A stretch of DNA of 64,000 bases from positions 62,001-126,000 of the forward strand of contig DAHUYM010000006.1 in NCBI GenBank assembly GCA_027315205.1, read 5' to 3'. The position numbers and the translations under genes are program-made. Below, piece after piece: positions 1 through 64,000 of the stretch. The notes under the pieces are model-generated. The model had not been told where the DNA came from. It saw only the letters and a program-made list of their open reading frames with translations, and made no database searches. Positions within the stretch are counted from its first letter, which is position 1, and every line of letters begins with the position of its first letter. The stretch comes from Leptospirillum sp. (GTDB lineage Bacteria; Nitrospirota; Leptospirillia; Leptospirillales; Leptospirillaceae).

Positions 1-956
1 ATATCGTCCCGCAAGGCCAGTATGGACAGCTTTCTACCGGCCACCGACCGGGGGTACTTTTCCAGGAAATGATGGATGCAGGCAAATTCGTGGCGGGGAC
101 GGGTCATGAGAAGACACCGCCCGGCCTCGAGAGACGCGGAAAGTTTGATCCCTTTTTCCGAGAGCGCGTTTTCGATAACCGATTTTGCTTCGTCCGTCTT
201 CCCCTCTCTCCCGAGTTCACGGGCCCGGAGGAGCGTCGCCTCATCCTTGTATGGGAACGGCTGGGAAGCGGTGAGATAGGATTTAATTTCCCTCACGATC
301 TGGGCACCCATCCCCATGGACGAAAGAATGTTCCATCTTGGTACCAGGAGATCTCCGCCCAGATTCTCCGGCGACAACCGCAGAACGGCAAGCCCCGATT
401 CCGGGGAAAGGGGATGCTGGGCCACAAGGGTCTGCCACTCTGACCGGGCCTGGTCCATATTTCCCTGCGATGCCTCCGCCAGGGACTTTTCCCATAATGC
501 CCTCGCCGATTTATCCCCCTTCCTGCCGACTCCGTGATAGAGGGGAGATTTGGGATACATCGCCGCAAATTTTCGGCGAAGCCCCGAGATCTTGGATGAC
601 GAAAAGTGTCCCCGCACCATCCCTTTCCAGAAAAGAAGGTCGCCCAGATTCCCGGAGAAACGGTTGACCTTCCGGAGCGCCTTTCCGGAAAACGTTTTTG
701 GGGGAGAAAGCCAAGCCTCCAGGTACAGTATCCGATTCCGGTAGAGATCGGGCAGGCGCCGGATCTTGCCTGGATCGGCGTTTTCCAGGTATTGTTTCGC
801 TTCTTTCACGTGTCCGCCGTCCACCAGGGCGACAATCTCTGCATACAGGTCCCATCCGCTCAGGGGTCTCGATGGATTGGCGGCTCCTGCCGGATCCGAG
901 AGGCCAAAACACAGGAAGAAAAACGCGATACCAGCCCAGGCCCTACTGAAGGACAT
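1..956 (-). CDS. Exported helical-repeat protein, likely N-terminal part of a soluble lytic transglycosylase (partial)
   Basis: The minus-strand frame is open from an ATG at 954-956 to the window edge, so at least 318 codons are visible and the C-terminus lies outside. Residues 1-26 form a signal peptide (short basic start, hydrophobic AGIAFFFLCFG core, cleavage near AGA-A), so the product is periplasmic. The rest is a run of amphipathic helices with TPR-like spacing (for example LWEKSLAEASQGNMDQA). This resembles the superhelical N-terminal domain of Slt70-type lytic murein transglycosylases. The catalytic domain would lie beyond base 1, so the enzyme assignment is inference; another exported TPR protein is possible. 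Its start overlaps the end of the upstream TonB-like gene by 14 nt, which suggests translational coupling. Confidence 0.6.
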   Translation of the reverse strand, partial: MSFSRAWAGIAFFFLCFGLSDPAGAANPSRPLSGWDLYAEIVALVDGGHVKEAKQYLENADPGKIRRLPDLYRNRILYLEAWLSPPKTFSGKALRKVNRFSGNLGDLLFWKGMVRGHFSSSKISGLRRKFAAMYPKSPLYHGVGRKGDKSARALWEKSLAEASQGNMDQARSEWQTLVAQHPLSPESGLAVLRLSPENLGGDLLVPRWNILSSMGMGAQIVREIKSYLTASQPFPYKDEATLLRARELGREGKTDEAKSVIENALSEKGIKLSASLEAGRCLLMTRPRHEFACIHHFLEKYPRSVAGRKLSILALRDD

Positions 957-2037
957 GAAATCCCCCGTTATAGAAAATAAACGCCCAAGTCAGTGTCAGC
1001 CTTTTCTTGTGGAAAGATTTCGGAAGGGCGATATACGGCGCCGCGACCCGCACGATCCTGAGGGACTCCTCGTCGAGTACTCTCGAACCGGAGCTTTGTG
1101 AAAGACGGGCCATTGCCAGTGTTCCGTCTTCGTTTATAGTGAAAGTTACCAGGGATTGCCCTGTGACCCCCCTCTGGGCCGCGTCCTGAGGATACTCCCC
1201 GATCGTCTCGAAGCGTTCCTGGATTCTCTTGATATAACTCGAGTAGGTCTCGTCCTCGAGATTGGCCGCGATCCTGTTCAAATCGTCGGACCGGTCCGAA
1301 TACGCGGGTGAAAGGTCCTGTGCCAGATTCATGTGGTGGGTGAACGGGGTGCCGAGGGATGCCTCTGAAAGGATCTTTTGCATCTGACTATGCGAAATCG
1401 TGGTCTGAACCGGCGGTGTGGGAGGAAGCTTCTCCGGGTTGGGATTCGTCTTTTCCAGCTTCTCCTGATGTTCCAGCTTCTTCCGCATGACTTTCTCGGC
1501 CCTTTGGACCGAACGGGTGGCTTTCTGGGACGCATGACTGGGACTGACTTTGTGAAAGGCCGGGATTTTGGAAGGTTGTGCCGATTCGGTACGCTTATGC
1601 TGAACGCGGGCTTCATTCCGGGCCTCTTCCATCTTCCTGATGACAGGGTGAGAAGGTCTGGACGGAGGAGGGGAAACGGTTTTTCTCGTCATCCGGTCAT
1701 GGGAATGGAGCTTACCGGACAGGGAGTACCCTTTTGGGAGCGGCGGAGCGACCGACTGGTCCGCCAGGGGAACCTTGGAGGGATCCAAAATATCGATGAA
1801 AACCGGTTTTCGTTCCTCGGCTTTCTTTTGCAACTGCGCCACCGTCAGCGGTTTCTTCTGGCTCTGGATCATCTCTTCCAGTGCCCTCCGAACGGAAGGG
1901 TTCTTGATGAACAGAAGCAAAACACCGAGGTGGACAAGGAACGACACAAGAACAAACCAACGAAATGCCCATTTGAGATCGGAGTCGTCCCCATCGGTAT
2001 AGAGCATTGCGTTTTCATAGGGCATCCTGCGATCCAT
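943..2037 (-). CDS. TonB-like energy transducer
   Basis: A 364-residue protein with TonB architecture. There is one N-terminal membrane anchor (about residues 24-44, RWFVLVSFLVHLGVLLLF) and a long Pro/Lys/Arg-rich periplasmic linker. The C-terminal TonB domain of about 110 residues contains GQSLVTFTINEDGTL and a later ESLRIVRVAAPY segment. TonB transmits the proton-motive force from ExbB/ExbD to outer-membrane receptors; neither partner is in this window. The frame extends upstream to 2199, but ATG 2035-2037 has a good GGAG Shine-Dalgarno and places the anchor correctly, so it is the chosen start. It diverges from rsmA and is coupled to the downstream exported protein. A TolA-like role cannot be excluded. 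Confidence 0.75.
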   Translation of the reverse strand: MDRRMPYENAMLYTDGDDSDLKWAFRWFVLVSFLVHLGVLLLFIKNPSVRRALEEMIQSQKKPLTVAQLQKKAEERKPVFIDILDPSKVPLADQSVAPPLPKGYSLSGKLHSHDRMTRKTVSPPPSRPSHPVIRKMEEARNEARVQHKRTESAQPSKIPAFHKVSPSHASQKATRSVQRAEKVMRKKLEHQEKLEKTNPNPEKLPPTPPVQTTISHSQMQKILSEASLGTPFTHHMNLAQDLSPAYSDRSDDLNRIAANLEDETYSSYIKRIQERFETIGEYPQDAAQRGVTGQSLVTFTINEDGTLAMARLSQSSGSRVLDEESLRIVRVAAPYIALPKSFHKKRLTLTWAFIFYNGGFHVLQ

Positions 2038-2141
2038 CTGGCTCCGCTTTCGTGACAATTCTTTTTCAAACTTTTCCAAACTATGGTATTTTAGAACAAC
2101 TTGTATCTGAAAGAAAAACGGACGGACAGGAGGATCAAAAC

Positions 2142-3050
2142 ATCTCCGGAAGAAAACATCATCGTTCATTCGGCCATTCCGCCCCGCTTCCTTCCACATC
2201 CTGGAAACCCGGACCCCTCAAACAGCTGGGGCAGAACTTCTTGTCGGATCCTGCCATTGCCCGAAAGATCGCGGACTTTGTTTCCGAAGGGGAAAGGACG
2301 TTCTCCTCGATCGTCGAGATCGGGCCCGGAAGAGGGATCCTGTCAGAATGGCTGTCCTTGAAAACGGACGAACTGTTGCTCATCGAGAAAGACTCCCGGC
2401 TGATTTCCGGTCTGCGTCAAAAATTCGGAGACAACCGGAATATCCGTATCGTCGAGGAAGACGCCCTCGTCTATCCGTTCGAAAGCGTTTCTGCGCCCTA
2501 CGCCGTTGTATCGAACCTCCCCTATAACATCTCGGTCCCGCTCTTCCTGCGCCTCCTGGGGGCACGAAAACCTCCGTCATTCATGGTCCTCATGTTCCAG
2601 AAAGAAGTGGCCCGAAGGCTCGTTGCGAAATCCGGAACACCGGATTATGGTCACCTGTCTGTCGTTTCGACGTTTCTGGCCACCATCACCAAACGCATGG
2701 ACCTCCTCCCCGGTGCATTCTTCCCCAGGCCCAAGGTCCAGTCATCCGTCGTCACCGTCCGCCCCAGAACCGACGAACCAGACCCCGACACATGGGTCGC
2801 CATCGCCCTTTCCCGGCAACTTTTCCTCTATCGCCGAAAGATCCTTTCCCGGGCCTTCCGAACGGCCTTTCCCGACCTTCCTCCCGCCCTGTCGTCTTGT
2901 TTTTCCGAAACGGACCAGGATTTCATGAAAACGCGCGTCGACGACCTGGCGCCCCGGGATTTTCTGGATATCGCACAGAAGGTCCGTCTCCATGCGCCAC
3001 TTTTTTTTGATAGAATGTTCCGAATGGGAAAGGAGCAGGTAACTCCGTGA
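2142..3050 (+). CDS. rsmA: 16S rRNA (adenine1518/1519-N6)-dimethyltransferase
   Basis: RsmA/KsgA dimethylates two adjacent adenines in the 3' end of 16S rRNA during small-subunit assembly, using SAM. Visible family motifs are LGQNFL near the N-terminus, the SAM loop EIGPGRGILSE, the acidic LLIEKD, the catalytic NLPYNIS, and FFPRPKVQSSV in the C-terminal region. The start is unusual. No ATG, GTG or TTG lies between 2055 and the conserved region. A perfect AGGAGG (2128-2133) sits 8 nt before an in-frame ATC (2142-2144), giving about 302 residues. The alternatives are GTG 2052 or TTG 2007, which lack a ribosome site and lie among the upstream signals of the divergent tonB-like gene. The stop overlaps the rnj start (GTGA). 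Function is secure; the start is not. Confidence 0.9.
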   Translation: MSGRKHHRSFGHSAPLPSTSWKPGPLKQLGQNFLSDPAIARKIADFVSEGERTFSSIVEIGPGRGILSEWLSLKTDELLLIEKDSRLISGLRQKFGDNRNIRIVEEDALVYPFESVSAPYAVVSNLPYNISVPLFLRLLGARKPPSFMVLMFQKEVARRLVAKSGTPDYGHLSVVSTFLATITKRMDLLPGAFFPRPKVQSSVVTVRPRTDEPDPDTWVAIALSRQLFLYRRKILSRAFRTAFPDLPPALSSCFSETDQDFMKTRVDDLAPRDFLDIAQKVRLHAPLFFDRMFRMGKEQVTP

Positions 3051-4741
3051 GCAACGAAACGACAGAGAGACAAAACCCCGGATCCGGGGAATGGGTCCGG
3101 ATCATCCCGTTGGGTGGCATCGGCGAGATCGGGATGAACATGACGGCCTACGAAACGCCGGAAGGCATTGTCGTCGTCGACTGCGGAGTTCTCTTTCCCG
3201 AAGACGACCTCCTCGGAATCGATCTGATCATTCCCGACCTCACCTACCTCAAGGAAAACCGGCAACGACTTCTCGCCCTCTTCCTGACCCACGGACACGA
3301 AGATCATATCGGGGCGGTTCCGTATTTCCTCAAGGAGTTCGACGTGCCGATCTTCGGGACCCCGCTGACGCTCGGCCTCGTCGAAGGAAAGGTGAAGCAG
3401 CACAAAGCCCTTGCACCACCGAGACTCGTTCCAATCCGGCCCAGGGAAAAGTACAACGTGGGTTCCTTCTCCATCGAACCGGTCCGAATCACCCACAGCA
3501 TCGCCGACGGGGTTTCCTTTTCGATCCGGACGTCCGCCGGCATCATTCTGCACACGGGCGATTTCAAGATCGACCTCACCCCCATCGACGGAGAGCAGTT
3601 CGACATGCACCGGTTTTGCGCTCTGGGGGAAGAAGGGGTTCTTTGCCTGATCAGCGACAGCACCAACTCCGAGAAGGAAGGTCTCTCCCTATCCGAAAGC
3701 CAGGTGGCCGAACCCTTGAACCAGTTGATCTCCAAGGCGACCGGCAGGGTGATCGTCGCCACGTTCTCGTCGAATATCCATCGGTTGCAGCAGGTCGCCG
3801 ACGTCTCCATCCGGAACGGAAGAAAAATCGCCCTTACGGGAAGGTCCATGGAGACCAATGCCCGCATTGCATCGGAACTCGGCTACCTCCATATCCCGGC
3901 CGATCAGATGATCCGGATCGACCAGGTCTCCCAGTTGCCTCCCGAAAAGGTCACGATTCTGACGACCGGGAGCCAGGGAGAACCGATGAGCGCCCTCTTC
4001 CGGATGGCTCTGGGGGACCACAAGCACGTTTCCATCGGCCCAGGCGACACGGTACTTCTTTCGGCCCGGGTCATTCCGGGGAATGAGCGGGCCATAAACA
4101 AAATCATTAACCTGCTCGGGCGCAAGGGCGCCCACGTTTCCTACCAGCGCGTCTCTGAAATCCATGTGTCCGGCCACGCCAGCCAGGAAGACCAGAAGCT
4201 CATGATCCGAATGCTCAAGCCCAGGTATTTCGTTCCCATGCACGGCGAATTCCGGCAATTGAACAGGCACGCCGAAACAGCGATAAAATCCGGGGTCTCC
4301 CCGGATAGCGTCTTCATTATTGAAAACGGGGACGTCCTTGAATTTTCCCAGACCGAAGCCCGACGTCTTCCCAAGATTCCGTCAGGAAGGACCTTCATTG
4401 ACGGAAAAGGGGTGGGGGATGTCGAAAATCTCGTCATCCGGGACCGACAGCGGCTCGGATCCGACGGGATCGTTACCGTAATCCTCGCCCTGTCCCTTCA
4501 GACGGGGGAAATCATCGTCGGACCCGAAGTCTCGACCCGGGGTGTTGTCCTTTCAGACCTTTCGCTGGAAATGCATGCGATACTGAAAAATCAGGTCGAG
4601 GTTCTTCTCGAGTCGCTGGATCCGGAAATCAGGAAAGAGCCCTCGGCGCTGAAAACCCATATTCACAACAATCTGCGCCGCTATTTCAAGAAGAACTTCG
4701 AGCGGGACCCTGTCATCATTCCGATACTGCTCGAAATGTAG
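3047..4741 (+). CDS. rnj: Ribonuclease J
   Basis: A 564-residue metallo-beta-lactamase/beta-CASP ribonuclease acting in mRNA decay and rRNA/tRNA processing, with 5'-exo and endonuclease activity. Evidence includes the GGIGEIGMNM start, the dinuclear metal motif HGHEDH, the later metal ligands in HTGDFKID and SDSTNSEKEG, the beta-CASP TGSQGEP motif, and the terminal VSGHASQED and MHGEFRQL signatures. Length matches the family. Translation starts at GTG 3047 after AGGAG and overlaps the rsmA stop, so the two are co-translated. RNase J usually marks lineages that lack or supplement RNase E. Catalytic residues look intact. Confidence 0.95.
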   Translation: MSNETTERQNPGSGEWVRIIPLGGIGEIGMNMTAYETPEGIVVVDCGVLFPEDDLLGIDLIIPDLTYLKENRQRLLALFLTHGHEDHIGAVPYFLKEFDVPIFGTPLTLGLVEGKVKQHKALAPPRLVPIRPREKYNVGSFSIEPVRITHSIADGVSFSIRTSAGIILHTGDFKIDLTPIDGEQFDMHRFCALGEEGVLCLISDSTNSEKEGLSLSESQVAEPLNQLISKATGRVIVATFSSNIHRLQQVADVSIRNGRKIALTGRSMETNARIASELGYLHIPADQMIRIDQVSQLPPEKVTILTTGSQGEPMSALFRMALGDHKHVSIGPGDTVLLSARVIPGNERAINKIINLLGRKGAHVSYQRVSEIHVSGHASQEDQKLMIRMLKPRYFVPMHGEFRQLNRHAETAIKSGVSPDSVFIIENGDVLEFSQTEARRLPKIPSGRTFIDGKGVGDVENLVIRDRQRLGSDGIVTVILALSLQTGEIIVGPEVSTRGVVLSDLSLEMHAILKNQVEVLLESLDPEIRKEPSALKTHIHNNLRRYFKKNFERDPVIIPILLEM

Positions 4742-4756
4742 CCGGGAGGAGGACTC

Positions 4757-6949
4757 CTGGATTCCCAAGCACCGATTTCGGAAACATCATCCAGCCACCG
4801 CCTGGGCCGGTACATTCTCATTACCGTCGGTAGCGCCCTTTTGCTGTTCTCCCTCCTGGCACTCGCAACGTCAAATCCCGACGATCCTTCCCTACTGACG
4901 TATTCGAGCCAACCGGAAAACCACAACGCCGTTGGCTTCATGGGCGCAACGTTCGCCGATCTTCTTTTCGAACTATTGGGAACGGCAGCCTATCTCGTTC
5001 CCGGATTCCTCGCCCATCTCGTTTGGATCCAGGCGAGGGGACTGCGGACGTCGGTCCGCACTTACGGAGGATGGGCCCTGTTTTTCCTGTCGGTGCCCCC
5101 CATCCTCACGGGATCCATTCCGGGATCCTGGTCCTCTCCGTTCCCTCCCGGAGGTTCCACAGGATCGGCTCTTTACGGTATCGCCAAAGAACGTCTGAAT
5201 CCCGGCGGGGCATTCCTGCTCTTCGTGACCATTCTGTTGCTCGGTATCATCGTTCTGTCCCTGGAGCGTCTCCATGCCTTCGAAGTACACCTTCGGGAAC
5301 AGTGGCGTTCCCGCAAAAAGGGTCTCGAGGACACCTCCCCTCCCGCGGCTCTTCCCGAGCCGCTGAGGGAACTCCTGAAAAACCCTTCGTTTTCGGGTCC
5401 GGCATTCGATACAATGTCGATGTCCCCAAGGGACCCGCCGCCTGCAAGGACCTCTCTCACTCCGGGAGAAGACCCCGAAGAGGAAGATCTTTCCTTCCCC
5501 GCGATTGGATTCGCGGGCGATCCGGTCCGGTTCCGGCCGCCGGGAAGCCTTTTGGATCCGCTTCCACCTCTGTTGGAAACGACCTCTCCTCAATTTCTTA
5601 AGGAAACCGAAAAGAACCTTTCCGAATTTTTCCGGACATACGGGGTTCCGGGACGGATGATGGGCCACCAAACGGGCCCGGTAGTCACCCTGTTCGAATT
5701 CCAGCCGGCGCCGGGCATTAAGGTCAACCGTGTCACCGGCCTTGCGAACGAGCTTTCCCTGGTCTTGAAGGTGCCTCACATCCATATCCAGGTTCCGGTG
5801 CCAGGGAAATCAGCCGTCGGGCTCGAAGTCCCGAACCCCAACCGACAGATCGTCGGATTCCGGGAAATCCTGGAAAGCCCGAATTTCAGGTCGATCACCT
5901 CTCCGCTGGCACTCGCGCTGGGCAAAAACATCAACGGGGAACCCGTGGCGTCGGATCTCTCCCGCATGCCCCACCTCCTGATCGCCGGGGCCACGGGAAC
6001 CGGAAAGTCGGTCTGCCTGAATGTCCTGATCGCGAGCATCATCATGAACGCAGGCCCCGACGAAGTACGGTTCCTCATGATCGATCCGAAACGTCTTGAA
6101 TTTGCCCCCTACGAAGGTATCCCCCACCTCATCGGACCGGTGATTACCGACCCGCGTTTCGCGGCCGCAAAGCTCCGCATGCTGAACGAGGAGATGCTGA
6201 GGCGGTACGACACCATGAAATCCGCAGGGGTCCGCAATATCGGGGAATTCAGGAAGTCCCGCCCTCAATCGGAATGGTTTCCCTATATCGTCGTCCTGAT
6301 CGATGAATTGGCAGATCTCATGCTGAGCCTCAAGAAAGACGTGGAGCCACAGATCATACGGCTCGCCCAGATGTCCCGTGCTTCGGGCATTCACCTCGTC
6401 CTGGCGACCCAGCGGCCTTCTGCCCAAGTCCTGACCGGACTGATCAAAGCAAACATCCCGACAAAAATCGCCTTCCAGGTCACGACACAGATCGATTCGC
6501 GGGTGATCCTCGACCAAGGGGGCGCGGAACTTCTTCTGGGTGCCGGGGACATGCTGATGCGCCCACCCGGCACGGACTCCCTTCGGCGGCTGCACGGGGC
6601 GTTCATCTCCGAAGGAGAAATCCGCCGCATCGTCGATGCCTGGAAATCGTCCGTGCCGCCTCCGGCGGAACGGGAAGACCTTCTTTCCCATCTCTCGGTC
6701 GACAGCTCTCCGGGAAGGGAGGGTGGAGACGATTCCGAAGACGACGACGAATTGTACGGAGAGGCCGTCCAGGTTGTCAGGAGACAGGGAAGGGCCTCGA
6801 CCTCCTTGATCCAGCGCCACCTCCGTATCGGCTATAACCGCGCTGCCCGGCTGATCGAACGAATGGAGGCGGACGGGATCATCGGCCGACAGGAAGGTAG
6901 CCGCCCCCGACCTGTCCTTGACCGGAACGACCCGAATGAATCACCTTAG
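4757..6949 (+). CDS. ftsK: FtsK/SpoIIIE-type DNA translocase
   Basis: A septal DNA pump that moves chromosome termini at division. N-terminal membrane segments (the first is RYILITVGSALLLFSLLALA) are followed by a Pro-rich linker, then the RecA-like motor with Walker A GATGTGKSV, Walker B VVLIDELADLM and the LATQRPS motif. A C-terminal winged-helix gamma domain (VVRRQGRASTSLIQRHLRIG) reads KOPS-like sites. The only standard start, TTG 4841, falls inside the first membrane segment. An in-frame CTG at 4757, 4 nt after GGGAGGAGG, restores the whole segment and gives about 730 residues. The gene lies 15 nt after rnj and overlaps lolA at its 3' end. Confidence 0.92.
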   Translation: MDSQAPISETSSSHRLGRYILITVGSALLLFSLLALATSNPDDPSLLTYSSQPENHNAVGFMGATFADLLFELLGTAAYLVPGFLAHLVWIQARGLRTSVRTYGGWALFFLSVPPILTGSIPGSWSSPFPPGGSTGSALYGIAKERLNPGGAFLLFVTILLLGIIVLSLERLHAFEVHLREQWRSRKKGLEDTSPPAALPEPLRELLKNPSFSGPAFDTMSMSPRDPPPARTSLTPGEDPEEEDLSFPAIGFAGDPVRFRPPGSLLDPLPPLLETTSPQFLKETEKNLSEFFRTYGVPGRMMGHQTGPVVTLFEFQPAPGIKVNRVTGLANELSLVLKVPHIHIQVPVPGKSAVGLEVPNPNRQIVGFREILESPNFRSITSPLALALGKNINGEPVASDLSRMPHLLIAGATGTGKSVCLNVLIASIIMNAGPDEVRFLMIDPKRLEFAPYEGIPHLIGPVITDPRFAAAKLRMLNEEMLRRYDTMKSAGVRNIGEFRKSRPQSEWFPYIVVLIDELADLMLSLKKDVEPQIIRLAQMSRASGIHLVLATQRPSAQVLTGLIKANIPTKIAFQVTTQIDSRVILDQGGAELLLGAGDMLMRPPGTDSLRRLHGAFISEGEIRRIVDAWKSSVPPPAEREDLLSHLSVDSSPGREGGDDSEDDDELYGEAVQVVRRQGRASTSLIQRHLRIGYNRAARLIERMEADGIIGRQEGSRPRPVLDRNDPNESP

Positions 6950-7640
6950 TAAGATGAACATTTTCTTCCGTCTCATTTCCGCCCTCTTTTTCCTTTCTCT
7001 ATCCTGGGCCCTTCCTCCGGCTTCTGTCGGCGCGGTGCATCCCACCCCCGGCGAGGTGCTTGACCGGCTTTCCAAGTCTTTCAACAGGGAGAAGGGGTTC
7101 GAGTCCCGTTTTTCCCAGATCCTGACGCCCCAGAACAGCCGGGCGGTCATGTCCAGGGGACGTCTTCTCTACAAATCTCCGGGTAAAATGATCCTCCGTT
7201 ACCGGAATCCGAAAGGACAGGTCCTTTTATTGTCCGGAAACGAAGTGTCCCTCTATATTCCCCAGAACAAGCAAATTCTGCTGCAGACGCTCAACTCGAC
7301 CCACCATATTCCGGAGACTCCGGCCCTCCTTTTCGCGAGTCTCGGTCATCTGGACCGGTATTTCTATATCCGTCCGGAAGGAAGCGGCACGCTTTCGGAC
7401 CAGACAACCTATGCCATTGAACTGATCCCACGCAAACCCGACCCCCATCTGGCCGTGGCCCGGATCTCGATCGACCTCAAGAGCGGATTCCCCCGGTCGA
7501 TCACCTTCATGGAGACCAATGGAATGGAAGTCTCCATCCACCTCACGGACCTTTCTCCCCGTGAATCGGTCCAGGATTCGGATTTCGCTCTCGGTGTCCC
7601 GCCGGAAACGACTGTCGTGCGCGTAAAAGGAGGATTTTGA
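6936..7640 (+). CDS. lolA: Outer-membrane lipoprotein carrier protein LolA
   Basis: A periplasmic chaperone that takes mature lipoproteins from LolCDE to the outer membrane. About 234 residues with an N-terminal signal peptide (FFRLISALFFLSLSWALPPA then SVGA) and a LolA-type half-barrel containing SRGRLLYKSPGKMILRY and the later DLKSGFPRSITFMETNG. Several starts are possible. ATG 6936 overlaps the ftsK end by 14 nt; ATG 6954 would give a shorter signal peptide. The stop TGA overlaps the uvrA ATG (TGATG). No lolB homologue is visible nearby. Confidence 0.85.
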   Translation: MNHLSKMNIFFRLISALFFLSLSWALPPASVGAVHPTPGEVLDRLSKSFNREKGFESRFSQILTPQNSRAVMSRGRLLYKSPGKMILRYRNPKGQVLLLSGNEVSLYIPQNKQILLQTLNSTHHIPETPALLFASLGHLDRYFYIRPEGSGTLSDQTTYAIELIPRKPDPHLAVARISIDLKSGFPRSITFMETNGMEVSIHLTDLSPRESVQDSDFALGVPPETTVVRVKGGF

Positions 7641-10447
7641 TGGCCAAGCGTACGACACCCCCCGTTCATGACCGGATCACCATCCAGGGCGCGAGGCAAC
7701 ACAACCTCAAGAACCTCGACTTGTCTTTTCCCAGAAATCGCCTGGTCGTGATTACCGGACTTTCCGGATCGGGAAAAAGCTCCCTCGCGTTCGACACGCT
7801 CTATGCCGAAGGCCAGAGAAGGTACGTGGAATCACTCTCCGCATATGCCCGACAGTTCCTCGAGATGATGGACAAACCCGACGTCGATCATATCGAAGGA
7901 CTCTCGCCGGCAATCGCCATCGACCAGAAAGTGACCTCCAGAAATCCCCGCTCGACGGTCGGAACGGTGACGGAAATATACGATTACCTTCGACTCCTCT
8001 ATGCCCGGATCGGTCATCCGCACTGCCCCTCCTGCGGACGCCCCGTGACCCCACAGACCGTCTCGCAGATGGTCGACCAGATCCTTGCCTTTCCCGAAGG
8101 AGAACGATTCTACGTACTGGCTCCGACCGTCGTCGACCGAAAAGGGGAATACCGGAAGGAAATCGCCCGCATACTGAAGGCCGGATTCACCCGGATCCGG
8201 CTCGACGGGGACATCAGGGAAATCGAATCGATCGAAGAGATCGACAGGAAAAAGACCCACCGGATCGATATCGTCATCGATCGGCTGACTGTCCGGGAAG
8301 GACTGTCGCAGCGATTGTCCGACAGCATCGAAACGGCGCTCCGGAACGGAAACGGGCTCGTCCACATCTTCTGGCCGGAAAGGGTCGAAGAAACCATACT
8401 GTCTGAACGCCAGGCCTGCACGGTCTGTCAAATAAGCCTGCCGGAAATCACACCGCGCCTTTTCAGCTTCAATTCTCCATACGGCGCCTGTTCGCATTGC
8501 GGTGGACTGGGTTCCCTGCTCGAAGTCGATCCGTCCCTCCTGGTTCCCTTTCTGGACCTGTCCGTTGCGGAGTCCGCCATCAAACTTCTGGAACACAGGA
8601 GTTTCTCCGAAGTCCGCTCCCGTTTCGTAAGGTTCATGGAACAGGAAGGGGTTTCCCAATATGTCCCTTTTTCAAAGCTCACAACGGAGCAGCGCCAGAC
8701 GCTCCTTTACGGGAAACCGGCAGTAAAAGGGGGGTACCGATTCCCGGGGTTGGTCAACCTCCTCCAGGATATCTTCCAGAAAGGCAATCTTTCCATCTGG
8801 GCCAAGACGGAACTTGAAAGCGTGATGTCTGAACGGGACTGCGAAGCGTGTCAGGGGTCCCGGCTGAAACCGGAAGCCCTTTCGATCACCATCAACGACC
8901 GGAATATCAGCGATGTCGCCAACTTCACGATCGGACAGGCGAAGGCCTTTCTCGAAACGATCGTCCTGTCCCCCATGGAACGGACGATCTCCGAGCGCAT
9001 CGTCCGGGAAATCCGTACACGCCTTTCGTTTCTCCAGGAGGTGGGGCTCGAGTACCTGTCCCTTTCGCGAAGTGCCGGGACGTTGTCCGGAGGGGAATCC
9101 CAGAGGATCCGTCTTGCCACCCAGATCGGATCGGGTCTCACGGGCGTCCTGTATATTCTCGACGAACCGTCGATCGGTCTTCACCCTCGGGACAACCAGA
9201 AGCTCCTGAACACCCTCATGCATCTCCGGGACCTCGGGAACACCGTAGTCGTCGTGGAACACGACGAAGAAACGATCCTGATGGCCGACCATATCATCGA
9301 CATGGGGCCGGGGGCCGGGCGGATGGGGGGAGAGATCCTCGCCCAGGGCACACCGGAGGAAATCCGGAACAATCCCAACTCCATCACCGGGGACTTCCTT
9401 TCGGGACGTCGTTCGATCTCGAAGCCGGCCGTCCGGCGGGAACCCAAGGGGTGGCTTTCAGTCCTCGAGGCCACCGAACACAACCTGAAGGGCATCGACG
9501 TCCATTTTCCCCTGGGGCTCATGACCGTCGTAACCGGCGTGTCGGGAAGCGGAAAAAGCACTCTTGTCCTAGATATCCTTCACAGGCGCCTCGCCAAGGT
9601 GTTCTACGGATCTCGCGACCGACCCGGGAAATGCCGGGAGATCCGTGGGGTAGACCAGATCGATAAGGTGGTTCATATCGATCAGTCCCCTATCGGACGA
9701 ACCCCGCGATCGAACCCCGCGACCTACACTGGGGTGTTCACCCCTGTCCGGGAGCTCTTCTCCCAGGTTCCGGAGTCCCGGGCCCGAGGGTATGAAGCGG
9801 GCCGATTCAGCTTCAATATCAAGGGGGGCCGCTGCGAAGCCTGCCAGGGTGATGGCGTTCTCAAGATCGAGATGCATTTTCTGCCGGATGTTTATGTGAC
9901 TTGCGACCAGTGCAAGGGGCTCAGGTACAACCGGGAAACCCTCGAAATCCACTATCGGGGGAAAACGATCGCCAATATCCTTTCGATGACCGTCGAAGAA
10001 GCCCTCGATTTCTTCGGACCGATCCCGACCGTGCGCAGCAAGCTTCTGACCCTGAAGGACGTCGGTCTCGACTATATCCATCTCGGCCAGTCGGCCACGA
10101 CATTGTCCGGAGGGGAAGCCCAGAGAGTGAAGCTCGCAAAGGAGCTTTCCCGCCGATCGACCGGCCGAACGCTTTATATCCTCGACGAACCCACTACGGG
10201 ACTCCACTTCGCGGACATCCAGAAACTCCTGGACACGCTGAACGCCCTGGTCGAACAAGGGAACACGGTCATCATCATAGAGCACAATATCGATGTGATC
10301 TTCAATGCAGACCACCTGATCGACCTCGGACCCGAAGGCGGCGACAAAGGGGGGCAGATCGTCGCCACCGGCACACCCGAGGAGATCATGCGTCACCCCA
10401 CTTCCTATACGGGAATGGCACTGAAGAACAAGGCCACTCCGCTGTGA
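7640..10447 (+). CDS. uvrA: Excinuclease ABC subunit A
   Basis: The damage-sensing ATPase of nucleotide excision repair, which works with UvrB. At 935 residues it has full family length. Two ABC modules are visible: Walker A GLSGSGKSS near residue 35 with signature TLSGGESQRIRLATQ, and Walker A GVSGSGKST near residue 635 with signature TLSGGEAQRVKLAKE. Zinc-finger cysteine pairs occur in CPSCGRP, CTVCQIS/CSHCGG and CEACQGDG/CDQCKGLR. The start is ATG 7640 after AAGGAGG; a TTG codon directly upstream is in frame but not needed. The gene sits in a plus-strand operon with only 1-4 nt overlaps on each side. Confidence 0.97.
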   Translation: MAKRTTPPVHDRITIQGARQHNLKNLDLSFPRNRLVVITGLSGSGKSSLAFDTLYAEGQRRYVESLSAYARQFLEMMDKPDVDHIEGLSPAIAIDQKVTSRNPRSTVGTVTEIYDYLRLLYARIGHPHCPSCGRPVTPQTVSQMVDQILAFPEGERFYVLAPTVVDRKGEYRKEIARILKAGFTRIRLDGDIREIESIEEIDRKKTHRIDIVIDRLTVREGLSQRLSDSIETALRNGNGLVHIFWPERVEETILSERQACTVCQISLPEITPRLFSFNSPYGACSHCGGLGSLLEVDPSLLVPFLDLSVAESAIKLLEHRSFSEVRSRFVRFMEQEGVSQYVPFSKLTTEQRQTLLYGKPAVKGGYRFPGLVNLLQDIFQKGNLSIWAKTELESVMSERDCEACQGSRLKPEALSITINDRNISDVANFTIGQAKAFLETIVLSPMERTISERIVREIRTRLSFLQEVGLEYLSLSRSAGTLSGGESQRIRLATQIGSGLTGVLYILDEPSIGLHPRDNQKLLNTLMHLRDLGNTVVVVEHDEETILMADHIIDMGPGAGRMGGEILAQGTPEEIRNNPNSITGDFLSGRRSISKPAVRREPKGWLSVLEATEHNLKGIDVHFPLGLMTVVTGVSGSGKSTLVLDILHRRLAKVFYGSRDRPGKCREIRGVDQIDKVVHIDQSPIGRTPRSNPATYTGVFTPVRELFSQVPESRARGYEAGRFSFNIKGGRCEACQGDGVLKIEMHFLPDVYVTCDQCKGLRYNRETLEIHYRGKTIANILSMTVEEALDFFGPIPTVRSKLLTLKDVGLDYIHLGQSATTLSGGEAQRVKLAKELSRRSTGRTLYILDEPTTGLHFADIQKLLDTLNALVEQGNTVIIIEHNIDVIFNADHLIDLGPEGGDKGGQIVATGTPEEIMRHPTSYTGMALKNKATPL

Positions 10448-11355
10448 CTGGAACCCTGAAAAACCGCATAATGACCCCCGTGGGGATCCTGCTCTTCGCC
10501 CTCGGGACCAACATGACCCTTGCCGCGCTCAAAATCACATGGGGACATTCTATCGGCTCGGTTGGCATGCTTGCCGACGGGTACCATGCACTGCTCGACA
10601 CACTGTCCGATCTTATCTGCCTGGGCGGGGTCGTCGTGTCGCGACGCCCGCCGGATGCCGATCATCCCTATGGCCACTTCAAATTCGAGCCTCTGGCACA
10701 AATAGCCGTCGGAATTCTCCTTTTCATGACCGGATACGAAGTCCTGAGCCACAGCTACTTTGCCTTCCGGACGCATCACGCGCCTTCAGGCGCTGCTTCA
10801 TCGCTTGCGGTCATGGTATTATCGATGGGGCTTCAGGTTTTCCTCGTGGCTCTCGAGACACGGGTGGGGCACGCCGCCAAAAGCCCACTCGTCAAAGCCG
10901 ATGCGGCGCATATACGGTCGGATCTTTTCGCTTCCCTATCCGTGATCGTCGGGCTCCTGGCTTCGGACGCGGGCTATGCGGTGACAGACCCGATCGTCGG
11001 AATCCTGATCGCCTTCATCATCGGCAAGACAGGATTTGAACTCCTCAAGGAAGGGACCATGGTACTTTCCGACCGGAGCCCTCTCGATCCGGAGGTCATC
11101 GTGAAACTCGCAATGGAAACGCCGGGAGTGCTCGGATGCCATGCGGTCCGATCCCGGGGTCCCGAGTCCCGCATCTACATGGACATGAACCTCCACGTCG
11201 ACGACAACCTTTCCGTTGCTCGGGCCCATACTATTTCCCACGACGTGGAAAAACGTATAAAGGAGAGGTACCCTTCGGTCGTCGAAGTGGTCGTTCATAT
11301 CGAACCTTCCCAGGAGGAAGAATCCCATGCTTTCGATACCGCAAATCCGCACTGA
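10444..11355 (+). CDS. Cation diffusion facilitator (CDF) metal efflux protein
   Basis: A proton-coupled divalent-metal exporter of the inner membrane, about 303 residues. The family signature is clear: six hydrophobic segments with HSIGSVGMLADGYHALLD (the H/D metal site in TM2), HPYGHFKFEPL, and DAAHIRSDLFASLSVIVG in TM5, then a cytoplasmic dimerising domain ending VVVHIEPSQEEE. The GTG start overlaps the uvrA stop (GTGA); ATG 10471 is a shorter alternative. The 3' end overlaps pdxA by 29 nt. The metal (Zn, Fe, Mn or Co) cannot be decided from sequence alone. Confidence 0.9.
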   Translation: MTGTLKNRIMTPVGILLFALGTNMTLAALKITWGHSIGSVGMLADGYHALLDTLSDLICLGGVVVSRRPPDADHPYGHFKFEPLAQIAVGILLFMTGYEVLSHSYFAFRTHHAPSGAASSLAVMVLSMGLQVFLVALETRVGHAAKSPLVKADAAHIRSDLFASLSVIVGLLASDAGYAVTDPIVGILIAFIIGKTGFELLKEGTMVLSDRSPLDPEVIVKLAMETPGVLGCHAVRSRGPESRIYMDMNLHVDDNLSVARAHTISHDVEKRIKERYPSVVEVVVHIEPSQEEESHAFDTANPH

Positions 11356-12364
11356 TCCTGACAAGCCCCTGGCTATCACGATGGGGGACCCGGCCGGTAT
11401 CGGTCCAGAGGTCATTGTGAAAGGCTGGAGCGATTCCGGAGTGAGGAACATCCGGAAAATCGTCATCGGGGATCCCGATCTTTTCCGTTCGATCGCCCAA
11501 AAATACTCTCCGGAACTTATCATCAACACGATCGGCGACCCACAGATGGCATCGGACGATCCGGCCATCATGGACGTCTTGCTCCCCGAAAGCGGGGAAC
11601 CCCTCGACCCGGTCTCTCCGGGAACGAGCCAGGTCATGGCGGGACGCTGGTCGTACTACTGCATCAAAACCGGCGTCGATCTTTCGATGGACAGACGGGT
11701 TTCGGCGATCGTCACCGCCCCGATCAACAAAAAAGTCCTCCAGGCGGCCGGGTTCCAGTATCCCGGGCATACCGAGCTCATCGCCAAGATGACGAAAACG
11801 GAAAAGTTCGGAATGATGCTGATAGGGGGGCCACTGCGCGTCATTCTCGTTACCACGCATATCCCGTTCAGGGAGATCGCCGACCGCATCACGTCCGAAC
11901 GCGTTCTTGACACAATCCGGCTTGCTGCAAGAGCCATGGAAATGTTCTCCGTCCCTTCGCCGAAAATCGCTGTCGCCGCCCTGAATCCCCACGCCGGCGA
12001 AGCATCCCTCTTCGGCGACGAGGAAAGCCGATGCATTTTTCCCGCCGTTCTCGAAGCCCGTTCCGAAGGGATCGACGTGGACGGCCCCCTTCCGGCCGAT
12101 ACCTTGTTTGCGAAGGCGGCACAGGGGAAATTCGACGTCGTCGTCTCCCAGTACCACGACCAGGGCTTGATCCCGCTCAAAATGCTGTCCTTCGGACTGG
12201 GAATCAACGTAACGATCGGCATTCCGATTATCCGGACGTCCGTCGATCACGGAACGGCCTACGATATCGTCGGAAAAGGCATCGCCCAGCCCGGCAGCCT
12301 GATCGCGGCGATCCGGCTTGCGGCGCAGCTGGTTGAAAAACAAGGAGTGTTGGCGGAAAAATAG
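11327..12364 (+). CDS. pdxA: 4-hydroxythreonine-4-phosphate dehydrogenase
   Basis: PdxA oxidises 4-phosphohydroxy-L-threonine in the DXP-dependent pyridoxal phosphate pathway. The 345-residue frame shows LAITMGDPAGIGPEVIVK, the metal-binding GHTELIAKMT, the LVTTHIPFREI segment, ALNPHAGE, and the C-terminal YHDQGLIPLK and RTSVDHGTAYDI motifs, all diagnostic. ATG 11327 has AGGAGG just upstream, inside the end of the CDF gene. It is the last gene of the rsmA-pdxA operon; a perfect palindrome follows. Catalytic and metal residues appear intact. Confidence 0.96.
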   Translation: MLSIPQIRTDPDKPLAITMGDPAGIGPEVIVKGWSDSGVRNIRKIVIGDPDLFRSIAQKYSPELIINTIGDPQMASDDPAIMDVLLPESGEPLDPVSPGTSQVMAGRWSYYCIKTGVDLSMDRRVSAIVTAPINKKVLQAAGFQYPGHTELIAKMTKTEKFGMMLIGGPLRVILVTTHIPFREIADRITSERVLDTIRLAARAMEMFSVPSPKIAVAALNPHAGEASLFGDEESRCIFPAVLEARSEGIDVDGPLPADTLFAKAAQGKFDVVVSQYHDQGLIPLKMLSFGLGINVTIGIPIIRTSVDHGTAYDIVGKGIAQPGSLIAAIRLAAQLVEKQGVLAEK

Positions 12365-12368
12365 AAGC

Positions 12369-12398
12369 CAGTCCGGTCCGACCGGTCGGACCGGACTG
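12369..12398. terminator. Perfect 30-bp palindrome after pdxA
   Basis: Two 15-nt arms (CAGTCCGGTCCGACC and its exact reverse complement) meet with no spacer, starting 5 nt after the pdxA stop. As RNA it would form a very stable GC-rich hairpin and could end or protect the operon transcript. It lacks a following T-run, so it is not a textbook intrinsic terminator. A dyad protein-binding site is the alternative reading. Confidence 0.55.
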
Positions 12399-12795
12399 AG
12401 GGATTGAAGGTAAACAGGCCTCAATGGACCATCGGTTCAGTTTTTTCCGTTTCCTGACGTGGGGATCTCGCGATCGCCGGCCCCTTACATGCCGGAACTC
12501 CCGGGGCGTTGGCACGGCCGGTCCTGGTTCGTCCCTCTCTGGCACAAGATCCCCGGCTTCGATACGACAGCGGGGTTCTTCGCGGGAAACATCGTTCCTT
12601 ATCCCATGGTCCTCATCCGGATCCCGACGTCGCACCCGCGGAACGACCTTGCCATTTTCCGGGTTTCAACAAACGCGGTCAACGAAAAGGATTGTTAATT
12701 TTAAAAGGAGCGGCAACTGCCCGATCCGTTCGTTGACACAGATCGAGACTTGACTTCCGGCATGCAGGAAGACCCCCCTTTGAAGAAGGGATTTC
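12399..12795. other. Gap between pdxA and the GGDEF gene
   Basis: About 400 nt with no gene I can support. A plus-strand frame (ATG 12488 to 12698, 69 codons) has a plausible composition but no ribosome site and no recognisable motif. The last 130 nt turn AT-rich (near 12690-12705) and contain TTGACA at 12734, which may belong to a promoter for the large signalling gene, but I find no convincing -10 partner. Confidence 0.3.
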
Positions 12796-15700
12796 ATGAC
12801 GTCCGATGACCCGATCGACATCAAGGAAGAACGGCTCCGGATCTCACAAGCCCTCCTGATTGCGACGGGAACCCTTGCCCGCCAAACGGAACCGATGGAA
12901 GTCCTTCGTGCTGTGTGCGATGCCCTTGTCCGCGTTTCTCCCCGCATCCGGCTTGCATGGACGGCGTTCGGAGATTTCGCGAATTGCGAGATCCGTCCCC
13001 AGTACGCCGCAGGTCCGGAAAAACCTTATGCCGATTGGCTGGTGATCGGACTCTCGCCCGAAGAATTGAAAGGACCGGCGAGAACCTCCCTGGCCTTCCG
13101 CAAAGCAACGGTCGCACATTATACGGAAGACCTGTCCCTGAATGTCTCCTCCTGGAGAGAAAAAGCTTTGGCCCATGGGCTCGAATCGAGTCTTTCCCTC
13201 CCTTTCTACGCCCAGAATTCCCCTTATTGCGGTTTCGTCTCCCTGTACTCCGACCGTCCTGAGTATTTCGACCGGGTTGGTATCGATCTTTTCGAGGCCT
13301 TCGGGAACCTGGCCACGGTTTCGATCCAGAGGGCCTTTGAGGAAGCGGCCCGGAGCCGTTTCCAAGCGGTCCTCGACGCAACTCCCGAAAGCATCCTCAT
13401 TTTCCATCCCCAATCCTTCCGCATCCTGTTTGCGAACCGGGAATCCGAATTTTCGCTGGGATACGCCGTTTCCGAACTTCTGGCCATGGACGTGTCCGAC
13501 CTCATCCCCATTCCCCGGGAAGGCCTGGAGTCTCTGCTTGATCCCCTGCTCACCGGACAGCAGAGTTCCCTGGTTCTCGAAACCCTTCAAAAGAAAAAAG
13601 ACGGCACGTTCTATCCGGCGGAGGTTTTCTTTCAGCCCAGGACAGAGTCAGACAGATCCCGGACCGTCCTTTCGGTCAGCCGGAACATCTCGCGCCGAAA
13701 AGCTGAACAGGCCATAAATGCCCATCGTGCGAAAGGACTTGAAAACCTCGTCTCCGGAGCGCCGATGGATGAAATCCTGTCGGACGTGCAGGTCTGGACC
13801 GAATCGAAGATTTCCGGACTGCGAGGGGGATTCGTCACCTATTCCCGGTTCACCGAACGGTTCGAGCGGATCGGGCGCTCTTCCCTCCCTCCCCCCTTCT
13901 GGGACGCCTTGATTGAAGCCTTACCCCACCCTTCTACCAGACCTTTGTCGCCGATCTTCTCCAGCGGAAAGCGCTTGACGTCCCTGAAAGCCCGCGAGCT
14001 TGCGAATTCGGACAGAAATTTGGCTCCGGTCTTCGATCGGGAATCCATCGAGGACATCTGGATCCTTCCTCTCCTGGCAAACGACCGGCAACTCCTGGGA
14101 CTCTGGATTCTTTTTACGCCCGGTCCCCGGCAGCCGATGGAAAACGAACAATCCCTTCTCGATAACCAGCAGTCCTTCTCGAGCCTTGTCATGGCCCACT
14201 GGGAAAACGAAAGGCGCATCCGGATCCAGAGAGGCGCCTTGGAATCCCTCCCGCATTCCCTGGGAATCCTCGATGCCCGCCCTCCGGATTACAAAGTGGT
14301 GTATGTCAACCCGGCCTTCCAGAAAATGACGGGATACACCCTGGGTGAGGTCCTCAAGGAAAACGGGTTGCACTGGATCCGGCAATCCGCGACGCCCGAA
14401 GCGTTCTCCGCCATCAAGTACGCCCTCGAATGCGGCACACCCCTCAAGATTGAAATCCCGTTCGCCAAAAAAGGTGGCCCGGATTTATGGACGATGCTCG
14501 ATATCAATCCGATCCGGGACCCGGAAGGAAACGTCATCTACTTCGTCTTCGTCCGGACCGACATCACCGAACGGAAGAAGGCCGAAGAAAAAACCCTCAG
14601 GCAGTCGAAGCTCCTCGAAACGATGCTCGCATCCATGCCCCTCCCGGTTTTCCATCTGACCGTCGAAGGTTCGTTCCAGGGATACAACGACGCGTTCGCC
14701 CAGTTCGCGGGAATCGGAAAAACCGAATGGCTGGGGAAACACATCAATGACGTCCTGGATCCCCGCCTTTCCGGTCCACTGGCCGAATACAGCCGCCGGA
14801 TCCTCCGGACCCGGGACACCGTCCGGGCGGAACTCCCCGTCCCCATGCCGGACGGAAGCGAAGACCGAACGGTTGTTCTTCAAATCGCCCCGATCCTGGC
14901 TCAAAACAATACGGTCGACGGACTGGTCGCCTCCTTCATGGACCTGACCGAACGGGTACGAACCGAACAGAGGCTGAGGGAATCCGAAGACAAATACCGC
15001 CGGGTGATCAACGATGCACCCGACGGGATTTACCTCTTCGACCCCGACACCCTGAAGATCCTGGATGCGAACCCCATTTTCACCGATATGGTGGGCTATC
15101 ACTTCCGGGAGGTCATCCTCGGGACTCCCATAACGGACCTCAACCTGTCGGACAGGGCCGAAATCGACGAGCGCATCCGGCAGCTCAAGGAGACCGGCAG
15201 ACATTCGACAAACGTGCGTCGCCTCTACCGTCGGAAAGACGGTACCATGTTCCACGCCAGCACCAGCGCTTCCCTGATCCCTTATGGGGGCCGGAACGCG
15301 ATCCTCGTTCAGGTGAGGGACATCACCCGGGAAGTTGAAACCGAAGGAATCAACGGGATTTCGACCGAACTGGACCGGATGATTCTCAACGGGATGCCCA
15401 TGGACTCGCTCCTCGAGTTCGTCACCCAACGGCTGTTCGAGATATTTTCCCTTTTCTCCGTTTCGATTCTCCTGGTCGAACCCGAAGGAACGCTCAGGCC
15501 GGTCGGTGTCGTCATCCGGGCCCCAACCCTTCTGCCCGAATACAAGAAACTGCTCTCGCTTTTCCGATGGGACGACACTCCCGAAGGACAGACCACCGTC
15601 GGGAAGGCGATCCGCACGGGGGAACCCCACATCGTCGAACGCCGCGCCATTCGATACGATGCTGTCCGGCATTTTTGCGAGGAACACGGGATCACTGCGG

Positions 15701-17943
15701 TTCTTTCGGTCCCCATCCGAAGAAATGGCTCATCGGTGCCGTGGGGAGCGCTGGCCGTCACCGTGACGCTCCGGAATGTCCTTACCCCCTCGGTCGGAAA
15801 ACTTCTTGAGGAACTCTCGGAGAAAATCGGGCACGCCTTTTCCCGTTTCGAGGAACAAAGCGAAATCCGGCTCCAGAAAGTCGCCATGGAGACGACTCCG
15901 ACCCCCATGCTCATCACCGATTCCCAGGGACATTTCAAATGGGCCAATTCTTCGTTCCTGAAGAAAAATCGCATCTCAGCCAAAGAACTCGAGGGGACGA
16001 TCCCCCCTCTTTTCTCGGGAACCCTCTCCGACCCTGGCTTTTACGAAAAACTCTGGGAAACGGTCCGTGCAGGGAAAACATTTTTCGGAGAATTCGTAAA
16101 TCATGCGAAAGATGGCTCTTCGTACACGGCGGAAACACGCATCACCCCAATCTTCAACCCCGACGAATCGATCTCGCACCTCATCGTCGTCCAGAACGAC
16201 GTGACCGAAAAGAAAATCCTTGACGAAGCCCTGCGCCGGCAAGCGTACTTCGATCCCCTGACCTATCTTCCCAACCGGGCCCGACTGAACGACATCCTCG
16301 ACCGGTCCATGGTTGAAACACGAAGCGAAGGGAGCCAGCTTGCCTTATGCTTCCTGGATCTCGACGGATTCAAGCCGGTGAACGACCGCTTCGGTCACGA
16401 GGCCGGGGACAGGGTCCTGATCGAAGTCGCCAACCGCCTGACCCGTATCGTTCGCACGGAAGATACTGTCGCCCGCATCGGGGGAGATGAATTTATCCTC
16501 GTTCTTCCCCGGGTGACCGACCGGACCTCCTTTCAGGGAATGATGGAAAGGATCCTCGAAACCGTTTCCGTCCCCTTCGAAATCGACAACGAACAGATTT
16601 TCCTGACCGCCAGCATCGGGGTCACTTTCTTTCCCGACGACAACGTCGACCCTGACATCCTTGTCCGGCATGCGGACCTCGCTATGTACAAGGCGAAAAA
16701 GAACGGAAACAACACCTACGCGATCTTCAATCCGGGCGAAGAGACCGGAACCCGTCAGGGCGACCGCATGTCCGCCCGTGTCATGAATGGTCTGGAAACC
16801 GGGGCATTCTCCCTTGTATTCCAGCCGGAGATTGACCTCGAAACGGGGGGCGTTTCCTCGTTCGAATCCCTCCTCCGGTGGGATGAGCCCGATAACGATC
16901 GGATGGAGGCCCGGACCTTCCTCCCTCAGTTGGGCCGAAAACCGGTGGCCCGAGCTCTTCAGGATCTCCTGTTCGATCAGGCCGGGGAAGCCTTGAAGAC
17001 GTTCCAAAGGCTCGAAATCGGAATCCCTTTCAGCGTCAACATTCCTGGATGGTTCCTGAAGACGCCAGGATTCCTCGACCGACTGGACAGGATATTCGAA
17101 CCACTCCCTTCCGTTTCGAAGGAGAGCCTGATACTGGAAATCACCGATTTCATGCCGTTCGACAAGGACCGGGATATTCTCGGTGTCCTCGAGTCGTGCC
17201 GAAGGATGGGGGTTGGCCTGTTCCTGAGCGGCTGCCATTCGGGGTGGGGAATGATCGATTTTTTCCGGAACTGGCCTATCCAGAAAGTGAAGGCCGATCC
17301 GGACCTGACATCCCTGATCACCGACGACCCGCTGAAGTTCAGCCTTTTCGAAAGCCTGTCGAACCTCGCCCAGATCTTTCGTAAAGAGGTCACGGCCGTG
17401 GGCGTTGAAAATCTTTCGACGGTGCGCCTCATCCAAAAAACCGGGGTCCGCTACTTCCAGGGGAACATCCTTTCTCCCCCCATTCCTATCTCCGATATTC
17501 CCCGATTCCTGTCCGAAGTCGAAACCCGACCTCTCAACGTCACCCTTCCGGGTGACGCCGCGTCCCCTTCGAGCGATTTTCCCTATCTTCTAGGGTATCT
17601 CGATCACCAGCGGGCGATCCGACGGCTCATCGAACTTGTCGAAACGGGGCGTCCGTTCCCCTATCCCCTCGAAGAGGCCGCGAATCCCAGACTATGCCGT
17701 CTCGGCCGGTGGTATTACGGCGAAGGGGAAAAACGATTCGGAGGCGTACCGGAATATAGGGAAATCGGAACACTCCACGAGAAGGCCCATGCCCTCACCG
17801 TCAAGATCCTCCAGCTTCACCTTGAAAACCGTGACGAAGAGGCACGGAATGTGTTCCCTGCAATCCTGTCGCTCCGGAATCGCATCCTTGGTTCGCTGGA
17901 TGCCCTGGACAACAACTCCCGCAGTTTGTTTCCAAACCGGTGA
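12796..17943 (+). CDS. Multi-sensor GAF/PAS-GGDEF-EAL-CZB cyclic-di-GMP protein
   Basis: A 1715-residue cytoplasmic signalling protein with no membrane segment. In approximate order: GAF (10-185), PAS (190-310), GAF-like (315-480), PAS (490-600), PAS (605-725), PAS (730-850), GAF (855-1015), PAS (1025-1135), GGDEF (1140-1305), EAL (1325-1570) and a C-terminal CZB zinc-sensing domain (1595-1715). The diguanylate cyclase motif GGDEF is intact at 1229-1233, with an inhibitory-site RTED five residues before it. The EAL domain is degenerate: ESLLRW replaces EALLRW, SGCHSG stands where DDFGTG is expected, and VGVEN replaces EGVE. It is probably not a phosphodiesterase. CZB ligands fit H1604, C1634, H1661 and H1665. 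Start ATG 12796 follows GAAGGG. The gene appears monocistronic. Confidence 0.93.
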   Translation: MTSDDPIDIKEERLRISQALLIATGTLARQTEPMEVLRAVCDALVRVSPRIRLAWTAFGDFANCEIRPQYAAGPEKPYADWLVIGLSPEELKGPARTSLAFRKATVAHYTEDLSLNVSSWREKALAHGLESSLSLPFYAQNSPYCGFVSLYSDRPEYFDRVGIDLFEAFGNLATVSIQRAFEEAARSRFQAVLDATPESILIFHPQSFRILFANRESEFSLGYAVSELLAMDVSDLIPIPREGLESLLDPLLTGQQSSLVLETLQKKKDGTFYPAEVFFQPRTESDRSRTVLSVSRNISRRKAEQAINAHRAKGLENLVSGAPMDEILSDVQVWTESKISGLRGGFVTYSRFTERFERIGRSSLPPPFWDALIEALPHPSTRPLSPIFSSGKRLTSLKARELANSDRNLAPVFDRESIEDIWILPLLANDRQLLGLWILFTPGPRQPMENEQSLLDNQQSFSSLVMAHWENERRIRIQRGALESLPHSLGILDARPPDYKVVYVNPAFQKMTGYTLGEVLKENGLHWIRQSATPEAFSAIKYALECGTPLKIEIPFAKKGGPDLWTMLDINPIRDPEGNVIYFVFVRTDITERKKAEEKTLRQSKLLETMLASMPLPVFHLTVEGSFQGYNDAFAQFAGIGKTEWLGKHINDVLDPRLSGPLAEYSRRILRTRDTVRAELPVPMPDGSEDRTVVLQIAPILAQNNTVDGLVASFMDLTERVRTEQRLRESEDKYRRVINDAPDGIYLFDPDTLKILDANPIFTDMVGYHFREVILGTPITDLNLSDRAEIDERIRQLKETGRHSTNVRRLYRRKDGTMFHASTSASLIPYGGRNAILVQVRDITREVETEGINGISTELDRMILNGMPMDSLLEFVTQRLFEIFSLFSVSILLVEPEGTLRPVGVVIRAPTLLPEYKKLLSLFRWDDTPEGQTTVGKAIRTGEPHIVERRAIRYDAVRHFCEEHGITAVLSVPIRRNGSSVPWGALAVTVTLRNVLTPSVGKLLEELSEKIGHAFSRFEEQSEIRLQKVAMETTPTPMLITDSQGHFKWANSSFLKKNRISAKELEGTIPPLFSGTLSDPGFYEKLWETVRAGKTFFGEFVNHAKDGSSYTAETRITPIFNPDESISHLIVVQNDVTEKKILDEALRRQAYFDPLTYLPNRARLNDILDRSMVETRSEGSQLALCFLDLDGFKPVNDRFGHEAGDRVLIEVANRLTRIVRTEDTVARIGGDEFILVLPRVTDRTSFQGMMERILETVSVPFEIDNEQIFLTASIGVTFFPDDNVDPDILVRHADLAMYKAKKNGNNTYAIFNPGEETGTRQGDRMSARVMNGLETGAFSLVFQPEIDLETGGVSSFESLLRWDEPDNDRMEARTFLPQLGRKPVARALQDLLFDQAGEALKTFQRLEIGIPFSVNIPGWFLKTPGFLDRLDRIFEPLPSVSKESLILEITDFMPFDKDRDILGVLESCRRMGVGLFLSGCHSGWGMIDFFRNWPIQKVKADPDLTSLITDDPLKFSLFESLSNLAQIFRKEVTAVGVENLSTVRLIQKTGVRYFQGNILSPPIPISDIPRFLSEVETRPLNVTLPGDAASPSSDFPYLLGYLDHQRAIRRLIELVETGRPFPYPLEEAANPRLCRLGRWYYGEGEKRFGGVPEYREIGTLHEKAHALTVKILQLHLENRDEEARNVFPAILSLRNRILGSLDALDNNSRSLFPNR

Positions 17944-18084
17944 ATCCCGCCTTATCCGACAGAAGGCGCAAGGCCCACCACCCTTCCTTTAAAGTTTTCG
18001 GGGAAAAGATCCGATAAATGGTGTGAGTGAATTTCGGGTCCGGACATTGTCCATGCGCCCCTGACAAGGGAAGGAGAACGCAAG

Positions 18085-18741
18085 ATGAAGATGAGTCGCC
18101 ATCGATTTTTTTCGAACCGTTTATTTGTCACGGCATGCCTGATCGGAGCACTCTTGCTCGCGACGGGCTTGACCATCCCCAGGACGGCGCGTGCCGCTTC
18201 TTCAGGCGCAGGCGTCTGGGACCTGCTTGTATTCGGGAACTACGACATGGTGTCGGGGATCGACACCCAGAACCTGGTCTCCACCGGCGGGGGTTCCAAT
18301 ACGTTTCCAAATACGTTCCAGAACGGGTACGGCGCAGGCTTGTCCGTTGTCTACTGGTTCAACGACGTTCTGGCGTTTCGCGTCACGGCCCAAGGGAATC
18401 TCTTCCAGGGGCAGACCGGATACGCATACGATGGAAATTCTCTCGAGTCCGCACCCCTGAGCGGCGGGTTCGAGGTCAAGCTTTACGGGGACGAAGACTA
18501 TTTTTTGTATGGGGTCATCGATGCCGGAGCCGCTTACGAGGACGAGGTCACCGGTTCTTCCCCGACCCTTTCGAACAGTCTCGCACATTCCTGGTCGGCC
18601 TACGGAGATGCGGGGTTGGGGGTGAACTTGAACTGGGTTTTCCTGGAAGTGAAATTTGCCTATCTGCCCCAGGCCCTTCCCCAGTACAGCAATCAGAACG
18701 CGTTCTACTATATCCCGTTTACCGCAGGTTTCAACTTCTGA
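18085..18741 (+). CDS. Small outer-membrane beta-barrel protein, unknown role
   Basis: 218 residues with a long signal peptide (LFVTACLIGALLLATGL, then ARA-A cleavage). The mature part alternates hydrophobic and polar residues and is rich in aromatics, Gly and Asn. It ends in FTAGFNF, an outer-membrane type C-terminal phenylalanine. Periodic strands (YGAGLSVVYWF, FLYGVIDAGAAY, YGDAGLGVNLNW) suggest an eight-stranded barrel like OmpA/OmpX-type porin-like proteins. ATG 18085 has AAGGAG upstream. No family was recognised with confidence. It lies between the c-di-GMP protein and a convergent hairpin. Confidence 0.75.
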   Translation: MKMSRHRFFSNRLFVTACLIGALLLATGLTIPRTARAASSGAGVWDLLVFGNYDMVSGIDTQNLVSTGGGSNTFPNTFQNGYGAGLSVVYWFNDVLAFRVTAQGNLFQGQTGYAYDGNSLESAPLSGGFEVKLYGDEDYFLYGVIDAGAAYEDEVTGSSPTLSNSLAHSWSAYGDAGLGVNLNWVFLEVKFAYLPQALPQYSNQNAFYYIPFTAGFNF

Positions 18742-18747
18742 AGGAAA

Positions 18748-18783
18748 GGAGGGGGGAGGAAATCGCTTTCCTTCGCCCCCTCC
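18748..18783. terminator. Hairpin between convergent genes
   Basis: GGAGGGGG (18748-18755) pairs with CCCCCTCC near 18776-18783, with a second stem from GAGGAAA and TTTCCTTC inside. It lies between the barrel gene stop and the convergent phosphoesterase gene, so it may serve both directions. The stem has bulges and there is no long T-tract. Confidence 0.45.
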
Positions 18784-18832
18784 CTCTTCCCCTCACACCG
18801 ATATCCCTTGTTTCCACCCAAGCCTTTACCCG

Positions 18833-19984
18833 TTATGCCCCTTTCAAAATAAAAAGAGTGATCTCGGAACGGACACCGAAACGGATCGGCACCCCGAAAT
18901 AACCCGTCCCCGGATTGACGTACAGATACTGAATACCGGAATCGGACATTCTCCGAAACAAACCGACGTCGTAGTCGTAAAAAAGGGAGGAAAGGTTCCA
19001 CCTCTGGAACGGAAATCCGATCTGACCCCCATGGGTATGCCCGGAAAGGGTCAGTTGTGCTGGCATGTCGGACAAACGTTTCCAGAGGGAAGGATGGTGG
19101 GACAGTACGATCACCGCATCGCCGGGAACGTAGGAAACCCGGGAAAACGCCTTATCCGGGGACGGTCCGGATTCTCCCCGTTCCTGGGCCGCCGGGTCGG
19201 TCAGGCCGACAACGTGGACGGTCCTCTCTCCGACCGCGATCGAAACGGATGTATTTTCGAGGAGCGGCCATCCGGCCCCTGACAGCTTCGCAGCAACCCC
19301 GGGGCCGTCCACCCAGTGTTCGTGATTCCCCATGACGGCAAAAACCCCCAGCTTCCCCTTGAGGTTCCCGAAGAATGCCAAAAAACGGTCCATCTCGTCG
19401 AGCCGCCTGTCGATCATATCTCCCGTAAAAACGAGGAGGTCGACGGGCACCTTTTCGATCGCGGCCCTGAGCCGCCTGAGGGTACGGTCGGATTCGAAAA
19501 GCCCCACGTGAACGTCGGAGACCTGGAGTATCCGGAAGCCCTCCAGATCGCGAGAAAGACCGGGAAGGACGATCGGAACTTCCATGATCCTGGGTCCGAG
19601 AATCCGGTTACGCAAGGCGAACAGAACGAAAAAACTCCAGACGCCCAGGACGGTATCGATTTGAAGCGCGTTCGAAAGGGTTTGCGGCCCAGAAACGGGA
19701 TTGAGCAGGCGATGAATGCCAACGCCGGCCCGAAGGAGAAAAAGAGTGAGGACTCCGACGGCAGAGAAAAAATAGTAACTGAAAAAGATCGGCATCAGCC
19801 AGATCGGCCGAGCCCAGTTCTTCATGAACGAGAGGTTCAGGTACACCGGCATCGAAAGGGCAAGTACGAGGAAGGCTCCGATACCCGTCCCGGAAACGCC
19901 GGCCGAACGCAAATAAAACGCAAGGGCTGCCTGGATCAGCACATAGGCACCCAGCAACGCAAACAAGAAAAACCTGAAACGCAT
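18833..19984 (-). CDS. Membrane-anchored metallophosphoesterase (YkuE/YaeI-like)
   Basis: 383 residues: about four N-terminal hydrophobic segments (residues 1-125) followed by a calcineurin-like phosphoesterase domain. Metal motifs are complete and in order: DVHVG, GDMID, GNHEH, SHHP and SGHTHGGQ. Members such as YaeI and YkuE act on lipid-linked phosphates or UDP-diacylglucosamine-like substrates; the substrate here is unknown. It is the last gene of the nfo-mlaEFD run, 16 nt after mlaD, which fits a role in lipid or envelope maintenance (inference). Confidence 0.85.
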   Translation of the reverse strand: MRFRFFLFALLGAYVLIQAALAFYLRSAGVSGTGIGAFLVLALSMPVYLNLSFMKNWARPIWLMPIFFSYYFFSAVGVLTLFLLRAGVGIHRLLNPVSGPQTLSNALQIDTVLGVWSFFVLFALRNRILGPRIMEVPIVLPGLSRDLEGFRILQVSDVHVGLFESDRTLRRLRAAIEKVPVDLLVFTGDMIDRRLDEMDRFLAFFGNLKGKLGVFAVMGNHEHWVDGPGVAAKLSGAGWPLLENTSVSIAVGERTVHVVGLTDPAAQERGESGPSPDKAFSRVSYVPGDAVIVLSHHPSLWKRLSDMPAQLTLSGHTHGGQIGFPFQRWNLSSLFYDYDVGLFRRMSDSGIQYLYVNPGTGYFGVPIRFGVRSEITLFILKGA

Positions 19985-20000
19985 GGAACCCCCGGACTCC

Positions 20001-20978
20001 CTAGAAAATGTGGACGTTCACTGTGAAATACTTCTTCGGGTCCTTTTTCATGTCGTCCAGGAGACCGTTCACCTTGTCGATCGTGTCATTCATGCGCTCG
20101 GCCATGCGGGGATTGTAGAGGATGTCTCCCAGGGCGCCTTTTCCCTTGGCGATCTGTCCCAGGATGATCGTCAGGTGGTCGAGCGAAGACGAGAGGTCCA
20201 GGGCGGTTTTGGGATCATGTGCGATCAGCCCCAGCGTCCCGTGTGGATCGTTCAGCGCCGAAAGAAGCTCATTCAGCCTTGTGAGCGTCATATCCAGTTT
20301 CTCGGTCATTTCCGTGGAATGGATCATCTGGGGAAGCGGTCCTTTTCCACTGTCCATGGACCGGACCAGACTCCGGAGGGTTTTCGTTGTCTCGTTTAGG
20401 TTGTCGTAAAGATCGGGATTGGTCAGCAGGCGTCCCACGGTCCCCTTTCCTTCCTGGGCCTGGAGCAGAAGGATATCCAGGGACCTGGAGACGTGGTTCA
20501 GGCTCTTGACGAGATCGTTTCCACTGCCCAGGACGGTTTCCAGGGTCCGGGTATTCTGGCCCGTAATAGGAAGTCCGATATTCAACGGACCTTTCGAAAG
20601 GTCCCCCGGGATCAGGTCAAGGTATTTGATTCCCATCAGACCTTGTGTCCGGATGGTCGCGGTGGTCTCGCTGGAAAGCTCGGACAGGCGTTTTTTCGTG
20701 ATCCGGATGATCACCTGTACATAGCGCCCGTTCTGGAATTGGACAAAATGGACCGATTTTACAAAACCGCTCGTGATCCCAGAGATACGAACCGGTGATC
20801 CGGTCGTGAGACCCCGCACGTTCTTGAAGAGAATGGTCAGCGGGACCTGCCTCGAAAATAACTCGTTGACCTTGCCGTAGGTCAAGATGGCAAGGACCCC
20901 CAGAAAGAAACTGATCCCCACGATGATCCCCACCCGGATCTCCGACAGCTTAAGGTCAAAGCTGCGCTTCATCGCCAA
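20001..20978 (-). CDS. mlaD: MlaD/MCE-type lipid-binding substrate protein
   Basis: 325 residues with an N-terminal membrane anchor (VGIIVGISFFLGVLAILTYG) and one MCE domain (VPLTILFKNVRGLTTGSPV, ISGITSGFVKSV). A long helical periplasmic tail follows, with coiled segments such as LNHVSRSLDILLLQAQEGKG. MlaD hexamers pass phospholipids between the inner-membrane MlaFE transporter and the periplasm. The tail is longer than in E. coli MlaD and closer to the extended MCE type. TTG 20978 follows GGGGAAG; ATG 20972 is an equally possible start. Confidence 0.9.
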   Translation of the reverse strand: MAMKRSFDLKLSEIRVGIIVGISFFLGVLAILTYGKVNELFSRQVPLTILFKNVRGLTTGSPVRISGITSGFVKSVHFVQFQNGRYVQVIIRITKKRLSELSSETTATIRTQGLMGIKYLDLIPGDLSKGPLNIGLPITGQNTRTLETVLGSGNDLVKSLNHVSRSLDILLLQAQEGKGTVGRLLTNPDLYDNLNETTKTLRSLVRSMDSGKGPLPQMIHSTEMTEKLDMTLTRLNELLSALNDPHGTLGLIAHDPKTALDLSSSLDHLTIILGQIAKGKGALGDILYNPRMAERMNDTIDKVNGLLDDMKKDPKKYFTVNVHIF

Positions 20979-21012
20979 CGGACTTCCCCTTTTCCCTCAT
21001 TCGACGTGGTCG

Positions 21013-21735
21013 TCATATCGAGATGAACGCCTTCACGAACGGTTCGTTCGACTGTTCGATTTCCTTCCGGGTTCCGGTGAGAACAACCCGGGATTCGTGA
21101 ATGAACATAAACAGGTCCCCCAGGCGAAACGCATCGTGAATATCGTGCGTCACGACCAGGCTCATCGCCTTGAATTCGCTCTGGACATGCCGTATCAGGT
21201 CGCAGATCGTACTCGAAGTAAAAGGATCCAGGCCGGTCGTCGGCTCGTCGTAGAGCATGACGAGAGGATCCTGTGGGGCCATGGCCCTGGCGATAGCGAC
21301 TCGTCGCTTCATCCCTCCCGACAGTTCGTCCGGCATTTTGTCGATCACCTCTTCAAGTCCGACGAATCTCAACAGAGTTCTCACACGGTCTTCGATTTTC
21401 TCATCCGGCCAATCGGTGTGCTCCCAGAGCCAGAACCCGATGTTCTCCCCCACGGTGTGCGAATCGAACAGCGCCCCTTCCTGGAACACCATACCGATCC
21501 GCTGACGGTATGCAAGCAACCCTTCCTCGTCGAGTTCCCCGACGTCGGAACCGTCGACCAGGATCCTCCCTGCCTGGGGTTTCAGGATACCTAGAACACC
21601 TTTCAGGATCGTCGATTTTCCGGAACCGCTGTCGCCCAGGATGACTATCGTTTGGCCATCGGGAACTTCGATATCGATGTCCCTGACGATCGTCCTGTCA
21701 CCGTATCCTAAGGATACGCCGTCGAAACGAATCAT
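21013..21735 (-). CDS. mlaF: MlaF-type ABC transporter ATPase
   Basis: A 240-residue ATPase of a phospholipid-trafficking ABC transporter. It has Walker A GDSGSGKST, Q-loop MVFQEGALFDS, signature LSGGMKRRVAIARA, Walker B MLYDEPTTGLDP and the switch His in LVVTHD. The ATG overlaps the mlaE stop by 4 nt, and mlaD follows 34 nt later, giving the usual mlaE-mlaF-mlaD order. No MlaB or MlaC gene is visible here. Confidence 0.93.
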   Translation of the reverse strand: MIRFDGVSLGYGDRTIVRDIDIEVPDGQTIVILGDSGSGKSTILKGVLGILKPQAGRILVDGSDVGELDEEGLLAYRQRIGMVFQEGALFDSHTVGENIGFWLWEHTDWPDEKIEDRVRTLLRFVGLEEVIDKMPDELSGGMKRRVAIARAMAPQDPLVMLYDEPTTGLDPFTSSTICDLIRHVQSEFKAMSLVVTHDIHDAFRLGDLFMFIHESRVVLTGTRKEIEQSNEPFVKAFISI

Positions 21736-22508
21736 AGGGTGAAACCCAACACGTCAAGGAGAAGCTTCGAGATCAGGAAATTTGCGATGAGGATCCAGAC
21801 GGCCGAGGCGACGACCGCCTTGTTCGTGCTTCTTCCCACATCGTAGGCCCCGCCCGATGTCCTCATACCATAATAGCAGCCGACCGAGGTAAGGATAAAT
21901 CCGAAAACGAAGGGTTTTATAAGGCCGTTGGCCATATTTTCACCTGTGAGGGCCTCACGTACGCCGGCCCAATATTGGGGAGCGGGGACCTTGCCGACCA
22001 GAAAGGCGATCCAGAGGCCTGACAACAATCCCAGAAAATCTCCGGCGACGCTGAGGATCGGATTCATCACGAATCCTGCGAACATGCGGGGGGCCACCAG
22101 GCGATCGATCGGATCGACGCCCATGACCCGGAGAGCTTCGACCTGCTGGGTCACGTTCATCATCCCGATTTCCGACGCAATCCCGGACGTCACGCGTGCC
22201 GACATCACGAGCGATGCCAGGACGGGCCCAAGATCCCGGATGATCGATGTAGCCACGACTTTGCCGAGTATGGCTTTGGCCCCATAGGGGGCCATTACCG
22301 ACTCGAACTGGAGGGCCATATCGAGGCCCGCGAAAATGCTTGCAAGGAAGACGATCGGGATGGATCCGACCCCGATCCGGTCCATCTGGACAAGTGTTTC
22401 GCGGGTCCTGAAACGCGTGATCATATACCGGAACGCGCGAAGGACCATCATGGTGAAAAAACCGGAGGTCCGGAAAAGATCCGCGAAATAAGTCTCGATT
22501 ATGTTCAC
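21732..22508 (-). CDS. mlaE: MlaE-type ABC transporter permease
   Basis: About 258 residues with five or six hydrophobic segments and the MlaE family core EIGMMNVTQQVEALRVMG followed by DPIDRLVAPR. It forms the membrane part of the MlaFE(D) lipid transporter. The frame extends to 22559, but GTG 22508 overlaps the nfo stop (GTGA) and gives the family's usual N-terminus, so it is preferred. Polarity of lipid movement cannot be read from sequence. Confidence 0.92.
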   Translation of the reverse strand: MNIIETYFADLFRTSGFFTMMVLRAFRYMITRFRTRETLVQMDRIGVGSIPIVFLASIFAGLDMALQFESVMAPYGAKAILGKVVATSIIRDLGPVLASLVMSARVTSGIASEIGMMNVTQQVEALRVMGVDPIDRLVAPRMFAGFVMNPILSVAGDFLGLLSGLWIAFLVGKVPAPQYWAGVREALTGENMANGLIKPFVFGFILTSVGCYYGMRTSGGAYDVGRSTNKAVVASAVWILIANFLISKLLLDVLGFTL

Positions 22509-23422
22509 ACCGGGGGCTCCCCTAGGGATTCCAGGGCGGAAACGAGCGCCGGATCGCATTCGTCGAAATGCTTTTGACCCGCCAGGATCGACACAACCGA
22601 AAGGTTCAGGCGATCTTCGCGGTCCGTTTCTCCCTTCGGTGTTTCGAGAATCATGGGGCAGGCACCGAAGCGTGCGTCGTGAAAGAGGCTCCAGAAAAAC
22701 CGGGGTCCGATATGTCCTTTTCCGACATGGGTATGCCGATCACGGCCGGAGCCGATCGCAAACATGGCGTCGTTGACATGCCAGGCATCGGGACGGTTCC
22801 CGGGCGCCGCCGACAGGAACTCGGCCATGACCTGGTCATAACCGTCGTCCGTCCGGATCTCGTACCCCGCGGCGAAGAGATGGCACGAATCCAGGCACAG
22901 TCCAACCCTCCCGGGAGAACCGATCTCTTCAAAAAGGGCCGACAGCTCTTCGGGATTCCGGCCGAGGGTTTTTCCTCCCCCTGCCGTATTTTCGAGAAGC
23001 AGCCGGGTCGATCCATGGGGAACCCGGTCCATCACGTCGCATATCAAATCGGCCGAGCGCCGGACAGCGTCCTTGCCCGTCTGACCTGCAGCCGAACCGG
23101 GATGCAGGACAAGCCCGCTGACACCCAGACTGTTGGACAAAAGCCAATCCTGTCTCAGGGCTTCGCAGGACTTCTCCCGCAAGACCGGGTCGGCAGTGGC
23201 CGTGTTTATCAGGTAACTGGCATGGACGAGCACGGGACCGATCCCGGAACGTGCATGTTCGGTTCGAAAGCGCACGACTTCTTCGTCCGGAACCGTCGGG
23301 AAGGCCCAAGTCCTTGAAGAGTGGGTGAAGATCTGAATGGCGCTGCAATCCAGGGACATACCACGGTCAATCGCGGTCGAAAGTCCTCCCTGGATCGAGA
23401 CATGGACACCTGGAAACGACAT
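22505..23422 (-). CDS. nfo: Endonuclease IV (AP endonuclease)
   Basis: A zinc-dependent apurinic/apyrimidinic endonuclease of base-excision repair, 305 residues. Metal-ligand motifs are present: HVSIQGG, VHASYLINTA, LLENTAGGG, LDSCHLFAAGY, WHVNDA, DRHTHVGKGHIG and LETPKG. It is the first gene of the nfo-mlaEFD-phosphoesterase run and overlaps mlaE by 4 nt. The pairing with lipid transport looks like a shared transcript rather than shared function. Confidence 0.95.
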   Translation of the reverse strand: MSFPGVHVSIQGGLSTAIDRGMSLDCSAIQIFTHSSRTWAFPTVPDEEVVRFRTEHARSGIGPVLVHASYLINTATADPVLREKSCEALRQDWLLSNSLGVSGLVLHPGSAAGQTGKDAVRRSADLICDVMDRVPHGSTRLLLENTAGGGKTLGRNPEELSALFEEIGSPGRVGLCLDSCHLFAAGYEIRTDDGYDQVMAEFLSAAPGNRPDAWHVNDAMFAIGSGRDRHTHVGKGHIGPRFFWSLFHDARFGACPMILETPKGETDREDRLNLSVVSILAGQKHFDECDPALVSALESLGEPPV

Positions 23423-23496
23423 ATTATGCGGGATTCACCTCAAGAATTTTGGAACGCGAAGCCGATCGATTCGGACATTTTGAGGAACAAAGGAAA

Positions 23497-23525
23497 GGGG
23501 AACCGGAGTCGGACTCCGGTTCCCC
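23497..23525 (-). terminator. Rho-independent terminator of the Spy-like gene
   Basis: Two 14-nt complementary arms (GGGGAACCGGAGTC and its complement) around a single central base form a strong hairpin. Read on the minus strand, it lies 20 nt after the stop at 23545 and is followed by a T-rich stretch (TTTCCTTTG). Confidence 0.75.
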
Positions 23526-23544
23526 TGCTTTCCGAATCGCACGC

Positions 23545-24045
23545 TCACATCGATTGGGCAGGATGTCCCATCATCGGGTGATGAGGCATGAGTCCATGGT
23601 GCATACGCATCATCTCCCTCCACATCTCCTTGACCATCTGATACTGCTGTGCGGTTAGGACACGATGCGCCTCGGCGATTGTCTGGACTTTCGCATCCAT
23701 GATCTTACGCTTGTGGGCGAGGATCTTGGAAACTTTGTCCTGGACCGCCTTCACGTTCACGTTATGGTGCATCATGAGTTCCATGGCTTCGACGTGGAGA
23801 ATCCGGATTTGGGCCTTCTCCATGATCTTGGTCTTCATGAAATCCATCTTCAGCGCCACCAGCCGATCGACCTGTTTCTTCGAGAGACCGAGCTGGTCCT
23901 GGTTCATCAGATAGAACCCGATGGGACCTCCATGTCCGTGATGCCCCATGCACCCGTGATGTCCGTGCGCCCACGCCGGGGATGCCGTCAAAAGGATAAG
24001 ACCGACCGCACCGGCAATGAGTTTGCCCATCCATTCGGCTTTCAT
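23545..24045 (-). CDS. Spy/CpxP/ZraP-like periplasmic His/Met-rich protein
   Basis: 166 residues: a signal peptide (KLIAGAVGLILLTASPAWA) followed by HGHHGCMGHHGHGG, then a helical body with the LTAQQYQ variant of the LTxxQ motif, and a Met/His-rich tail (MMRMHHGLMPHHPMMGH). The family contains envelope-stress chaperones and zinc/copper-binding sensors; the His/Met ends suggest metal binding (inference). It has a strong AGGAGGTG site. On the minus strand, TTGCCA and TAGGGT with 17-nt spacing in 24085-24125 may be its promoter. It diverges from galE. Confidence 0.75.
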   Translation of the reverse strand: MKAEWMGKLIAGAVGLILLTASPAWAHGHHGCMGHHGHGGPIGFYLMNQDQLGLSKKQVDRLVALKMDFMKTKIMEKAQIRILHVEAMELMMHHNVNVKAVQDKVSKILAHKRKIMDAKVQTIAEAHRVLTAQQYQMVKEMWREMMRMHHGLMPHHPMMGHPAQSM

Positions 24046-24200
24046 GATTCACCTCCTTAGGAGAATTGGGAATGATCGGATGTGCACTCAAACCCTACCA
24101 CACGCTAAAATCATTGGCAATTAAGTTGATTTCTGGATTGTCCATGTCTTCCTGCTCTATAATCCTTTCCGCAAACGTCCCCCATCCGAAAAGGAGTCTC

Positions 24201-25169
24201 ATGATCCTCGTTACCGGCGGAGCCGGCTATATCGGTTCCCACATGGCCAGGAGCCTCGTCCAGAACGGGTTCGATGCGGTTATCCTCGACAACCTCTCCC
24301 ACGGATCCAAGGAAATCGCGAACCAGACCGGAGCTCACCTGGTCGTCGGAGACATCCGGGATCCCAGAGCCCTCACGTCTCTCTTTTCCCATTACCCGAT
24401 CGAAGCCGTCATCCACTTCGCTGCGGCCATCGAAGTTGGGGAATCCGTCCTCGATCCCCTGAAGTATTGGGACAATAACCTGACCGGCACGTTACGGCTG
24501 CTCGAAACCATGCGGGCGTTCGGCATACGGAACCTCATCTTTTCTTCGACGGCGGCGGTTTACGCGCCGAAGAAAAGGGGGCTTCTCGTTGAGGAAAACC
24601 CGCTGCAACCTGACAATCCGTACGGAGACACGAAACTATCTGCGGAAAGGCTCATCGAAGCGGCATCCAAGGGATTCGGGCTAACGGCGATCACGTTCCG
24701 CTATTTCAACGCGGCCGCAATGGAACCGTCATTCGGCCTCATCTCCCATGCCATTCCCCGGAGCCACCTGATTCCGGCTGTCATGGACGCCATCACCGGA
24801 CGCATACTCGAGCTGAAAGTGTTCGGAAACGACTACGCGACACCGGACGGAACGGGAATCCGCGATTACATCCATGTCATGGACCTTGTGGATGCCCATC
24901 TGATCGGGCTGAAACGATTAATTAAGGGGAATCTTTCCGGGGTTTTCAACCTGGGGACGGGAAAAGGACATTCCGTTTTGGATGTGATCGGTATGGCCGA
25001 GAAGGTCACAGGGAAAAAGGTTCCGTGGCGGATCGTTGAACGCAGGCCCGGAGACGTTCCCATGCTTGTCGCCGGTAGTCGCAAAGCCAGGGAGACCCTT
25101 CCATGGATCCCGGTAAGGTCTTCTCTGGAGAGGATTCTCCGGGACACGGCAACCGGCTGGGGGCTTTGA
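24201..25169 (+). CDS. galE: UDP-glucose 4-epimerase
   Basis: A 322-residue short-chain dehydrogenase-type epimerase interconverting UDP-glucose and UDP-galactose for surface polysaccharides. Motifs are NAD-binding ILVTGGAGYIGSH, VVGDIRD, VIHFAA, SSTAAVY, the catalytic NPYGDTK (Tyr-x3-Lys), YFNAA, and a late RPGDVPML. The frame runs back to 24066, but ATG 24201 has AAAAGGAG and begins exactly at the family N-terminus. A TATAAT at 24158-24163 may be its -10 element, with a poor -35. No other sugar genes are adjacent. Confidence 0.93.
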   Translation: MILVTGGAGYIGSHMARSLVQNGFDAVILDNLSHGSKEIANQTGAHLVVGDIRDPRALTSLFSHYPIEAVIHFAAAIEVGESVLDPLKYWDNNLTGTLRLLETMRAFGIRNLIFSSTAAVYAPKKRGLLVEENPLQPDNPYGDTKLSAERLIEAASKGFGLTAITFRYFNAAAMEPSFGLISHAIPRSHLIPAVMDAITGRILELKVFGNDYATPDGTGIRDYIHVMDLVDAHLIGLKRLIKGNLSGVFNLGTGKGHSVLDVIGMAEKVTGKKVPWRIVERRPGDVPMLVAGSRKARETLPWIPVRSSLERILRDTATGWGL

Positions 25170-25227
25170 CATCTATGTTTTCAGAGATTTCAATAATGTA
25201 CTCGATTGAATGACTGCCAGAAGTCTA

Positions 25228-25244
25228 TCCCACATCCTGTGGGA
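25228..25244. terminator. Short hairpin between galE and the AT-rich island
   Basis: TCCCACA and TGTGGGA form a perfect 7-bp stem with a 3-nt loop, 59 nt after galE and 25 nt from the stop of the convergent island operon. There is no T-tract in either direction. It marks the left edge of the low-GC segment. Confidence 0.35.
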
Positions 25245-25268
25245 GGGAAGAGCTTTACGTGAGGATGC

Positions 25269-25685
25269 CTAATCTCTTGTGATTCTTAAAGCATCTTCTT
25301 TTGATTCAGATAAAAGAACTAACTCTCCAGCATAAATCTTTAAATTAAATCCCAGTATGCCAAGATCAAGTGCCAACCCTTCAGTTACCATGGTTAAGTT
25401 AAACATTGTCAGTTCTTGATCTACCTTAATCACTCCTGAAATTAACGGTTGGGATTGTTTATTTAAAACATAATTGAATTCAAATCTATCCGGTCGAACT
25501 TCTTCTTTCCCTAGCGAAAATCTTAAAAATAATGATAGGCGAATTGGGATTGGCCACTTTATATTTGTTGATTTCTCAGGCGGGATTTTAAACATGATTC
25601 GATCATTATAAAGACCCATCAGGGAGATCTTGTTGTGTTGTTCAAAGCGGATATCATCGCAGAAAATTTGATCAATGATTTTCAT
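25269..25685 (-). CDS. DUF6941-like protein of the AT-rich island
   Basis: 138 residues, no signal peptide or membrane segment. The N-terminus (CDDIRFEQHNKISLMGLYND) resembles the DUF6941 family as I recall it, whose function is unknown. The rest looks like a compact beta-rich fold (alternating strands such as RLSLFLRFSLG and FNLTMVTEGLALDLG). Its ATG overlaps the stop of the zinc-ribbon gene by 4 nt, so it is the third gene of a coupled operon. Base composition is far more AT-rich than the chromosome on either side, a sign of recent acquisition. Confidence 0.6.
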   Translation of the reverse strand: MKIIDQIFCDDIRFEQHNKISLMGLYNDRIMFKIPPEKSTNIKWPIPIRLSLFLRFSLGKEEVRPDRFEFNYVLNKQSQPLISGVIKVDQELTMFNLTMVTEGLALDLGILGFNLKIYAGELVLLSESKEDALRITRD

Positions 25686-26302
25686 GTTCCAACCAATTCA
25701 TTATTGGATCGAGAATTAATGAGTTGATCTGTCGATGATGAAGTTTTTGCGATTTGGATATGCGCAATATATGCATTTGGGTCGTTTTCCAAAACGATGT
25801 CAATATTAGGTCCTTGCTTTGATAAAGCTTCGCCTAATGCTTTCGCTGCTTCTCGTATGATTACTTGTCTTGCAAACATCGGATCAAATTTGTGTTCCGC
25901 GACTTCGGTGATCCAAGGATAGGTTGTAACTGTCCTGAGAAGCGCCATAGAAGCGGCAGAAAAGTCACCGGATTTCCAACGGGTCGATGTTCTAATCGGC
26001 AATTCAAAAACTCTTTCAAAATTAACTAATGTCATATGACCCTTTAAAGAATCAATCATATTCCTTACAGCAGATTCTTGAGCGCTTTTTTCTGCTAATG
26101 TGAAATTAGCATCCGTTTCTGCCGTAAAATCACCTTTTTCTTTACACATGTTGCATTCATAGATTACTTCGTCAAACTGAAATCGAGGGCCAAGCGTAAG
26201 AAGTGCGGATTGAGTTTTCACTTCCCTCTTTAAATCAGTTGATCCACATGCCGGACAACTAACAATTTTTTCAATCATATTATCTCGCTTTTTATCTTTC
26301 AT
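25682..26302 (-). CDS. Zinc-ribbon plus HTH protein, divergent MqsA-like antitoxin candidate
   Basis: About 206 residues. Two CxxC pairs (C16/C19 in CPAC and C50/C53 in CNMC) make an N-terminal zinc ribbon. After a spacer, residues about 85-125 (FERVFELPIRTSTRWKSGDF, then a SMALLRTV segment) have the spacing of an Xre-type helix-turn-helix. This zinc-ribbon/HTH order is that of MqsA-type antitoxins. A C-terminal extension of some 70 residues is extra. ATG 26302 has GGAG and overlaps the upstream gene stop (ATGA); an upstream ATG at 26320 is less likely. The similarity is by eye and distant. Confidence 0.55.
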   Translation of the reverse strand: MKDKKRDNMIEKIVSCPACGSTDLKREVKTQSALLTLGPRFQFDEVIYECNMCKEKGDFTAETDANFTLAEKSAQESAVRNMIDSLKGHMTLVNFERVFELPIRTSTRWKSGDFSAASMALLRTVTTYPWITEVAEHKFDPMFARQVIIREAAKALGEALSKQGPNIDIVLENDPNAYIAHIQIAKTSSSTDQLINSRSNNELVGT

Positions 26303-26712
26303 GAGGTCTCCGAATTCCATTTTTGTTGATTTATGAGTCTTCCAAGCCCTCTAAGCGGTAAATTTCTCGGATCAGGGTCCCTGTTTCTTTTCAAGGATTT
26401 AATAATCCACTTGCTAGTTTTTGGCTGGTAAAGGAACGCAATATACCCATAAGACATTCCGACAAAAAAACCATATGAATCAACCATGATCTTGATTGAT
26501 GGATCCAAATTATTTTCCCATATCTTGTTGTTGATAAAATGAGGACTTTCAAGACCATCCGCTGCAATAAAATCCAGAATTCCGGCTTGCGTGGTGAAAT
26601 TGAAATCACTTTTAGCCGTTTCCATCGCTCCTTTAGAGATAAAAACTTTTCCTATCCCTTCTGAACAAGCGCACAAGAATATTTCAAGGCGATAAGCAGG
26701 TAGGGGATGCAC
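26299..26712 (-). CDS. Unknown protein, possible MqsR-like toxin
   Basis: 137 residues starting at GTG 26712 after AAGGA. It is the first gene of the island operon and overlaps the zinc-ribbon/HTH gene by 4 nt. Part of it (SDFNFTTQAGILDFIAADGL, then a strand region YGYIAFLYQPKTSKWIIKSL) has the order of elements seen in MqsR-type RNase toxins, and the toxin-first gene order matches mqsRA. It is longer than typical MqsR (about 98 residues) and I see no decisive catalytic motif. It should be treated as unknown, with a toxin role as a hypothesis. Confidence 0.5.
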   Translation of the reverse strand: MHPLPAYRLEIFLCACSEGIGKVFISKGAMETAKSDFNFTTQAGILDFIAADGLESPHFINNKIWENNLDPSIKIMVDSYGFFVGMSYGYIAFLYQPKTSKWIIKSLKRNRDPDPRNLPLRGLGRLINQQKWNSETS

Positions 26713-26766
26713 GAAAATTTCCTTGAAGACAAGAATGATATTGGAGGTTTCGTTACAATGAAATGT

Positions 26767-26795
26767 ATCATATCATAATTTTGATTTTTATGCAA
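26767..26795 (-). promoter_or_regulatory. Sigma70-like promoter of the AT-rich island operon
   Basis: On the minus strand TTGCAT (26790-26795) and TATGAT (26767-26772) are separated by exactly 17 nt, about 55 nt upstream of the GTG at 26712. A second ATCATA copy overlaps the -10. The island therefore seems to have its own promoter rather than reading through from phoR. Confidence 0.55.
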
Positions 26796-26908
26796 TGAAT
26801 AGAGGCATAAAAACTTAAAAACGCGGACTTACTCTATTTCAATGCGAGTATCGATTTCCCGCAATAATTTTCCAAAATCCAAGAAAACCATTCGAAAGAC
26901 TACCGTCA

Positions 26909-28276
26909 TTAGGCGCCCTCGGACGGGACTTTCCGTTCATCGGGAGGCTGTGGGGCCAAAGGAACGCGAACGGTGAACGTCGATCCCTCCCCGGGCTGGC
27001 TGACGACCTTGACCGACCCCTTCAGAATCTCGACGACATGCTTCACGATGGCGAGCCCGAGTCCCGTTCCCCCAGCCTCTCTCGATCGTGCCCGATCCAC
27101 CCGATAGAACCGTTCGAAGACCCGGTCGACATCGGTCCGGGGAATTCCGATCCCGGTATCCCGGACCTCGATAACCACCGAATGGTCCTCCACCTTGGCC
27201 GCCACGCCGACTTCTCCCCCGGGACGGGTGTATTTGAGTGCATTCTCCACCAAGTTCCCCAGCACGAGATCCATCTTCCCTTCGTCGGTCTGATACTCAA
27301 GATCGGGAGGAACGACTTCGACGGAAAATCGGATCTCCTTCTTGCCAGCGGCGGAATGATAGAGCGAATGGATCCTTTCGAGCTGTACTCCCAGGAGAAC
27401 GCTATTGTAATTCAGGACCTCCTTGCCCGATTCCATCTGGGAGAGGTGAAGGAGGTCCGAGACGATGGCCCCTAAGCGTTCGGCGTGGTTCAGGATGATC
27501 CCCAGAAATTCCCGGGATGTTTCCGGGTCGTTCATCGCACCGTCCAGCAAGGCTTCGGCAAAACCCCGGATGGATGTCAGGGGGGTCCGGATCTCGTGGG
27601 ACACGTTGGCGACAAAGTCCCGCCTGACCCGCTCGAGACGCCGGATCTCCGTCAGATCGTAGAGAAGAAAGACTCCGTAGACCTTTTCCGGGGTTCCGGC
27701 CCCATGCGCGGTGGTTCCGAGAAGGCTCCATGTCCTGGGGGGCGACACATCCGAGAACACGATCTCTTTCTGCACGCTCCTTCGCTGGACGAGAACTTCC
27801 TCGATCAAATCGTTGATCCCCGCCTTCCTCGACAGGAGACCGAACGATTCTCCCCGGACGGGAACCTCGATTCGGAAGAATCTCGAAAACGCCCGGTTGA
27901 CGAGAAGGATTTTTCCTTTCAGGTCGGTCACCACCACCCCTTCGACCATATTGTCCAGAACGGCGGAAAACCGGGACGCGGTTTCAATCTCCTGCCGGAG
28001 AGAGGCGTCCCGCTCGCGGGACAGGCGGACGGTGCCTTCGTAGACCGGATCCAGGAGATCGGTAAACCAGGAGAGGGCTTTCGAACGGGCAGGATTCGAC
28101 AGAAAATCCCGGATTTCTTTTTTGGCGCTTTTTCGGGCCCAGAAAAAGATGCCGGAGAGAAGGAGGACCGTGCCGGAGAGAAGGAGCAGGGCGGGGAAGG
28201 AGGTCGATTCCGCCGCCAGCCACCCCCCCAGATACGAGATCAGGGCGGCCAGGAAAAGGAAGGTCCGGAAACTCAT
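26909..28276 (-). CDS. phoR: PhoR-type sensor histidine kinase
   Basis: 455 residues: two N-terminal membrane segments (about 5-22 and 29-46), a PAS domain (about 105-215), the phospho-acceptor HEIRTPL, then ATPase boxes ENALKYT (N), DTGIGIP (G1), FERFYR (F) and GTGLGLAIV (G2). There is no large periplasmic domain, as in PhoR, so sensing is probably through membrane partners. It follows phoB by 9 nt. In other bacteria the pair controls phosphate starvation genes; no pst or phoU gene is in the window, so the stimulus is inferred. Confidence 0.88.
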   Translation of the reverse strand: MSFRTFLFLAALISYLGGWLAAESTSFPALLLLSGTVLLLSGIFFWARKSAKKEIRDFLSNPARSKALSWFTDLLDPVYEGTVRLSRERDASLRQEIETASRFSAVLDNMVEGVVVTDLKGKILLVNRAFSRFFRIEVPVRGESFGLLSRKAGINDLIEEVLVQRRSVQKEIVFSDVSPPRTWSLLGTTAHGAGTPEKVYGVFLLYDLTEIRRLERVRRDFVANVSHEIRTPLTSIRGFAEALLDGAMNDPETSREFLGIILNHAERLGAIVSDLLHLSQMESGKEVLNYNSVLLGVQLERIHSLYHSAAGKKEIRFSVEVVPPDLEYQTDEGKMDLVLGNLVENALKYTRPGGEVGVAAKVEDHSVVIEVRDTGIGIPRTDVDRVFERFYRVDRARSREAGGTGLGLAIVKHVVEILKGSVKVVSQPGEGSTFTVRVPLAPQPPDERKVPSEGA

Positions 28277-28285
28277 GGCGGGATC

Positions 28286-28981
28286 CTATGCCGATTCGGC
28301 GTCGGAAAACTTGTACCCGATCTGTTTGACCGTTACGATCCGGTCCTGGAAGTCGCCAAGTTTCTTGCGGAGTCGCCGGATATGCACGTCCACTGTACGG
28401 TCGGTTCCTTCGTATTCGGACCCCCAGACAAGATCCAGGAGCGTTTCCCTGTCCAGAACATGGCCTGCGTTCCGGACGAGGGTCAAAAGCAGGCTGAATT
28501 CCTTGGCCGTGAGATCGAGGAGGTGGTCCCCAGCCCGGACTTCGTGCCTGGAAACGTCCACTTCGATCGGCCCGGCCTTGTATCGTTCCCCCCCTGCGGG
28601 CGGTTCCTGCTCAAGACGCCTCAGGATCGCCTTGACACGGGCCAGGAGCTCCTTGGGGTTGAATGGCTTGACGATATAGTCGTCGGCTCCGAGCTCGAGT
28701 CCGATGATCCGATCGGTTTCGTCCCCCTTGGCCGTCAGGATGACCACGGGGATGCCGGCCGTAAGGGGATCTTTCTTTAGGCTCCGGTTCACGGAGAGTC
28801 CATCGAGCCCGGGAAGCATGAGGTCGAGGAGGATGAGATCCGGATGGATCGCTCGGGCCTGGGTCAGGCCGTCGTAACCGTTCTGGGCAGTGACGACTTC
28901 GAAATGCTCCTGCTTCAGGTAATGGCGGAGGAGCGTCAGAATATCCGTTTCATCCTCGATCACAAGGATCGTCCTGTTCAT
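28286..28981 (-). CDS. phoB: PhoB-type OmpR-family response regulator
   Basis: 231 residues with a receiver domain (ILVIEDETD acidic pocket, phospho-Asp in ILLDLMLPG, ILTAKGDE, conserved Lys in YIVKPF) and a winged-helix DNA-binding domain ending RRLRKKLGD and VKQIGYKF. The frame extends to 29173, but ATG 28981 starts directly at the receiver and overlaps the stop of the JAMM protease gene (ATGA). It partners the downstream kinase. Co-translation with a sulfur-metabolism protease gene is unusual. Confidence 0.92.
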   Translation of the reverse strand: MNRTILVIEDETDILTLLRHYLKQEHFEVVTAQNGYDGLTQARAIHPDLILLDLMLPGLDGLSVNRSLKKDPLTAGIPVVILTAKGDETDRIIGLELGADDYIVKPFNPKELLARVKAILRRLEQEPPAGGERYKAGPIEVDVSRHEVRAGDHLLDLTAKEFSLLLTLVRNAGHVLDRETLLDLVWGSEYEGTDRTVDVHIRRLRKKLGDFQDRIVTVKQIGYKFSDAESA

Positions 28982-29409
28982 GGTCTGGCCCTGTCGGAAA
29001 GGGTGAGCGGTACTTCTGAGACCTTCCCGTCCCGGATTCTGAAGCATCGAAGGGGGGGAGGGGTGTCCCGAAGAGACGTCAACAGGTAGAAAAGATCCGG
29101 GTAGAACGCCAGTCGGATATCCGTCTGTGACGGGAACGGTTCGGTCGCGGGATGGGAATGATAGATCGCCCACAATTCGAGGTGTTCCGAACGAAGGTCC
29201 TTCTGGATACGGAACTGCTCCTTCGGATCCATCTGGTAGCGGGTCGGTGAATGGTAGATGTTGGTCATCGGGAGGACCTTAATCGGCCGGCCATCGGAAT
29301 CGCCGGCGACCAGTCCGCAGCACTCTTCGGGATAGACAGAACGGGCATGGGAAACAATCTCCTCATACAGGAGCTTCGGAAACATGCCGTCCCATACGGA
29401 GTCCGCCAA
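28978..29409 (-). CDS. JAMM/Mov34-type metalloprotease for a sulfur-carrier protein
   Basis: About 143 residues of the M67 family. It has a conserved Glu near the N-terminus (YPEECCGLVAGD), the zinc motif HSHP with downstream SQTDIRLA (HxHx...SxxD), and no other domain. Bacterial members (Mec, QbsD, HcyD) trim the C-terminus of ubiquitin-like sulfur carriers to expose Gly-Gly. That fits the carrier ending GGSR in the same gene run. TTG 29409 has GGAGGG 8 nt upstream; GTG 29448 is a longer alternative without a ribosome site. Confidence 0.85.
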   Translation of the reverse strand: MADSVWDGMFPKLLYEEIVSHARSVYPEECCGLVAGDSDGRPIKVLPMTNIYHSPTRYQMDPKEQFRIQKDLRSEHLELWAIYHSHPATEPFPSQTDIRLAFYPDLFYLLTSLRDTPPPLRCFRIRDGKVSEVPLTLSDRARP

Positions 29410-29451
29410 AGGATCATTCCCTCCGACGGTGCGGACGTTTTCGACCACCGG

Positions 29452-30255
29452 TCATATCGAACAGACCCAGTCTGTGGAGCCCTCCACGGTCCGGATGGTC
29501 GGGCTCGGCCCGCACAGCGCACAGGCCGGATCTTTCGGAACCCGGACCTTCCGGAAACTCATCGCGAGCGCATCGTAGACAAGCAGACGGTCGGTCAGGG
29601 GCTCGCCGATGCCCAGGATGATTTTCACGACTTCGGCAGCCTGCAAAGTCCCGATCGTGCCCGCAAGAACTCCAAGGACACCTGCTTCCGAACAGGAAGG
29701 GACCAGGCCCGGGGGCGGGGCTTCGGGATAGAGGCAGCGATAGCAGGGGGTGTCGCGATAGCCTTCGATCACGATCACCTGGCCTTCGAACCTGAGGATC
29801 GAACCCGACACCAGGGGCTTTTTCAGGAAGAACGACGCGTCGTTGACGACGTACCGCGTTCCGAAATTGTCGGAACCGTCGACGATGACATCGTACGCCC
29901 GGAACATATCCAGCACGTTCCCTGACGTCAGTTTTTCGGTGATCGGGACTACTTTCACGTCAGGATTCATGGCGGTCAGTGTCTGGTAAGCGGATTCGAC
30001 CTTGGAATTGCCCACGGTCGCGGTATTGTGAAGGATCTGGCGCTGAAGGTTCGACATATCCACCGTGTCCATGTCCACGATCCCGATCGTTCCTATCCCG
30101 GCCGCCGCCAGATAAAGCGCGACGGGACTTCCCAGACCGCCGGCTCCGATGATCAGGACCCGGGCGTTCAGGAGGGCTTCCTGCCCTTTCCCGCCTACTT
30201 CCTTCAGAATGATGTGCCGGCTGTACCGGGCAATCTGGTCTTCCCTGAAATCCAT
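29452..30255 (-). CDS. MoeB/ThiF/HesA-family adenylyltransferase, copy 1
   Basis: A 267-residue E1-like enzyme that adenylates the C-terminal Gly of a sulfur-carrier protein. It has the ATP-binding VLIIGAGGLGSPVALYLAAAG, the Arg finger in NLQRQI, the catalytic-region DGSDNF, and structural zinc pairs CYRC and CALC. There is no rhodanese domain. ATG 30255 opens exactly at the family N-terminus, although the frame runs on to 30396. It lies 26 nt after the NIL gene and 42 nt before the JAMM gene; its natural partner is probably the GGSR-tailed carrier. Confidence 0.88.
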   Translation of the reverse strand: MDFREDQIARYSRHIILKEVGGKGQEALLNARVLIIGAGGLGSPVALYLAAAGIGTIGIVDMDTVDMSNLQRQILHNTATVGNSKVESAYQTLTAMNPDVKVVPITEKLTSGNVLDMFRAYDVIVDGSDNFGTRYVVNDASFFLKKPLVSGSILRFEGQVIVIEGYRDTPCYRCLYPEAPPPGLVPSCSEAGVLGVLAGTIGTLQAAEVVKIILGIGEPLTDRLLVYDALAMSFRKVRVPKDPACALCGPSPTIRTVEGSTDWVCSI

Positions 30256-30281
30256 TGCGCGCCTTCGGATTTGTCCTGCGA

Positions 30282-30524
30282 TTATCCTTCGAGGATGGTT
30301 TTTTCGATGGGATCGACATGGATCCCCCGGTTCCGGAGATGGACCACCGTCCTTTCGATCTCCGGGAGCTCCCCTTCCAGTTCGAGTTCGACCCACCCGG
30401 AACGGTCCGAAACATCGGCGCGCCGGATATTGGTGACGACTCCGAACTTCTGGGAGATTTCATAAATGATCGGTTCCTTGACCCGTTCTTCCGGAAAGGT
30501 CAGGTGGAACCGGAGACGGGTCAT
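30282..30524 (-). CDS. NIL-domain protein
   Basis: 80 residues that form a single NIL (ferredoxin-like fold) domain: RLRFHLTFPEE, PIIYEISQKFGVVTNIRRAD, WVELELEGE. NIL domains occur at the end of methionine transporter ATPases and with ferredoxins in sulfide-dependent homocysteine synthesis. Here it stands alone beside a sulfur carrier, consistent with Met/Cys metabolism. Its ATG overlaps the carrier's stop (ATGA). Its ribosome site GGGAGG (minus strand, 30531-30536) is built from the carrier's Gly-Gly codons. Confidence 0.82.
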   Translation of the reverse strand: MTRLRFHLTFPEERVKEPIIYEISQKFGVVTNIRRADVSDRSGWVELELEGELPEIERTVVHLRNRGIHVDPIEKTILEG

Positions 30525-30802
30525 CGGGATCCTCCCGCAATGGCCGGAATAATGGACATTTCGTCACCTTCCTTGAGAGTGGTCCGGACACCTTCCCGGA
30601 ACCGGATATCCTCTTCATTGACATAAATGTTGATGAACCTTCGGAGTTCCCCTTTCTCGTCCATGAGCCGTTCGCCGATCCCGGGGAACCGGGCGGTCAG
30701 GTTATCCAGAACCTCTCGGACACTCGATCCCGCTTCGCGGACTTCGTTTTGTCCGTTTGTCAGGGACCGAAGAGGGGTGGGTATGCGGATCAGAACGGAC
30801 AT
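30521..30802 (-). CDS. MoaD/ThiS-like sulfur carrier with a masked GGSR tail
   Basis: A 93-residue ubiquitin-like beta-grasp protein (VLIRIPTPLRSLTNG, EVLDNLTARFPG, FINIYVNEEDIR, LKEGDEMSIIPAIAGG). It ends Gly-Gly-Ser-Arg, so Gly-Gly is not terminal and must be exposed before adenylation and thiocarboxylation. This is the same situation as QbsE and HcyS, which are processed by JAMM proteases. CysO of Mycobacterium is the closest functional analogue with a PAxAGG ending. The start has AAGGAGG. The sulfur acceptor could be CysM or the ThrC-like enzyme in the same run. Confidence 0.88.
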   Translation of the reverse strand: MSVLIRIPTPLRSLTNGQNEVREAGSSVREVLDNLTARFPGIGERLMDEKGELRRFINIYVNEEDIRFREGVRTTLKEGDEMSIIPAIAGGSR

Positions 30803-30834
30803 GAATCTCTTCCTCCTTAAACTTCAGAGCGCAT

Positions 30835-32118
30835 CTATGAGGGATTGACGATTTTCCGGAAGGACGTGAGCGTGGGATCGATCCCGACCGGTTCCGGCAA
30901 GAACCCGGTAAGGGCTTCCATCGTCTTCAGACCGTTCCCGGTGATATACGCCACCGTCACATCGTCAGGTCGGATCGCCTTTTTCTGGGCCAGTTTCTTG
31001 AGGCACGCGACCGTCACCCCTCCCGCCGTCTCCGCGAAAATCCCTTCGGTCTCGGCCAGGAGAACCATCCCTTCAACGATCTCCGGATCTGTGGCGGCTT
31101 CCACCTGTCCCTTGGACCTGCCCACGACATCGAGCGCGTAGTATCCGTCCGCCGGGTTCCCGATCGCAAGGGATTTGGCGATGGTCTTCGGTTTGACCGG
31201 AACAAACTGGGTGCGTCCCGCCTGAAACGCCTGAAACACCGGAGAACATCCCGAGGCCTGGGCTCCGTTCACCTTCAACAGGGGATTTTCCTTCACGATT
31301 CCCAGGTTGGCAAACTCCTGGAATCCCTTCCAGATTTTGGTCAAAAGGGATCCTGACGCGATCGGCACAACGACCTGGTCGGGGATTTTCCATCCAAGCT
31401 GTTCCGCCGTTTCGAACGCGAGGGATTTCGATCCTTCCGCATAATAGGGCCGGATGTTGATATTCACGAACGCCCAGGGGTATTCGGCACCTATTTCACT
31501 GCACAGACGGTTCACATCGTCGTAATTGCCCCTTACGGACACGACGGTCGGTTTATACACCAGGTTGCCCAGTATTTTTCCGGCTTCCAGATCATGCGGG
31601 ATGAATACGAAGCAGTTCATGCCGATGCTGGCTGCGTGGGCCGATACCGAATTGGCGAGATTTCCCGTCGAAGCGCATGCCACGGTCTTGAAACCCAGCT
31701 CCCGAGCCCGGTTGATCGCTACTGCCACGACCCGGTCCTTGAACGAAAGGGTCGGGTGGTTCACTGTATCGTTCTTGATATACAGGTTCTTCAGTCCCAG
31801 GACCTTTCCGAGACGTTCCGCCCGGACGAGGGGCGTCATGCCGGCGTGTAACCCCGCGGTCGGTTCGCCGACGATAGGCAAAAGGGCCTTGTACCGCCAA
31901 AGGGATTTCGGCCCCCGTTCGATCGATTCACGGGACAGGCCCGCACGGATGGTTTCGTATTTGTAATCGACCTCCAGCGGACCGAAGCAGAAATCGCAGA
32001 CGTGGACGGGCAAAAGGTCGTAGATTCGGCCACATTCCCGGCATTTCAGTCCCCGAAGGTACAGGGAACCCCCTTCCGGATCAGAGGAAGGCGGGGGTGG
32101 TACAGACGGGTTGCTCAT
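30835..32118 (-). CDS. thrC: Threonine synthase (or ThrC-like PLP enzyme)
   Basis: 427 residues of fold-type II PLP enzyme. An N-terminal zinc-ribbon-like segment (CRECG, CDFC) precedes the PLP-lysine motif NHPTLSFKDRV and the phosphate cradle ACASTGNLANS. ThrC converts O-phosphohomoserine to threonine. Length and motifs fit the bacterial/plant-type ThrC with the N-terminal Cys region. It sits between two sulfur-carrier modules, overlapping the second moeB gene by 38 nt, so a homocysteine-forming side role is conceivable but unproven. Confidence 0.87.
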   Translation of the reverse strand: MSNPSVPPPPSSDPEGGSLYLRGLKCRECGRIYDLLPVHVCDFCFGPLEVDYKYETIRAGLSRESIERGPKSLWRYKALLPIVGEPTAGLHAGMTPLVRAERLGKVLGLKNLYIKNDTVNHPTLSFKDRVVAVAINRARELGFKTVACASTGNLANSVSAHAASIGMNCFVFIPHDLEAGKILGNLVYKPTVVSVRGNYDDVNRLCSEIGAEYPWAFVNINIRPYYAEGSKSLAFETAEQLGWKIPDQVVVPIASGSLLTKIWKGFQEFANLGIVKENPLLKVNGAQASGCSPVFQAFQAGRTQFVPVKPKTIAKSLAIGNPADGYYALDVVGRSKGQVEAATDPEIVEGMVLLAETEGIFAETAGGVTVACLKKLAQKKAIRPDDVTVAYITGNGLKTMEALTGFLPEPVGIDPTLTSFRKIVNPS

Positions 32119-32893
32119 AATCGTGAAGCTCCGTAATGGTTGGATTCTCTCCGCAGACCGGGCACCGGGGATTCCTCCGGACCCTGACGTTCCGGAAAGC
32201 GGCGGGAAGCGCGTCGTAGGTCAATAATCGATCCGTGAGGAGATCTCCCCGATTCAACAGGATTTTCAACACTTCAGTCCCCTGGATGGTTCCGATCACA
32301 CCGGCGATCACTCCCAGGACTCCGGCCTCGGAACATGTGGGAACCGCACCGGCGGGAGGGGGTTCACGGAAAAGACAGCGATAGCACGCGCTCTTTCTAG
32401 GGATCACCGTCATTACCTGGCCCACGAACCGGAGGATTCCGGCGTGGACCAGCGGGGTATCTGTCAGGATAGCGAGATCGTTGATCAGGAACTTCGCCGC
32501 AAAGTTGTCGGTTCCGTCGACGATGACATCGTATCCCTGGACCACGCCCGAAGCGTTTTCGGCCATCAGCGGATATGGGTAGGTCGTGACCCGGACATCG
32601 GGGTTCAGTTGGGTGACCTTTTCCCTCGCCGATTCGGTCTTCAGACGGCCCACATCGGACGTCCTGTGAATGATCTGGCGCTGGAGATTGGAAAGGTCGA
32701 CGCGATCCATATCGACAATTCCGATATGTCCGACTCCGGCGGCCGCAAGGTAGAGCGCAACCGGGCTGCCGAGCCCTCCCGCCCCGATCACCAGGACGCT
32801 CGATCCGAGAAGTGCTTTTTGTCCGCTCCCGCCCACTTCCGGAAGCAGGATATGGCGGGAATAGCGATGTATCTGTTCTTCCGTCAATTCCAT
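32081..32893 (-). CDS. MoeB/ThiF/HesA-family adenylyltransferase, copy 2
   Basis: 270 residues, clearly paralogous to the enzyme at 29452-30255. It has VLVIGAGGLGSPVALYLAAAG, NLQRQIIH, DGTDNF and zinc pairs CYRC and CPVC. It differs in the last 30 residues (ELHDYEQPVCTTPAFL). It begins at ATG 32893 after AGGGA, 31 nt downstream of cysM, and overlaps thrC. By position it likely activates the ThiS-like carrier at 33860-34063, leaving copy 1 for the MoaD-like carrier (inference). Confidence 0.87.
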   Translation of the reverse strand: MELTEEQIHRYSRHILLPEVGGSGQKALLGSSVLVIGAGGLGSPVALYLAAAGVGHIGIVDMDRVDLSNLQRQIIHRTSDVGRLKTESAREKVTQLNPDVRVTTYPYPLMAENASGVVQGYDVIVDGTDNFAAKFLINDLAILTDTPLVHAGILRFVGQVMTVIPRKSACYRCLFREPPPAGAVPTCSEAGVLGVIAGVIGTIQGTEVLKILLNRGDLLTDRLLTYDALPAAFRNVRVRRNPRCPVCGENPTITELHDYEQPVCTTPAFL

Positions 32894-32924
32894 TTTCAGT
32901 CCCTTTCGACGCCCACAGGCCCGA

Positions 32925-33863
32925 TCATAGCGCCAGGTATTTCTCCATCGAGAAATAGCGTTCGAAACTGTCGCATACGATCGTCACGACGTGGGAACCC
33001 TGCGGCAACGTCCGGGCCAGAGCGATCGCGCCCCAGACATTTGCTCCCGAACTGATACCCGCCATGATCCCTTCTTCCCGGCAAAGACGCCTCGTCATAT
33101 CAATCGCGTGGCGGTCATCGACGGATACGATTTTATCACAGACACTCAGGTCCAAGATTTTAGGAACAAAGCCGGCACCGATCCCCTGGATCCTGTGGGG
33201 GCCCGCACTCCCCCCGGACAGTACAGCACTCGTCGCCGGCTCGAGGGCCCAGACCGTCGCCGAAGATTTTTTCTCTTTCAGGAAACGTCCGACTCCGGTC
33301 ACCGTCCCGCCCGTCCCCACTCCCGCCACGAATCCGTCGGGAGTCCGGCCGAGTTGGGCAACGATTTCCGGGCCCGTCGTCTGGTAATGGGATTCGGGGT
33401 TCGCCGGATTGTCGAACTGGCGAGGCATGAACGAACCGACGTTCTCCTTCAAAATCTCTTCGGCCCTCTTGATCGCCCCGGACATGCCTTCCTTCGCGGG
33501 CGTCAGCTCCACACCGGCCCCGAGCGCCTTGAGGTGCAGGATCCGCTCCTGGGTGACGCCTTCAGGCATCACGATGACAACCGGATACCCTTTGAGAACG
33601 CCGATCTGGGCCAGGGCGATGCCGGTATTTCCGCTGGTCGCCTCGACGATCCGCCCCCCCGGGGCCAGGACACCGTTCCGTTCGGCCTGACTGATCATGA
33701 ACCAGGCCGGCCGGTCCTTTACGGATCCCCCAAGATTACGGGATTCCAGTTTCACCCAGACCGCCCTGTCCAATCCTTCGGTCAGGATCCGGAGCGGAAC
33801 CATCGGGGTCCGGCCGATCAGGTGGTCGAGCGTCTGGGTATCCCGACCCGGAGGAAGACTCAA
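32925..33863 (-). CDS. cysM: CysM-type cysteine synthase
   Basis: 312-residue PLP-dependent beta-replacement enzyme. It has IGRTPMVPL, the PLP lysine in NLGGSVKDRPA, the substrate loop EATSGNTGIALA, the phosphate loop GVGTGGTVTG, and a terminal SFERYFSMEKYLAL. Association with a sulfur carrier and the tail segment recall mycobacterial CysM, which uses O-phosphoserine and CysO thiocarboxylate. Whether this enzyme uses O-acetyl- or O-phosphoserine cannot be told here. The TTG start overlaps the ThiS-like stop (TTGA) and its ribosome site is the carrier's GGGG codons. Confidence 0.88.
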   Translation of the reverse strand: MSLPPGRDTQTLDHLIGRTPMVPLRILTEGLDRAVWVKLESRNLGGSVKDRPAWFMISQAERNGVLAPGGRIVEATSGNTGIALAQIGVLKGYPVVIVMPEGVTQERILHLKALGAGVELTPAKEGMSGAIKRAEEILKENVGSFMPRQFDNPANPESHYQTTGPEIVAQLGRTPDGFVAGVGTGGTVTGVGRFLKEKKSSATVWALEPATSAVLSGGSAGPHRIQGIGAGFVPKILDLSVCDKIVSVDDRHAIDMTRRLCREEGIMAGISSGANVWGAIALARTLPQGSHVVTIVCDSFERYFSMEKYLAL

Positions 33864-34063
33864 CCCCCTCCCCCCATGAAAAACAGGATCTCCAGCTCGT
33901 CACTTTCATTTAGCGTTTCTTCGGGCCATTCTTCCTTCTCCAGTATCCGACCGTTGTGCTCTACGGACACAAGGGCGGGATCGAAGCCCCTGGATTTGAG
34001 GAAATCCAGGACGGTCGAACCGGAGTTCGCGTTCTCTTCCTTGCCGTTTACGAGGATCTTCAT
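33860..34063 (-). CDS. ThiS-like sulfur carrier ending GGGG
   Basis: 67-residue beta-grasp protein (MKILVNGKEENA, VLDFLKSRGFDPALVSVEHN, DELEILFFMGGGG). The C-terminus is exposed tetraglycine, so no proteolysis is required. ThiS donates sulfur for thiazole synthesis, but no thiG, thiH or thiO is near; cysM directly follows, so cysteine synthesis is a plausible use. ATG 34063 lies 5 nt after the ahcY stop; GTG 34087 is an alternative. It is small but well supported by fold motif and context. Confidence 0.85.
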   Translation of the reverse strand: MKILVNGKEENANSGSTVLDFLKSRGFDPALVSVEHNGRILEKEEWPEETLNESDELEILFFMGGGG

Positions 34064-34068
34064 GACCG

Positions 34069-35409
<1,341 letters not shown>

Positions 35410-35418
<9 letters not shown>

Positions 35419-36567
35419 CCGGTCGGCTTCCCTCTTGAACGTGTCGACCATATCGAGCTTTTCCCAGGTAAAGTCCTCCTCGATACGTCCGAAATGACCA
35501 TAAGCCGCCGTCTTTCTATAGATCGGACGACGGAGCTTCAGGTGGTTGATGATGCCCAGAGGTGTCATGGGAACCACCTCCCGGACAATGGAGGAGATCC
35601 TTTCTTCCGAAATGGTCGCGGTGCCCTGCGTGTCGATGTGGACCGATACGGGATCCGCCACGCCGATCGCATAGGCGATCTGGACTTCGCATCTCTTCGC
35701 CAGTCCCGCACCGACAATGTTCTTTGCAATGTATCGCGCCATATAACAGGCCGATCGGTCGACCTTGGTCGGGTCTTTTCCCGAAAAGGCGCCCCCTCCG
35801 TGACGTCCCCAGCCGCCATAGGAGTCTACGATGATCTTGCGGCCCGTGAGACCCGCGTCACCCATCGGCCCACCGGTGACAAACCGACCGGTCGGATTGA
35901 TGTGGAACACCACTTTCTTCGTATCGATCAGATGTTCCGGAATCACCGGGCGGATCACTTTCTCGATAATATCGTGACGGATTTCCTCCTGCCCGATCTC
36001 CGGCGCATGTTGGGTCGAAACGACGATCGTATCGACGGACACAGGATGATTGTCAATATATTTTAGGGTCACCTGGGATTTCCCGTCGGGGCGGAGGTAG
36101 GGAAGCACCCCCGATTTGCGGACTTCGCTCAATTGCCGGGTGAGACGGTGGGCCAGAAGGATCGGCATGGGCATGAGCTCTTCGGTTTCATCCGTGGCCA
36201 TGCCGAACATCAAGCCCTGATCCCCGGCCCCTCCCCCGTCGACCCCCATTGAAATGTCCGGAGACTGGGAATGCACTGCCGTCAGCACGGAACACGTTTT
36301 GTAGTCGAAACCGAATGCCGCGTCCGTATATCCGATGTCCTTGATGATCTCCCGTGCGACATCATCGTAAGGCGTATTGTGTCTAGCCGTGATCTCACCT
36401 GCGATCACCACGATGCCCGTAGTGGTCAGTGTCTCGCAGGCGACCCGAGCCATCGGATCCTGGGCAAGAATGGCATCGAGGACGCCGTCGGAGATTTGAT
36501 CGCAGATTTTATCCGGGTGTCCTTCCGTGACAGACTCGGACGTAAAGAGATAAGGGGCTCGGCCCAT
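35410..36567 (-). CDS. metK: S-adenosylmethionine synthetase
   Basis: MetK makes SAM from methionine and ATP. 385 residues with all signatures: [64 protein letters not shown], and the P-loop-like [19 protein letters not shown] 36567 has AGGAGG 7 nt upstream; the frame extending to 36621 crosses untranslated leader and is rejected. The leader carries a strong terminator and a SAM-II-like aptamer, so expression is probably repressed by its own product. Confidence 0.97.
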
Positions 36568-36596
36568 TCTGGGTCCTCCTGGTAACAATTCTGGGC

Positions 36597-36628
36597 AAAA
36601 AAAAACCCGGTGCGCGAGCACAGGGTTT
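36597..36628 (-). terminator. Intrinsic terminator in the metK leader
   Basis: On the minus strand AAACCC and GUGC pair with GCAC and GGGUUU around a UCGC loop, and nine U residues follow. This strong terminator sits 30 nt before the metK ATG and after the aptamer-like element, so it must be bypassed for expression. A second hairpin (36626-36647, TTTACT with AGTAAA around ATCCGGAT) overlaps the GGGTTT arm by 3 nt and could compete with it. Confidence 0.8.
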
Positions 36629-36652
36629 ACTTATCCGGATGAGTAAATGGCC

Positions 36653-36708
36653 TGGACTTTTAGCACTTTTTTTAGGTGGTTGCAATATACCTCAAATCAC
36701 TCCACCTC
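36653..36708 (-). promoter_or_regulatory. SAM-II-like riboswitch aptamer upstream of metK
   Basis: Minus-strand order matches the SAM-II pseudoknot as I recall it. A P1 5' arm AGGTGG (36702-36707) is followed by a loop with GATTTGAGG and TTGCA, then the P1 3' arm CCACCT (36674-36679), an A-rich link, and the conserved GCTAAAA (36658-36664). The loop wording GATTT...TTGCA and the GCTAAAA tail are the conserved parts of SAM-II and the related SAM-V. The metK position and the downstream terminator fit SAM-repressed transcription. I could not confirm every pseudoknot pair: only a short TGC/GCA match and weak GG/CC are visible. Confidence 0.55.
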
Positions 36709-36964
36709 GTGATCATACGATATGTCGCCCATCCCTCCCAAGTCAAGCAAAAAATCGTCGTCCGATAAACAAGACTCTAGGGAAGGGGCGCACACCCTGT
36801 TCGCCCTCAGACCGACCCGGGGAAGTTCTTCCGGGGAGAGGCGTCCTTCGAGCCCACCGTTCGGCATTGGGCCGGGGGGGGACGAACCTAACGTGACAGG
36901 AGATGAATTCTCTGGGTCATTCCGCTTCGGATGTTGAAAAGAGAATAAGAACGGTAGGAGGAAT
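36709..36964. other. metK promoter region and gap before tRNA-Ala
   Basis: About 250 nt without a gene. A minus-strand TTGACT lies near 36750-36756, upstream of the aptamer, with ATATCG at 17 nt as a poor -10; it may drive the metK leader. A plus-strand frame crossing 36639-36896 begins with a lipobox-like stretch but runs antisense through the aptamer, so it is not called. Confidence 0.35.
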
Positions 36965-37040
36965 TGGTGGAGCTGAGGGGGATCGAACCCCTGACCTCAA
37001 GACTGCCAGTCTTGCGCGCTCCCAACTGCGCCACAGCCCC
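36965..37040 (-). tRNA. tRNA-Ala (anticodon GGC)
   Basis: A complete cloverleaf: 7-bp acceptor (GGGGCTG with CAGCTCC), D arm GCGC/GCGC with loop AGTTGGGA, anticodon stem CAAGA/TCTTG with loop CTGGCAG (anticodon GGC, reads GCC), T arm AGGGG/CCCCT with TTCGATC, discriminator A and genomically encoded CCA. Total 76 nt. Confidence 0.95.
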
Positions 37041-37148
37041 ATGATCGATCATGTCGAAGTTTGTATTCACCGGATCCGGTAAATTTTATCCGAAGCTCCC
37101 ATCAAATGCAACGGTGTCAGGGATTTTTTTCGTTTCGGGAGAAATCAA

Positions 37149-37176
37149 TTGACAAGGCATTCCTTAAGGGTACACT
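37149..37176 (+). promoter_or_regulatory. Sigma70-like promoter for the 103-residue gene
   Basis: A perfect -35 TTGACA (37149-37154) and TACACT (37171-37176) are separated by 16 nt. Transcription would start near 37183, leaving a leader of about 260 nt before the ATG at 37441. Confidence 0.6.
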
Positions 37177-37440
37177 TCAATTGATCTCACAAAATTCTAT
37201 ATCTTTCTTCTTCGAAAGGAGGATGTTCCTGCGTTTGGGAACAGACCCGGGAGACGGGGTCCGCCCCGCCGTCCTAGCGTTGGATCTCGACCTCTAGTCC
37301 CTCTTTCGAACTTTCCCTATCTCCCGTGTCACTCCTAATTTCCGGAACCGAATCCCGAGTCGGGGTGTCTATTTCAGAATCCCGTCCCAAAGAACCAAAG
37401 GGCTCAGCCCGAAACCTTAATTCTTAAGGAGGTCCATCAG
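37177..37440 (+). other. Long 5' leader of the 103-residue gene
   Basis: About 260 nt between promoter and ATG. It holds a minute frame (ATG 37223 to 37297, 24 codons) whose AGGAGG abuts the ATG directly, so efficient translation is doubtful. A GC-rich foldable stretch (GACGGGG with CCCC and CGTC near 37254-37275) follows. It could be an untranslated regulatory leader or small RNA; no known riboswitch class is recognised. Confidence 0.35.
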
Positions 37441-37752
37441 ATGGCCATGGAAACCATGAAACGGGAAGAGATTCTCCAGAAGGCTGAAAAAAAGGGACGC
37501 ATGGCGCTTGTCGATCCGGTTCCGGATCCCACCGAGGAAGGGGTCCGGGCTTGGCGGGGGAACGTTAAGGAATATTTCCGGGGCGTTTGCGACGATCTCA
37601 TCGCCGATTCCCATGCACCCGAGATGAAGAACGAGATTCTGGACGCCTTGCAGAAGGGGTTCGAATCGGTCATGAAGAAACAGCCGGAATCCGACGTACC
37701 AATCGACAGTGCCATCAAGCAGTTGAAAGAAGTCTTCATGCAGCTCCGTTAA
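37441..37752 (+). CDS. Small soluble helical protein, unknown
   Basis: 103 residues, charged and predicted mostly helical (MKREEILQKAEKKG, VRAWRGNVKEYFRGVCDD, EILDALQKGFESVMKK, AIKQLKEVFMQL). It has no signal peptide, membrane segment or known motif. An excellent AAGGAGGT site precedes the ATG, and a promoter upstream and a strong terminator downstream frame it as a single-gene unit. That framing and its codon usage suggest a real, well-expressed protein. I do not recognise the family. Confidence 0.75.
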   Translation: MAMETMKREEILQKAEKKGRMALVDPVPDPTEEGVRAWRGNVKEYFRGVCDDLIADSHAPEMKNEILDALQKGFESVMKKQPESDVPIDSAIKQLKEVFMQLR

Positions 37753-37782
37753 CGAACGGACCGCCGAAACCGTGCATCACCG

Positions 37783-37808
37783 GAAAGGCCGGGATATCCC
37801 GGCCTTTC
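37783..37808. terminator. Bidirectional terminator, 26-bp perfect palindrome
   Basis: GAAAGGCCGGGAT and its exact complement form a strong stem between the small plus-strand gene and the convergent hemN gene. The AAA/TTT at the base of the stem can act as a short U-tract in both directions. The palindrome is 5 nt from the hemN stop. Confidence 0.7.
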
Positions 37809-37813
37809 GTCGT

Positions 37814-39202
37814 TCAAAGGGTACGGGAAAAGAGCGGTCCACGTGGAACGGCCTTAAGGTACTGGTCGAACACCATGGCGATATTTCTCATGAAGACCCG
37901 CCCCAAAGGCGTGAGAGTGATGACATCCGGCGTGATCTCGATCAGTCCGTCTGAAGCGAACGCTTCGAGTTCCTTCACTTCGGAAGCGAAATACCGGTCG
38001 AACTCTTCCCCATAAGGATCAAGGGCGTGACGACGATCGATTTCCAGATCGCACATGATCCGGGTAATGATCGAACGCCGGAGGATATCGTCTTTTGAAA
38101 GACGATATCCCCGATGCGTGGGAAGCCTTCCTTCCGATACCCGGGTCTGGTAATCGGCCAGGCTCTTCACATTTTGCGCGTACACATCCCCGACCATGCT
38201 GATGGCCGTTACACCCATTCCGATCAAGTCGGCCTGGGCCTTAGTGGTATACCCCTGGAAATTCCGGTAGAGGGTCTTGTTCTTCTGCGCGAGGGTCAGT
38301 TCGTCTTGGGGTTTCGCGAAATGATCCATGCCGATATAGACGTAACCCGCACCTGTCAGCCGCTCCCCGATCAGCATCATGAGGTCGAACTTGGTTTCCG
38401 GCTTTGGAAGGTCCCCCTCACGGATCAGGACCATGTGTTTCTTGAGCCAGGGAACGTGCGCATAGTTGAAGACGGCCAGGCGGTCAGGAGAAAGCTCGAC
38501 AACCTGGTCCAGGGTCTTTCCGAATCCTTCGACCGTCTGGAAGGGAAGGCCGTAGATCAGGTCGATGTTGATGCTGTGAAAACCCAATTCCCGGCATTTC
38601 TCGAACACCTTTCGGGTCATTCCGTACGTCTGGATGCGATTGACCGCCTTTTGCACGACAGGATCGAAGTCCTGGACCCCCATGCTGATCCGGTTGACTC
38701 CCAGCGACCGGATCGATTCGAGGTACTCGTCGGTGGCATGACGGGGATCGATCTCTATCGAGATCTCGCCTTTCTGGTAATCCACGCTGAAGGCCCTGTT
38801 CACGTGATTGAAAAAGATCCGGTTCTGAACCGGGGTGAGGTTGGACGGTGTTCCACCTCCCAGATGGAGCTGGACCACGCGGCGTTCACGGGGAACAAGG
38901 GAACCCAGAAAGGCGATTTCCTGGCCGAGAATCTCGATATAGTCCGCGGATTTTGCCTTGTCCCTGCTGATGATGGTGCTGCAACCGCAGAAATAGCAGA
39001 GCTCTTCGCAGAACGGGATGTGAAAATAGAGGGAAAGGGGTTTCGCCGGGGTCGAACGGTTCGCCCGTTCGATCGCGTCCCGATAATTCTCCGCGGTGAA
39101 ATCGGTCTTCCAGACCGGAGCCGTGGGATAGCTCGTATACCTTGGCCCCGGACGATCGTACTTCTTCAGCAAATCCGGTGAGATATCCTGAACTCCGAAC
39201 AT
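37814..39202 (-). CDS. hemN: Oxygen-independent coproporphyrinogen III dehydrogenase
   Basis: A 462-residue radical SAM enzyme that decarboxylates coproporphyrinogen III to protoporphyrinogen IX without oxygen. It has KYDRPGPRYTSYPTAP, the iron-sulfur motif CEELCYFCGC (CxxxCxxC plus the extra HemN-type cysteine), the GGGTPS motif, and the C-terminal HemN domain (RHALDPYGEEFDRYF). Full length and the extra Cys argue for HemN rather than HemW. It is last in a haem-related run with hemE and a CbiX-type chelatase. Confidence 0.94.
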   Translation of the reverse strand: MFGVQDISPDLLKKYDRPGPRYTSYPTAPVWKTDFTAENYRDAIERANRSTPAKPLSLYFHIPFCEELCYFCGCSTIISRDKAKSADYIEILGQEIAFLGSLVPRERRVVQLHLGGGTPSNLTPVQNRIFFNHVNRAFSVDYQKGEISIEIDPRHATDEYLESIRSLGVNRISMGVQDFDPVVQKAVNRIQTYGMTRKVFEKCRELGFHSINIDLIYGLPFQTVEGFGKTLDQVVELSPDRLAVFNYAHVPWLKKHMVLIREGDLPKPETKFDLMMLIGERLTGAGYVYIGMDHFAKPQDELTLAQKNKTLYRNFQGYTTKAQADLIGMGVTAISMVGDVYAQNVKSLADYQTRVSEGRLPTHRGYRLSKDDILRRSIITRIMCDLEIDRRHALDPYGEEFDRYFASEVKELEAFASDGLIEITPDVITLTPLGRVFMRNIAMVFDQYLKAVPRGPLFSRTL

Positions 39203-39285
39203 ATCCGCGTCCTCAAATCAAGCCGTTTACAACTGACCGGCAAATGAACTTTCGTCTCGGGGCCATTAGATGGAATCGATTTATA

Positions 39286-40344
39286 TTACTCCACCGGCTG
39301 AGGGGCGGACAAACCGTCCTGGACCAGCCGGACGAGATAACGGGCCATGGAAACGGGAGTTTCCGGCAGGATGCCGTGCCCCAGGTTGAAAATGAAACCC
39401 GGGCGGCCCTCCATCTCTTTCAGTATGCGGCCGACCTCGTCCTTCAGGACTGACGGGGTTCCCAGGAGAGAAACCGGGTCCAGGTTCCCCTGTATGCCGG
39501 TCGACTCGGACAGACGCTTGCGTGCCACCGAAAGAGACAACCTCCAGTCCACGGAAACGACGTCGGCTCCCGCCTCTTTCATGTCTTCCAGAAGCGCGCA
39601 GCTCCCGTTGACATAAAGGATAGAAGGAAGCCCGTATCCGCGCATGGCCTGGACGATCTTCCGGACATACGGAAGGGCGAACGACCGGTAATGAAAGGAC
39701 GAGAGAGAACCGGCCCATGTATCGAAAATCTGGTACGCATGGACTCCGGCTTCCGCCTGCATGGACAAGTACCGGATCACCGTGTCGGTCGCTTTCTCCA
39801 GAAGGGCATGCAAGGTTTCGGGCTCCGAAAACATCATCCGCTTGACTCTCGAGAAATCCTTGGTGATCTCCCCTTCCACCATGTAGGTCGCGAGCGTGAA
39901 CGGAGCACCCGCGAAACCGATCAGGGGAACGCGGCTTGCCAGACGGCGATTGACCTCCCGGATTGCTTCAGCGACAAAACCCGTCTTGGAGACCGGGTCG
40001 GGAACCTCAAGGCCGTCCACATCCGCCCGGGTTCGGACAGGGTTGGGAAAAGAAGGGCCTTTGTGTTCGGAAAACATGAGATCGAGCCCCATCGCCTCGA
40101 CCGGAACAAGGATGTCCGAAAAGAGGATCGCCGCATCAACCCCGAGAATGTCGATCGGAAGCAGGGTTGCCCGAGCCGCCAGATCCGGCGTCTTGCAGAG
40201 CCCGAGGAAGGTCGTGTTCTTTCGGATCGCCTGGTATTCCGGCATATACCGTCCCGCCTGCCGCATGATCCATATCGGCGGCCGTTCGGTACGGACCCCC
40301 CGGCACGCGCGCAGGAAAAGGTCGTTCTTGAGAGCAGTCGTCAT
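39286..40344 (-). CDS. hemE: Uroporphyrinogen decarboxylase
   Basis: HemE converts uroporphyrinogen III to coproporphyrinogen III, the substrate of the next gene's product. 352 residues with PPIWIMRQAGRYMPEYQ, SDILVPVEAMG, LIGFAGAPFTLATYMVEG, QIFDTWAGSLS and FNLGHGILPETP, all characteristic. The ATG overlaps the upstream chelatase stop by 4 nt; hemN follows after 83 nt. Active-site residues appear intact. Confidence 0.96.
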   Translation of the reverse strand: MTTALKNDLFLRACRGVRTERPPIWIMRQAGRYMPEYQAIRKNTTFLGLCKTPDLAARATLLPIDILGVDAAILFSDILVPVEAMGLDLMFSEHKGPSFPNPVRTRADVDGLEVPDPVSKTGFVAEAIREVNRRLASRVPLIGFAGAPFTLATYMVEGEITKDFSRVKRMMFSEPETLHALLEKATDTVIRYLSMQAEAGVHAYQIFDTWAGSLSSFHYRSFALPYVRKIVQAMRGYGLPSILYVNGSCALLEDMKEAGADVVSVDWRLSLSVARKRLSESTGIQGNLDPVSLLGTPSVLKDEVGRILKEMEGRPGFIFNLGHGILPETPVSMARYLVRLVQDGLSAPQPVE

Positions 40345-41231
40345 GGATAAGGCCTTTCATCTCTTGAAATCCGATCGGCATCGGATCCGTTTCCAAAATC
40401 CAGTGTCGGCCACTTGGGCAGTGGCGTGCGTCCCAGCTTCAATACCCGCCGGATCCGTAGGGCCATATGATCCAGCATCATCGGATGGTCACCGAACGGG
40501 GGCGTCACGAGCACATCCCCTTCAAAGCCTTTTTGTTTCCTGAACGTCTGGGCCAATCCCCGGATACGGTCCATCAGCACACCCTCGAAAAGAAAATAGG
40601 GAATCAGTAGGAGCCGGTCCTGTGACCGGGGGTCGAGCCGGTCGAGCACGTCCGACAGTCGGGGTTCGGTCACGCTGATGAATGAAAAAGCCGGCGGGGT
40701 TCCCTTGCGCCGTTCCCACAGGCGGCGGCCCTGATAATAAAGGGAGGCGTTGGCGTTCGGATCGAGGCTCCCCCTGCCGACCACGATGACCGTATCCCGG
40801 ATCCCGGGATCGACCTTCGGCAGAAGGTCCAGGAGAATGGAAACCACGTTCTGGTCGGTTCCCAACGCCCAGTCCCGGATCAAGACTGTTCCGGGATGGG
40901 CTTCGGATGCGGCGTCGATGTACCCCGCCACGTCGCTTTTGGAATGCCCCGCATCGAAGAGGAGGAACGGGAACAGACCGATTCCTTTCGACCGGGACGC
41001 AAGTGTGCCGATCACCGCTCCGACGCTGGGTTCTGCATGATCGATGAAAGCCAGGGCCAACTCGATAGGCAGGTCCGGGGGAAGTTTCGCCTTGAGAGCC
41101 GAAAACGTGGCCCTGGCGTGTTCGTTCCCCCGTTCGTCGGGACTGCCGTGAACGATCAGGACTGCCGACCAGTCACACGCACCCGTCACGGGTTCCGGAG
41201 ATCCCGTCCTGAATGATTTTGCCGTTTGCAT
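40341..41231 (-). CDS. CbiX-like sirohydrochlorin/tetrapyrrole chelatase
   Basis: 296 residues in two tandem CbiX halves. The first half carries LIVHGSPDERGN and the metal-site His of LFDAGHSKSDVAGY. The second half has the same fold but a degenerate first motif (VVGRGSLDPNAN, no His), as in many two-domain chelatases. It may insert Co, Ni or Fe into sirohydrochlorin or act in haem synthesis next to hemE and hemN; the metal is not deducible. ATG 41231 opens at the conserved region; the frame extending to 41681 is shadow. Confidence 0.75.
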   Translation of the reverse strand: MQTAKSFRTGSPEPVTGACDWSAVLIVHGSPDERGNEHARATFSALKAKLPPDLPIELALAFIDHAEPSVGAVIGTLASRSKGIGLFPFLLFDAGHSKSDVAGYIDAASEAHPGTVLIRDWALGTDQNVVSILLDLLPKVDPGIRDTVIVVGRGSLDPNANASLYYQGRRLWERRKGTPPAFSFISVTEPRLSDVLDRLDPRSQDRLLLIPYFLFEGVLMDRIRGLAQTFRKQKGFEGDVLVTPPFGDHPMMLDHMALRIRRVLKLGRTPLPKWPTLDFGNGSDADRISRDERPYP

Positions 41232-41263
41232 ACGGGGATTATACGGGTGACGGCTCGACAGGG

Positions 41264-42046
41264 TCAACGAAGCGAGCCGCCCATCTCCATGGTATGGAGA
41301 ACCCGGCGCCGCGCCAAACCTATAAAAGCCAGCATGCCCCCGACGCCAAGATCGGCAAGCGCAAGGTTCCATTCTCCGATCCAGATCGCGATTCCCATAT
41401 TGAACAGGTAGACCGACATATAAAGCGCCACAGGACCCAGTCGGTCGAAAAGAGTCTTTTTTCCCGATGCCGCAGAAATCGGAAAGATGGGCGTGGCACG
41501 CCAGGCGGCAAGAATCAGGATGCCAACCACCCCCCATCCGATGAAGTTGGAAACGGGAACTCCAAAATACATCCCACCGCCGGGATAATCGTAAATGTGT
41601 CCAAGGAACCATTGGCTGCCCCGGAGTGATGCGGGATCGATCACAACGTCGATGGCGACGAAAAAGATCACCGCCAAGCACAAGGAGCTCCAGCGTTCCC
41701 TAAAGGGAGCCGAAAGCAATTCCCCGAGCCCGCTCCCCTCGATCCGGGCCACCGTACCGAGGCTCGCCACCATCAGGAAGGCGAAAGAGAGGGAATCCAT
41801 GAGGGGCACCGGACCGATCCAGACTTCCTTGTCGAGGGTTGTAGGGAGATATTCGTAATATCCGAATGGAAACCACCCACCCGGGCGGGAAGAGGAATAT
41901 TCACAGGCATAGGCAAGCGCATAGGCAAGCCCGTACCGGAGAATGGCCCCTCCGGGTCCTGCCGCACGCGACAGGACCAGAAGGCCCGTTCCCCAGAAAA
42001 GAAAGACATACCATCGAAACAACAGGGTATGGAGAAGAAGTTCCAA
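41264..42046 (-). CDS. CruF-like carotenoid biosynthesis membrane protein
   Basis: 260 residues, seven or so membrane segments. It resembles the DUF422/CruF family: EYSSSRPGGWFPFGYYEY, DSLSFAFLMVASLG, IDVVIDPASLRG and YFGVPVSNFIGWGVVG. CruF hydrates the 1',2' double bond of carotenoids such as gamma-carotene; related proteins act on bacterioruberin precursors. The TTG start follows GGGAGG. It lies beside hopanoid genes, consistent with an isoprenoid-membrane module. The precise substrate is unknown. Confidence 0.72.
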   Translation of the reverse strand: MELLLHTLLFRWYVFLFWGTGLLVLSRAAGPGGAILRYGLAYALAYACEYSSSRPGGWFPFGYYEYLPTTLDKEVWIGPVPLMDSLSFAFLMVASLGTVARIEGSGLGELLSAPFRERWSSLCLAVIFFVAIDVVIDPASLRGSQWFLGHIYDYPGGGMYFGVPVSNFIGWGVVGILILAAWRATPIFPISAASGKKTLFDRLGPVALYMSVYLFNMGIAIWIGEWNLALADLGVGGMLAFIGLARRRVLHTMEMGGSLR

Positions 42047-42074
42047 ATCGCCTCCCGGATCGTCGCGTCCGGCC

Positions 42075-42464
42075 TTATCCCCCGCCCCGGGAAATCAGGA
42101 CCACACCGATCGTGATCAGAGTGATCCCGCTCCAGCGCCGGACGGAAACCGGTTCCTTCAGGAAGACCCGGGCCAGGAGAGCCGTGAGGACATAACCGAA
42201 TCCGGTCATCGGCACCACGAAACTGACCGGAACCTTCTGGATAAGAGCCAAAAGGAGAAAATAATAGATCGCCTGCAGGAAGACGCCCAGGATAACGAGA
42301 GGATCCGTGATGACGCGAAGGATCCGATTCTTGCGGACACCCTCCACGGGCACGGAAGAATTCTTCATTCCTCGCGAAAGCAGGATGAACCCAACATCTT
42401 CCATCAGGAGGGCCACCATGAATACGAGGAAGAACGTGGCGGGAGAGAGGCTCCCGAACGTCAG
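42075..42464 (-). CDS. Small EmrE/EamA-like four-helix membrane protein
   Basis: About 129 residues with four hydrophobic segments (FFLVFMVALLMEDVGFILL, LVILGVFLQAIYYFLLLALI, VVPMTGFGYVLTALLARVFL, WSGITLITIGVVLI), typical of small multidrug-resistance or EamA-half transporters. A non-standard CTG at 42464 overlaps the hpnI stop (CTGA), has GGGAGG 6 nt upstream and gives a full first helix. ATG 42419 is the conventional but less satisfying choice. Located between hpnI and the cruF-like gene, it may move a lipid or sugar-lipid (inference). Confidence 0.7.
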   Translation of the reverse strand: MTFGSLSPATFFLVFMVALLMEDVGFILLSRGMKNSSVPVEGVRKNRILRVITDPLVILGVFLQAIYYFLLLALIQKVPVSFVVPMTGFGYVLTALLARVFLKEPVSVRRWSGITLITIGVVLISRGGG

Positions 42465-43693
42465 GGGGAACCTCCCGCAGCCGGTTGTGAGGACCCGGTC
42501 GCCTGACGTCCCTCGAGAGCCATGAGGGTCCCGTCCGGACGGATCCGGTAATGGTGACCCCTCCAGGTGATATGGGAGCCGAAGCTCCCCAGATACAGGA
42601 GGATCGAAAGAACCTCCCGAGCCGGGAACAAGATCCAGTCGAAGAGTGTAAAGGGGCGGCGAACCGGAGAGGCGGCAATCCTCGCAAGAAGAACCACGTG
42701 GACCCCGTAGAAGAAAAGGGAGGCGGCCCATACGAGCGGTTCTCCAAACCACAGGCCGATAGAAAACGATCCGAGAAGAAAAACGAACGGACGCGTCAGG
42801 ATCGAAAGTGCGTACCCCACCGGACGGCAGTTTCGGTAAGTCCTCACCCACCGGAGCTCGTGCTTCCACATTTCTCCGAATGTTTGGCCAGGTATCTGGG
42901 CATCGACCATGTAGCCGGAAAGATGGACCCGGTATCCGGCCTCGACCACTTTCTGTCCCAGATGATAGTCGTCGGCCAGGACCTCGGTGAGTGCCCCGAA
43001 TCCACCGAAACAGTCCAGAACGGAACGGCGGACCAGCATCGTCGGCCCGAAAGCAAAATCGATCGGAAACAAAAAATAGGCCACGAGTGATTGGGGAATG
43101 GCTTCGGTATTCAGCATGATGGCCGCGAGTCGCGAGGTCCATCCCCCCGTCGGAGTTCCCCGCTGGAGGCACGTGACAAGCCCGATCGTTCCATCGTGAA
43201 GAAGGGGAGCGACGATGGTTTTCAGATAGGACGGACCGACCCGGATGTCGCTGTCGTTCAGTACGATCAGGTCGGCCCCTTCGCCCTGGAACGCACGGCT
43301 GACATTGTTCATTTTCCGGTTCATCCCGGAATGCTCGGAAATGACCTTGAGCCGGACTTTCACCCCGTATTCACCGATCAACCCTTCGATCAGCGGCACC
43401 GCGGGATCCTCTTGGTCTCCCACGACGAACATGACTTCGAAGGACGGGTAATCCTGATCGAGAAATGAACGAAAATTGGCGAGCGCCCCCTCATCGATTC
43501 CCTTGACGGGCTTGATCATCAGAACGGGGGGGAAATGGGCTTTCAGGTCGGCGTGAAGTCTGGAGGATCGCAGGAGCTTTCGGGCTCCCAGTATGGAAAG
43601 AACGTCGAAAAAAACCCCCACCCCCCCGATCGCCAGGAGAAAACCGCAGATCAGGAGGGGTAAGGGAAAAGAAGGAACATTCAGAGGGTCCAT
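42461..43693 (-). CDS. hpnI: Hopanoid-associated glycosyltransferase HpnI
   Basis: A 410-residue family-2 membrane glycosyltransferase of the ceramide-glucosyltransferase type. It has an N-terminal helix, PVLMIKPVKGIDEG, the first Asp in VVGDQEDPA, the metal site LNDSDIRVG, the base region LADDYHLG and the processive-type HELRWVRTYR, then C-terminal helices. HpnI adds N-acetylglucosamine to bacteriohopanetetrol; HpnK (not seen here) deacetylates it and HpnJ closes the cyclitol ring. Its neighbour is hpnJ, which fits. Last residues are Gly/Pro-rich. Confidence 0.88.
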   Translation of the reverse strand: MDPLNVPSFPLPLLICGFLLAIGGVGVFFDVLSILGARKLLRSSRLHADLKAHFPPVLMIKPVKGIDEGALANFRSFLDQDYPSFEVMFVVGDQEDPAVPLIEGLIGEYGVKVRLKVISEHSGMNRKMNNVSRAFQGEGADLIVLNDSDIRVGPSYLKTIVAPLLHDGTIGLVTCLQRGTPTGGWTSRLAAIMLNTEAIPQSLVAYFLFPIDFAFGPTMLVRRSVLDCFGGFGALTEVLADDYHLGQKVVEAGYRVHLSGYMVDAQIPGQTFGEMWKHELRWVRTYRNCRPVGYALSILTRPFVFLLGSFSIGLWFGEPLVWAASLFFYGVHVVLLARIAASPVRRPFTLFDWILFPAREVLSILLYLGSFGSHITWRGHHYRIRPDGTLMALEGRQATGSSQPAAGGSP

Positions 43694-43721
43694 AGAATTC
43701 GGTTGTTCTCAGGCGGGATCA

Positions 43722-45173
43722 TCACTGGCCTGCGGTGGATTTCAAGGCCTCCTTCCGGCGGGCCATGAATCGGAAATACTCCCCGGCTTCCCGGATGATC
43801 TTCTTTCGCTCCGTCGCGCTCAAAAGCGCTTTCTTCAGGACCCGGGCGATGTAGCGGGGACGGTAGTAAAACTTCCGGTAGAACTTGGGAACGGCCATGA
43901 AAATATCCCTGGAACCGATCTCGGGATAGCTGATGTTGCAGGTCTGGTAGCCTTCCTCGGAGACCATTTCCGATTCCATGAGGTACCCGTTGGCCTTGGC
44001 GAAATCGTAGAATTTGGTCCCCGGATACGGAGACGCCAGGGAAACCTGGAGGGTCTCGATATCCATGTCGCACGCGAAACGGATCGTTTCCTCGATTGTT
44101 TCCTGGGTTTCTCCCGGCAGGCCGACGATGAACGTGCCGTGAATTTTCATCCCGAGCTGGTGGGTATTTCGTGTGAACTCGACCGCCTGGTCGACACGGA
44201 TGCCTTTCTTGACATTATTCAGGATCTGCTGGTTCCCCGATTCGTATCCGACGACCATGACACGACACCCCGACTCCTTCATGAGACGGAGGGTCTCGTA
44301 ATCCACGTTCGCTTTCGAGTTGCACCCCCAGGACAGCTTGAACGGCTTCATCGCGTTCGCGAGATCCCGGGTCCGGTCACGGTACTCCGTCAGCGTGTCG
44401 TCATCGAAGAAGAGTTCCTTGATCTCAGGAAACGTCTTCTTGATGTAGGCGACTTCCTTGATCACGTTTTCGACGGACCGGGTCCGGTAGACATTACCCG
44501 AAAAGGTCTGCGGCCACAGGCAGAAGGTGCATTTGCTCCCGCAACCTCGTCCCGCGTAGATCGAAACATACGGATACTGCATCCAGGGGATCTCGTAGTC
44601 ACGGATATTCAGGTCCCGCTTATAGATCTCCGAGGCGAACGGAAGGGAGTCGAGATCTTCGAGGACCGGTCTGTCGGGGTTCGAATAGATCGTCCCGTCT
44701 TTTCTATAGTTGATTCCCAGGATCTGGTCCCATGGCTTTCCGTTGGCGATTTCGGGAATCGCGTAATCGAACTCTTCCCGCACCACAAAGTCGATGACCG
44801 GGTCCGCCTTCAGGGTCAACTCAGGCAGCACGCTGGGATGGGGGCCGACAAAACCGACCAGGATCGCGGGGTTACGTTCCTTGAAGCCCTTGGCGGTCAT
44901 GATGTCGTTCTGAAGCGAAGGCGTGCTCGTATACAGGATGACGATATCGAATTCCCGGGAAAGGGAGAGGGTCTTGTCTCGGTCCCAGCCCAGCGGAGGA
45001 GCATCGACCACGCGGGAGTTCTCGAGCATCCCGGCGGGATAGGTCAGCCAGGTCGGGTACCAGAAAGAACGAACTTCCCTCGTGGCCTGGTAACGGGCAC
45101 CAGCTCCGCCGTCGAAGTCCGCAAAGGAAGGAGGATTCAAGAACAATGTTTTCAGCGGCATCCCGGACTCCAT
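43722..45173 (-). CDS. hpnJ: Hopanoid radical SAM protein HpnJ
   Basis: 483 residues: an N-terminal B12-binding-like domain (LKTLFLNPPSFADFDGG, DIVILYTSTPSLQND, VGFVGPHPSVLPE), then a radical SAM core with GRGCGSKCTFC (CxxxCxxC) and FFDDDTL. HpnJ is known to form the cyclitol ether of bacteriohopanetetrol. Similarity to the HpnJ subgroup is strengthened by adjacency to hpnI and ispH. ATG 45173 has GGAG; GTG 45194 is an alternative start. Confidence 0.88.
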   Translation of the reverse strand: MESGMPLKTLFLNPPSFADFDGGAGARYQATREVRSFWYPTWLTYPAGMLENSRVVDAPPLGWDRDKTLSLSREFDIVILYTSTPSLQNDIMTAKGFKERNPAILVGFVGPHPSVLPELTLKADPVIDFVVREEFDYAIPEIANGKPWDQILGINYRKDGTIYSNPDRPVLEDLDSLPFASEIYKRDLNIRDYEIPWMQYPYVSIYAGRGCGSKCTFCLWPQTFSGNVYRTRSVENVIKEVAYIKKTFPEIKELFFDDDTLTEYRDRTRDLANAMKPFKLSWGCNSKANVDYETLRLMKESGCRVMVVGYESGNQQILNNVKKGIRVDQAVEFTRNTHQLGMKIHGTFIVGLPGETQETIEETIRFACDMDIETLQVSLASPYPGTKFYDFAKANGYLMESEMVSEEGYQTCNISYPEIGSRDIFMAVPKFYRKFYYRPRYIARVLKKALLSATERKKIIREAGEYFRFMARRKEALKSTAGQ

Positions 45174-45206
45174 ATACGAAAGGACTCCGCGCACGATAGC
45201 GCGGCG

Positions 45207-46115
45207 TCAGTGGGTTTCGATGAACTCTTCCTCAGCGGATTCGTTTCGATTGACGGAAGGCTCGAAGCCTTTTTCCCGCGAAATCCGAACAAGCTTCTCG
45301 ATCACACCTTCGATCAGCCATTCCGGGGTCGAGGCTCCGGCCGTCACTCCCACTTTTTCGCTCCCGGCGAACCATTCCGGGCTGACTTCGTCCGCACTGT
45401 CGACCAGGTACGACGCCCGGCAAAGGCCACCGGAGACTTCCTGGAGACGGCGGGAATTGGCGCTGCTCATCGAGCCAACGGTGATCATGATATCCATGTC
45501 GCCCGCGATTTCGAGGACGGAGGTCTGCCGCTTTTCCGTCGCGTCGCAGATCGTGTTGTGGACTTCGAGCTGGGGGTACCTTTTCTTCAGAAGCTCGAGG
45601 ATCTCGTCGAAATACTTGATGCTCTGGGTTGTCTGGGAAACCAGGGCCACGGGACCGTCGGTCAGGGGAAGCCCCGGGATTTCCTCTTTCCGGTGGAAGA
45701 CATGAATGTTTTCGGTGGCGACACCGCAAACGCCCATCACCTCGTCGTGGTTCTTCTCGCCCAGGAGAAAGATTGTGTAGTTATGGGCGGAAAGATTCTT
45801 GACGATCCGGTGGATCTTCGAGACAAGCGGGCAGGTGGTATCGACGACGTCGAGATTGCGGGACCGGGCTTCTTCGATGACGGAAGGGGCCACCCCGTGG
45901 GCGCTGATGATCAGGGTTCCGCTATCGACCTCGCGCACTTCCTCCACCGATTTCACGCCCCTGTCCGAGAGGTCTTTCACGACATGGGTATTGTGCACGA
46001 TCTCATGAAGGATGAAGACGGGGCCCTTGGCCTCCTCAGACGTCTTGTGGGCCAGCTTGATCGCTCTTTTCACTCCGACGCAGACACCCGCGTATTCCGG
46101 AAGAAAGATATCCAT
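45207..46115 (-). CDS. ispH: 4-hydroxy-3-methylbut-2-enyl diphosphate reductase
   Basis: The last enzyme of the MEP isoprenoid pathway, making IPP and DMAPP, the precursors of squalene and hopanoids. 302 residues with the three [4Fe-4S] cysteines in AGVCVGVKRA, DTTCPLVSKIH and NTICDATEKRQ, the histidines in HEIVHNTHVV and SAHGVAPSV, and SQTTQSIKY. Placement inside the hopanoid cluster gives a coherent supply line for hpnF. Confidence 0.96.
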   Translation of the reverse strand: MDIFLPEYAGVCVGVKRAIKLAHKTSEEAKGPVFILHEIVHNTHVVKDLSDRGVKSVEEVREVDSGTLIISAHGVAPSVIEEARSRNLDVVDTTCPLVSKIHRIVKNLSAHNYTIFLLGEKNHDEVMGVCGVATENIHVFHRKEEIPGLPLTDGPVALVSQTTQSIKYFDEILELLKKRYPQLEVHNTICDATEKRQTSVLEIAGDMDIMITVGSMSSANSRRLQEVSGGLCRASYLVDSADEVSPEWFAGSEKVGVTAGASTPEWLIEGVIEKLVRISREKGFEPSVNRNESAEEEFIETH

Positions 46116-46182
46116 TATTCCGACTCCTTTATGTCCATTGGTCCCCGGGATCGCCCTAGAAGGCAGCCCCAGGGTGTCATAT

Positions 46183-47208
46183 TCAGCTCAGTTTCACACC
46201 GCTCCGGCCCATGTACTCCGGGCCGGAAAAGTACTGGACGGCATCCCTTACAGCTTCTTCCACCGGGGTCAGGGCAAGACCGAGTTCCCGGACCGACTTT
46301 TCCCCGGAGTAAAACATCATCTTGTTCGCCATCCTCACCCCGTCCAGGGGGATCAGGGGCTCTTTTCCCGTCAGGCGGGAAACCCCTTCGGACAGATAGG
46401 CCAGCGGAACCAGGGCCGACCGGGGCATCCTCAAGGTCGGCGCCGGTATTCCGGTTTGGGCTTCGAGAATCCCGAAAAGCTCCCGAAGAAGAAGGTTCTT
46501 GTTGGCCAGAATATATTTTTCTCCCGGTCGCCCTTTCCTGGCCGCCAGGATGTGCCCTTTGGCCACGTCCCGCACATGGATGACGTTGAGGCCGGTATGG
46601 ACGAACGCTTTCATCCGGCCTTTCATGTAATCCAGCACGATTCTCCCGGTCGGCGTCGGCTTGATGTCACGCCCTCCGATAGGGGCACTCGGGTTCACGA
46701 TCACGATGGGCAACCTGTCCGAATACGAGAGAACCACCTGCTCGGACAGATACTTCGACAGCTTATATTCTCCGATCAGCGTTTTAGTGTCAACCCGATC
46801 CGCCTCGGAAATCGGGACATCGTCATCCCGGGCACCGAGCGCTGCCACGCTGCTGCAGTATACGATGCGCTCGATGGGACGGCCGATACAGGCTTCCAGA
46901 AGGGACCGGGTCCCTTCGACATTGGTCCGGAGCATCTCTCCTTGCCTGGGAGACCACAAACGGTAATCGGCGGCCACGTGAAAAAGGTAGTCGACACCGC
47001 CCAACGCCTTTGCCAGCGAACCTGGATCCCTCAAGTCCCCATAGACCCACTCCACATCCGGACCTTTCGGAGGCAGATTTCGGGTGTCGCTCGTCGGCCG
47101 TACGAGGCAGGAGATTGAAAACCCTTCCGCCAGAAGTTCGGATGCGACCCAGGACCCTACGAATCCCGTCGCTCCCGTGACAAACGCCTTCGGTTTCGAG
47201 GCCGACAT
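46183..47208 (-). CDS. hpnA: Hopanoid-associated sugar epimerase/reductase HpnA
   Basis: 341-residue extended short-chain dehydrogenase: NAD(P)-binding FVTGATGFVGSWVASELL, VYGDLRD, DYLFHVAADYRLW, YCSSVAALG, catalytic Tyr/Lys in GEYKLSKYL, and VNPSAPIG. The DYRLW segment and hopanoid neighbours point to HpnA rather than a plant-type flavonoid reductase. Its biochemical step is not settled in the literature I know. ATG 47208 follows GGGGAGGGG; the longer frame to 47523 covers non-coding leader and the opposite lipoprotein gene. Confidence 0.88.
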   Translation of the reverse strand: MSASKPKAFVTGATGFVGSWVASELLAEGFSISCLVRPTSDTRNLPPKGPDVEWVYGDLRDPGSLAKALGGVDYLFHVAADYRLWSPRQGEMLRTNVEGTRSLLEACIGRPIERIVYCSSVAALGARDDDVPISEADRVDTKTLIGEYKLSKYLSEQVVLSYSDRLPIVIVNPSAPIGGRDIKPTPTGRIVLDYMKGRMKAFVHTGLNVIHVRDVAKGHILAARKGRPGEKYILANKNLLLRELFGILEAQTGIPAPTLRMPRSALVPLAYLSEGVSRLTGKEPLIPLDGVRMANKMMFYSGEKSVRELGLALTPVEEAVRDAVQYFSGPEYMGRSGVKLS

Positions 47209-47312
47209 CCTGATATACCCCTCCCCTCTCACACCCTCTTTGACTCCAGGATCATATTGTCTATGATGGACCGGTCCCCGCCAAGAATCCACCCGGAGGC
47301 TGCCCGACGCCC

Positions 47313-48002
47313 ATGTTCCGTTACCTTCGAGTCCTGCTCCTGACCCTGACCCCGTTCCTCGGAGGGTGCTATACCGTCCAGGTCCCCCTGAACGACCAGG
47401 GCGCCCTGGACCGGGTTGGCCTCGTCCTTCCGGATACCCGATTCCCCTCCGGGAGCATGGAGAGGACACTCGTTCCGCTCCTCGAATCCCGAGGATTTCG
47501 ATGGAACGATCCCCGGTATTCACTGGGCCATCACATGATCCGTGGCAACCGGCTCGTGCTGGTCATGCCTGACGGGACGGTCGAGGTCCGCCGGTATGCC
47601 GCCCGGTTCAGGGACTCGGGGTTCCGTATCACGCATTTTCAGCCCACCCCGTCGGGAGACCTGGGCAAAAACGGAGATTCGGTGACACCGAGCCTCTTCC
47701 ATTGCCTCTACAATCGCCCCGCCGCCGCTTTTGAGGATCATGCGCACGTCTCGTTCGCCACCCTCCTCGCCGACGGCGTCTTCACCGGGGGGATCGACAC
47801 GGCATTGTTCCCGTTCACAATCGTCCTGTGCGAGACGGTCAACCGGCTTCCCCTGTCCTACCTCTCCCTCGAAATTTCCCGGGACGGCACTCTGACCCGG
47901 TTCCTGAACGATGCGTGGGCAAAAGCCCGTCTATCCTCCCGTTCTGGCCGGTCAGAACGGGAAACCGATCCCGACGAACGATACGACCCCCGCCTCCGTT
48001 GA
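47313..48002 (+). CDS. Lipoprotein of unknown function
   Basis: 229 residues with a lipoprotein signal (RYLRVLLLTLTPFLGGC; lipobox LGGC), so Cys becomes the lipid-modified N-terminus. The mature part is beta-rich with no family motif that I recognise; the tail is highly charged (SGRSERETDPDERYD). It is the only plus-strand gene inside the hopanoid region, diverges from hpnA, and its 3' end overlaps the convergent barrel gene by 51 nt. It may be an accessory envelope lipoprotein (inference). Confidence 0.75.
   Translation: MFRYLRVLLLTLTPFLGGCYTVQVPLNDQGALDRVGLVLPDTRFPSGSMERTLVPLLESRGFRWNDPRYSLGHHMIRGNRLVLVMPDGTVEVRRYAARFRDSGFRITHFQPTPSGDLGKNGDSVTPSLFHCLYNRPAAAFEDHAHVSFATLLADGVFTGGIDTALFPFTIVLCETVNRLPLSYLSLEISRDGTLTRFLNDAWAKARLSSRSGRSERETDPDERYDPRLR
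47938..47961. terminator. Hairpin inside the overlap of convergent genes
   Basis: CCCGTTCTG and CAGAACGGG pair around GCCGGT. The stem spans the stop of the barrel gene (47952-47954) and lies within the coding end of the lipoprotein gene. No U-tract follows in either direction, but the position fits a shared stop signal. Confidence 0.4.
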
Positions 48003-49283
48003 ATAGCCGAGGTCCAGTCTTCCGACGACGTCGGGCTTGACAAGGGCCCGGAACCCTACACCCGGATTGACGGCATAGTATCCCAGATTCATGGCCTGGG
48101 ACTCGGTCTGGAACACTTCTCCAACCCCCACGAACGGAGCGATCTGCCATTCGCTCCTGACCCCGAGCATGGTCATGTCGAACACCTTGATCCGTTCCTC
48201 CAGGTTGAACAGAGACGCATCGTAATCGTAAAACCGTCCAAATCCGTATCCTTCGAGCGTAAAGGGGCCCCCCAGCATGCTCTGGGCATAGAACGGGATA
48301 TTGGGGCCGTTCATCAGGTTCAGTTCCCCCCGGATGGCCAGGACATTCTGGTCGCTCTCGCCGTTCGTGATCCATTTCTTGTACTCGATGTTGAAACGGT
48401 CGAACAGGCTGTACTGGCCCGGCGTCAGGTTTTGGTCCAGTTCTGCGAACGCACGGGCATATGTCCCGTCGGTGGGTATCAGGTGATTGTCCCGGGTATC
48501 GTACGTGATGTTCGCACGGTGGGTTTCGATGACTGCCCCCTGGGCAAAACCGTTGACCGTCGGAAAATCGGTACCGGAATACGGAAACCCCACCACCTGG
48601 CCGGGGGACGCCTGATAGGACCTGTACCGCTCCATGACCCACATCCGGACTTTCTGGGACAGGGTGTTCACGCCGACCGTGGCGTGGACGGACGTTTCGG
48701 ACAGCGTGAAGTTGCTCTGGTCCGAAAAGTCCGACTGGGGACCCAGACCGTAGAACCGGGCGCTGGGGTCCTTGAAGTCCTTGACCCGGAAATCCAGGAT
48801 GTACCGTCCTTGCCCCGCCCCGAGGTCGCGGTAATGCATTTCATAGAAATTCATGAGAGAGTTCGACTGGATCCCTATCACATGCCACCGGCGCAGGTTT
48901 CCCTTGTAATACCGGTAATACCGAACCCCGAGTTCATAGCCGAAGTACGGGTTCCATGTAAAGGAAGGGGCCAGTATCGACGTGATGCGTCCGCTGGGAT
49001 TGGCATAAAGGACCGGGATGATCGTCCCCAGCGTGATCCCGCTATTGTAGTCGTACCCGATCGCGGGGAGGGGAACGACGACCGTATTCATTCCGGGCGT
49101 ACTATAAGAAAAAGGGGAAGGAACTCCGATGGGAAGGACCGGAAATTGCTGGGAATTCGACGGGGATACCCCTATCGGAAGCGGGGAAGGGGGTCCCTGG
49201 GCATGGAGGCAAAAAGGAACGAACAGCGACAGGATAAAAGCTGCGATCCCCGACCTGAAGACGTTCACGCATAACGGTTTCAT
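47952..49283 (-). CDS. Omp85-like outer-membrane barrel without POTRA
   Basis: 443 residues with a signal peptide (GIAAFILSLFVPFCLHA), a short Pro-rich linker and a beta-barrel with GGPFTLEGYGFGRFYD, resembling the conserved GGxxxxRGY segment of BamA/TamA barrels, and a terminal phenylalanine (FVGIGFPF). There is no POTRA domain, as in short Omp85 and surface-antigen family members. Its ATG overlaps the hpnG stop by 4 nt, so it is co-translated with a hopanoid enzyme. A role in lipid or protein export is possible but unproven. Confidence 0.75.
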   Translation of the reverse strand: MKPLCVNVFRSGIAAFILSLFVPFCLHAQGPPSPLPIGVSPSNSQQFPVLPIGVPSPFSYSTPGMNTVVVPLPAIGYDYNSGITLGTIIPVLYANPSGRITSILAPSFTWNPYFGYELGVRYYRYYKGNLRRWHVIGIQSNSLMNFYEMHYRDLGAGQGRYILDFRVKDFKDPSARFYGLGPQSDFSDQSNFTLSETSVHATVGVNTLSQKVRMWVMERYRSYQASPGQVVGFPYSGTDFPTVNGFAQGAVIETHRANITYDTRDNHLIPTDGTYARAFAELDQNLTPGQYSLFDRFNIEYKKWITNGESDQNVLAIRGELNLMNGPNIPFYAQSMLGGPFTLEGYGFGRFYDYDASLFNLEERIKVFDMTMLGVRSEWQIAPFVGVGEVFQTESQAMNLGYYAVNPGVGFRALVKPDVVGRLDLGYSTEAGVVSFVGIGFPF

Positions 49284-50029
49284 CTGTGAACGGCCTCTCC
49301 TGAAACCAGCCGACCAAAACGCCGTCCGAGTTCGGTCATTGCGGCCCGACCTTTCAGAAGGCCGGGGAGCGCATTCACAAGTGCGACGAGAGCGCCGGGG
49401 TCCCGAACGAGTCCGGGTATCCCCCCAAAAAGATTCTGGCGGCCGTCAACGTTCACGAACCGGGAAACGACCGGAGGCAAACTCGTGTCCGCGCCGTCCG
49501 ATACCACCCGTATGACAGCCACCGTAACCTCGGCATCCCTGAATTCCAGGAACCAGGGGTAACTTTCCATATCGGCCATGTCGGCAAGAGTCCGCTCGTT
49601 CAAACGTTTCTTTTCTCCGGGATGCGACACGATCCGGTCGACGGTAACCCCGTTCCCCAGATCGAGTCCGAGGCATTGTGACCATGTCTCGGCACCCTTT
49701 GCGAACAGGGGAGGGCTATTTTCCCGGAAAAAACGGGAAAGAACGCGTACGGTCCCGCTGTCCATGCCGGACGAAAGGCCTGCGGCGAATCCGACAAGGC
49801 ATACCGAACGGTATCCGATTTCGGCGGCTTTCCTGGAAAATCCTTTTCCCTCTGGATTTCCGGGCCCTATGAACGCGATGGAAACGGGCATGCGGGGGAG
49901 ATCGGGCCGGTCGCCAAACTTTTGGGGACGGAGGGAACCTGTAAACGGCGATAACCCCCGGGACAGCGCGATTGCCTCCGTCTCGAGCGGAGTCATCAAG
50001 AGCAGGGGAAGGGGAATTCCGATCCCCAC
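49280..50029 (-). CDS. hpnG: Hopanoid nucleosidase/phosphorylase HpnG
   Basis: About 249 residues of nucleoside-phosphorylase fold (LLLMTPLETEAIALSRGL, GPGNPEGKGFSRKAAEIG, LVGFAAGLSSGM, DMESYPWFLEF, VNALPGLLKG). HpnG removes adenine from adenosylhopane to give ribosylhopane. The DMESYPW motif is the family's active-site region, and GFAAGLS is the usual purine-pocket loop. GTG 50029 is chosen because it includes the first strand; ATG 49996 would cut it. Neither has a good ribosome site; the gene is 35 nt after the cyclase. Confidence 0.82.
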   Translation of the reverse strand: MGIGIPLPLLLMTPLETEAIALSRGLSPFTGSLRPQKFGDRPDLPRMPVSIAFIGPGNPEGKGFSRKAAEIGYRSVCLVGFAAGLSSGMDSGTVRVLSRFFRENSPPLFAKGAETWSQCLGLDLGNGVTVDRIVSHPGEKKRLNERTLADMADMESYPWFLEFRDAEVTVAVIRVVSDGADTSLPPVVSRFVNVDGRQNLFGGIPGLVRDPGALVALVNALPGLLKGRAAMTELGRRFGRLVSGEAVHR

Positions 50030-50064
50030 CCTGGATTCCGGGGACGGGGGATCGGTGAAGGCGT

Positions 50065-52122
50065 TCAGCGGAATCGGGCTGCCGGTGGATACGGCGCCCG
50101 CTTCCAATGCCCGGAAATCTCCTCGACCCGGGAATAACCCCGGGAACGGACATTTCGGTAGAGGGACAACGCCCACAACGGGAAATAATCGCGGTACATA
50201 TTGTATCGAAGGTAGAATACCCTCGGGAATCCCGTTCCCGTGTACTCTTTCTCGTCCCACCGGCCGTCCGGACGCATGCCCGACAACAGGAAGGAAACCC
50301 CCCTGGAGACCGAAGGGTGATCCGGGTGTCCTCCGTGGATCAGGGAGATCAGGGCCCAGGCCGTCTGGGACGGCGTCGACACGCCTTTCCCCGCCGTGCC
50401 CTTCCGAAAATACGAGTAACAGCTTTCTCCCCATCCACCGTCCGGATTCTGGCTGGAAAACAGGAACTGCATGGCTTTCTGGATATAGGGAAGGGTCATG
50501 TCTTCCCCGATCGCCTTCAGCCCCGCCATGACGGACCACGTCCCGTAGATGTAGTTCACTCCCCAGCGCCCGTACCAGGAACCGTCGTCTTCCTGTTCCT
50601 TCTTGAGAAACCGAATCGCCCTCCTCAGCGGGGGAAACTCGTGACCGTACCCCAGGATTCCGAGGAGTTCCGCCACGCGTCCCGTAACGTCAGACGTGCT
50701 GGGGTCGAGGAGCGCCCCATGATCCGCGAACGGAATATTGTTCAGGAACAGGAGGTCGTTGTCCTTGTCGAACGCAGCCCATCCCCCGTCCGTTCCCTGC
50801 ATCTCCAGAATCCATTCGGTTCCCCTCCTGAAGAGATCACCGCATCCTGAAAAACCTGGATTCCACTTAGCGAAGTCCATCAGAACGACCGACGTATCAT
50901 CCACATCGGGGTAGAAGTCGTTCTCGAACTGGAACGCCCAGCCTCCGGCCTCCACGTCCGGAACTCTCACGGACCAGTCCCCGACCGTCCGAACTTCTTT
51001 CTGGCGAAACCATGCGAACGCGCGAGCGATTCCGGGATGCGAAGGATCGGCTCCGGCTTCGAAGAGGGCACCGAGTGCCAAAGACGTATCCCAGATCGGC
51101 GAAAAGCATGGCTGCACCGATTTCAGATTTCCCACATCGAAAACCAAGTCATCGATGGAAGAAAGGACCCTCTGGAAGAGAGGATGGTCCATCGGGTACC
51201 CGGACAGTTTGAGAGCCAGTGCGCTGTTTGCCATCGCGGGGTAGATCGCCCCCAACCCCCCATCCCCCTTGAGGCGCGGGATAAGCCATTCGAGAGCTTT
51301 CTTCAGGGCCCGTTTCCTCAAGAAAGGCAACGGGTGTCGGTTCCATGCCTGGAGAATGATGTCGAGCAGAAAAAAAAGGTTCTTCCACGAGACGATCTTC
51401 CTGTCCCATGAATATCGGACGGTAACGTTCTCCATCGGGGTGATGAAAAGCTCTTCAATCCCGCATCCTTCGGGAACCGGGGTCAGGGGCCTGTGGTGAT
51501 AGACGAACAAAAGTCCCATGATCACCGTTCTGGACCAATAGGAGACGGTGTAGATCGAAAGGGGAAACCACGACGGCAGGAGAACCATCTCGGGAGGAAG
51601 AGCGGGAATGGCCTTCCATGAGTACTGACCGAACTGGGCCAGAGCGATACGCGTGAAGACGTTGACGTTGATCGCCCCTCCGCGTTCGTGGACCAGTCCC
51701 CTGGCCCGGGCCAGGGCCGGATGGTCGACATGATAGCCGGCCAGCTTCAGGGCAAAATAGGCCTTGACGGTGGCGCTGATATCGGCCGGCCCGCCGTGGT
51801 ACAGGGGCCAACCCCCGTCCTCTCCCTGGGAAGACAGGATGAATTCCGCGGCACGTTTGAAAAAGTCATCCGGACGCCGGCGCCCCAGGAGGAACTGCAA
51901 CATGATGTACTCGGACACGATCGTAACGTCGGCTTCAAGCGGTTCGACCCAGTAGCCGTCCGGATGCTGACGGTCCAGAAGGGAAGCCATCGCCCGGTCA
52001 ATCCGGTCGCCCACTTCGGCAAGGTCCGGAGACCGATCGGAAACGTTCGGATTTTCAGGAGCCACGGAGCCTGAAAACTCCTTCCCGGAGCTTTCGGCAA
52101 TCCCCTGCGTCCGCTTATCCAT
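50065..52122 (-). CDS. shc: Squalene-hopene cyclase
   Basis: 685-residue triterpene cyclase (HpnF) that folds squalene into hopene at the membrane. It has the catalytic acidic motif DVDDTSVV (family DxDDT), many QW repeats (for example SSQGEDGGWP, MQGTDGGW, SSQNPDGGWGES) and the C-terminal GTGFPRVFYLRYNMYRDYFP. The frame runs to 52527, but ATG 52122 with AAAGGA fits the family length. It heads the hopanoid operon with hpnG and the barrel gene. Genes for squalene synthesis (hpnC, D, E) and hpnH are not in the window. Confidence 0.96.
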   Translation of the reverse strand: MDKRTQGIAESSGKEFSGSVAPENPNVSDRSPDLAEVGDRIDRAMASLLDRQHPDGYWVEPLEADVTIVSEYIMLQFLLGRRRPDDFFKRAAEFILSSQGEDGGWPLYHGGPADISATVKAYFALKLAGYHVDHPALARARGLVHERGGAINVNVFTRIALAQFGQYSWKAIPALPPEMVLLPSWFPLSIYTVSYWSRTVIMGLLFVYHHRPLTPVPEGCGIEELFITPMENVTVRYSWDRKIVSWKNLFFLLDIILQAWNRHPLPFLRKRALKKALEWLIPRLKGDGGLGAIYPAMANSALALKLSGYPMDHPLFQRVLSSIDDLVFDVGNLKSVQPCFSPIWDTSLALGALFEAGADPSHPGIARAFAWFRQKEVRTVGDWSVRVPDVEAGGWAFQFENDFYPDVDDTSVVLMDFAKWNPGFSGCGDLFRRGTEWILEMQGTDGGWAAFDKDNDLLFLNNIPFADHGALLDPSTSDVTGRVAELLGILGYGHEFPPLRRAIRFLKKEQEDDGSWYGRWGVNYIYGTWSVMAGLKAIGEDMTLPYIQKAMQFLFSSQNPDGGWGESCYSYFRKGTAGKGVSTPSQTAWALISLIHGGHPDHPSVSRGVSFLLSGMRPDGRWDEKEYTGTGFPRVFYLRYNMYRDYFPLWALSLYRNVRSRGYSRVEEISGHWKRAPYPPAARFR

Positions 52123-52498
52123 GGCGATTCCTTTCCCGTTGAACCGTCGGGCTCTTGTGGCCCGATCACCGCAATTCTTCAAGTTGGTCAACATTTTAAG
52201 AAAATCCGGGCACTTTCGCAAACCAGAAGCCCCTTCATCTGCTCTTAATGTTCCCCAAACAGAGATGCGGCATTCTAGGCATGATGATGGGTCGGAACGA
52301 ACGCGAACACAGGACACTTCTTGGAATGGTGAAGCGACAGGCCGTTCCGTCTTTAATTTACGACCCGGAAGGCTCGCGGTCAAGCCCGGCAGGGGGGTCC
52401 AGGACCAACGCGTGACAGGACAACGGTGCGCCAGGGGGGCGTACGTGGCGTCGAACGAGTACCGGAAAGGTCCATATAGCCCGAATGCACGCCTTTTG
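52123..52498. other. Divergent upstream region of squalene-hopene cyclase
   Basis: About 375 nt with no gene I trust; an open frame upstream of the cyclase ATG is a long leader artefact. On the minus strand TTGACC (near 52190) could be a -35, but the -10 is unconvincing. Confidence 0.3.
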
Positions 52499-52528
52499 TT
52501 GCCCTTGTTTCGGGCAATCCGGTACAAT
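52499..52528 (+). promoter_or_regulatory. Sigma70-like promoter for the single-TM protein gene
   Basis: TTGCCC (52499-52504) and TACAAT (52523-52528) with 18-nt spacing, about 120 nt before ATG 52653. Confidence 0.45.
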
Positions 52529-52652
52529 AAAAAGAACGCTTCGGAACGGAAGGCGTCTTTCCAGACCTAAGCACAGGGCGTATTTTCGAAGGTTTCGGAC
52601 TTACTTATTGTTGTTCATTCGGAAAAGAAAGGGATCGTTTCGACCAGGAATC

Positions 52653-53279
52653 ATGGCGCAAACCAAACAGAACCCTATGGCACAGAACAAACCGACCACT
52701 GAGGATACCGGCAGAAAGCCGACAGGGTCGACCCCTGTCCATCCGGCGCCGGCGTCACAGGAACTGCCGGACGAAGAGTTTTTCAGCCCTTCCAAGCCCA
52801 AGGAGGAACCGGGGTTCTCCCCTGTCTCGATCGCGATCTATATCGTCGTGGGACTTCTTCTCGTCGCCGGGATCGGCGGTTCCATCGTCGGACTCCGGAC
52901 GACCCCGATCTGGATGGCACACAAACCGGTTTCTCCGCGAAGCATCAGCACCCGAACCACGTTCAAGAACATTGCGGGAAACGGCTGGACGATGACGTTC
53001 CAGATGATGCTTTCCCCTTCAGTGGCCTATTTCAAGGTCCACGTGACAGGCACGATCCCCATCAAATACCAGTTGATCGGGGCCCATTACAAGATCGGCA
53101 ACGGATCGACCATCCCCTTAAAGCTTCCTCCCGCCTACCTGATGTTCGAACCGCTGGCCCCGGGAGAGACGACCGAACGGACCCTCTGGCTCGGAGGCTC
53201 GCCGGTGGACTCGATCACCCTCCAGATACGGGTCGACGACGGAACTGGGCTCAGAAGCGATACCCTGACGTTCGACTAG
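52653..53279 (+). CDS. Single-membrane-segment protein with external beta domain, unknown
   Basis: 208 residues: a disordered Pro/Thr-rich cytoplasmic tail (about 1-55), one membrane segment (VSIAIYIVVGLLLVAGIGGS) and an extracytoplasmic domain with alternating strands (AYFKVHVTGTIPIKYQLIG, TERTLWLGG). ATG 52653 follows AGGA; the frame upstream to 52485 crosses the promoter. It stands alone between the hopanoid operon and the division cluster, running opposite to both. I do not recognise the family. Confidence 0.65.
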   Translation: MAQTKQNPMAQNKPTTEDTGRKPTGSTPVHPAPASQELPDEEFFSPSKPKEEPGFSPVSIAIYIVVGLLLVAGIGGSIVGLRTTPIWMAHKPVSPRSISTRTTFKNIAGNGWTMTFQMMLSPSVAYFKVHVTGTIPIKYQLIGAHYKIGNGSTIPLKLPPAYLMFEPLAPGETTERTLWLGGSPVDSITLQIRVDDGTGLRSDTLTFD

Positions 53280-53317
53280 ACCCGGCTTTCGGTCTTTATC
53301 ACCTTCATACCAGTGGA

Positions 53318-53641
53318 TCAGGACGGAGAACGGACTTCGAACGCAACGAGCGCCTCGGTAAGGCGTGTCCGGATTTGATCATCGTTCAGGCCGGAGACCG
53401 AAAGGGTTTTCCACCGCGTCCCTCCCCCTTTCAGGAGAGTTACGGAGGAGACCGGAATCCCGAGCCGGGACGCGAGAACTTTCCGGACTTCTTCATTGGC
53501 CCGGCCATCGCGGGCCGGGGCGGAAACGAAAAGCGTCAACGTTCCGTCGACCCGGGCCAGCCCCACGTTCTTTCTTCCCGTCCGGACCGCAAGACGGAAC
53601 AGACCGTTCCGGACCGCTCCGATCGGGTCATCTTCCGGCAC
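53318..53641 (-). CDS. yggU: DUF167 (YggU) family protein
   Basis: 107 residues of the small YggU/DUF167 fold: LAVRTGRKNVG, FVSAPARDGRANEEVRKVLA, VSSVTLLKGGGTRWKTLSVSG. The SAPARDGRANEE segment is the family core. Function is unknown, but the gene is commonly found next to proC, yggT and divIVA, as here. It starts at GTG 53641, 6 nt after divIVA, at the end of the cluster. Confidence 0.88.
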   Translation of the reverse strand: MPEDDPIGAVRNGLFRLAVRTGRKNVGLARVDGTLTLFVSAPARDGRANEEVRKVLASRLGIPVSSVTLLKGGGTRWKTLSVSGLNDDQIRTRLTEALVAFEVRSPS

Positions 53642-53647
53642 GGAAGA

Positions 53648-54172
53648 TCAGGTCTCCCCTGAATGCCGGCCGGGTTCTCCGGGAGCTGGGGGAGATGGCG
53701 GGAGCGCCATCGTATGCCATCGATCCTCGAACCGTTCGAGAGACTCGAAAAGGGCCTGGACTTCGCCTCTTATCCTGGCCAGTTCCAGGAGCCATTCCTC
53801 CCTGGCCCTGGCAAACCACTCCTCGAGACGGATCCGGCGGTCTTCGGCCCGGGATGCGATCTCTTTTGCGGAAAGTGCCGCGTCCCGGACGATCTGTTCG
53901 GCTTCCGACCTCGCGGAAGAGCGAACCGTATCCGCAATCTTCTGGGCGCTCAGGAGGGTATCCGAAAGCACGCTTTCCTTTTCCTTCAAGGCCCCGAATT
54001 CGACTTCAAGGTCCGAGATCCGGTCGGACTGTGTCCGGCATGCCAGGAGCAACTCGGACATCTCCTGGGCGACCCGGGCGACAAGATCGTCGACCTCCCT
54101 GGGGTCGTATCCCCGAAAGACTTTGGAGAATTCAAGCTGGCGAAGCTCTTCGATCCGTTGCTGATCGATCAT
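53648..54172 (-). CDS. divIVA: DivIVA-domain protein
   Basis: 174 residues with the N-terminal DivIVA motif (LEFSKVFRGYDPREVDDLV) followed by a long coiled coil (residues about 40-150). DivIVA proteins sense negative membrane curvature and recruit division or growth factors at poles and septa. A DivIVA in a Gram-negative-type cell is less common but known outside Proteobacteria. It follows yggT by 40 nt in the division cluster. Confidence 0.9.
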   Translation of the reverse strand: MIDQQRIEELRQLEFSKVFRGYDPREVDDLVARVAQEMSELLLACRTQSDRISDLEVEFGALKEKESVLSDTLLSAQKIADTVRSSARSEAEQIVRDAALSAKEIASRAEDRRIRLEEWFARAREEWLLELARIRGEVQALFESLERFEDRWHTMALPPSPPAPGEPGRHSGET

Positions 54173-54212
54173 GAGATCCTCCCGATGCGGAATCGATCCT
54201 CTTTCGATCCCT

Positions 54213-54446
54213 TCATATGAAGTGTTGCAGCAACTGGAGCAGAAAAAGGGCGATCAAGGGTGAGACATCCAGTCCTCCCAGCTTCTCCGGTGGAATAAGC
54301 TTCCGGATCGGCGCCAGGACCGGTTCTGTGATTTTCTCCATGAAACGTACCGCAGGGTGGGACGGATCGGGCGAAAACCAGGACAGTACAGCGCGAATGA
54401 TGATAATCCACGAATAGAGATCCAGAAGCCGCTCAATGAGAAGAAT
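54213..54446 (-). CDS. yggT: YggT-family membrane protein
   Basis: About 77 residues: LLDLYSWIIIIRAVLSWFSP, FMEKITEPVLAPIRKLIPP, VSPLIALFLLQLL, the classic YggT pattern with two membrane helices. No ATG, GTG or TTG stands at the right place. An in-frame ATT at 54446 lies 5 nt after GGGAGG and gives exactly the family N-terminus (MLLIERLLDLYSW). The first standard start, 22 codons upstream, adds a Pro-rich tail inside proC. The ATT start overlaps the proC end by 14 nt. The family is implicated in cell shape/osmotic tolerance. Confidence 0.85.
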   Translation of the reverse strand: MLLIERLLDLYSWIIIIRAVLSWFSPDPSHPAVRFMEKITEPVLAPIRKLIPPEKLGGLDVSPLIALFLLQLLQHFI

Positions 54447-55299
54447 GTTCGCCTCCCTCTTCGGGTGTTTTTCCCAAGTCCCGGGACCGGGATACCATGG
54501 ATTCGACGGCATCCATGAAAGCGCCGCGAACCCCTTTTTGCTCCATGACCAGGAGCCCCTCGATCGTCGTTCCCGCCGGAGATGCGACGCGGCCTTTCAG
54601 ATCGGCCGGGCCCATTCCCTCGTCCAGGATGAGCGAAGCCGTACCCTTCATCATCTGGGCGACGAGGAAAACGGCATCCTCCCTCTTCAGTCCATGGCGG
54701 ACACCCGCGTCGGACAGGGCCTCGAGCACAAGGGCCATGAGGCCCGGGCCGGAACCTGCCAGGGCGGTCGCGGCATCGAACTGGGCTTCGGGGAGCATCA
54801 TGACACGTCCCATTTCGAGAAAAATCCGCGAAACCCGGGACACATCCTTTGAATCCGTACCGTCTCCCGGGGCCAGAACCGTCATCCCCTCTCCCCGTAT
54901 TAGCCCCAGGTTGGACATCGTCCGCACCCATCTCCAGCCGGGAAGCTGGCGTTCGAGCCTCGAAAGAGGGACCCCGGCCATGACCGAAACCCCCAGGGGC
55001 GACATATTCCAATGACGGACGGATTCGGCGACTTCGGGGAACAGTCCGGGCTTTACCGCCCAGAACACAAGAGTCGGAGGGAGCTTCACGGCCCGTTCCT
55101 CGAGGTCTACGATCCGGGGAACCGCATGCGCGGAATGCAGACGTTCCGCCCGTTCACGTGCACCGGGATCGGGATCGACCAGGACGACACCCCCAAACGC
55201 GTCCGGCCGGTCGAGCTTTCTCAAGCCCGCCAGAAAGGCCTGCCCCATGCGGCCTCCCCCGATGATCCAACACTCGTCGTGTTCCTTGCGACCGTTCAC
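54433..55299 (-). CDS. proC: Pyrroline-5-carboxylate reductase
   Basis: 288 residues. It catalyses the last step of proline synthesis with NAD(P)H. Dinucleotide motif WIIGGGRMGQAFL, FWAVKPGLFP, VMAGVPLSRLE, and the C-terminal signature ALAGSGPGLMALVLEAL followed by VASPAGTTIEGL match ProC. GTG 55299 overlaps the yggS stop (GTGA) and has AAGGAG. The longer frame to 55773 is shadow over yggS. Confidence 0.93.
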   Translation of the reverse strand: MNGRKEHDECWIIGGGRMGQAFLAGLRKLDRPDAFGGVVLVDPDPGARERAERLHSAHAVPRIVDLEERAVKLPPTLVFWAVKPGLFPEVAESVRHWNMSPLGVSVMAGVPLSRLERQLPGWRWVRTMSNLGLIRGEGMTVLAPGDGTDSKDVSRVSRIFLEMGRVMMLPEAQFDAATALAGSGPGLMALVLEALSDAGVRHGLKREDAVFLVAQMMKGTASLILDEGMGPADLKGRVASPAGTTIEGLLVMEQKGVRGAFMDAVESMVSRSRDLGKTPEEGGEHSSH

Positions 55300-56003
55300 C
55301 GAGACTCCTTCCCGCCAGACTCGAAAAAATACCTTCCAAGACGTATTTCCGTCGCTCCCGCCCGGATCGCCTCCGGATAATCGTCCGTCATCCCCATCGA
55401 AAGGACCGTTTCCTCCCCATGAAAGTACCGGTCGAACAATCGCCTGCCTTCCTCGAACACCTTCCTCGTTTCCGACGGATGGCCAGGAGGAGGTCCCATG
55501 ACCATGAACCCGACCGGGCTCAGGTCGGGATACCCCTTGACCGTCTGGATGAGTTCGCCGAGCCCTTCCGGACGGACTCCGGAGCGTCCGGGAATCCCGG
55601 TCAGGTCGATTTCGAGGAGAATCTCCTGCCGAACTCCATGAGCCCTGGCCTGTTCCGACAAAACCGGGATCACGCCCGTCCGGTCGACCGTATCGATACG
55701 GACTACCGGATTGTACAGGGACTTGATCGCCCGGCGCTGAAGGGCTCCGATGAAATGGAAGCGAGGTTCGCACCCCTTTCCGGACCGGAGGAAGAACTCC
55801 TTATCACGCAGGGCGTCCCACCGATTTTCGGCCAGGTGCCGGACTCCGGCCTCGTAGAGAGCCCCGGCCTCTTCTTTGGTCCGGCCTTTGACGACACCCA
55901 CGATCCTCACCGGGCCCGTTCGGCCCGAACCGTCCAGAATCCGTGCGATTTCGTCTTCGAGCGTCAGGACCCTCTCACGGATCCGGGCTACGGGCTCCGT
56001 CAT
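55296..56003 (-). CDS. yggS: YggS-family PLP homeostasis protein
   Basis: 235 residues of the single-domain alanine-racemase-like fold: PLP lysine in IVGVVKGRT, HLAENRWDAL, PRFHFIGALQRRAIKSL, IDTVDR, FMVMGPPPG and SMGMTDDYPEAIRAGATEIRLG. It binds PLP without a known reaction and affects vitamin B6 balance. Partnered with proC, yggT and DUF167 as in many genomes. Confidence 0.95.
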   Translation of the reverse strand: MTEPVARIRERVLTLEDEIARILDGSGRTGPVRIVGVVKGRTKEEAGALYEAGVRHLAENRWDALRDKEFFLRSGKGCEPRFHFIGALQRRAIKSLYNPVVRIDTVDRTGVIPVLSEQARAHGVRQEILLEIDLTGIPGRSGVRPEGLGELIQTVKGYPDLSPVGFMVMGPPPGHPSETRKVFEEGRRLFDRYFHGEETVLSMGMTDDYPEAIRAGATEIRLGRYFFESGGKESR

Positions 56004-56012
56004 CGAGGCGAA

Positions 56013-56642
56013 CTAGGTCCGTCGAACATAGTTGATCATGGTCCTTCCGCGCCGGGACTCCCCCATTCCGCGGTGGGAAAAAAAAAGATCCGGATGGCAC
56101 CGTGTACACAGGCCAACCTGCCCGATCCTTTCCGGCGGGATCCCTTCCTCCGTCACCTGGTGACGGACAAGCGCCGCGAGGTCGAGGGAACCTTCACAGT
56201 TTTTTCCAGGCTTGAACCCGGGATTGTACCGGCCGACCTCCTCCCAGACTTCCGGGCCGACAGCATAGCAGCAGGCCCCGATACACGGGCCCACGACCAC
56301 GGTCAGGTCCTTCGGGCTTAACCCTGTCGCTTCCCGGATATTCCGGATGCCGACGGGGACGATCCCCCGAACGGCCCCGCGCCAGCCCGCGTGAAGGGCG
56401 GCCACCGCCTCCCCTTCCGGCCCGGCCAAAAGAACGGGAAGGCAATCCGCGGTGAAGACGCCAAGGGTAACCCTCTCTTCCCGGGTCCAGCCCCCGTCCG
56501 CCTCGACAGTCTCCCCGGCAAATCCTGCCCGGACTTCCGGAACATGAACGCCATGGACCTGGCGAAACCCCCGAAACCGGTCGGACGGGAGGGAGGCCTT
56601 CATCGTCCCGAAACCGTGATCCACCCCAAGCAGGGTCAGCAA
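56013..56642 (-). CDS. pgeF: Purine nucleoside phosphorylase/laccase-domain protein (YfiH/PgeF)
   Basis: 209 residues with the family metal-site motifs VTLGVFTADCLPVLL, AALHAGWRGAVRGIV, VVVGPCIGACCYAVG and LCTRCHPDLFFSHRG. Members are reported as multi-copper oxidase-like proteins, purine nucleoside phosphorylases or peptidoglycan-editing factors. The start is TTG 56642 without a good ribosome site; it lies 19 nt downstream of ftsZ. Confidence 0.9.
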   Translation of the reverse strand: MLTLLGVDHGFGTMKASLPSDRFRGFRQVHGVHVPEVRAGFAGETVEADGGWTREERVTLGVFTADCLPVLLAGPEGEAVAALHAGWRGAVRGIVPVGIRNIREATGLSPKDLTVVVGPCIGACCYAVGPEVWEEVGRYNPGFKPGKNCEGSLDLAALVRHQVTEEGIPPERIGQVGLCTRCHPDLFFSHRGMGESRRGRTMINYVRRT

Positions 56643-56661
56643 GGAATGCCGAAGGAAAATG

Positions 56662-57831
56662 TTATCCGTCTCCTTTTTTCCGCCAGATGGCCGGACGCTC
56701 CAGGTTTTCGTCGGAAACCGGGTCCCCGGTCCTTTTGTCCCCCGGAAACGCCGACTTGAATCCGAGCCCCGGAGCCTGCTTCCTCATGTAGGCGGGAATT
56801 TCCTGGAGCTGTTCGGGGTCGAGGGCCTCGGAAACGTCCGGAACCTCTTCGACCGCCTCGTCTTCCCCGAATCCGGCGGCGATCACCGTGATCCGGATTT
56901 CGTCCCTCGGTTCGTCTTCCACCACGGTGCCGAATATCATGTTGATATCCCTGTTTCCCTCTTCGCTGATCAACTGGGACGCCTCGATCACTTCGTGGAG
57001 AGTCATGTCCGAGCCGCCGTGGAAGTTCACAAGGACCCCCTTGGCCCCCCGGATCGACGCATCTTCGAGGAGGGGACTGGCGATGGCGTTCCGCGCCGCC
57101 TCCATCGCCCGGCCCTCGCCCCTTCCCACGCCGATTCCCATGACGGCCCTTCCCATTCTGGACATCGTCGTCTTCACGTCGGCGAAATCCAGGTTGATCA
57201 ACCCGGGCCGGGTAATGATGTCGGAGATTCCCTGGACACCCTGCCGGAGGATGTCGTCCGCCATTTTGAAGGCATCAGTCAGAGGGACGCTCCGTTCCAC
57301 CACCGACATCAGGCGGTCGTTGGGGATGACGATCAGGGTGTCGGCGTGTTTTCGGAGTTCCTGCAGACCTTCATCCGCATTCTTTTCCCTTTTTGGGCCT
57401 TCGAAGCTGAACGGCTTTGTCACGACGGCAACGGTCAGGGCCCCGATCTCCATCGCGACCTGCGAGATGATCGGTGCGGCTCCTGTTCCGGTGCCTCCCC
57501 CCATTCCGGCCGTGACGAAAACCATGTCCGCCCCCTTCAGGATGGAACGGATCTTTTCCAGGTCCTCCAGAGCGGCACGGCGACCGATTTCGGGGTTCGC
57601 CCCGGCACCGAGACCGCGCGACAGCTGTCCCCCGATCTGCACCCGGTGGGCCGCGATCCGGTTCAAGGCCTGGAGATCGGTATTGACCGCCACGAACTCC
57701 ACCCCGGTCACCTTGGAGCGGATCATGGTATTGACGGCGTTGCAGCCGCCTCCTCCCACACCGACAACCAAAATGCGGGCTTCCAGGAGTCCCGACTGGT
57801 TATAGTCGATTAACGGTTCCATCTCGTCCAT
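56662..57831 (-). CDS. ftsZ: Cell-division GTPase FtsZ
   Basis: 389 residues. Tubulin-type GTPase forming the Z-ring. N-terminal [11 protein letters not shown], the G-box [23 protein letters not shown] and the T7 region are intact. The C-terminal tail holds two FtsA/ZipA-binding-like peptides: IPAYMRKQ about 40 residues before the end and RPAIWRKK at the end. ATG 57831 follows GGGGGAAG; an ATG three codons later is also possible. It follows ftsA by 72 nt. Confidence 0.97.
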
Positions 57832-57903
57832 TCTCTTCCCCCCCGACCCGCGGACTGCTCCGGCATGCACCCAAAGGACAGGCCGGAGAGGGTGCCGCCG
57901 AAA

Positions 57904-59163
57904 TCAGATGATTTCCCTTATCCAGTTCCAGAGCCTGGAAGAGCCGGCCATCTGCTCTTTCTTCTTCGTTTCGTCCCCTTCGCGGGGCTTCTCGAGGGTG
58001 TCTTCCTGGAACACGTCGCCCCAGTGGTCTCTCGCGTAATACAAGAGACCGACCGCCGAGGAAAATTCCGGGCCGGAAGATCGGTCCACCAGCCCCTGGA
58101 TCCGGTTCTTCACGGAACCTACGGTCACGTGCAGCGGAGACAGGATCTTCTGGGCGAACGGAACGACCTGGGGCATCGCGGCAACCCCGCCGGTCAGGAC
58201 AATCCCCCTCTGGAGCCGGTTTTCGAGCCTCATTTCCTTGATCTCCCGGGCCACGAGGGACAGGATTTCAGCCAGGCGGGCCTCGACGATCTCCATCACC
58301 AGGGACGCCTGCTCTCCCCCGAAACTCCCGGATGACGGCGGGGCGTCCGGACCGGTCTGGATACCTTCGTCCCGCGACAGCGTCTCGATCTTTATCCTCT
58401 CGGCCTCTTCCTGCGAGACCCGCCGGACGATGGCCAGATCCTTGGTCATGTTGATGCCGCCGAAGGGAAAGACGCGTATCCCGGCCAGGGACCCGTTGAC
58501 GTAGACGGACATGTTCGTCGTGCCCCCCCCGATATCGACAAGGGCCACGCCGAGTTCCTTGTCGTCCTCGGAAAGGAGAACCCTGGCGCCGGCGAGAGGC
58601 TGGAGAATCAGATCTCCGTCGCGCAGCACGAGTCCCGCACGCTCGACGGTCCTTTTCAGGTTCGCGATCACCATTTCGGACCCCTTGATGACATGGACCT
58701 GGGCTTCAAGGCGGGCGCCCACCATACCGATCGGATTCGGGATATTGGACAGGTCATCTATGGTGTATGTCTTTGGGATCACGTGCAGTATTTCCGAAGC
58801 CGGACGATTCACCATCGAACGGGCCTCCTGAAGGACCTTCTCGATATCGCCGGTCTGCACTTCGCGATCCCGAAGGGCGATCGTGACCCGCTGGTCCACC
58901 CCGACCACCTCTCCTCCCGCAAACCCAACCACCACATTCCTGACGGGACGTCCGGCCAGCCTCTGAACCTGGTCGATCGCCCGGTTGATCGCCCCGACCG
59001 CATGCTGGACATCCACGATCGTCCCGTTTCGAATCGCCATCCCGGTCGGGGCCACACCCAATCCCACAATCTCGAACTGTCCGTCTTCAAGGGCATGGCC
59101 CACAATGGCCACAATCTTTGTCGAACCCAAATCCAATGCCGCGTACAGGGGGTTTGTGGACAC
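57904..59163 (-). CDS. ftsA: Cell-division protein FtsA
   Basis: 419 residues. Actin-like protein that tethers FtsZ to the membrane. ATPase motifs LYAALDLGSTKIVAIVG, VALVDIGGGTTNMSVY and GIVLTGGVAAMPQ are clear. The SHS2 (1C) region lies between residues about 80 and 170. The C-terminal SRLWNWIREII is the amphipathic membrane helix. GTG 59163 with AAGGAAG is preferred; ATG 59193 has no clear ribosome site. A candidate promoter lies upstream. Confidence 0.95.
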   Translation of the reverse strand: MSTNPLYAALDLGSTKIVAIVGHALEDGQFEIVGLGVAPTGMAIRNGTIVDVQHAVGAINRAIDQVQRLAGRPVRNVVVGFAGGEVVGVDQRVTIALRDREVQTGDIEKVLQEARSMVNRPASEILHVIPKTYTIDDLSNIPNPIGMVGARLEAQVHVIKGSEMVIANLKRTVERAGLVLRDGDLILQPLAGARVLLSEDDKELGVALVDIGGGTTNMSVYVNGSLAGIRVFPFGGINMTKDLAIVRRVSQEEAERIKIETLSRDEGIQTGPDAPPSSGSFGGEQASLVMEIVEARLAEILSLVAREIKEMRLENRLQRGIVLTGGVAAMPQVVPFAQKILSPLHVTVGSVKNRIQGLVDRSSGPEFSSAVGLLYYARDHWGDVFQEDTLEKPREGDETKKKEQMAGSSRLWNWIREII

Positions 59164-59247
59164 GTCTCTCGCTTCCTTCATACGGAAATCCATCGATCCG
59201 AAACAACATTGAATTGATATTATTGATGCGGGACCAAATCCGGCCCG

Positions 59248-59276
59248 ATTGTCGCATAAGAGGGATTTTTGGACAA
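59248..59276 (-). promoter_or_regulatory. Candidate ftsA-ftsZ promoter
   Basis: Minus-strand TTGTCC (59271-59276) and GACAAT (59248-59253) are separated by 17 nt in the 109-nt gap between ftsQ and ftsA, giving ftsA-ftsZ a supply independent of the mur genes. Confidence 0.45.
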
Positions 59277-59302
59277 CCGTATTTGCCTTCGGAAAGATGC
59301 GA

Positions 59303-60142
59303 TCAGGGAAGGGTCCGGGGTGAGGCGGATCCTCCCGAGATCCCCGGAGTTCCCGTATCCGGGCGGATCAGGATCATTCCCTTAAAGCGCAGATCATATC
59401 CTTTCGGGGGCGGATTGGCCGAAGTTCCCCCGTTCTTTGCGAGCTTTCGGAAAAGGATGTAGGGTGTGCAGTCTCCCTCTTCGGGAAGCACGATATAGTA
59501 GGTGGTCCGGTCCGGAAAAAACCGGATTTCGTGAGAACCCCGGAAAACGAAGATCTGGCCTTCGGGTGCGCCCTCGTTCCGGCACCGGGAAAGATTCCGG
59601 ATCGTCGCGGCCAGACGGGCGCCGGAATACCGGGTAATCGGGGCCCGAACGATCACCTGGGAAAGACGGGTCGCCTCGGGAACCATGAGACCGGCCAGAA
59701 CGTTCCCGTCCGGAAGAAGGTACGCGAGGATCGGACTGTTTCCCCAAGGTTCCACGGGCTTGCCCGGAACTTCGCCGTGAGAGGGTCTCAGGATGGCCAC
59801 CGGCTCCTTGATCCGCGCCATGATGACACCCCCGCCCCAGAGATAATGCTTGAACGAGATCCGTTCGATCCAGGGATGCCGCGACAGCCACGGGGTCGTA
59901 TGGTTTCCGGAAAAGACCGTCCGCTGGGGGTCGGCTCCGAGCCATCGCCGGACCTCGGAAGGAGCGACGAGGGAGGGACCTTCGATGGATAGCCGGGTAT
60001 CGGGAGGCAGGTTCCGCGGACCTGGGTGGAGAGCAAGGAGAGTCAGTCCGCCGAAAAAGAGACCGGCGAGTACGAGTCGTCCTTTGCCCTTCCATCGACC
60101 GGGCGCTGGCGAGGCATCCGAAGGGGGCTGGACGTGTTTCAT
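59303..60142 (-). CDS. ftsQ: Cell-division protein FtsQ (POTRA type)
   Basis: 279 residues: short cytoplasmic tail, one membrane segment (LVLAGLFFGGLTLLAL), a POTRA domain (LSIEGPSLVAPSEVRRWLG, WLSRHPWIERISFKHYLWGG, ARIKEPVAIL) and a beta domain. Sequence identity to model FtsQ is low, but domain order and position between ddl and ftsA support the call. It scaffolds FtsB/FtsL at the divisome. ATG 60142 is 6 nt after ddl. Confidence 0.88.
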   Translation of the reverse strand: MKHVQPPSDASPAPGRWKGKGRLVLAGLFFGGLTLLALHPGPRNLPPDTRLSIEGPSLVAPSEVRRWLGADPQRTVFSGNHTTPWLSRHPWIERISFKHYLWGGGVIMARIKEPVAILRPSHGEVPGKPVEPWGNSPILAYLLPDGNVLAGLMVPEATRLSQVIVRAPITRYSGARLAATIRNLSRCRNEGAPEGQIFVFRGSHEIRFFPDRTTYYIVLPEEGDCTPYILFRKLAKNGGTSANPPPKGYDLRFKGMILIRPDTGTPGISGGSASPRTLP

Positions 60143-60148
60143 CGCTCC

Positions 60149-61093
60149 CTACCGGGGAAACGGAGAAGGTTCGGAATCCAGCCTGGCGCCGGACAGGATC
60201 GTTTCCACCAGGTCTGGAAACGAAAATCCCTTTCCCTGTGCGATTTCCGGGATCAAAGAGGTGGCGGTCAGGCCGGGAAGGGTATTCATTTCAAGGACCG
60301 TGACCCTGCCGTCCGGAAGAACAAGGGCATCCATTCTCGCTACACCCCTGAGACCCAGGATATCAAAAGCTCGAACGGTCGATTCTTCCATCTTTGCGGC
60401 TACCGGCGGATCCATCGGTGCCGGGAACAGATGGGTCGATTTTCCTTGCCGGTACTTCGAATCGTAGGTATAAAAAGGCTCCGAGGGATCGGGAACGATC
60501 TCGATGGCGCCCAGGTAGGTTCCGTCCAGGACGCCCGACTGGATCTCCCGGCCTTTCAGGAAGGGTTCGACCAGAACAAGGGAAGAATGACGACCGGCTT
60601 CCCGGATGGCCGCTGGGAGGTCTTCCGGACGATCGACCTTCGTGACACCGATCGACGAGCCGGCGGATTCCGGCTTGACCATGTAGGGAGGATCGAAAGG
60701 GATTTCAGGGATAATGCGGGAGCCCGGTTTCTCCACGATCACCGTTTCGGGGATGGCGATACCCACACGTTCGAAAAGAATCCGGGAACGGATCTTGCTC
60801 ATTCCCAAGGCGCTTCCCAACACCCCGGAGCCCGTGTACGGCAACCCCATCATCTCGAGGAATCCCTGAAGGGACCCGTTCTCGCCGTTTCCTCCATGGG
60901 TCGCAAGGAAACACGCATCCGGGCGGATGTCGATTAGAGTGCGGGCCATATCCGGCCCCGCCTCGACCGGCACCGCCTCGTACTCCCGGGATAGAAGGGC
61001 CTGCACCACGGCTGCGCCGCTCATCCTGGAAACTTCGGCTTCGGGAGACTCCCCGCCCATCAGGACTGCCACTTTCTGGAACCGTTTGTTCAC
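60149..61093 (-). CDS. ddl: D-alanine--D-alanine ligase
   Basis: 314-residue ATP-grasp enzyme making the D-Ala-D-Ala dipeptide of peptidoglycan. It has VAVLMGGESPEAEVS, ATHGGNGENGSLQG, YMVKPESAGSSIGV, VARMDALVLPDG and EMNTLPGLTATSLIP. GTG 61093 starts 36 nt after murB. All metal and ATP contacts appear present. The Tyr of LPYTGSG follows the Ddl pattern. Confidence 0.95.
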   Translation of the reverse strand: MNKRFQKVAVLMGGESPEAEVSRMSGAAVVQALLSREYEAVPVEAGPDMARTLIDIRPDACFLATHGGNGENGSLQGFLEMMGLPYTGSGVLGSALGMSKIRSRILFERVGIAIPETVIVEKPGSRIIPEIPFDPPYMVKPESAGSSIGVTKVDRPEDLPAAIREAGRHSSLVLVEPFLKGREIQSGVLDGTYLGAIEIVPDPSEPFYTYDSKYRQGKSTHLFPAPMDPPVAAKMEESTVRAFDILGLRGVARMDALVLPDGRVTVLEMNTLPGLTATSLIPEIAQGKGFSFPDLVETILSGARLDSEPSPFPR

Positions 61094-61129
61094 GCTTGCT
61101 TCTGTTCCTTTCCGGCCGGTTGCAGCGGG

Positions 61130-62035
61130 TTACAAGACGGCGGGAACCGTCTCGACCTCCGGATCGAGACAAACGCCCGCCGCGTCGAAAACCGCCTTCC
61201 GGACCAACGACATGAGGTGGCAAAATTCGGATGCCGTTCCGTTTCCCATGTTGACGAAAAAATTTCCGTGCAAGGCCGAAACCTGGATGCCTCCGAACGA
61301 CCGTCCTTTCCATCCGGACTGGTCGATCAGCCGGCCCGCCGCATGGGGAACGGGATTCCGAAACACGGATCCAAGGCTTGGGCAGTCGAGAGGCTGGCTT
61401 CGGGCCCGTTCTTTCCGGAGAGCGTTCCATTCCTGCATCAACCCGGCATGTTCTCCGGGAACTGCGCGGAGAACGGCACCCACGATCGCATAACCGGACC
61501 ACGGGGTTCTGTCGTCCCCCGAAGAAGCGGATTGAAACGGCGAAGAGCGGTACGAGAAGGCGATTTCGGAGCGGTCCAGGGTATGGAGCCGTCCCTTCGG
61601 GTCGAGGAGCCGTACCTTTTCCAGGATGTTCCCGATTTCACCGTCCCGCGTACCGGCATTCATCACGATCCCTCCCCCAAGGGTCCCCGGAATGCCGGAA
61701 AGGAAACCGAGGCCATCCCATCCTTCCCGGGCCGCCCGGAACGCAAGGCGGGGCAGGTAGGTCCCTGCGTCGGCATCGATGGAGCCGTCGGGGAGGATTC
61801 GAAAGCGCGTCATCCTCTTGAGTGAGATCGTCGTCCCCGGAAGCCCCGCATCCGGGAAAAGGAGATTGGAGCCGTTCCCGACAAACCGGACGGGACCGGG
61901 CAATGCTCCGCGGTCGACCAGGTCGAGAACGTGCAGGAGCTCTTCCATCGAAGATGGGAGGGCGAAACGTTCAGCCGGCCCGCCGATCCGGATTGTGGAA
62001 TGCCGGGACAGCGGTTCGGTCGAAAGGACGCTCAT
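61130..62035 (-). CDS. murB: UDP-N-acetylenolpyruvoylglucosamine reductase
   Basis: MurB reduces UDP-GlcNAc-enolpyruvate to UDP-MurNAc using FAD/NADPH. 301 residues with RIGGPAERFA, FVGNGSNLLFPD, GLGFLSGIPGTLGGGIVMNAG, SYRSSPF, PSLGSVFRNP and LDPEVETV (catalytic Glu). The ATG overlaps murC by 4 nt. Confidence 0.96.
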   Translation of the reverse strand: MSVLSTEPLSRHSTIRIGGPAERFALPSSMEELLHVLDLVDRGALPGPVRFVGNGSNLLFPDAGLPGTTISLKRMTRFRILPDGSIDADAGTYLPRLAFRAAREGWDGLGFLSGIPGTLGGGIVMNAGTRDGEIGNILEKVRLLDPKGRLHTLDRSEIAFSYRSSPFQSASSGDDRTPWSGYAIVGAVLRAVPGEHAGLMQEWNALRKERARSQPLDCPSLGSVFRNPVPHAAGRLIDQSGWKGRSFGGIQVSALHGNFFVNMGNGTASEFCHLMSLVRKAVFDAAGVCLDPEVETVPAVL

Positions 62036-63420
62036 AAGACGCGGCTCGGATTATGGACCAAAGCCAGAACCTCTTTCCCGACATGGGTGATGTCCCCGGC
62101 GCCGAGGGTCAGGAGAAGGTCTCCGGGTTTCAGGATTTCGGCCAGAAAAGCCGCCAGGGATTTCCGGTCGGGTTCGAACAGGACAGAATCGCCCTGCACC
62201 GAACGGATCTCTCCAAAAAGGGATTCTCCCGTGACGCCGGGGATCAAGGGCTCTCCCGCCCCGTAGATATCCGTCAGAACCAGGAGATCGGTGTTCCGGA
62301 AGGCCTGGGAAAAGCGGGGCATGAGATCGCGGGTCCTGGTATACCGGTGGGGCTGGAAAGCCACGACGAGGCGGCGCTCGGGATACGCTTGCCGTGCCGC
62401 CCTCAGGGTGGCCTCGATCTCCGTGGGATGATGGCCGTAGTCGTCCACGACAAGAATGCCCCCTTCATCACCCACCATCGTGAACCGCCGCCCCACTCCC
62501 CGGAACCGGGCAAGGCCGTCGCGGACCGCGTCTGGAGGAATTCCGAGATGGAATGCTACGGCGATCGCGGCCAAGGCATTCGATACGTTGTGGTCTCCCG
62601 GTATGTTCAAGACGAACCGGCCCCAGTCCTCTCCACGAATACGGACGTGGAAGGTCGTGGATAGGCCTTCGGGGACGATCCGGTCGGCAACAACGTCCGC
62701 CCGGGCCAAAAAACCATACGTGATCGCCGGAACCGAGAGTTCGGGAAGGAGCGCCCTGACCTCGGGATCGTCCAGGCAGAGCACCGCCGCTCCGCCCCGT
62801 GGCAATGCGTTCAGGAAAGAGAGAAAGGATCTCTTCAGGTTGTCGAAGGTCTGGTAATGGTCCAGGTGTTCGCGGTCGATATTGGTCACGATCGCGACCG
62901 AAGGGGTCATCTTCAGGAACGATCCGTCGCTTTCGTCCGCTTCGGCGACGAAATAGAGTTCACGGCCGACCCTGGCATTCCCGCCAAATCCCGGCACGCG
63001 CCCCCCAACGACGCACGTCGGATCGAGTCCCCCTGCAATGAGAACCGTCGCAATCATCGATGTTGTCGTCGTCTTTCCGTGTGAGCCGGCGACCCCAATC
63101 CCGATGGATCCGCACATGAGTGACCCCAGGGCCTCGCCCCGGGGAATCACCGGAATCCCCTGGCGTCTGGCTTCGACGACCTCGGGGTTGTCAGGACGGA
63201 TTGCGGACGACACCACGACGGCATCAACGGAGCCCACCTGCTCGGCACGATGCCCGGTATAGACATGTGCGCCGAGTTCCGACAGCCTCCGGGTCAATTC
63301 CGTCGGACTTTGATCCGACCCGGTCACGGTTACGCCCCTTGAGAGGAGGATTTCCGCGATCGGTGCCATCCCGTTTCCGCCGATTCCCACGAAATGCAGG
63401 GATTTCACATTATCAAGCAT
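62032..63420 (-). CDS. murC: UDP-N-acetylmuramate--L-alanine ligase
   Basis: 462-residue Mur ligase adding the first L-Ala to UDP-MurNAc. It has FVGIGGNGMAPIAEIL, VTGSDQSP, the P-loop GVAGSHGKTTTTSM, EADESDGSF, NIDREHLDHY, DDYGHHPTEI and AFQPHRYTRT. ATG 63420 opens at the family N-terminus. Between its start and murG there are 161 nt with no gene. Confidence 0.97.
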   Translation of the reverse strand: MLDNVKSLHFVGIGGNGMAPIAEILLSRGVTVTGSDQSPTELTRRLSELGAHVYTGHRAEQVGSVDAVVVSSAIRPDNPEVVEARRQGIPVIPRGEALGSLMCGSIGIGVAGSHGKTTTTSMIATVLIAGGLDPTCVVGGRVPGFGGNARVGRELYFVAEADESDGSFLKMTPSVAIVTNIDREHLDHYQTFDNLKRSFLSFLNALPRGGAAVLCLDDPEVRALLPELSVPAITYGFLARADVVADRIVPEGLSTTFHVRIRGEDWGRFVLNIPGDHNVSNALAAIAVAFHLGIPPDAVRDGLARFRGVGRRFTMVGDEGGILVVDDYGHHPTEIEATLRAARQAYPERRLVVAFQPHRYTRTRDLMPRFSQAFRNTDLLVLTDIYGAGEPLIPGVTGESLFGEIRSVQGDSVLFEPDRKSLAAFLAEILKPGDLLLTLGAGDITHVGKEVLALVHNPSRVL

Positions 63421-63581
63421 GCTCGACCCTCATCCTACCCTGTCCTATTCGACCCTTGTGCACCGTATGCATTCCCCACACGCCGGAAATCCGTACCCGG
63501 ATCGACAGTGTACGACGCGGACCATACACAAATCGCACATCCACACGTGCAATTATGGACAATTCCGCAACGTTTGGGAAC

Positions 63582-64000
63582 TCATTGGCGGTACACTCCC
63601 CCGGAACCGGCCTCCAGGACCAGTTCCTCCACCCAGCGGACCGCCGGCCGCCCGGGCGACATATCCCACGCCCGGGCGGCTACGGCGACCATTTCCTCCG
63701 GATCCTTGAGTATCCGGGCCAATTCCTCGGCCCGATCCCCGATCCCGTCAAGAGATCTATCGCTCCAGAGCCACCCTCCCCCGCTTTTCCGGACCTGCAA
63801 GGCATTTTCGGTCTGGTGATTCGAAACCGCATAGGGGTAGGGAATGTAGATCGCGGGCGTTCCCGAAAACGTGATTTCGGCCACGGTCATCGCTCCGGAC
63901 CGCGCAATGACAAGGGACCGAGAGCCGTATTCGTGCGACAGGTCCGAAAGGAAGCCGACGACCTTGGCCCGGAGGCCGACGGATTGATAGAGCGACTGCG
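63582..64000 (-). CDS. murG: UDP-GlcNAc transferase MurG (partial, C-terminal part)
   Basis: The frame is open to the right edge, so only the last 139 codons are seen. It contains VIARSGAMTVAEITFSGTPA, then IYIPYPYAVSNHQTENA, which is the UDP-GlcNAc-binding C-terminal lobe of MurG (family GA.T.aEi...P.iliPyP.a...HQ..NA). MurG turns lipid I into lipid II at the inner face of the membrane. It heads the cell-wall cluster before murC. The N-terminal lobe is outside the window. Confidence 0.92.
   Translation of the reverse strand, partial: QSLYQSVGLRAKVVGFLSDLSHEYGSRSLVIARSGAMTVAEITFSGTPAIYIPYPYAVSNHQTENALQVRKSGGGWLWSDRSLDGIGDRAEELARILKDPEEMVAVAARAWDMSPGRPAVRWVEELVLEAGSGGVYRQ

Follow-up and report, generated by a model that had tools for sequence, protein, structure and literature searches.

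A candidate multi-sensor diguanylate cyclase from Leptospirillum with a degenerate EAL domain and a conserved predicted zinc site in its C-terminal CZB

The window, the whole 64,000-nucleotide stretch of Leptospirillum sp. DNA that was analysed, carries a long gene (Table 1) downstream of a gene at 11327-12364 which we take to be pdxA. The initial annotation, made from the DNA letters, had placed an intact GGDEF, a degenerate EAL and a C-terminal CZB domain in one reading frame of 1715 residues, and both Pfam and the motifs agree with it. The three domains follow one another in the order of the tandem GGDEF-EAL-CZB proteins (Pfam), behind an array of GAF and PAS modules in which PAS_9 matches five stretches, and the predicted arrangement of the domains in space is unsure (model pTM 0.52). 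A 109-aa ORF at 12424-12753 looks spurious, having a match neither in Pfam nor in the neighbouring loci searched. In the family loci examined, the cation diffusion facilitator (CDF) gene stands beside uvrA and pdxA; its product has HxxxD in both presumed metal-site helices, presumably a zinc-type pattern.

Table 1. Features of the locus, in positions of the window.
Feature	Coordinates	Strand	Evidence
Cation diffusion facilitator (CDF) neighbour, outside the system	10453..11355	+	Pfam
pdxA-like neighbour, anchor of the conserved neighbourhood	11327..12364	+	
Whole gene, 1715 aa, GAF-PAS-...-PAS-GAF-PAS-GGDEF-EAL(degenerate)-CZB	12796..17943	+	single open frame, Pfam
GAF_2, residues 33-178	12892..13329	+	Pfam 31.9 bits, cut-off 28.6
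PAS, about residues 188-290	13357..13665	+	PF00989, 30.6 bits, cut-off 22.6
PAS, residues 496-592	14281..14571	+	Pfam
PAS, residues 612-722	14629..14961	+	Pfam
PAS, residues 733-843	14992..15324	+	Pfam
GAF, residues 868-1015	15397..15840	+	Pfam
PAS directly N-terminal of GGDEF	15898..16209	+	PF13426, 41.1 bits
GGDEF domain, residues 1150-1306, intact catalytic motif	16243..16713	+	Pfam 160.2 bits
RxxD (RTED 1220-1223), candidate product-inhibition site, 5 residues ahead of GGDEF	16453..16464	+	
GGDEF motif, residues 1229-1233	16480..16494	+	
Degenerate EAL, residues 1329-1562	16780..17481	+	Pfam 129 bits, cut-off 31.3; alignment
D1451 at E268 position	17146..17148	+	alignment
S1478-G1479 at D295, D296 (DD pair of DDFGTG)	17227..17232	+	alignment
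V1535 at E352 position	17398..17400	+	alignment
CZB and flanking helices, residues 1595-1706	17578..17913	+	Pfam; model pLDDT 90.1; best chain 3t9o_B (DgcZ CZB)
Predicted zinc ligand H1604 (H22 of DgcZ)	17605..17607	+	
Predicted zinc ligand C1634 (C52 of DgcZ), possibly also a redox thiol	17695..17697	+	
Predicted zinc ligand H1661	17776..17778	+	
Predicted zinc ligand H1665	17788..17790	+	
Outer-membrane-type neighbour (OMP), other anchor	18085..18741	+	by eye; no Pfam match

In the family, two relatives share the order of the C-terminal domains, L033/L004 in genome G005 (45% over 609-1706) and L034/L005 in G004 (38%), and their hosts belong to other genera than the window genome. The neighbourhood uvrA-CDF-pdxA-[gene]-OMP is conserved in all three genomes and identifies the genes as orthologues by synteny; in G001 the contig ends inside the N-terminal piece of the gene. 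All four genomes examined that do not have the gene (G003, G007, G006 and G002) hold CDF-pdxA-OMP together with the OMP gene straight after pdxA, so that the gene either entered one lineage or disappeared from the others. Given this arrangement, the adjoining CDF transporter is not taken as evidence of a link to zinc. The trio measures 1715, 1297 and 1141 aa (from the first start), but neither the GGDEF motif nor the set of predicted zinc ligands changes.

LDLDGFK, ND..GH..GD, GGDEF and RxxD are all present in the window protein and in both orthologues (alignment). With the metal and GTP residues in place, the cyclase is intact as first annotated, and judged by its motifs the window protein probably makes c-di-GMP.

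The EAL domain was aligned with two EAL sequences, DosP and PA0575, and numbered after RocR, whose metal ligands are listed in a passage of PMC7911125 as E175, N233, E265, D295, D296 and E352. The window domain retains Q161, E175, R179, N233, E265, K316, E355 and Q372, and carries Ser for D295, Gly for D296, Val for E352 and Asp for E268. It thus misses the published phosphodiesterase metal-ligand set at D295, D296 and E352, and because these ligands are replaced, hydrolysis of c-di-GMP is very unlikely. The description of this EAL as degenerate is therefore correct: three metal or catalytic residues are gone even though the Pfam match holds.

Decay has gone further in the orthologues, where nearly all catalytic and ligand-binding residues are gone (alignment; patterns QSLRDDHDKTQ and DTVPAAGDRAQ versus QERNEEDDKEQ), and among the catalytic and pocket positions retained in the window EAL only Q372 is common to all three proteins. 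Pfam EAL scores in the trio are 129 (window), 99 and 67 bits, compared with 216-237 for three live EALs, while GGDEF scores stay at 155-166 bits where the EAL scores drop. The EAL region is nevertheless mostly unshortened in the trio (alignment), and the model of the window domain retains the EAL fold (Z 28-30 against active single EAL domains). The initial annotation had proposed the dead EAL as a ligand-binding platform, but the pocket is present only partly in the window protein and mostly lost in both syntenic orthologues, which does not support this proposal; the group as a whole is unlikely to have conserved c-di-GMP binding. Because the region keeps most of its length, the window model keeps the fold and the pocket residues are lost in the orthologues, a structural spacer or relay fits the EAL of this group better than a ligand platform.

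The CZB domain (PF13682, residues 1607-1671) scores 37.9 bits in the full protein and 42.7 bits in the C-terminal piece against a cut-off of 29.4, and its predicted ligand set of three His and one Cys (H1604/C1634/H1661/H1665) is spaced 30-27-4, which we take to be the spacing of H22/C52/H79/H83 in DgcZ; His22 and C52 are the two of these that PMC8262984 names. The CZB domain proposed earlier is credible on these grounds, and C1634, the residue then singled out for mutation, is indeed the predicted ligand Cys. All four ligands are kept in all three proteins of the trio, together with HQRAIRRL and GRPFPY; since both orthologues retain the domain with its four ligands, it is not a chance pattern, although the Pfam score is 32.1 bits in L033 and in L034, at 25.9 bits, falls below the cut-off. 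The CZB model has a pLDDT of 90.1 and its best VIA-align chain is the DgcZ CZB 3t9o_B (Z 11.9, rmsd 2.9, 116 aligned), with unrelated bundles reaching 11.7. Bundles of four helices are alike in general. Foldseek gave DgcZ an E-value of 0.28 and no match with E below 0.001, and nothing related to the CZB sequence turned up among solved structures (best E 0.18). The window CZB reads HQRA from its first His and so has no Trp three residues after it, unlike DgcZ and the CZB cyclase subgroup for which this Trp is reported in part of PMC8262984.

Pairwise identities within the trio are 61/52/62% for GGDEF, 37/27/27% for EAL and 56/46/43% for CZB, giving EAL-minus-GGDEF differences of -24, -25 and -35. 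Among 18 tandem proteins with a live EAL (153 pairs, not independent of one another) the mean difference is -1.1 (sd 5.7, lowest -15.6), and in the 124 live pairs with GGDEF identity of 45-75% CZB identity is 15-45%. Constraint has moved away from the EAL in the window group, and GGDEF and CZB have been retained.

These 18 proteins come from a wider census. A scan of genome contigs with the pattern CR[FL]G[KRQ]WYY or the ...DH motif kept 80 loci, 22 of which have EAL followed by CZB in one frame, 16 with GGDEF and six without (L142 among the six is cut); the 16 together with the plasmid proteins L082 (Aeromonas) and L081 (A. caldus) make up the 18. Every one of these relatives outside the family shows the full EAL signature and four zinc ligands by residue patterns, where the ligand count is partly by construction, since the scan patterns favour complete zinc sites, the EAL state is unbiased, and for L081 the first His is assigned from an alignment with gaps. 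The window protein departs from this live-EAL trait, which is common to all 18 tabulated relatives and is not a published criterion. Outside the 18, L083 from an A. caldus megaplasmid keeps the EAL residues and apparently has no first His (alignment). L081 itself is encoded on pACA1.1, a small mobilizable plasmid of Acidithiobacillus caldus, directly after a PilZ gene.

Within the family, 21 genomes were screened with a C-terminal tail profile (A7) and the hits reduced to 60 distinct ORFs, comprising 39 tandem proteins with GGDEF in view, six stand-alone EAL-CZB proteins, 11 chemoreceptor-like proteins and four fragments or others. The four ligands are found in none of the 22 tandem proteins whose EAL signature is intact and in three of the 17 where it is altered, all three being the window trio; the zinc site is thus incomplete in 36 of 39 and the window group is the exception. 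EAL and zinc site are both intact in all six stand-alone proteins. The unusual feature of the window group is that its EAL decays while the adjoining zinc site is retained. A general trade-off, by which a live EAL would exclude a complete zinc site, is not supported, since the 18 outside relatives have both; within the family the three altered-EAL cases with four ligands are a single orthologue group, and the GGDEF tree offers just two (starred branches) or three independent pairs, too few for a test.

The census also brought up other variants. The window genome encodes a paralogue, L035 (G000:C40:146500-152500, minus strand, 1173 aa), with a PAS/GAF-like-GGDEF arrangement, an EAL remnant of 55 bits and a CZB-like tail with ligands HCEH; L050 in G004 is orthologue-like, and L035 is a second case of EAL decay, which the trees place away from the window group. 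L039, L040, L045, L052 and L197 (L080) form a group spread across the family with a shared altered EAL signature (D295, D296 and K316 substituted, Asp at E265) and A/V-C-H-H as CZB ligands, and the conserved degenerate EAL of this group may be a real receptor. L036, L037, L043, L049, L051, L207, L218, L224 and L225 are GGDEF-EAL proteins with an intact EAL, whose CZB-like tails lack two to three zinc ligands; these tails are a ligand-poor CZB descendant absent from the Pfam CZB search of the family. L069:865-1995 (minus strand, G001) has CZB before GGDEF, the DgcZ-like order; its GGDEF motif is degenerate and its CZB, at 25.7 bits, scores below the threshold. Finally, L001:508-1848 (G000:C40), in the same genome as the window, is chemoreceptor-like (motif by eye) with a strong CZB of 67 bits, and has relatives in other members.

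The initial annotation regarded a CZB behind an EAL as exceptional; this order had in fact been published before, as the 18 tandem relatives also illustrate. In the portions of PMC8262984 used here, 10,140 CZB sequences fall into seven subgroups that include EAL-containing diguanylate cyclases and EAL-CZB proteins, and PMC6416229, likewise used in part, reports for Acidithiobacillia that 62 of 387 GGDEF-EAL proteins carry a CZB, with Protoglobin-GGDEF-EAL-CZB and PAS-GGDEF-EAL-CZB among the arrangements named. The literature searched, supplements aside, gave no CZB tied to a degenerate EAL, and matches for CZB with Leptospirillum concerned only Acidithiobacillus.

The GGDEF-EAL-CZB proteins of Acidithiobacillia (AFE_1712 and AFE_1725 in passages of PMC6416229) and of Proteobacteria (16 loci) share the domain order of the window protein and in some cases its PAS/GAF inputs, but the EAL signature, intact in the 18 tabulated proteins, is broken in the window group, which lies in Nitrospirota. 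E. coli DgcZ (CZB-GGDEF; PMC8262984 and PMC8846402, in part) has the three-His/one-Cys CZB and an intact GGDEF in common with the window protein; its CZB is N-terminal and it has neither an EAL nor a GAF/PAS array, whereas the window CZB is C-terminal and follows the EAL, outside the DgcZ-like definition (N-terminal CZB, C-terminal GGDEF) given in a Table 2 footnote of PMC8262984. Stand-alone EAL-CZB proteins (a subgroup in the same source, again in part; L066, L070, L072 and others) likewise have CZB directly after EAL, but without GGDEF and with an intact EAL. FimX and LapD (PMC7288161, in excerpt) resemble the window protein in a non-catalytic EAL adjoining GGDEF; theirs is a c-di-GMP receptor, while the window group has an intact GGDEF and a pocket that is not kept in the orthologues. 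The window group represents a derived form within a known family and not a new type of system.

Regarding its origin, on the GGDEF tree (61 rows) the trio groups with 11 proteobacterial tandem proteins, without firm support (92/69), and is separated from the other family tandems; a single clade of all family tandems receives an AU p of 0.0134, for a question posed after seeing the tree. On the CZB tree (42 rows) the trio joins the gammaproteobacterial tandem protein L087 (97/88). Together the two trees suggest that a live tandem GGDEF-EAL-CZB protein of proteobacterial type was acquired by the common ancestor of the genera and that its phosphodiesterase was lost later, a live-EAL ancestor we infer from sequence comparison. 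Composition rejects a recent foreign origin: GC3 is 0.62-0.74 in pieces of the gene and 0.69-0.72 in uvrA, pdxA and ftsK, so any transfer is old. On the CZB tree the CZB of L066 (G007), from this Nitrospirota family, is identical to that of L114 from a Nitrospirae bacterium.

We lean, with some reserve, towards reading the window protein as a multi-sensor diguanylate cyclase regulated by zinc through its C-terminal CZB, in which an EAL devoid of phosphodiesterase chemistry serves as spacer or relay. Its GGDEF would be active and product-inhibited, with the activity set by the GAF/PAS array and a C-terminal CZB dimer, and the folded EAL would connect cyclase and CZB. The ancestor would have resembled the live-EAL proteins of Proteobacteria, and the CZB would have been retained after the death of the EAL because of its regulation of the cyclase. 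In DgcZ, according to passages of PMC8262984, zinc inhibits the cyclase, the protein is active when free of zinc, and the CZB belongs to a homodimer. By analogy, zinc on the three-His/one-Cys site would hold the cyclase off and loss of zinc or oxidation of C1634 would release it, the logic of DgcZ acting through a longer lever of CZB dimer, EAL spacer and GGDEF. Coupling of zinc, or of thiol redox state, to c-di-GMP synthesis is the simplest reading of the predicted site, and most likely zinc binds, acts on the GGDEF and lowers its activity. That said, the target of the CZB could be dimerisation or a partner instead of GGDEF.

Among the alternatives, the CZB may be a relic too, or serve dimerisation only, with zinc no signal and regulation coming from the GAF/PAS array. 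Loss of the zinc site is common among the family tandems, as the 36 incomplete sites attest, and in L035, the paralogue from the window genome, the ligand positions read HCEH; yet the whole trio keeps the four ligands with both surrounding motifs, and its CZB identity is near that of GGDEF, which makes this explanation improbable. It is a little less probable still that the dead EAL is a c-di-GMP receptor of the FimX/LapD kind, feeding back on the cyclase with zinc as second input: the window EAL does retain eight pocket and catalytic positions, and its model also matches FimX EAL chains (Z 25-27, against 28-30 for the active EALs), but with the pocket kept in one of three orthologues these residues are more likely left over than selected. 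Least probable, and compatible with zinc control, is that C1634 senses oxidants and not zinc itself, in line with reports on DgcZ and TlpD with HOCl; C1634 is kept in a CRLG motif and the equivalent Cys of DgcZ reacts with HOCl (PMC8262984, in part), but a host-associated lifestyle is not in evidence.

Under the zinc-regulated cyclase reading, a further and more tentative idea concerns the history of the sensor. The CZB of live relatives may have the EAL as its target, in which case the window group switched the client of its sensor. Possibly, though we think it rather unlikely, a CZB that once regulated the adjacent phosphodiesterase was kept after its death and now regulates the cyclase beyond. 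If true, a link from zinc to degradation became one from zinc to synthesis, and the output of a sensor changed without loss of a domain.

The window genome, which belongs to Nitrospirota, encodes both a candidate CZB cyclase and a chemoreceptor-like CZB protein, a combination that would run contrary to two general statements in the consulted part of PMC8262984. CZB-linked c-di-GMP enzymes are hereby extended to Nitrospirota, where they would tie metal or redox state to c-di-GMP. The proteins described here form a natural series, all with intact GGDEF and zinc ligands, that runs from a live EAL in Proteobacteria through a dying one in the window protein to a nearly erased one in its orthologues, and this series makes it testable how a terminal sensor in a bifunctional GGDEF-EAL protein picks the enzyme that it controls.

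Follow-up and report, generated by a model that had tools for sequence, protein, structure and literature searches.

The window (the whole stretch of Leptospirillum sp. DNA that was analysed, 64,000 nucleotides) carries an insert of 1.74 kb between the convergent genes galE and phoR, with stops at 25169 and 26909, respectively. The insert holds three co-directional ORFs on the minus strand, and its features are as follows.

25170–26908, no strand: AT-rich insert between galE and phoR, at a site that is empty in three relatives
26713–26908, minus strand: intergenic region upstream of the operon, read from the sequence
26299–26712, minus strand: ORF1 (137 aa), probable toxin with an inferred, distant MqsR/RelE-type (BECR) fold
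25682–26302, minus strand: ORF2 (206 aa), MqsA-type antitoxin/repressor with N-terminal zinc ribbon, HTH and C-terminal extension
25682–25891, minus strand: C-terminal extension of ORF2, residues 138–206 (69 aa and stop), lacking in two-gene MqsA proteins; candidate ORF3-dependent region
25269–25685, minus strand: ORF3 (138 aa), DUF6941-superfamily β-sandwich, third component

A sequence-only reading of this DNA had described the galE/phoR interval as an AT-rich island, and its composition bears this out: the insert has 37.3% GC, compared with 57.6% for the whole window, and is the only one among window stretches of equal length to fall below 45%. galE and phoR are also convergent in three relatives (G001, G002 and G006), where the gap between them is only tens of bases; since the two genes nearly abut in these genomes, the cassette was inserted at a site that is empty there. 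A foreign, horizontally acquired origin of the three genes forms part of the overall interpretation given below.

At both junctions the genes overlap by 4 nt, as the same reading had noted; the shared letters are ATGA. ORF1 starts with a GTG behind AAGGA, and the length of ORF2 is counted from the ATG overlapping the ORF1 stop codon, with an alternative upstream ATG possible at 26320. The proposal that the operon has its own promoter was not confirmed: a promoter consensus scan found 4 sites, compared with 4.7 expected from shuffles, with no minus-strand site ahead of ORF1. An imperfect inverted repeat, ATGAAATG-TAT-CATATCAT, lies at 26758–26776 and is a putative operator, though the repeat may be due to chance. 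Just 3′ of ORF3 a hairpin (TCCCACA-GGA-TGTGGGA on the minus strand, 25228–25244), which has no T run, marks a possible end of transcription.

The three genes occur together twice more, so that the lack of recurrence which would have spoken against a unit was not observed. In the Leptospirillum-family genome G002 all three genes follow one another as they do here, but at a different, unrelated place, and each protein is 48–57% identical to its counterpart; the ORF1 frame of G002 is broken by one base (L006, around base 269), which may be real or perhaps an assembly error. A more distant trio is present on two metagenomic contigs of the viral collection (L051 and L052), which represent one and the same locus; identities at L051 are 28% for ORF1, 28% for ORF2 and 31% for ORF3. 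Neither ORF1 nor ORF2 turned up in roughly 390 other sampled genomes of the phylum or in the collections of plasmids and phages; most scans of plasmids, phages and viral contigs for these two proteins were empty, and three-member alignments recovered just the two known contigs. The exact trio is known from few copies. ORF2 matches on Nostoc and Calothrix plasmids were rejected as chance, the frames concerned being an annotated nucleotidyltransferase/hypothetical of another operon.

Sequence comparison supports the assignment of ORF2 as a divergent MqsA-type antitoxin. A TIGR03830 alignment spans nearly all of the protein, albeit with 15.5 bits where the cut-off is 61.8, and neither ORF2 nor ORF1 passes any curated family cut-off. 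Profile–profile comparison (hhalign) of ORF2 with 14 MqsA proteins of the same phylum gave E=6e-10 over 121 columns and a score of 66, where shuffled columns reach at most 23; with the cysteines masked, or from the HTH part alone, the match has E=9e-4. The zinc-ribbon cysteines C16, C19, C50 and C53 are common to all three ORF2 homologues, as is the HTH, in the MqsA order of zinc ribbon then HTH, in agreement with the domain content originally proposed.

ORF1 is probably a distant toxin of the MqsR/RelE type, a view that leans on its predicted structure. The predicted order of elements is H-E-H-H-E-E-E-E, which we take to be that of MqsR. The best of five AlphaFold models has a pLDDT of 80; we treat it as moderate evidence because the other models score 46–75 and the alignment contains only three homologues. 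Profile–profile comparison with MqsR gave E=0.026, a value equalled by 2 of 150 shuffles and so near chance level, and a match of about equal strength (E=0.013) links MqsR to the RelE/ParE-like toxins of the sister cassettes described below. Foldseek returned nothing significant for ORF1, with RelE and HigB2 structures at E=0.1–0.5 beside NTF2-like folds. No Pfam family matched ORF1 up to E=10, and the MqsR toxin family (PF15723, MqsR_toxin) has no match in the window's own genome. The MqsR likeness proposed for ORF1 is therefore weakly supported, with a fitting predicted topology but weak similarity in sequence.

ORF3 itself has no Pfam match, and so lies below the cut-off of PF22091 (DUF6941); its match to phrog_31406 has E=0.007. 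Its homology to DUF6941 runs through intermediates, as related proteins (L010, L027 and L028, the last from a Pseudomonas phage phi2 cassette with a RelE-type pair) pass the PF22091 cut-off, the motif FCDDIRFE is common to ORF3 and its relatives in alignment, and the conserved start CDDxRxE...K.S.MG.Y is found in the DUF6941 relatives and in ORF3 alike; the resemblance suggested from the sequence is thus supported by way of these relatives. The predicted model is a confident all-β sandwich (pLDDT 88). UNC119 and PDE6D, the closest folds, align poorly (TM about 0.5, rmsd 6.5–8 Å), and we have not taken these matches as evidence for lipid binding. We ruled out that ORF3 is a SecB, given its all-β model and a comparison of DUF6941 with nine SecB proteins that gave E=0.17 over 8 columns. 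A defence library gave no match, and profile searches of the PDB gave nothing significant.

Searches with ORF3 and its relatives, which took no account of gene neighbourhood, yielded 31 DUF6941 loci from viral, plasmid and phage collections. In 30 of them the DUF6941 gene directly follows an antitoxin-like HTH gene, which overlaps it or ends at most 33 nt before it; with near-copies removed, 24 distinct cassettes remain. All but one of the 21 upstream HTH proteins scanned match HTH_3, and in nearly all of these loci the HTH gene is itself preceded by a gene of about 135–176 aa. The products of this first gene are of three types: a ParE/Gp49-like type with sub-threshold Pfam matches, a longer type that profile comparison connects to the first (E=2e-4 to 9e-4), and the ORF1 type of the window. 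The cassettes reside in prophages (many copies), on plasmids and on chromosomes; two Nitrospirota chromosomes (L136 and L140) bear cassettes arranged in this way, in which the third gene overlaps the preceding one by 4 nt. On plasmids of Rhodoferax and Burkholderia (L025 and L027), DUF6941 cassettes have genes for a TIR-domain protein and a restriction endonuclease as neighbours.

PF22091 matches occur in 174 of the 396 Nitrospirota genomes sampled, mostly as a single copy. Unlike ORF3, most of these Nitrospirota members are solo chromosomal genes (L058–L087 and L108–L135), usually one per genome and without toxin–antitoxin neighbours: an upstream antitoxin-like HTH gene was found at 0 of 56 located solo loci, compared with 12 of 12 controls, three of which (L047, L136 and L140) had been left out of model building. 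When 86 proteins are placed in one tree, the division between toxin–antitoxin-linked (TA-linked) and solo copies requires one change, a value reached in none of 500 shuffles. Support is 97 for a set of 30 rows (29 TA-linked rows and L053) and 64 for the exact split, in a tree of few columns and many long branches whose groups come mostly from different collections. The Nitrospirota TA-linked copies group with the phage copies, apart from the solo copies of their own phylum. Within the TA-linked group the toxin types are mixed, and the third gene has therefore swapped partners.

The overall layout of the cassette is of a known kind. In toxin–antitoxin–chaperone (TAC) systems, SecB-like chaperones are paired with HigBA, MqsRA and HicAB, and dependence on the chaperone resides in an extension of the antitoxin (PMC5105189). 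Both mqsRAC and CmdTAC guard E. coli against phages (PMC9519451); in CmdTAC a capsid protein draws the chaperone off and the antitoxin is then degraded (PMC11618068), and a response of HigBAC to the lambda tail protein is reported in PMC11980606. Phage defence is thus on record for TAC systems built on MqsRA or on HigBA. Three-gene mqsRA loci are therefore already described, as mqsRA-SecB (PMC5105189, PMC9519451). Such operons are common in Nitrospirota, where 9 of 16 MqsR loci continue with MqsA and then a SecB-like gene (L093, L094, L096–L099, L101, L104 and L105), contrary to the earlier view that a third partner lies outside known mqsRA loci. MqsR is very divergent at L104 and L105, and in a genome of the same family as the window (L091, G009:C24) the MqsR gene has an internal stop codon.

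With MqsRA-SecB and other TAC systems the window cassette shares the order toxin–antitoxin–third gene (the toxin gene being first, as in MqsRA, if ORF1 is taken as the toxin), an MqsA-type antitoxin with a C-terminal extension, a third gene common to unrelated toxin–antitoxin families, and a mobile distribution. MqsA proteins of the phylum have 135–141 aa in two-gene loci and 171–253 aa where SecB is present; ORF2, with 206 aa, continues for 69 residues after the point where two-gene MqsA stops, an extension past the two-gene antitoxin of the kind termed ChAD in TAC systems. Protein length had been held against an mqsRA identity; ORF2 is indeed longer, but extra length is what would be expected of an antitoxin dependent on a third component, and by analogy the tail is a candidate region for dependence on ORF3. 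An apparent likeness between antitoxin tails and degradation tags was set aside, since the codons concerned overlap the start of the next gene. In contrast to TAC systems, the third protein of the window is a DUF6941 β-sandwich instead of a SecB-like protein, the sequences of ORF1 and ORF2 have drifted too far to be recognised by the family models of MqsR and MqsA (PF15723; PF15731, TIGR03830), and dependence on the third protein is a proposal. The novelty thus lies in DUF6941 occupying the third-gene place. Our searches of the open-access literature found no mention of DUF6941, and those on tripartite systems did not return the present one, although with this coverage neither result is proof.

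The cassette is very probably a toxin–antitoxin module of some sort. More specifically, we favour, with a probability of roughly 0.55, a horizontally acquired tripartite toxin–antitoxin operon that would work, by analogy, in the manner of a TAC system with DUF6941 replacing SecB. The suggestion of an undescribed tripartite toxin–antitoxin or defence unit survives in its operon structure, its recurrence and the third place of DUF6941, but not in the contrast with mqsRA, since three-gene mqsRA loci are known. The operon, its insertion and recurrence, the MqsA type of ORF2, the predicted fold class of ORF3 and the pairing of its DUF6941 branch with changing toxin–antitoxin pairs rest on the results above, whereas toxicity, dependence on ORF3, trigger and defence are proposed. 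In the mechanism we envisage, ORF1 would be a translation-inhibiting endoribonuclease of the MqsR/RelE type, and ORF2 would be both antitoxin and autorepressor, its C-terminal tail imposing dependence on ORF3. By analogy with TAC chaperones, ORF3 would bind and stabilise ORF2, or the ORF1–ORF2 complex, through this tail; if ORF3 were then displaced, most likely by a freshly synthesised protein of a phage, ORF2 would be exposed to proteolysis, and the ORF1 so freed would bring about abortive infection.

Other divisions of labour among the three proteins are conceivable. paaR-paaA-parE provides a model in which repressor, antitoxin and toxin are separate, and ORF2 might correspondingly be the repressor only, with ORF3 as the neutralising antitoxin; very different HTH proteins indeed precede one branch of DUF6941, with the third gene constant. 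We consider this unlikely, as one narrow β-sandwich family would have to block three types of toxin, and as MqsA-type proteins are direct antitoxins themselves, through a zinc-ribbon domain that binds the toxin and that ORF2 retains whole. A toxin-free regulatory operon, in which ORF2 is a transcription factor and ORF1 and ORF3 have ligand-binding or accessory roles, would account for the lack of a significant toxin match to ORF1 and for the NTF2-like folds among its best Foldseek matches; it is similarly improbable, because the match of ORF2 to MqsA, the toxin-first order and the ParE/Gp49-like partners in sister cassettes all indicate toxin–antitoxin pairs.

The occurrence of many copies in prophages, where accessory genes cluster, could also mean that an ordinary two-gene toxin–antitoxin pair is accompanied by a passenger third gene serving the mobile element. 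This we regard as the least probable of the alternatives: the genes keep their order and stay closely spaced or overlapping across phages, plasmids, chromosomes and three toxin types, and the TA-linked DUF6941 proteins form one side of the tree. The recurrence of DUF6941 after at least three kinds of toxin–antitoxin pair suggests an unrecognised relative of the toxin–antitoxin–chaperone systems. A broader and more tentative proposal, which we hold to be somewhat less probable than the tripartite operon itself, is that the TA-linked branch supplies the third component to a SecB-independent tripartite class that has gone unrecognised, its β-sandwich sensing phage proteins and licensing the antitoxin. 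The class would span at least three kinds of toxin and antitoxin (ParE/Gp49-like, a second RelE-superfamily-like kind and MqsR-like) in prophages, plasmids and chromosomes.

Among phage sensors the TAC systems form an important class, which until now has been tied to SecB. If the tripartite reading is correct, a second, unrelated fold would occupy the operon place of SecB, and control of an antitoxin by a third component would have evolved more than once; DUF6941, with its matches in 174 of 396 sampled Nitrospirota genomes, would gain a first testable function. The genome of the window contains a second, weaker DUF6941-like match (L137, G000:C37:156219-156401), away from the cassette.
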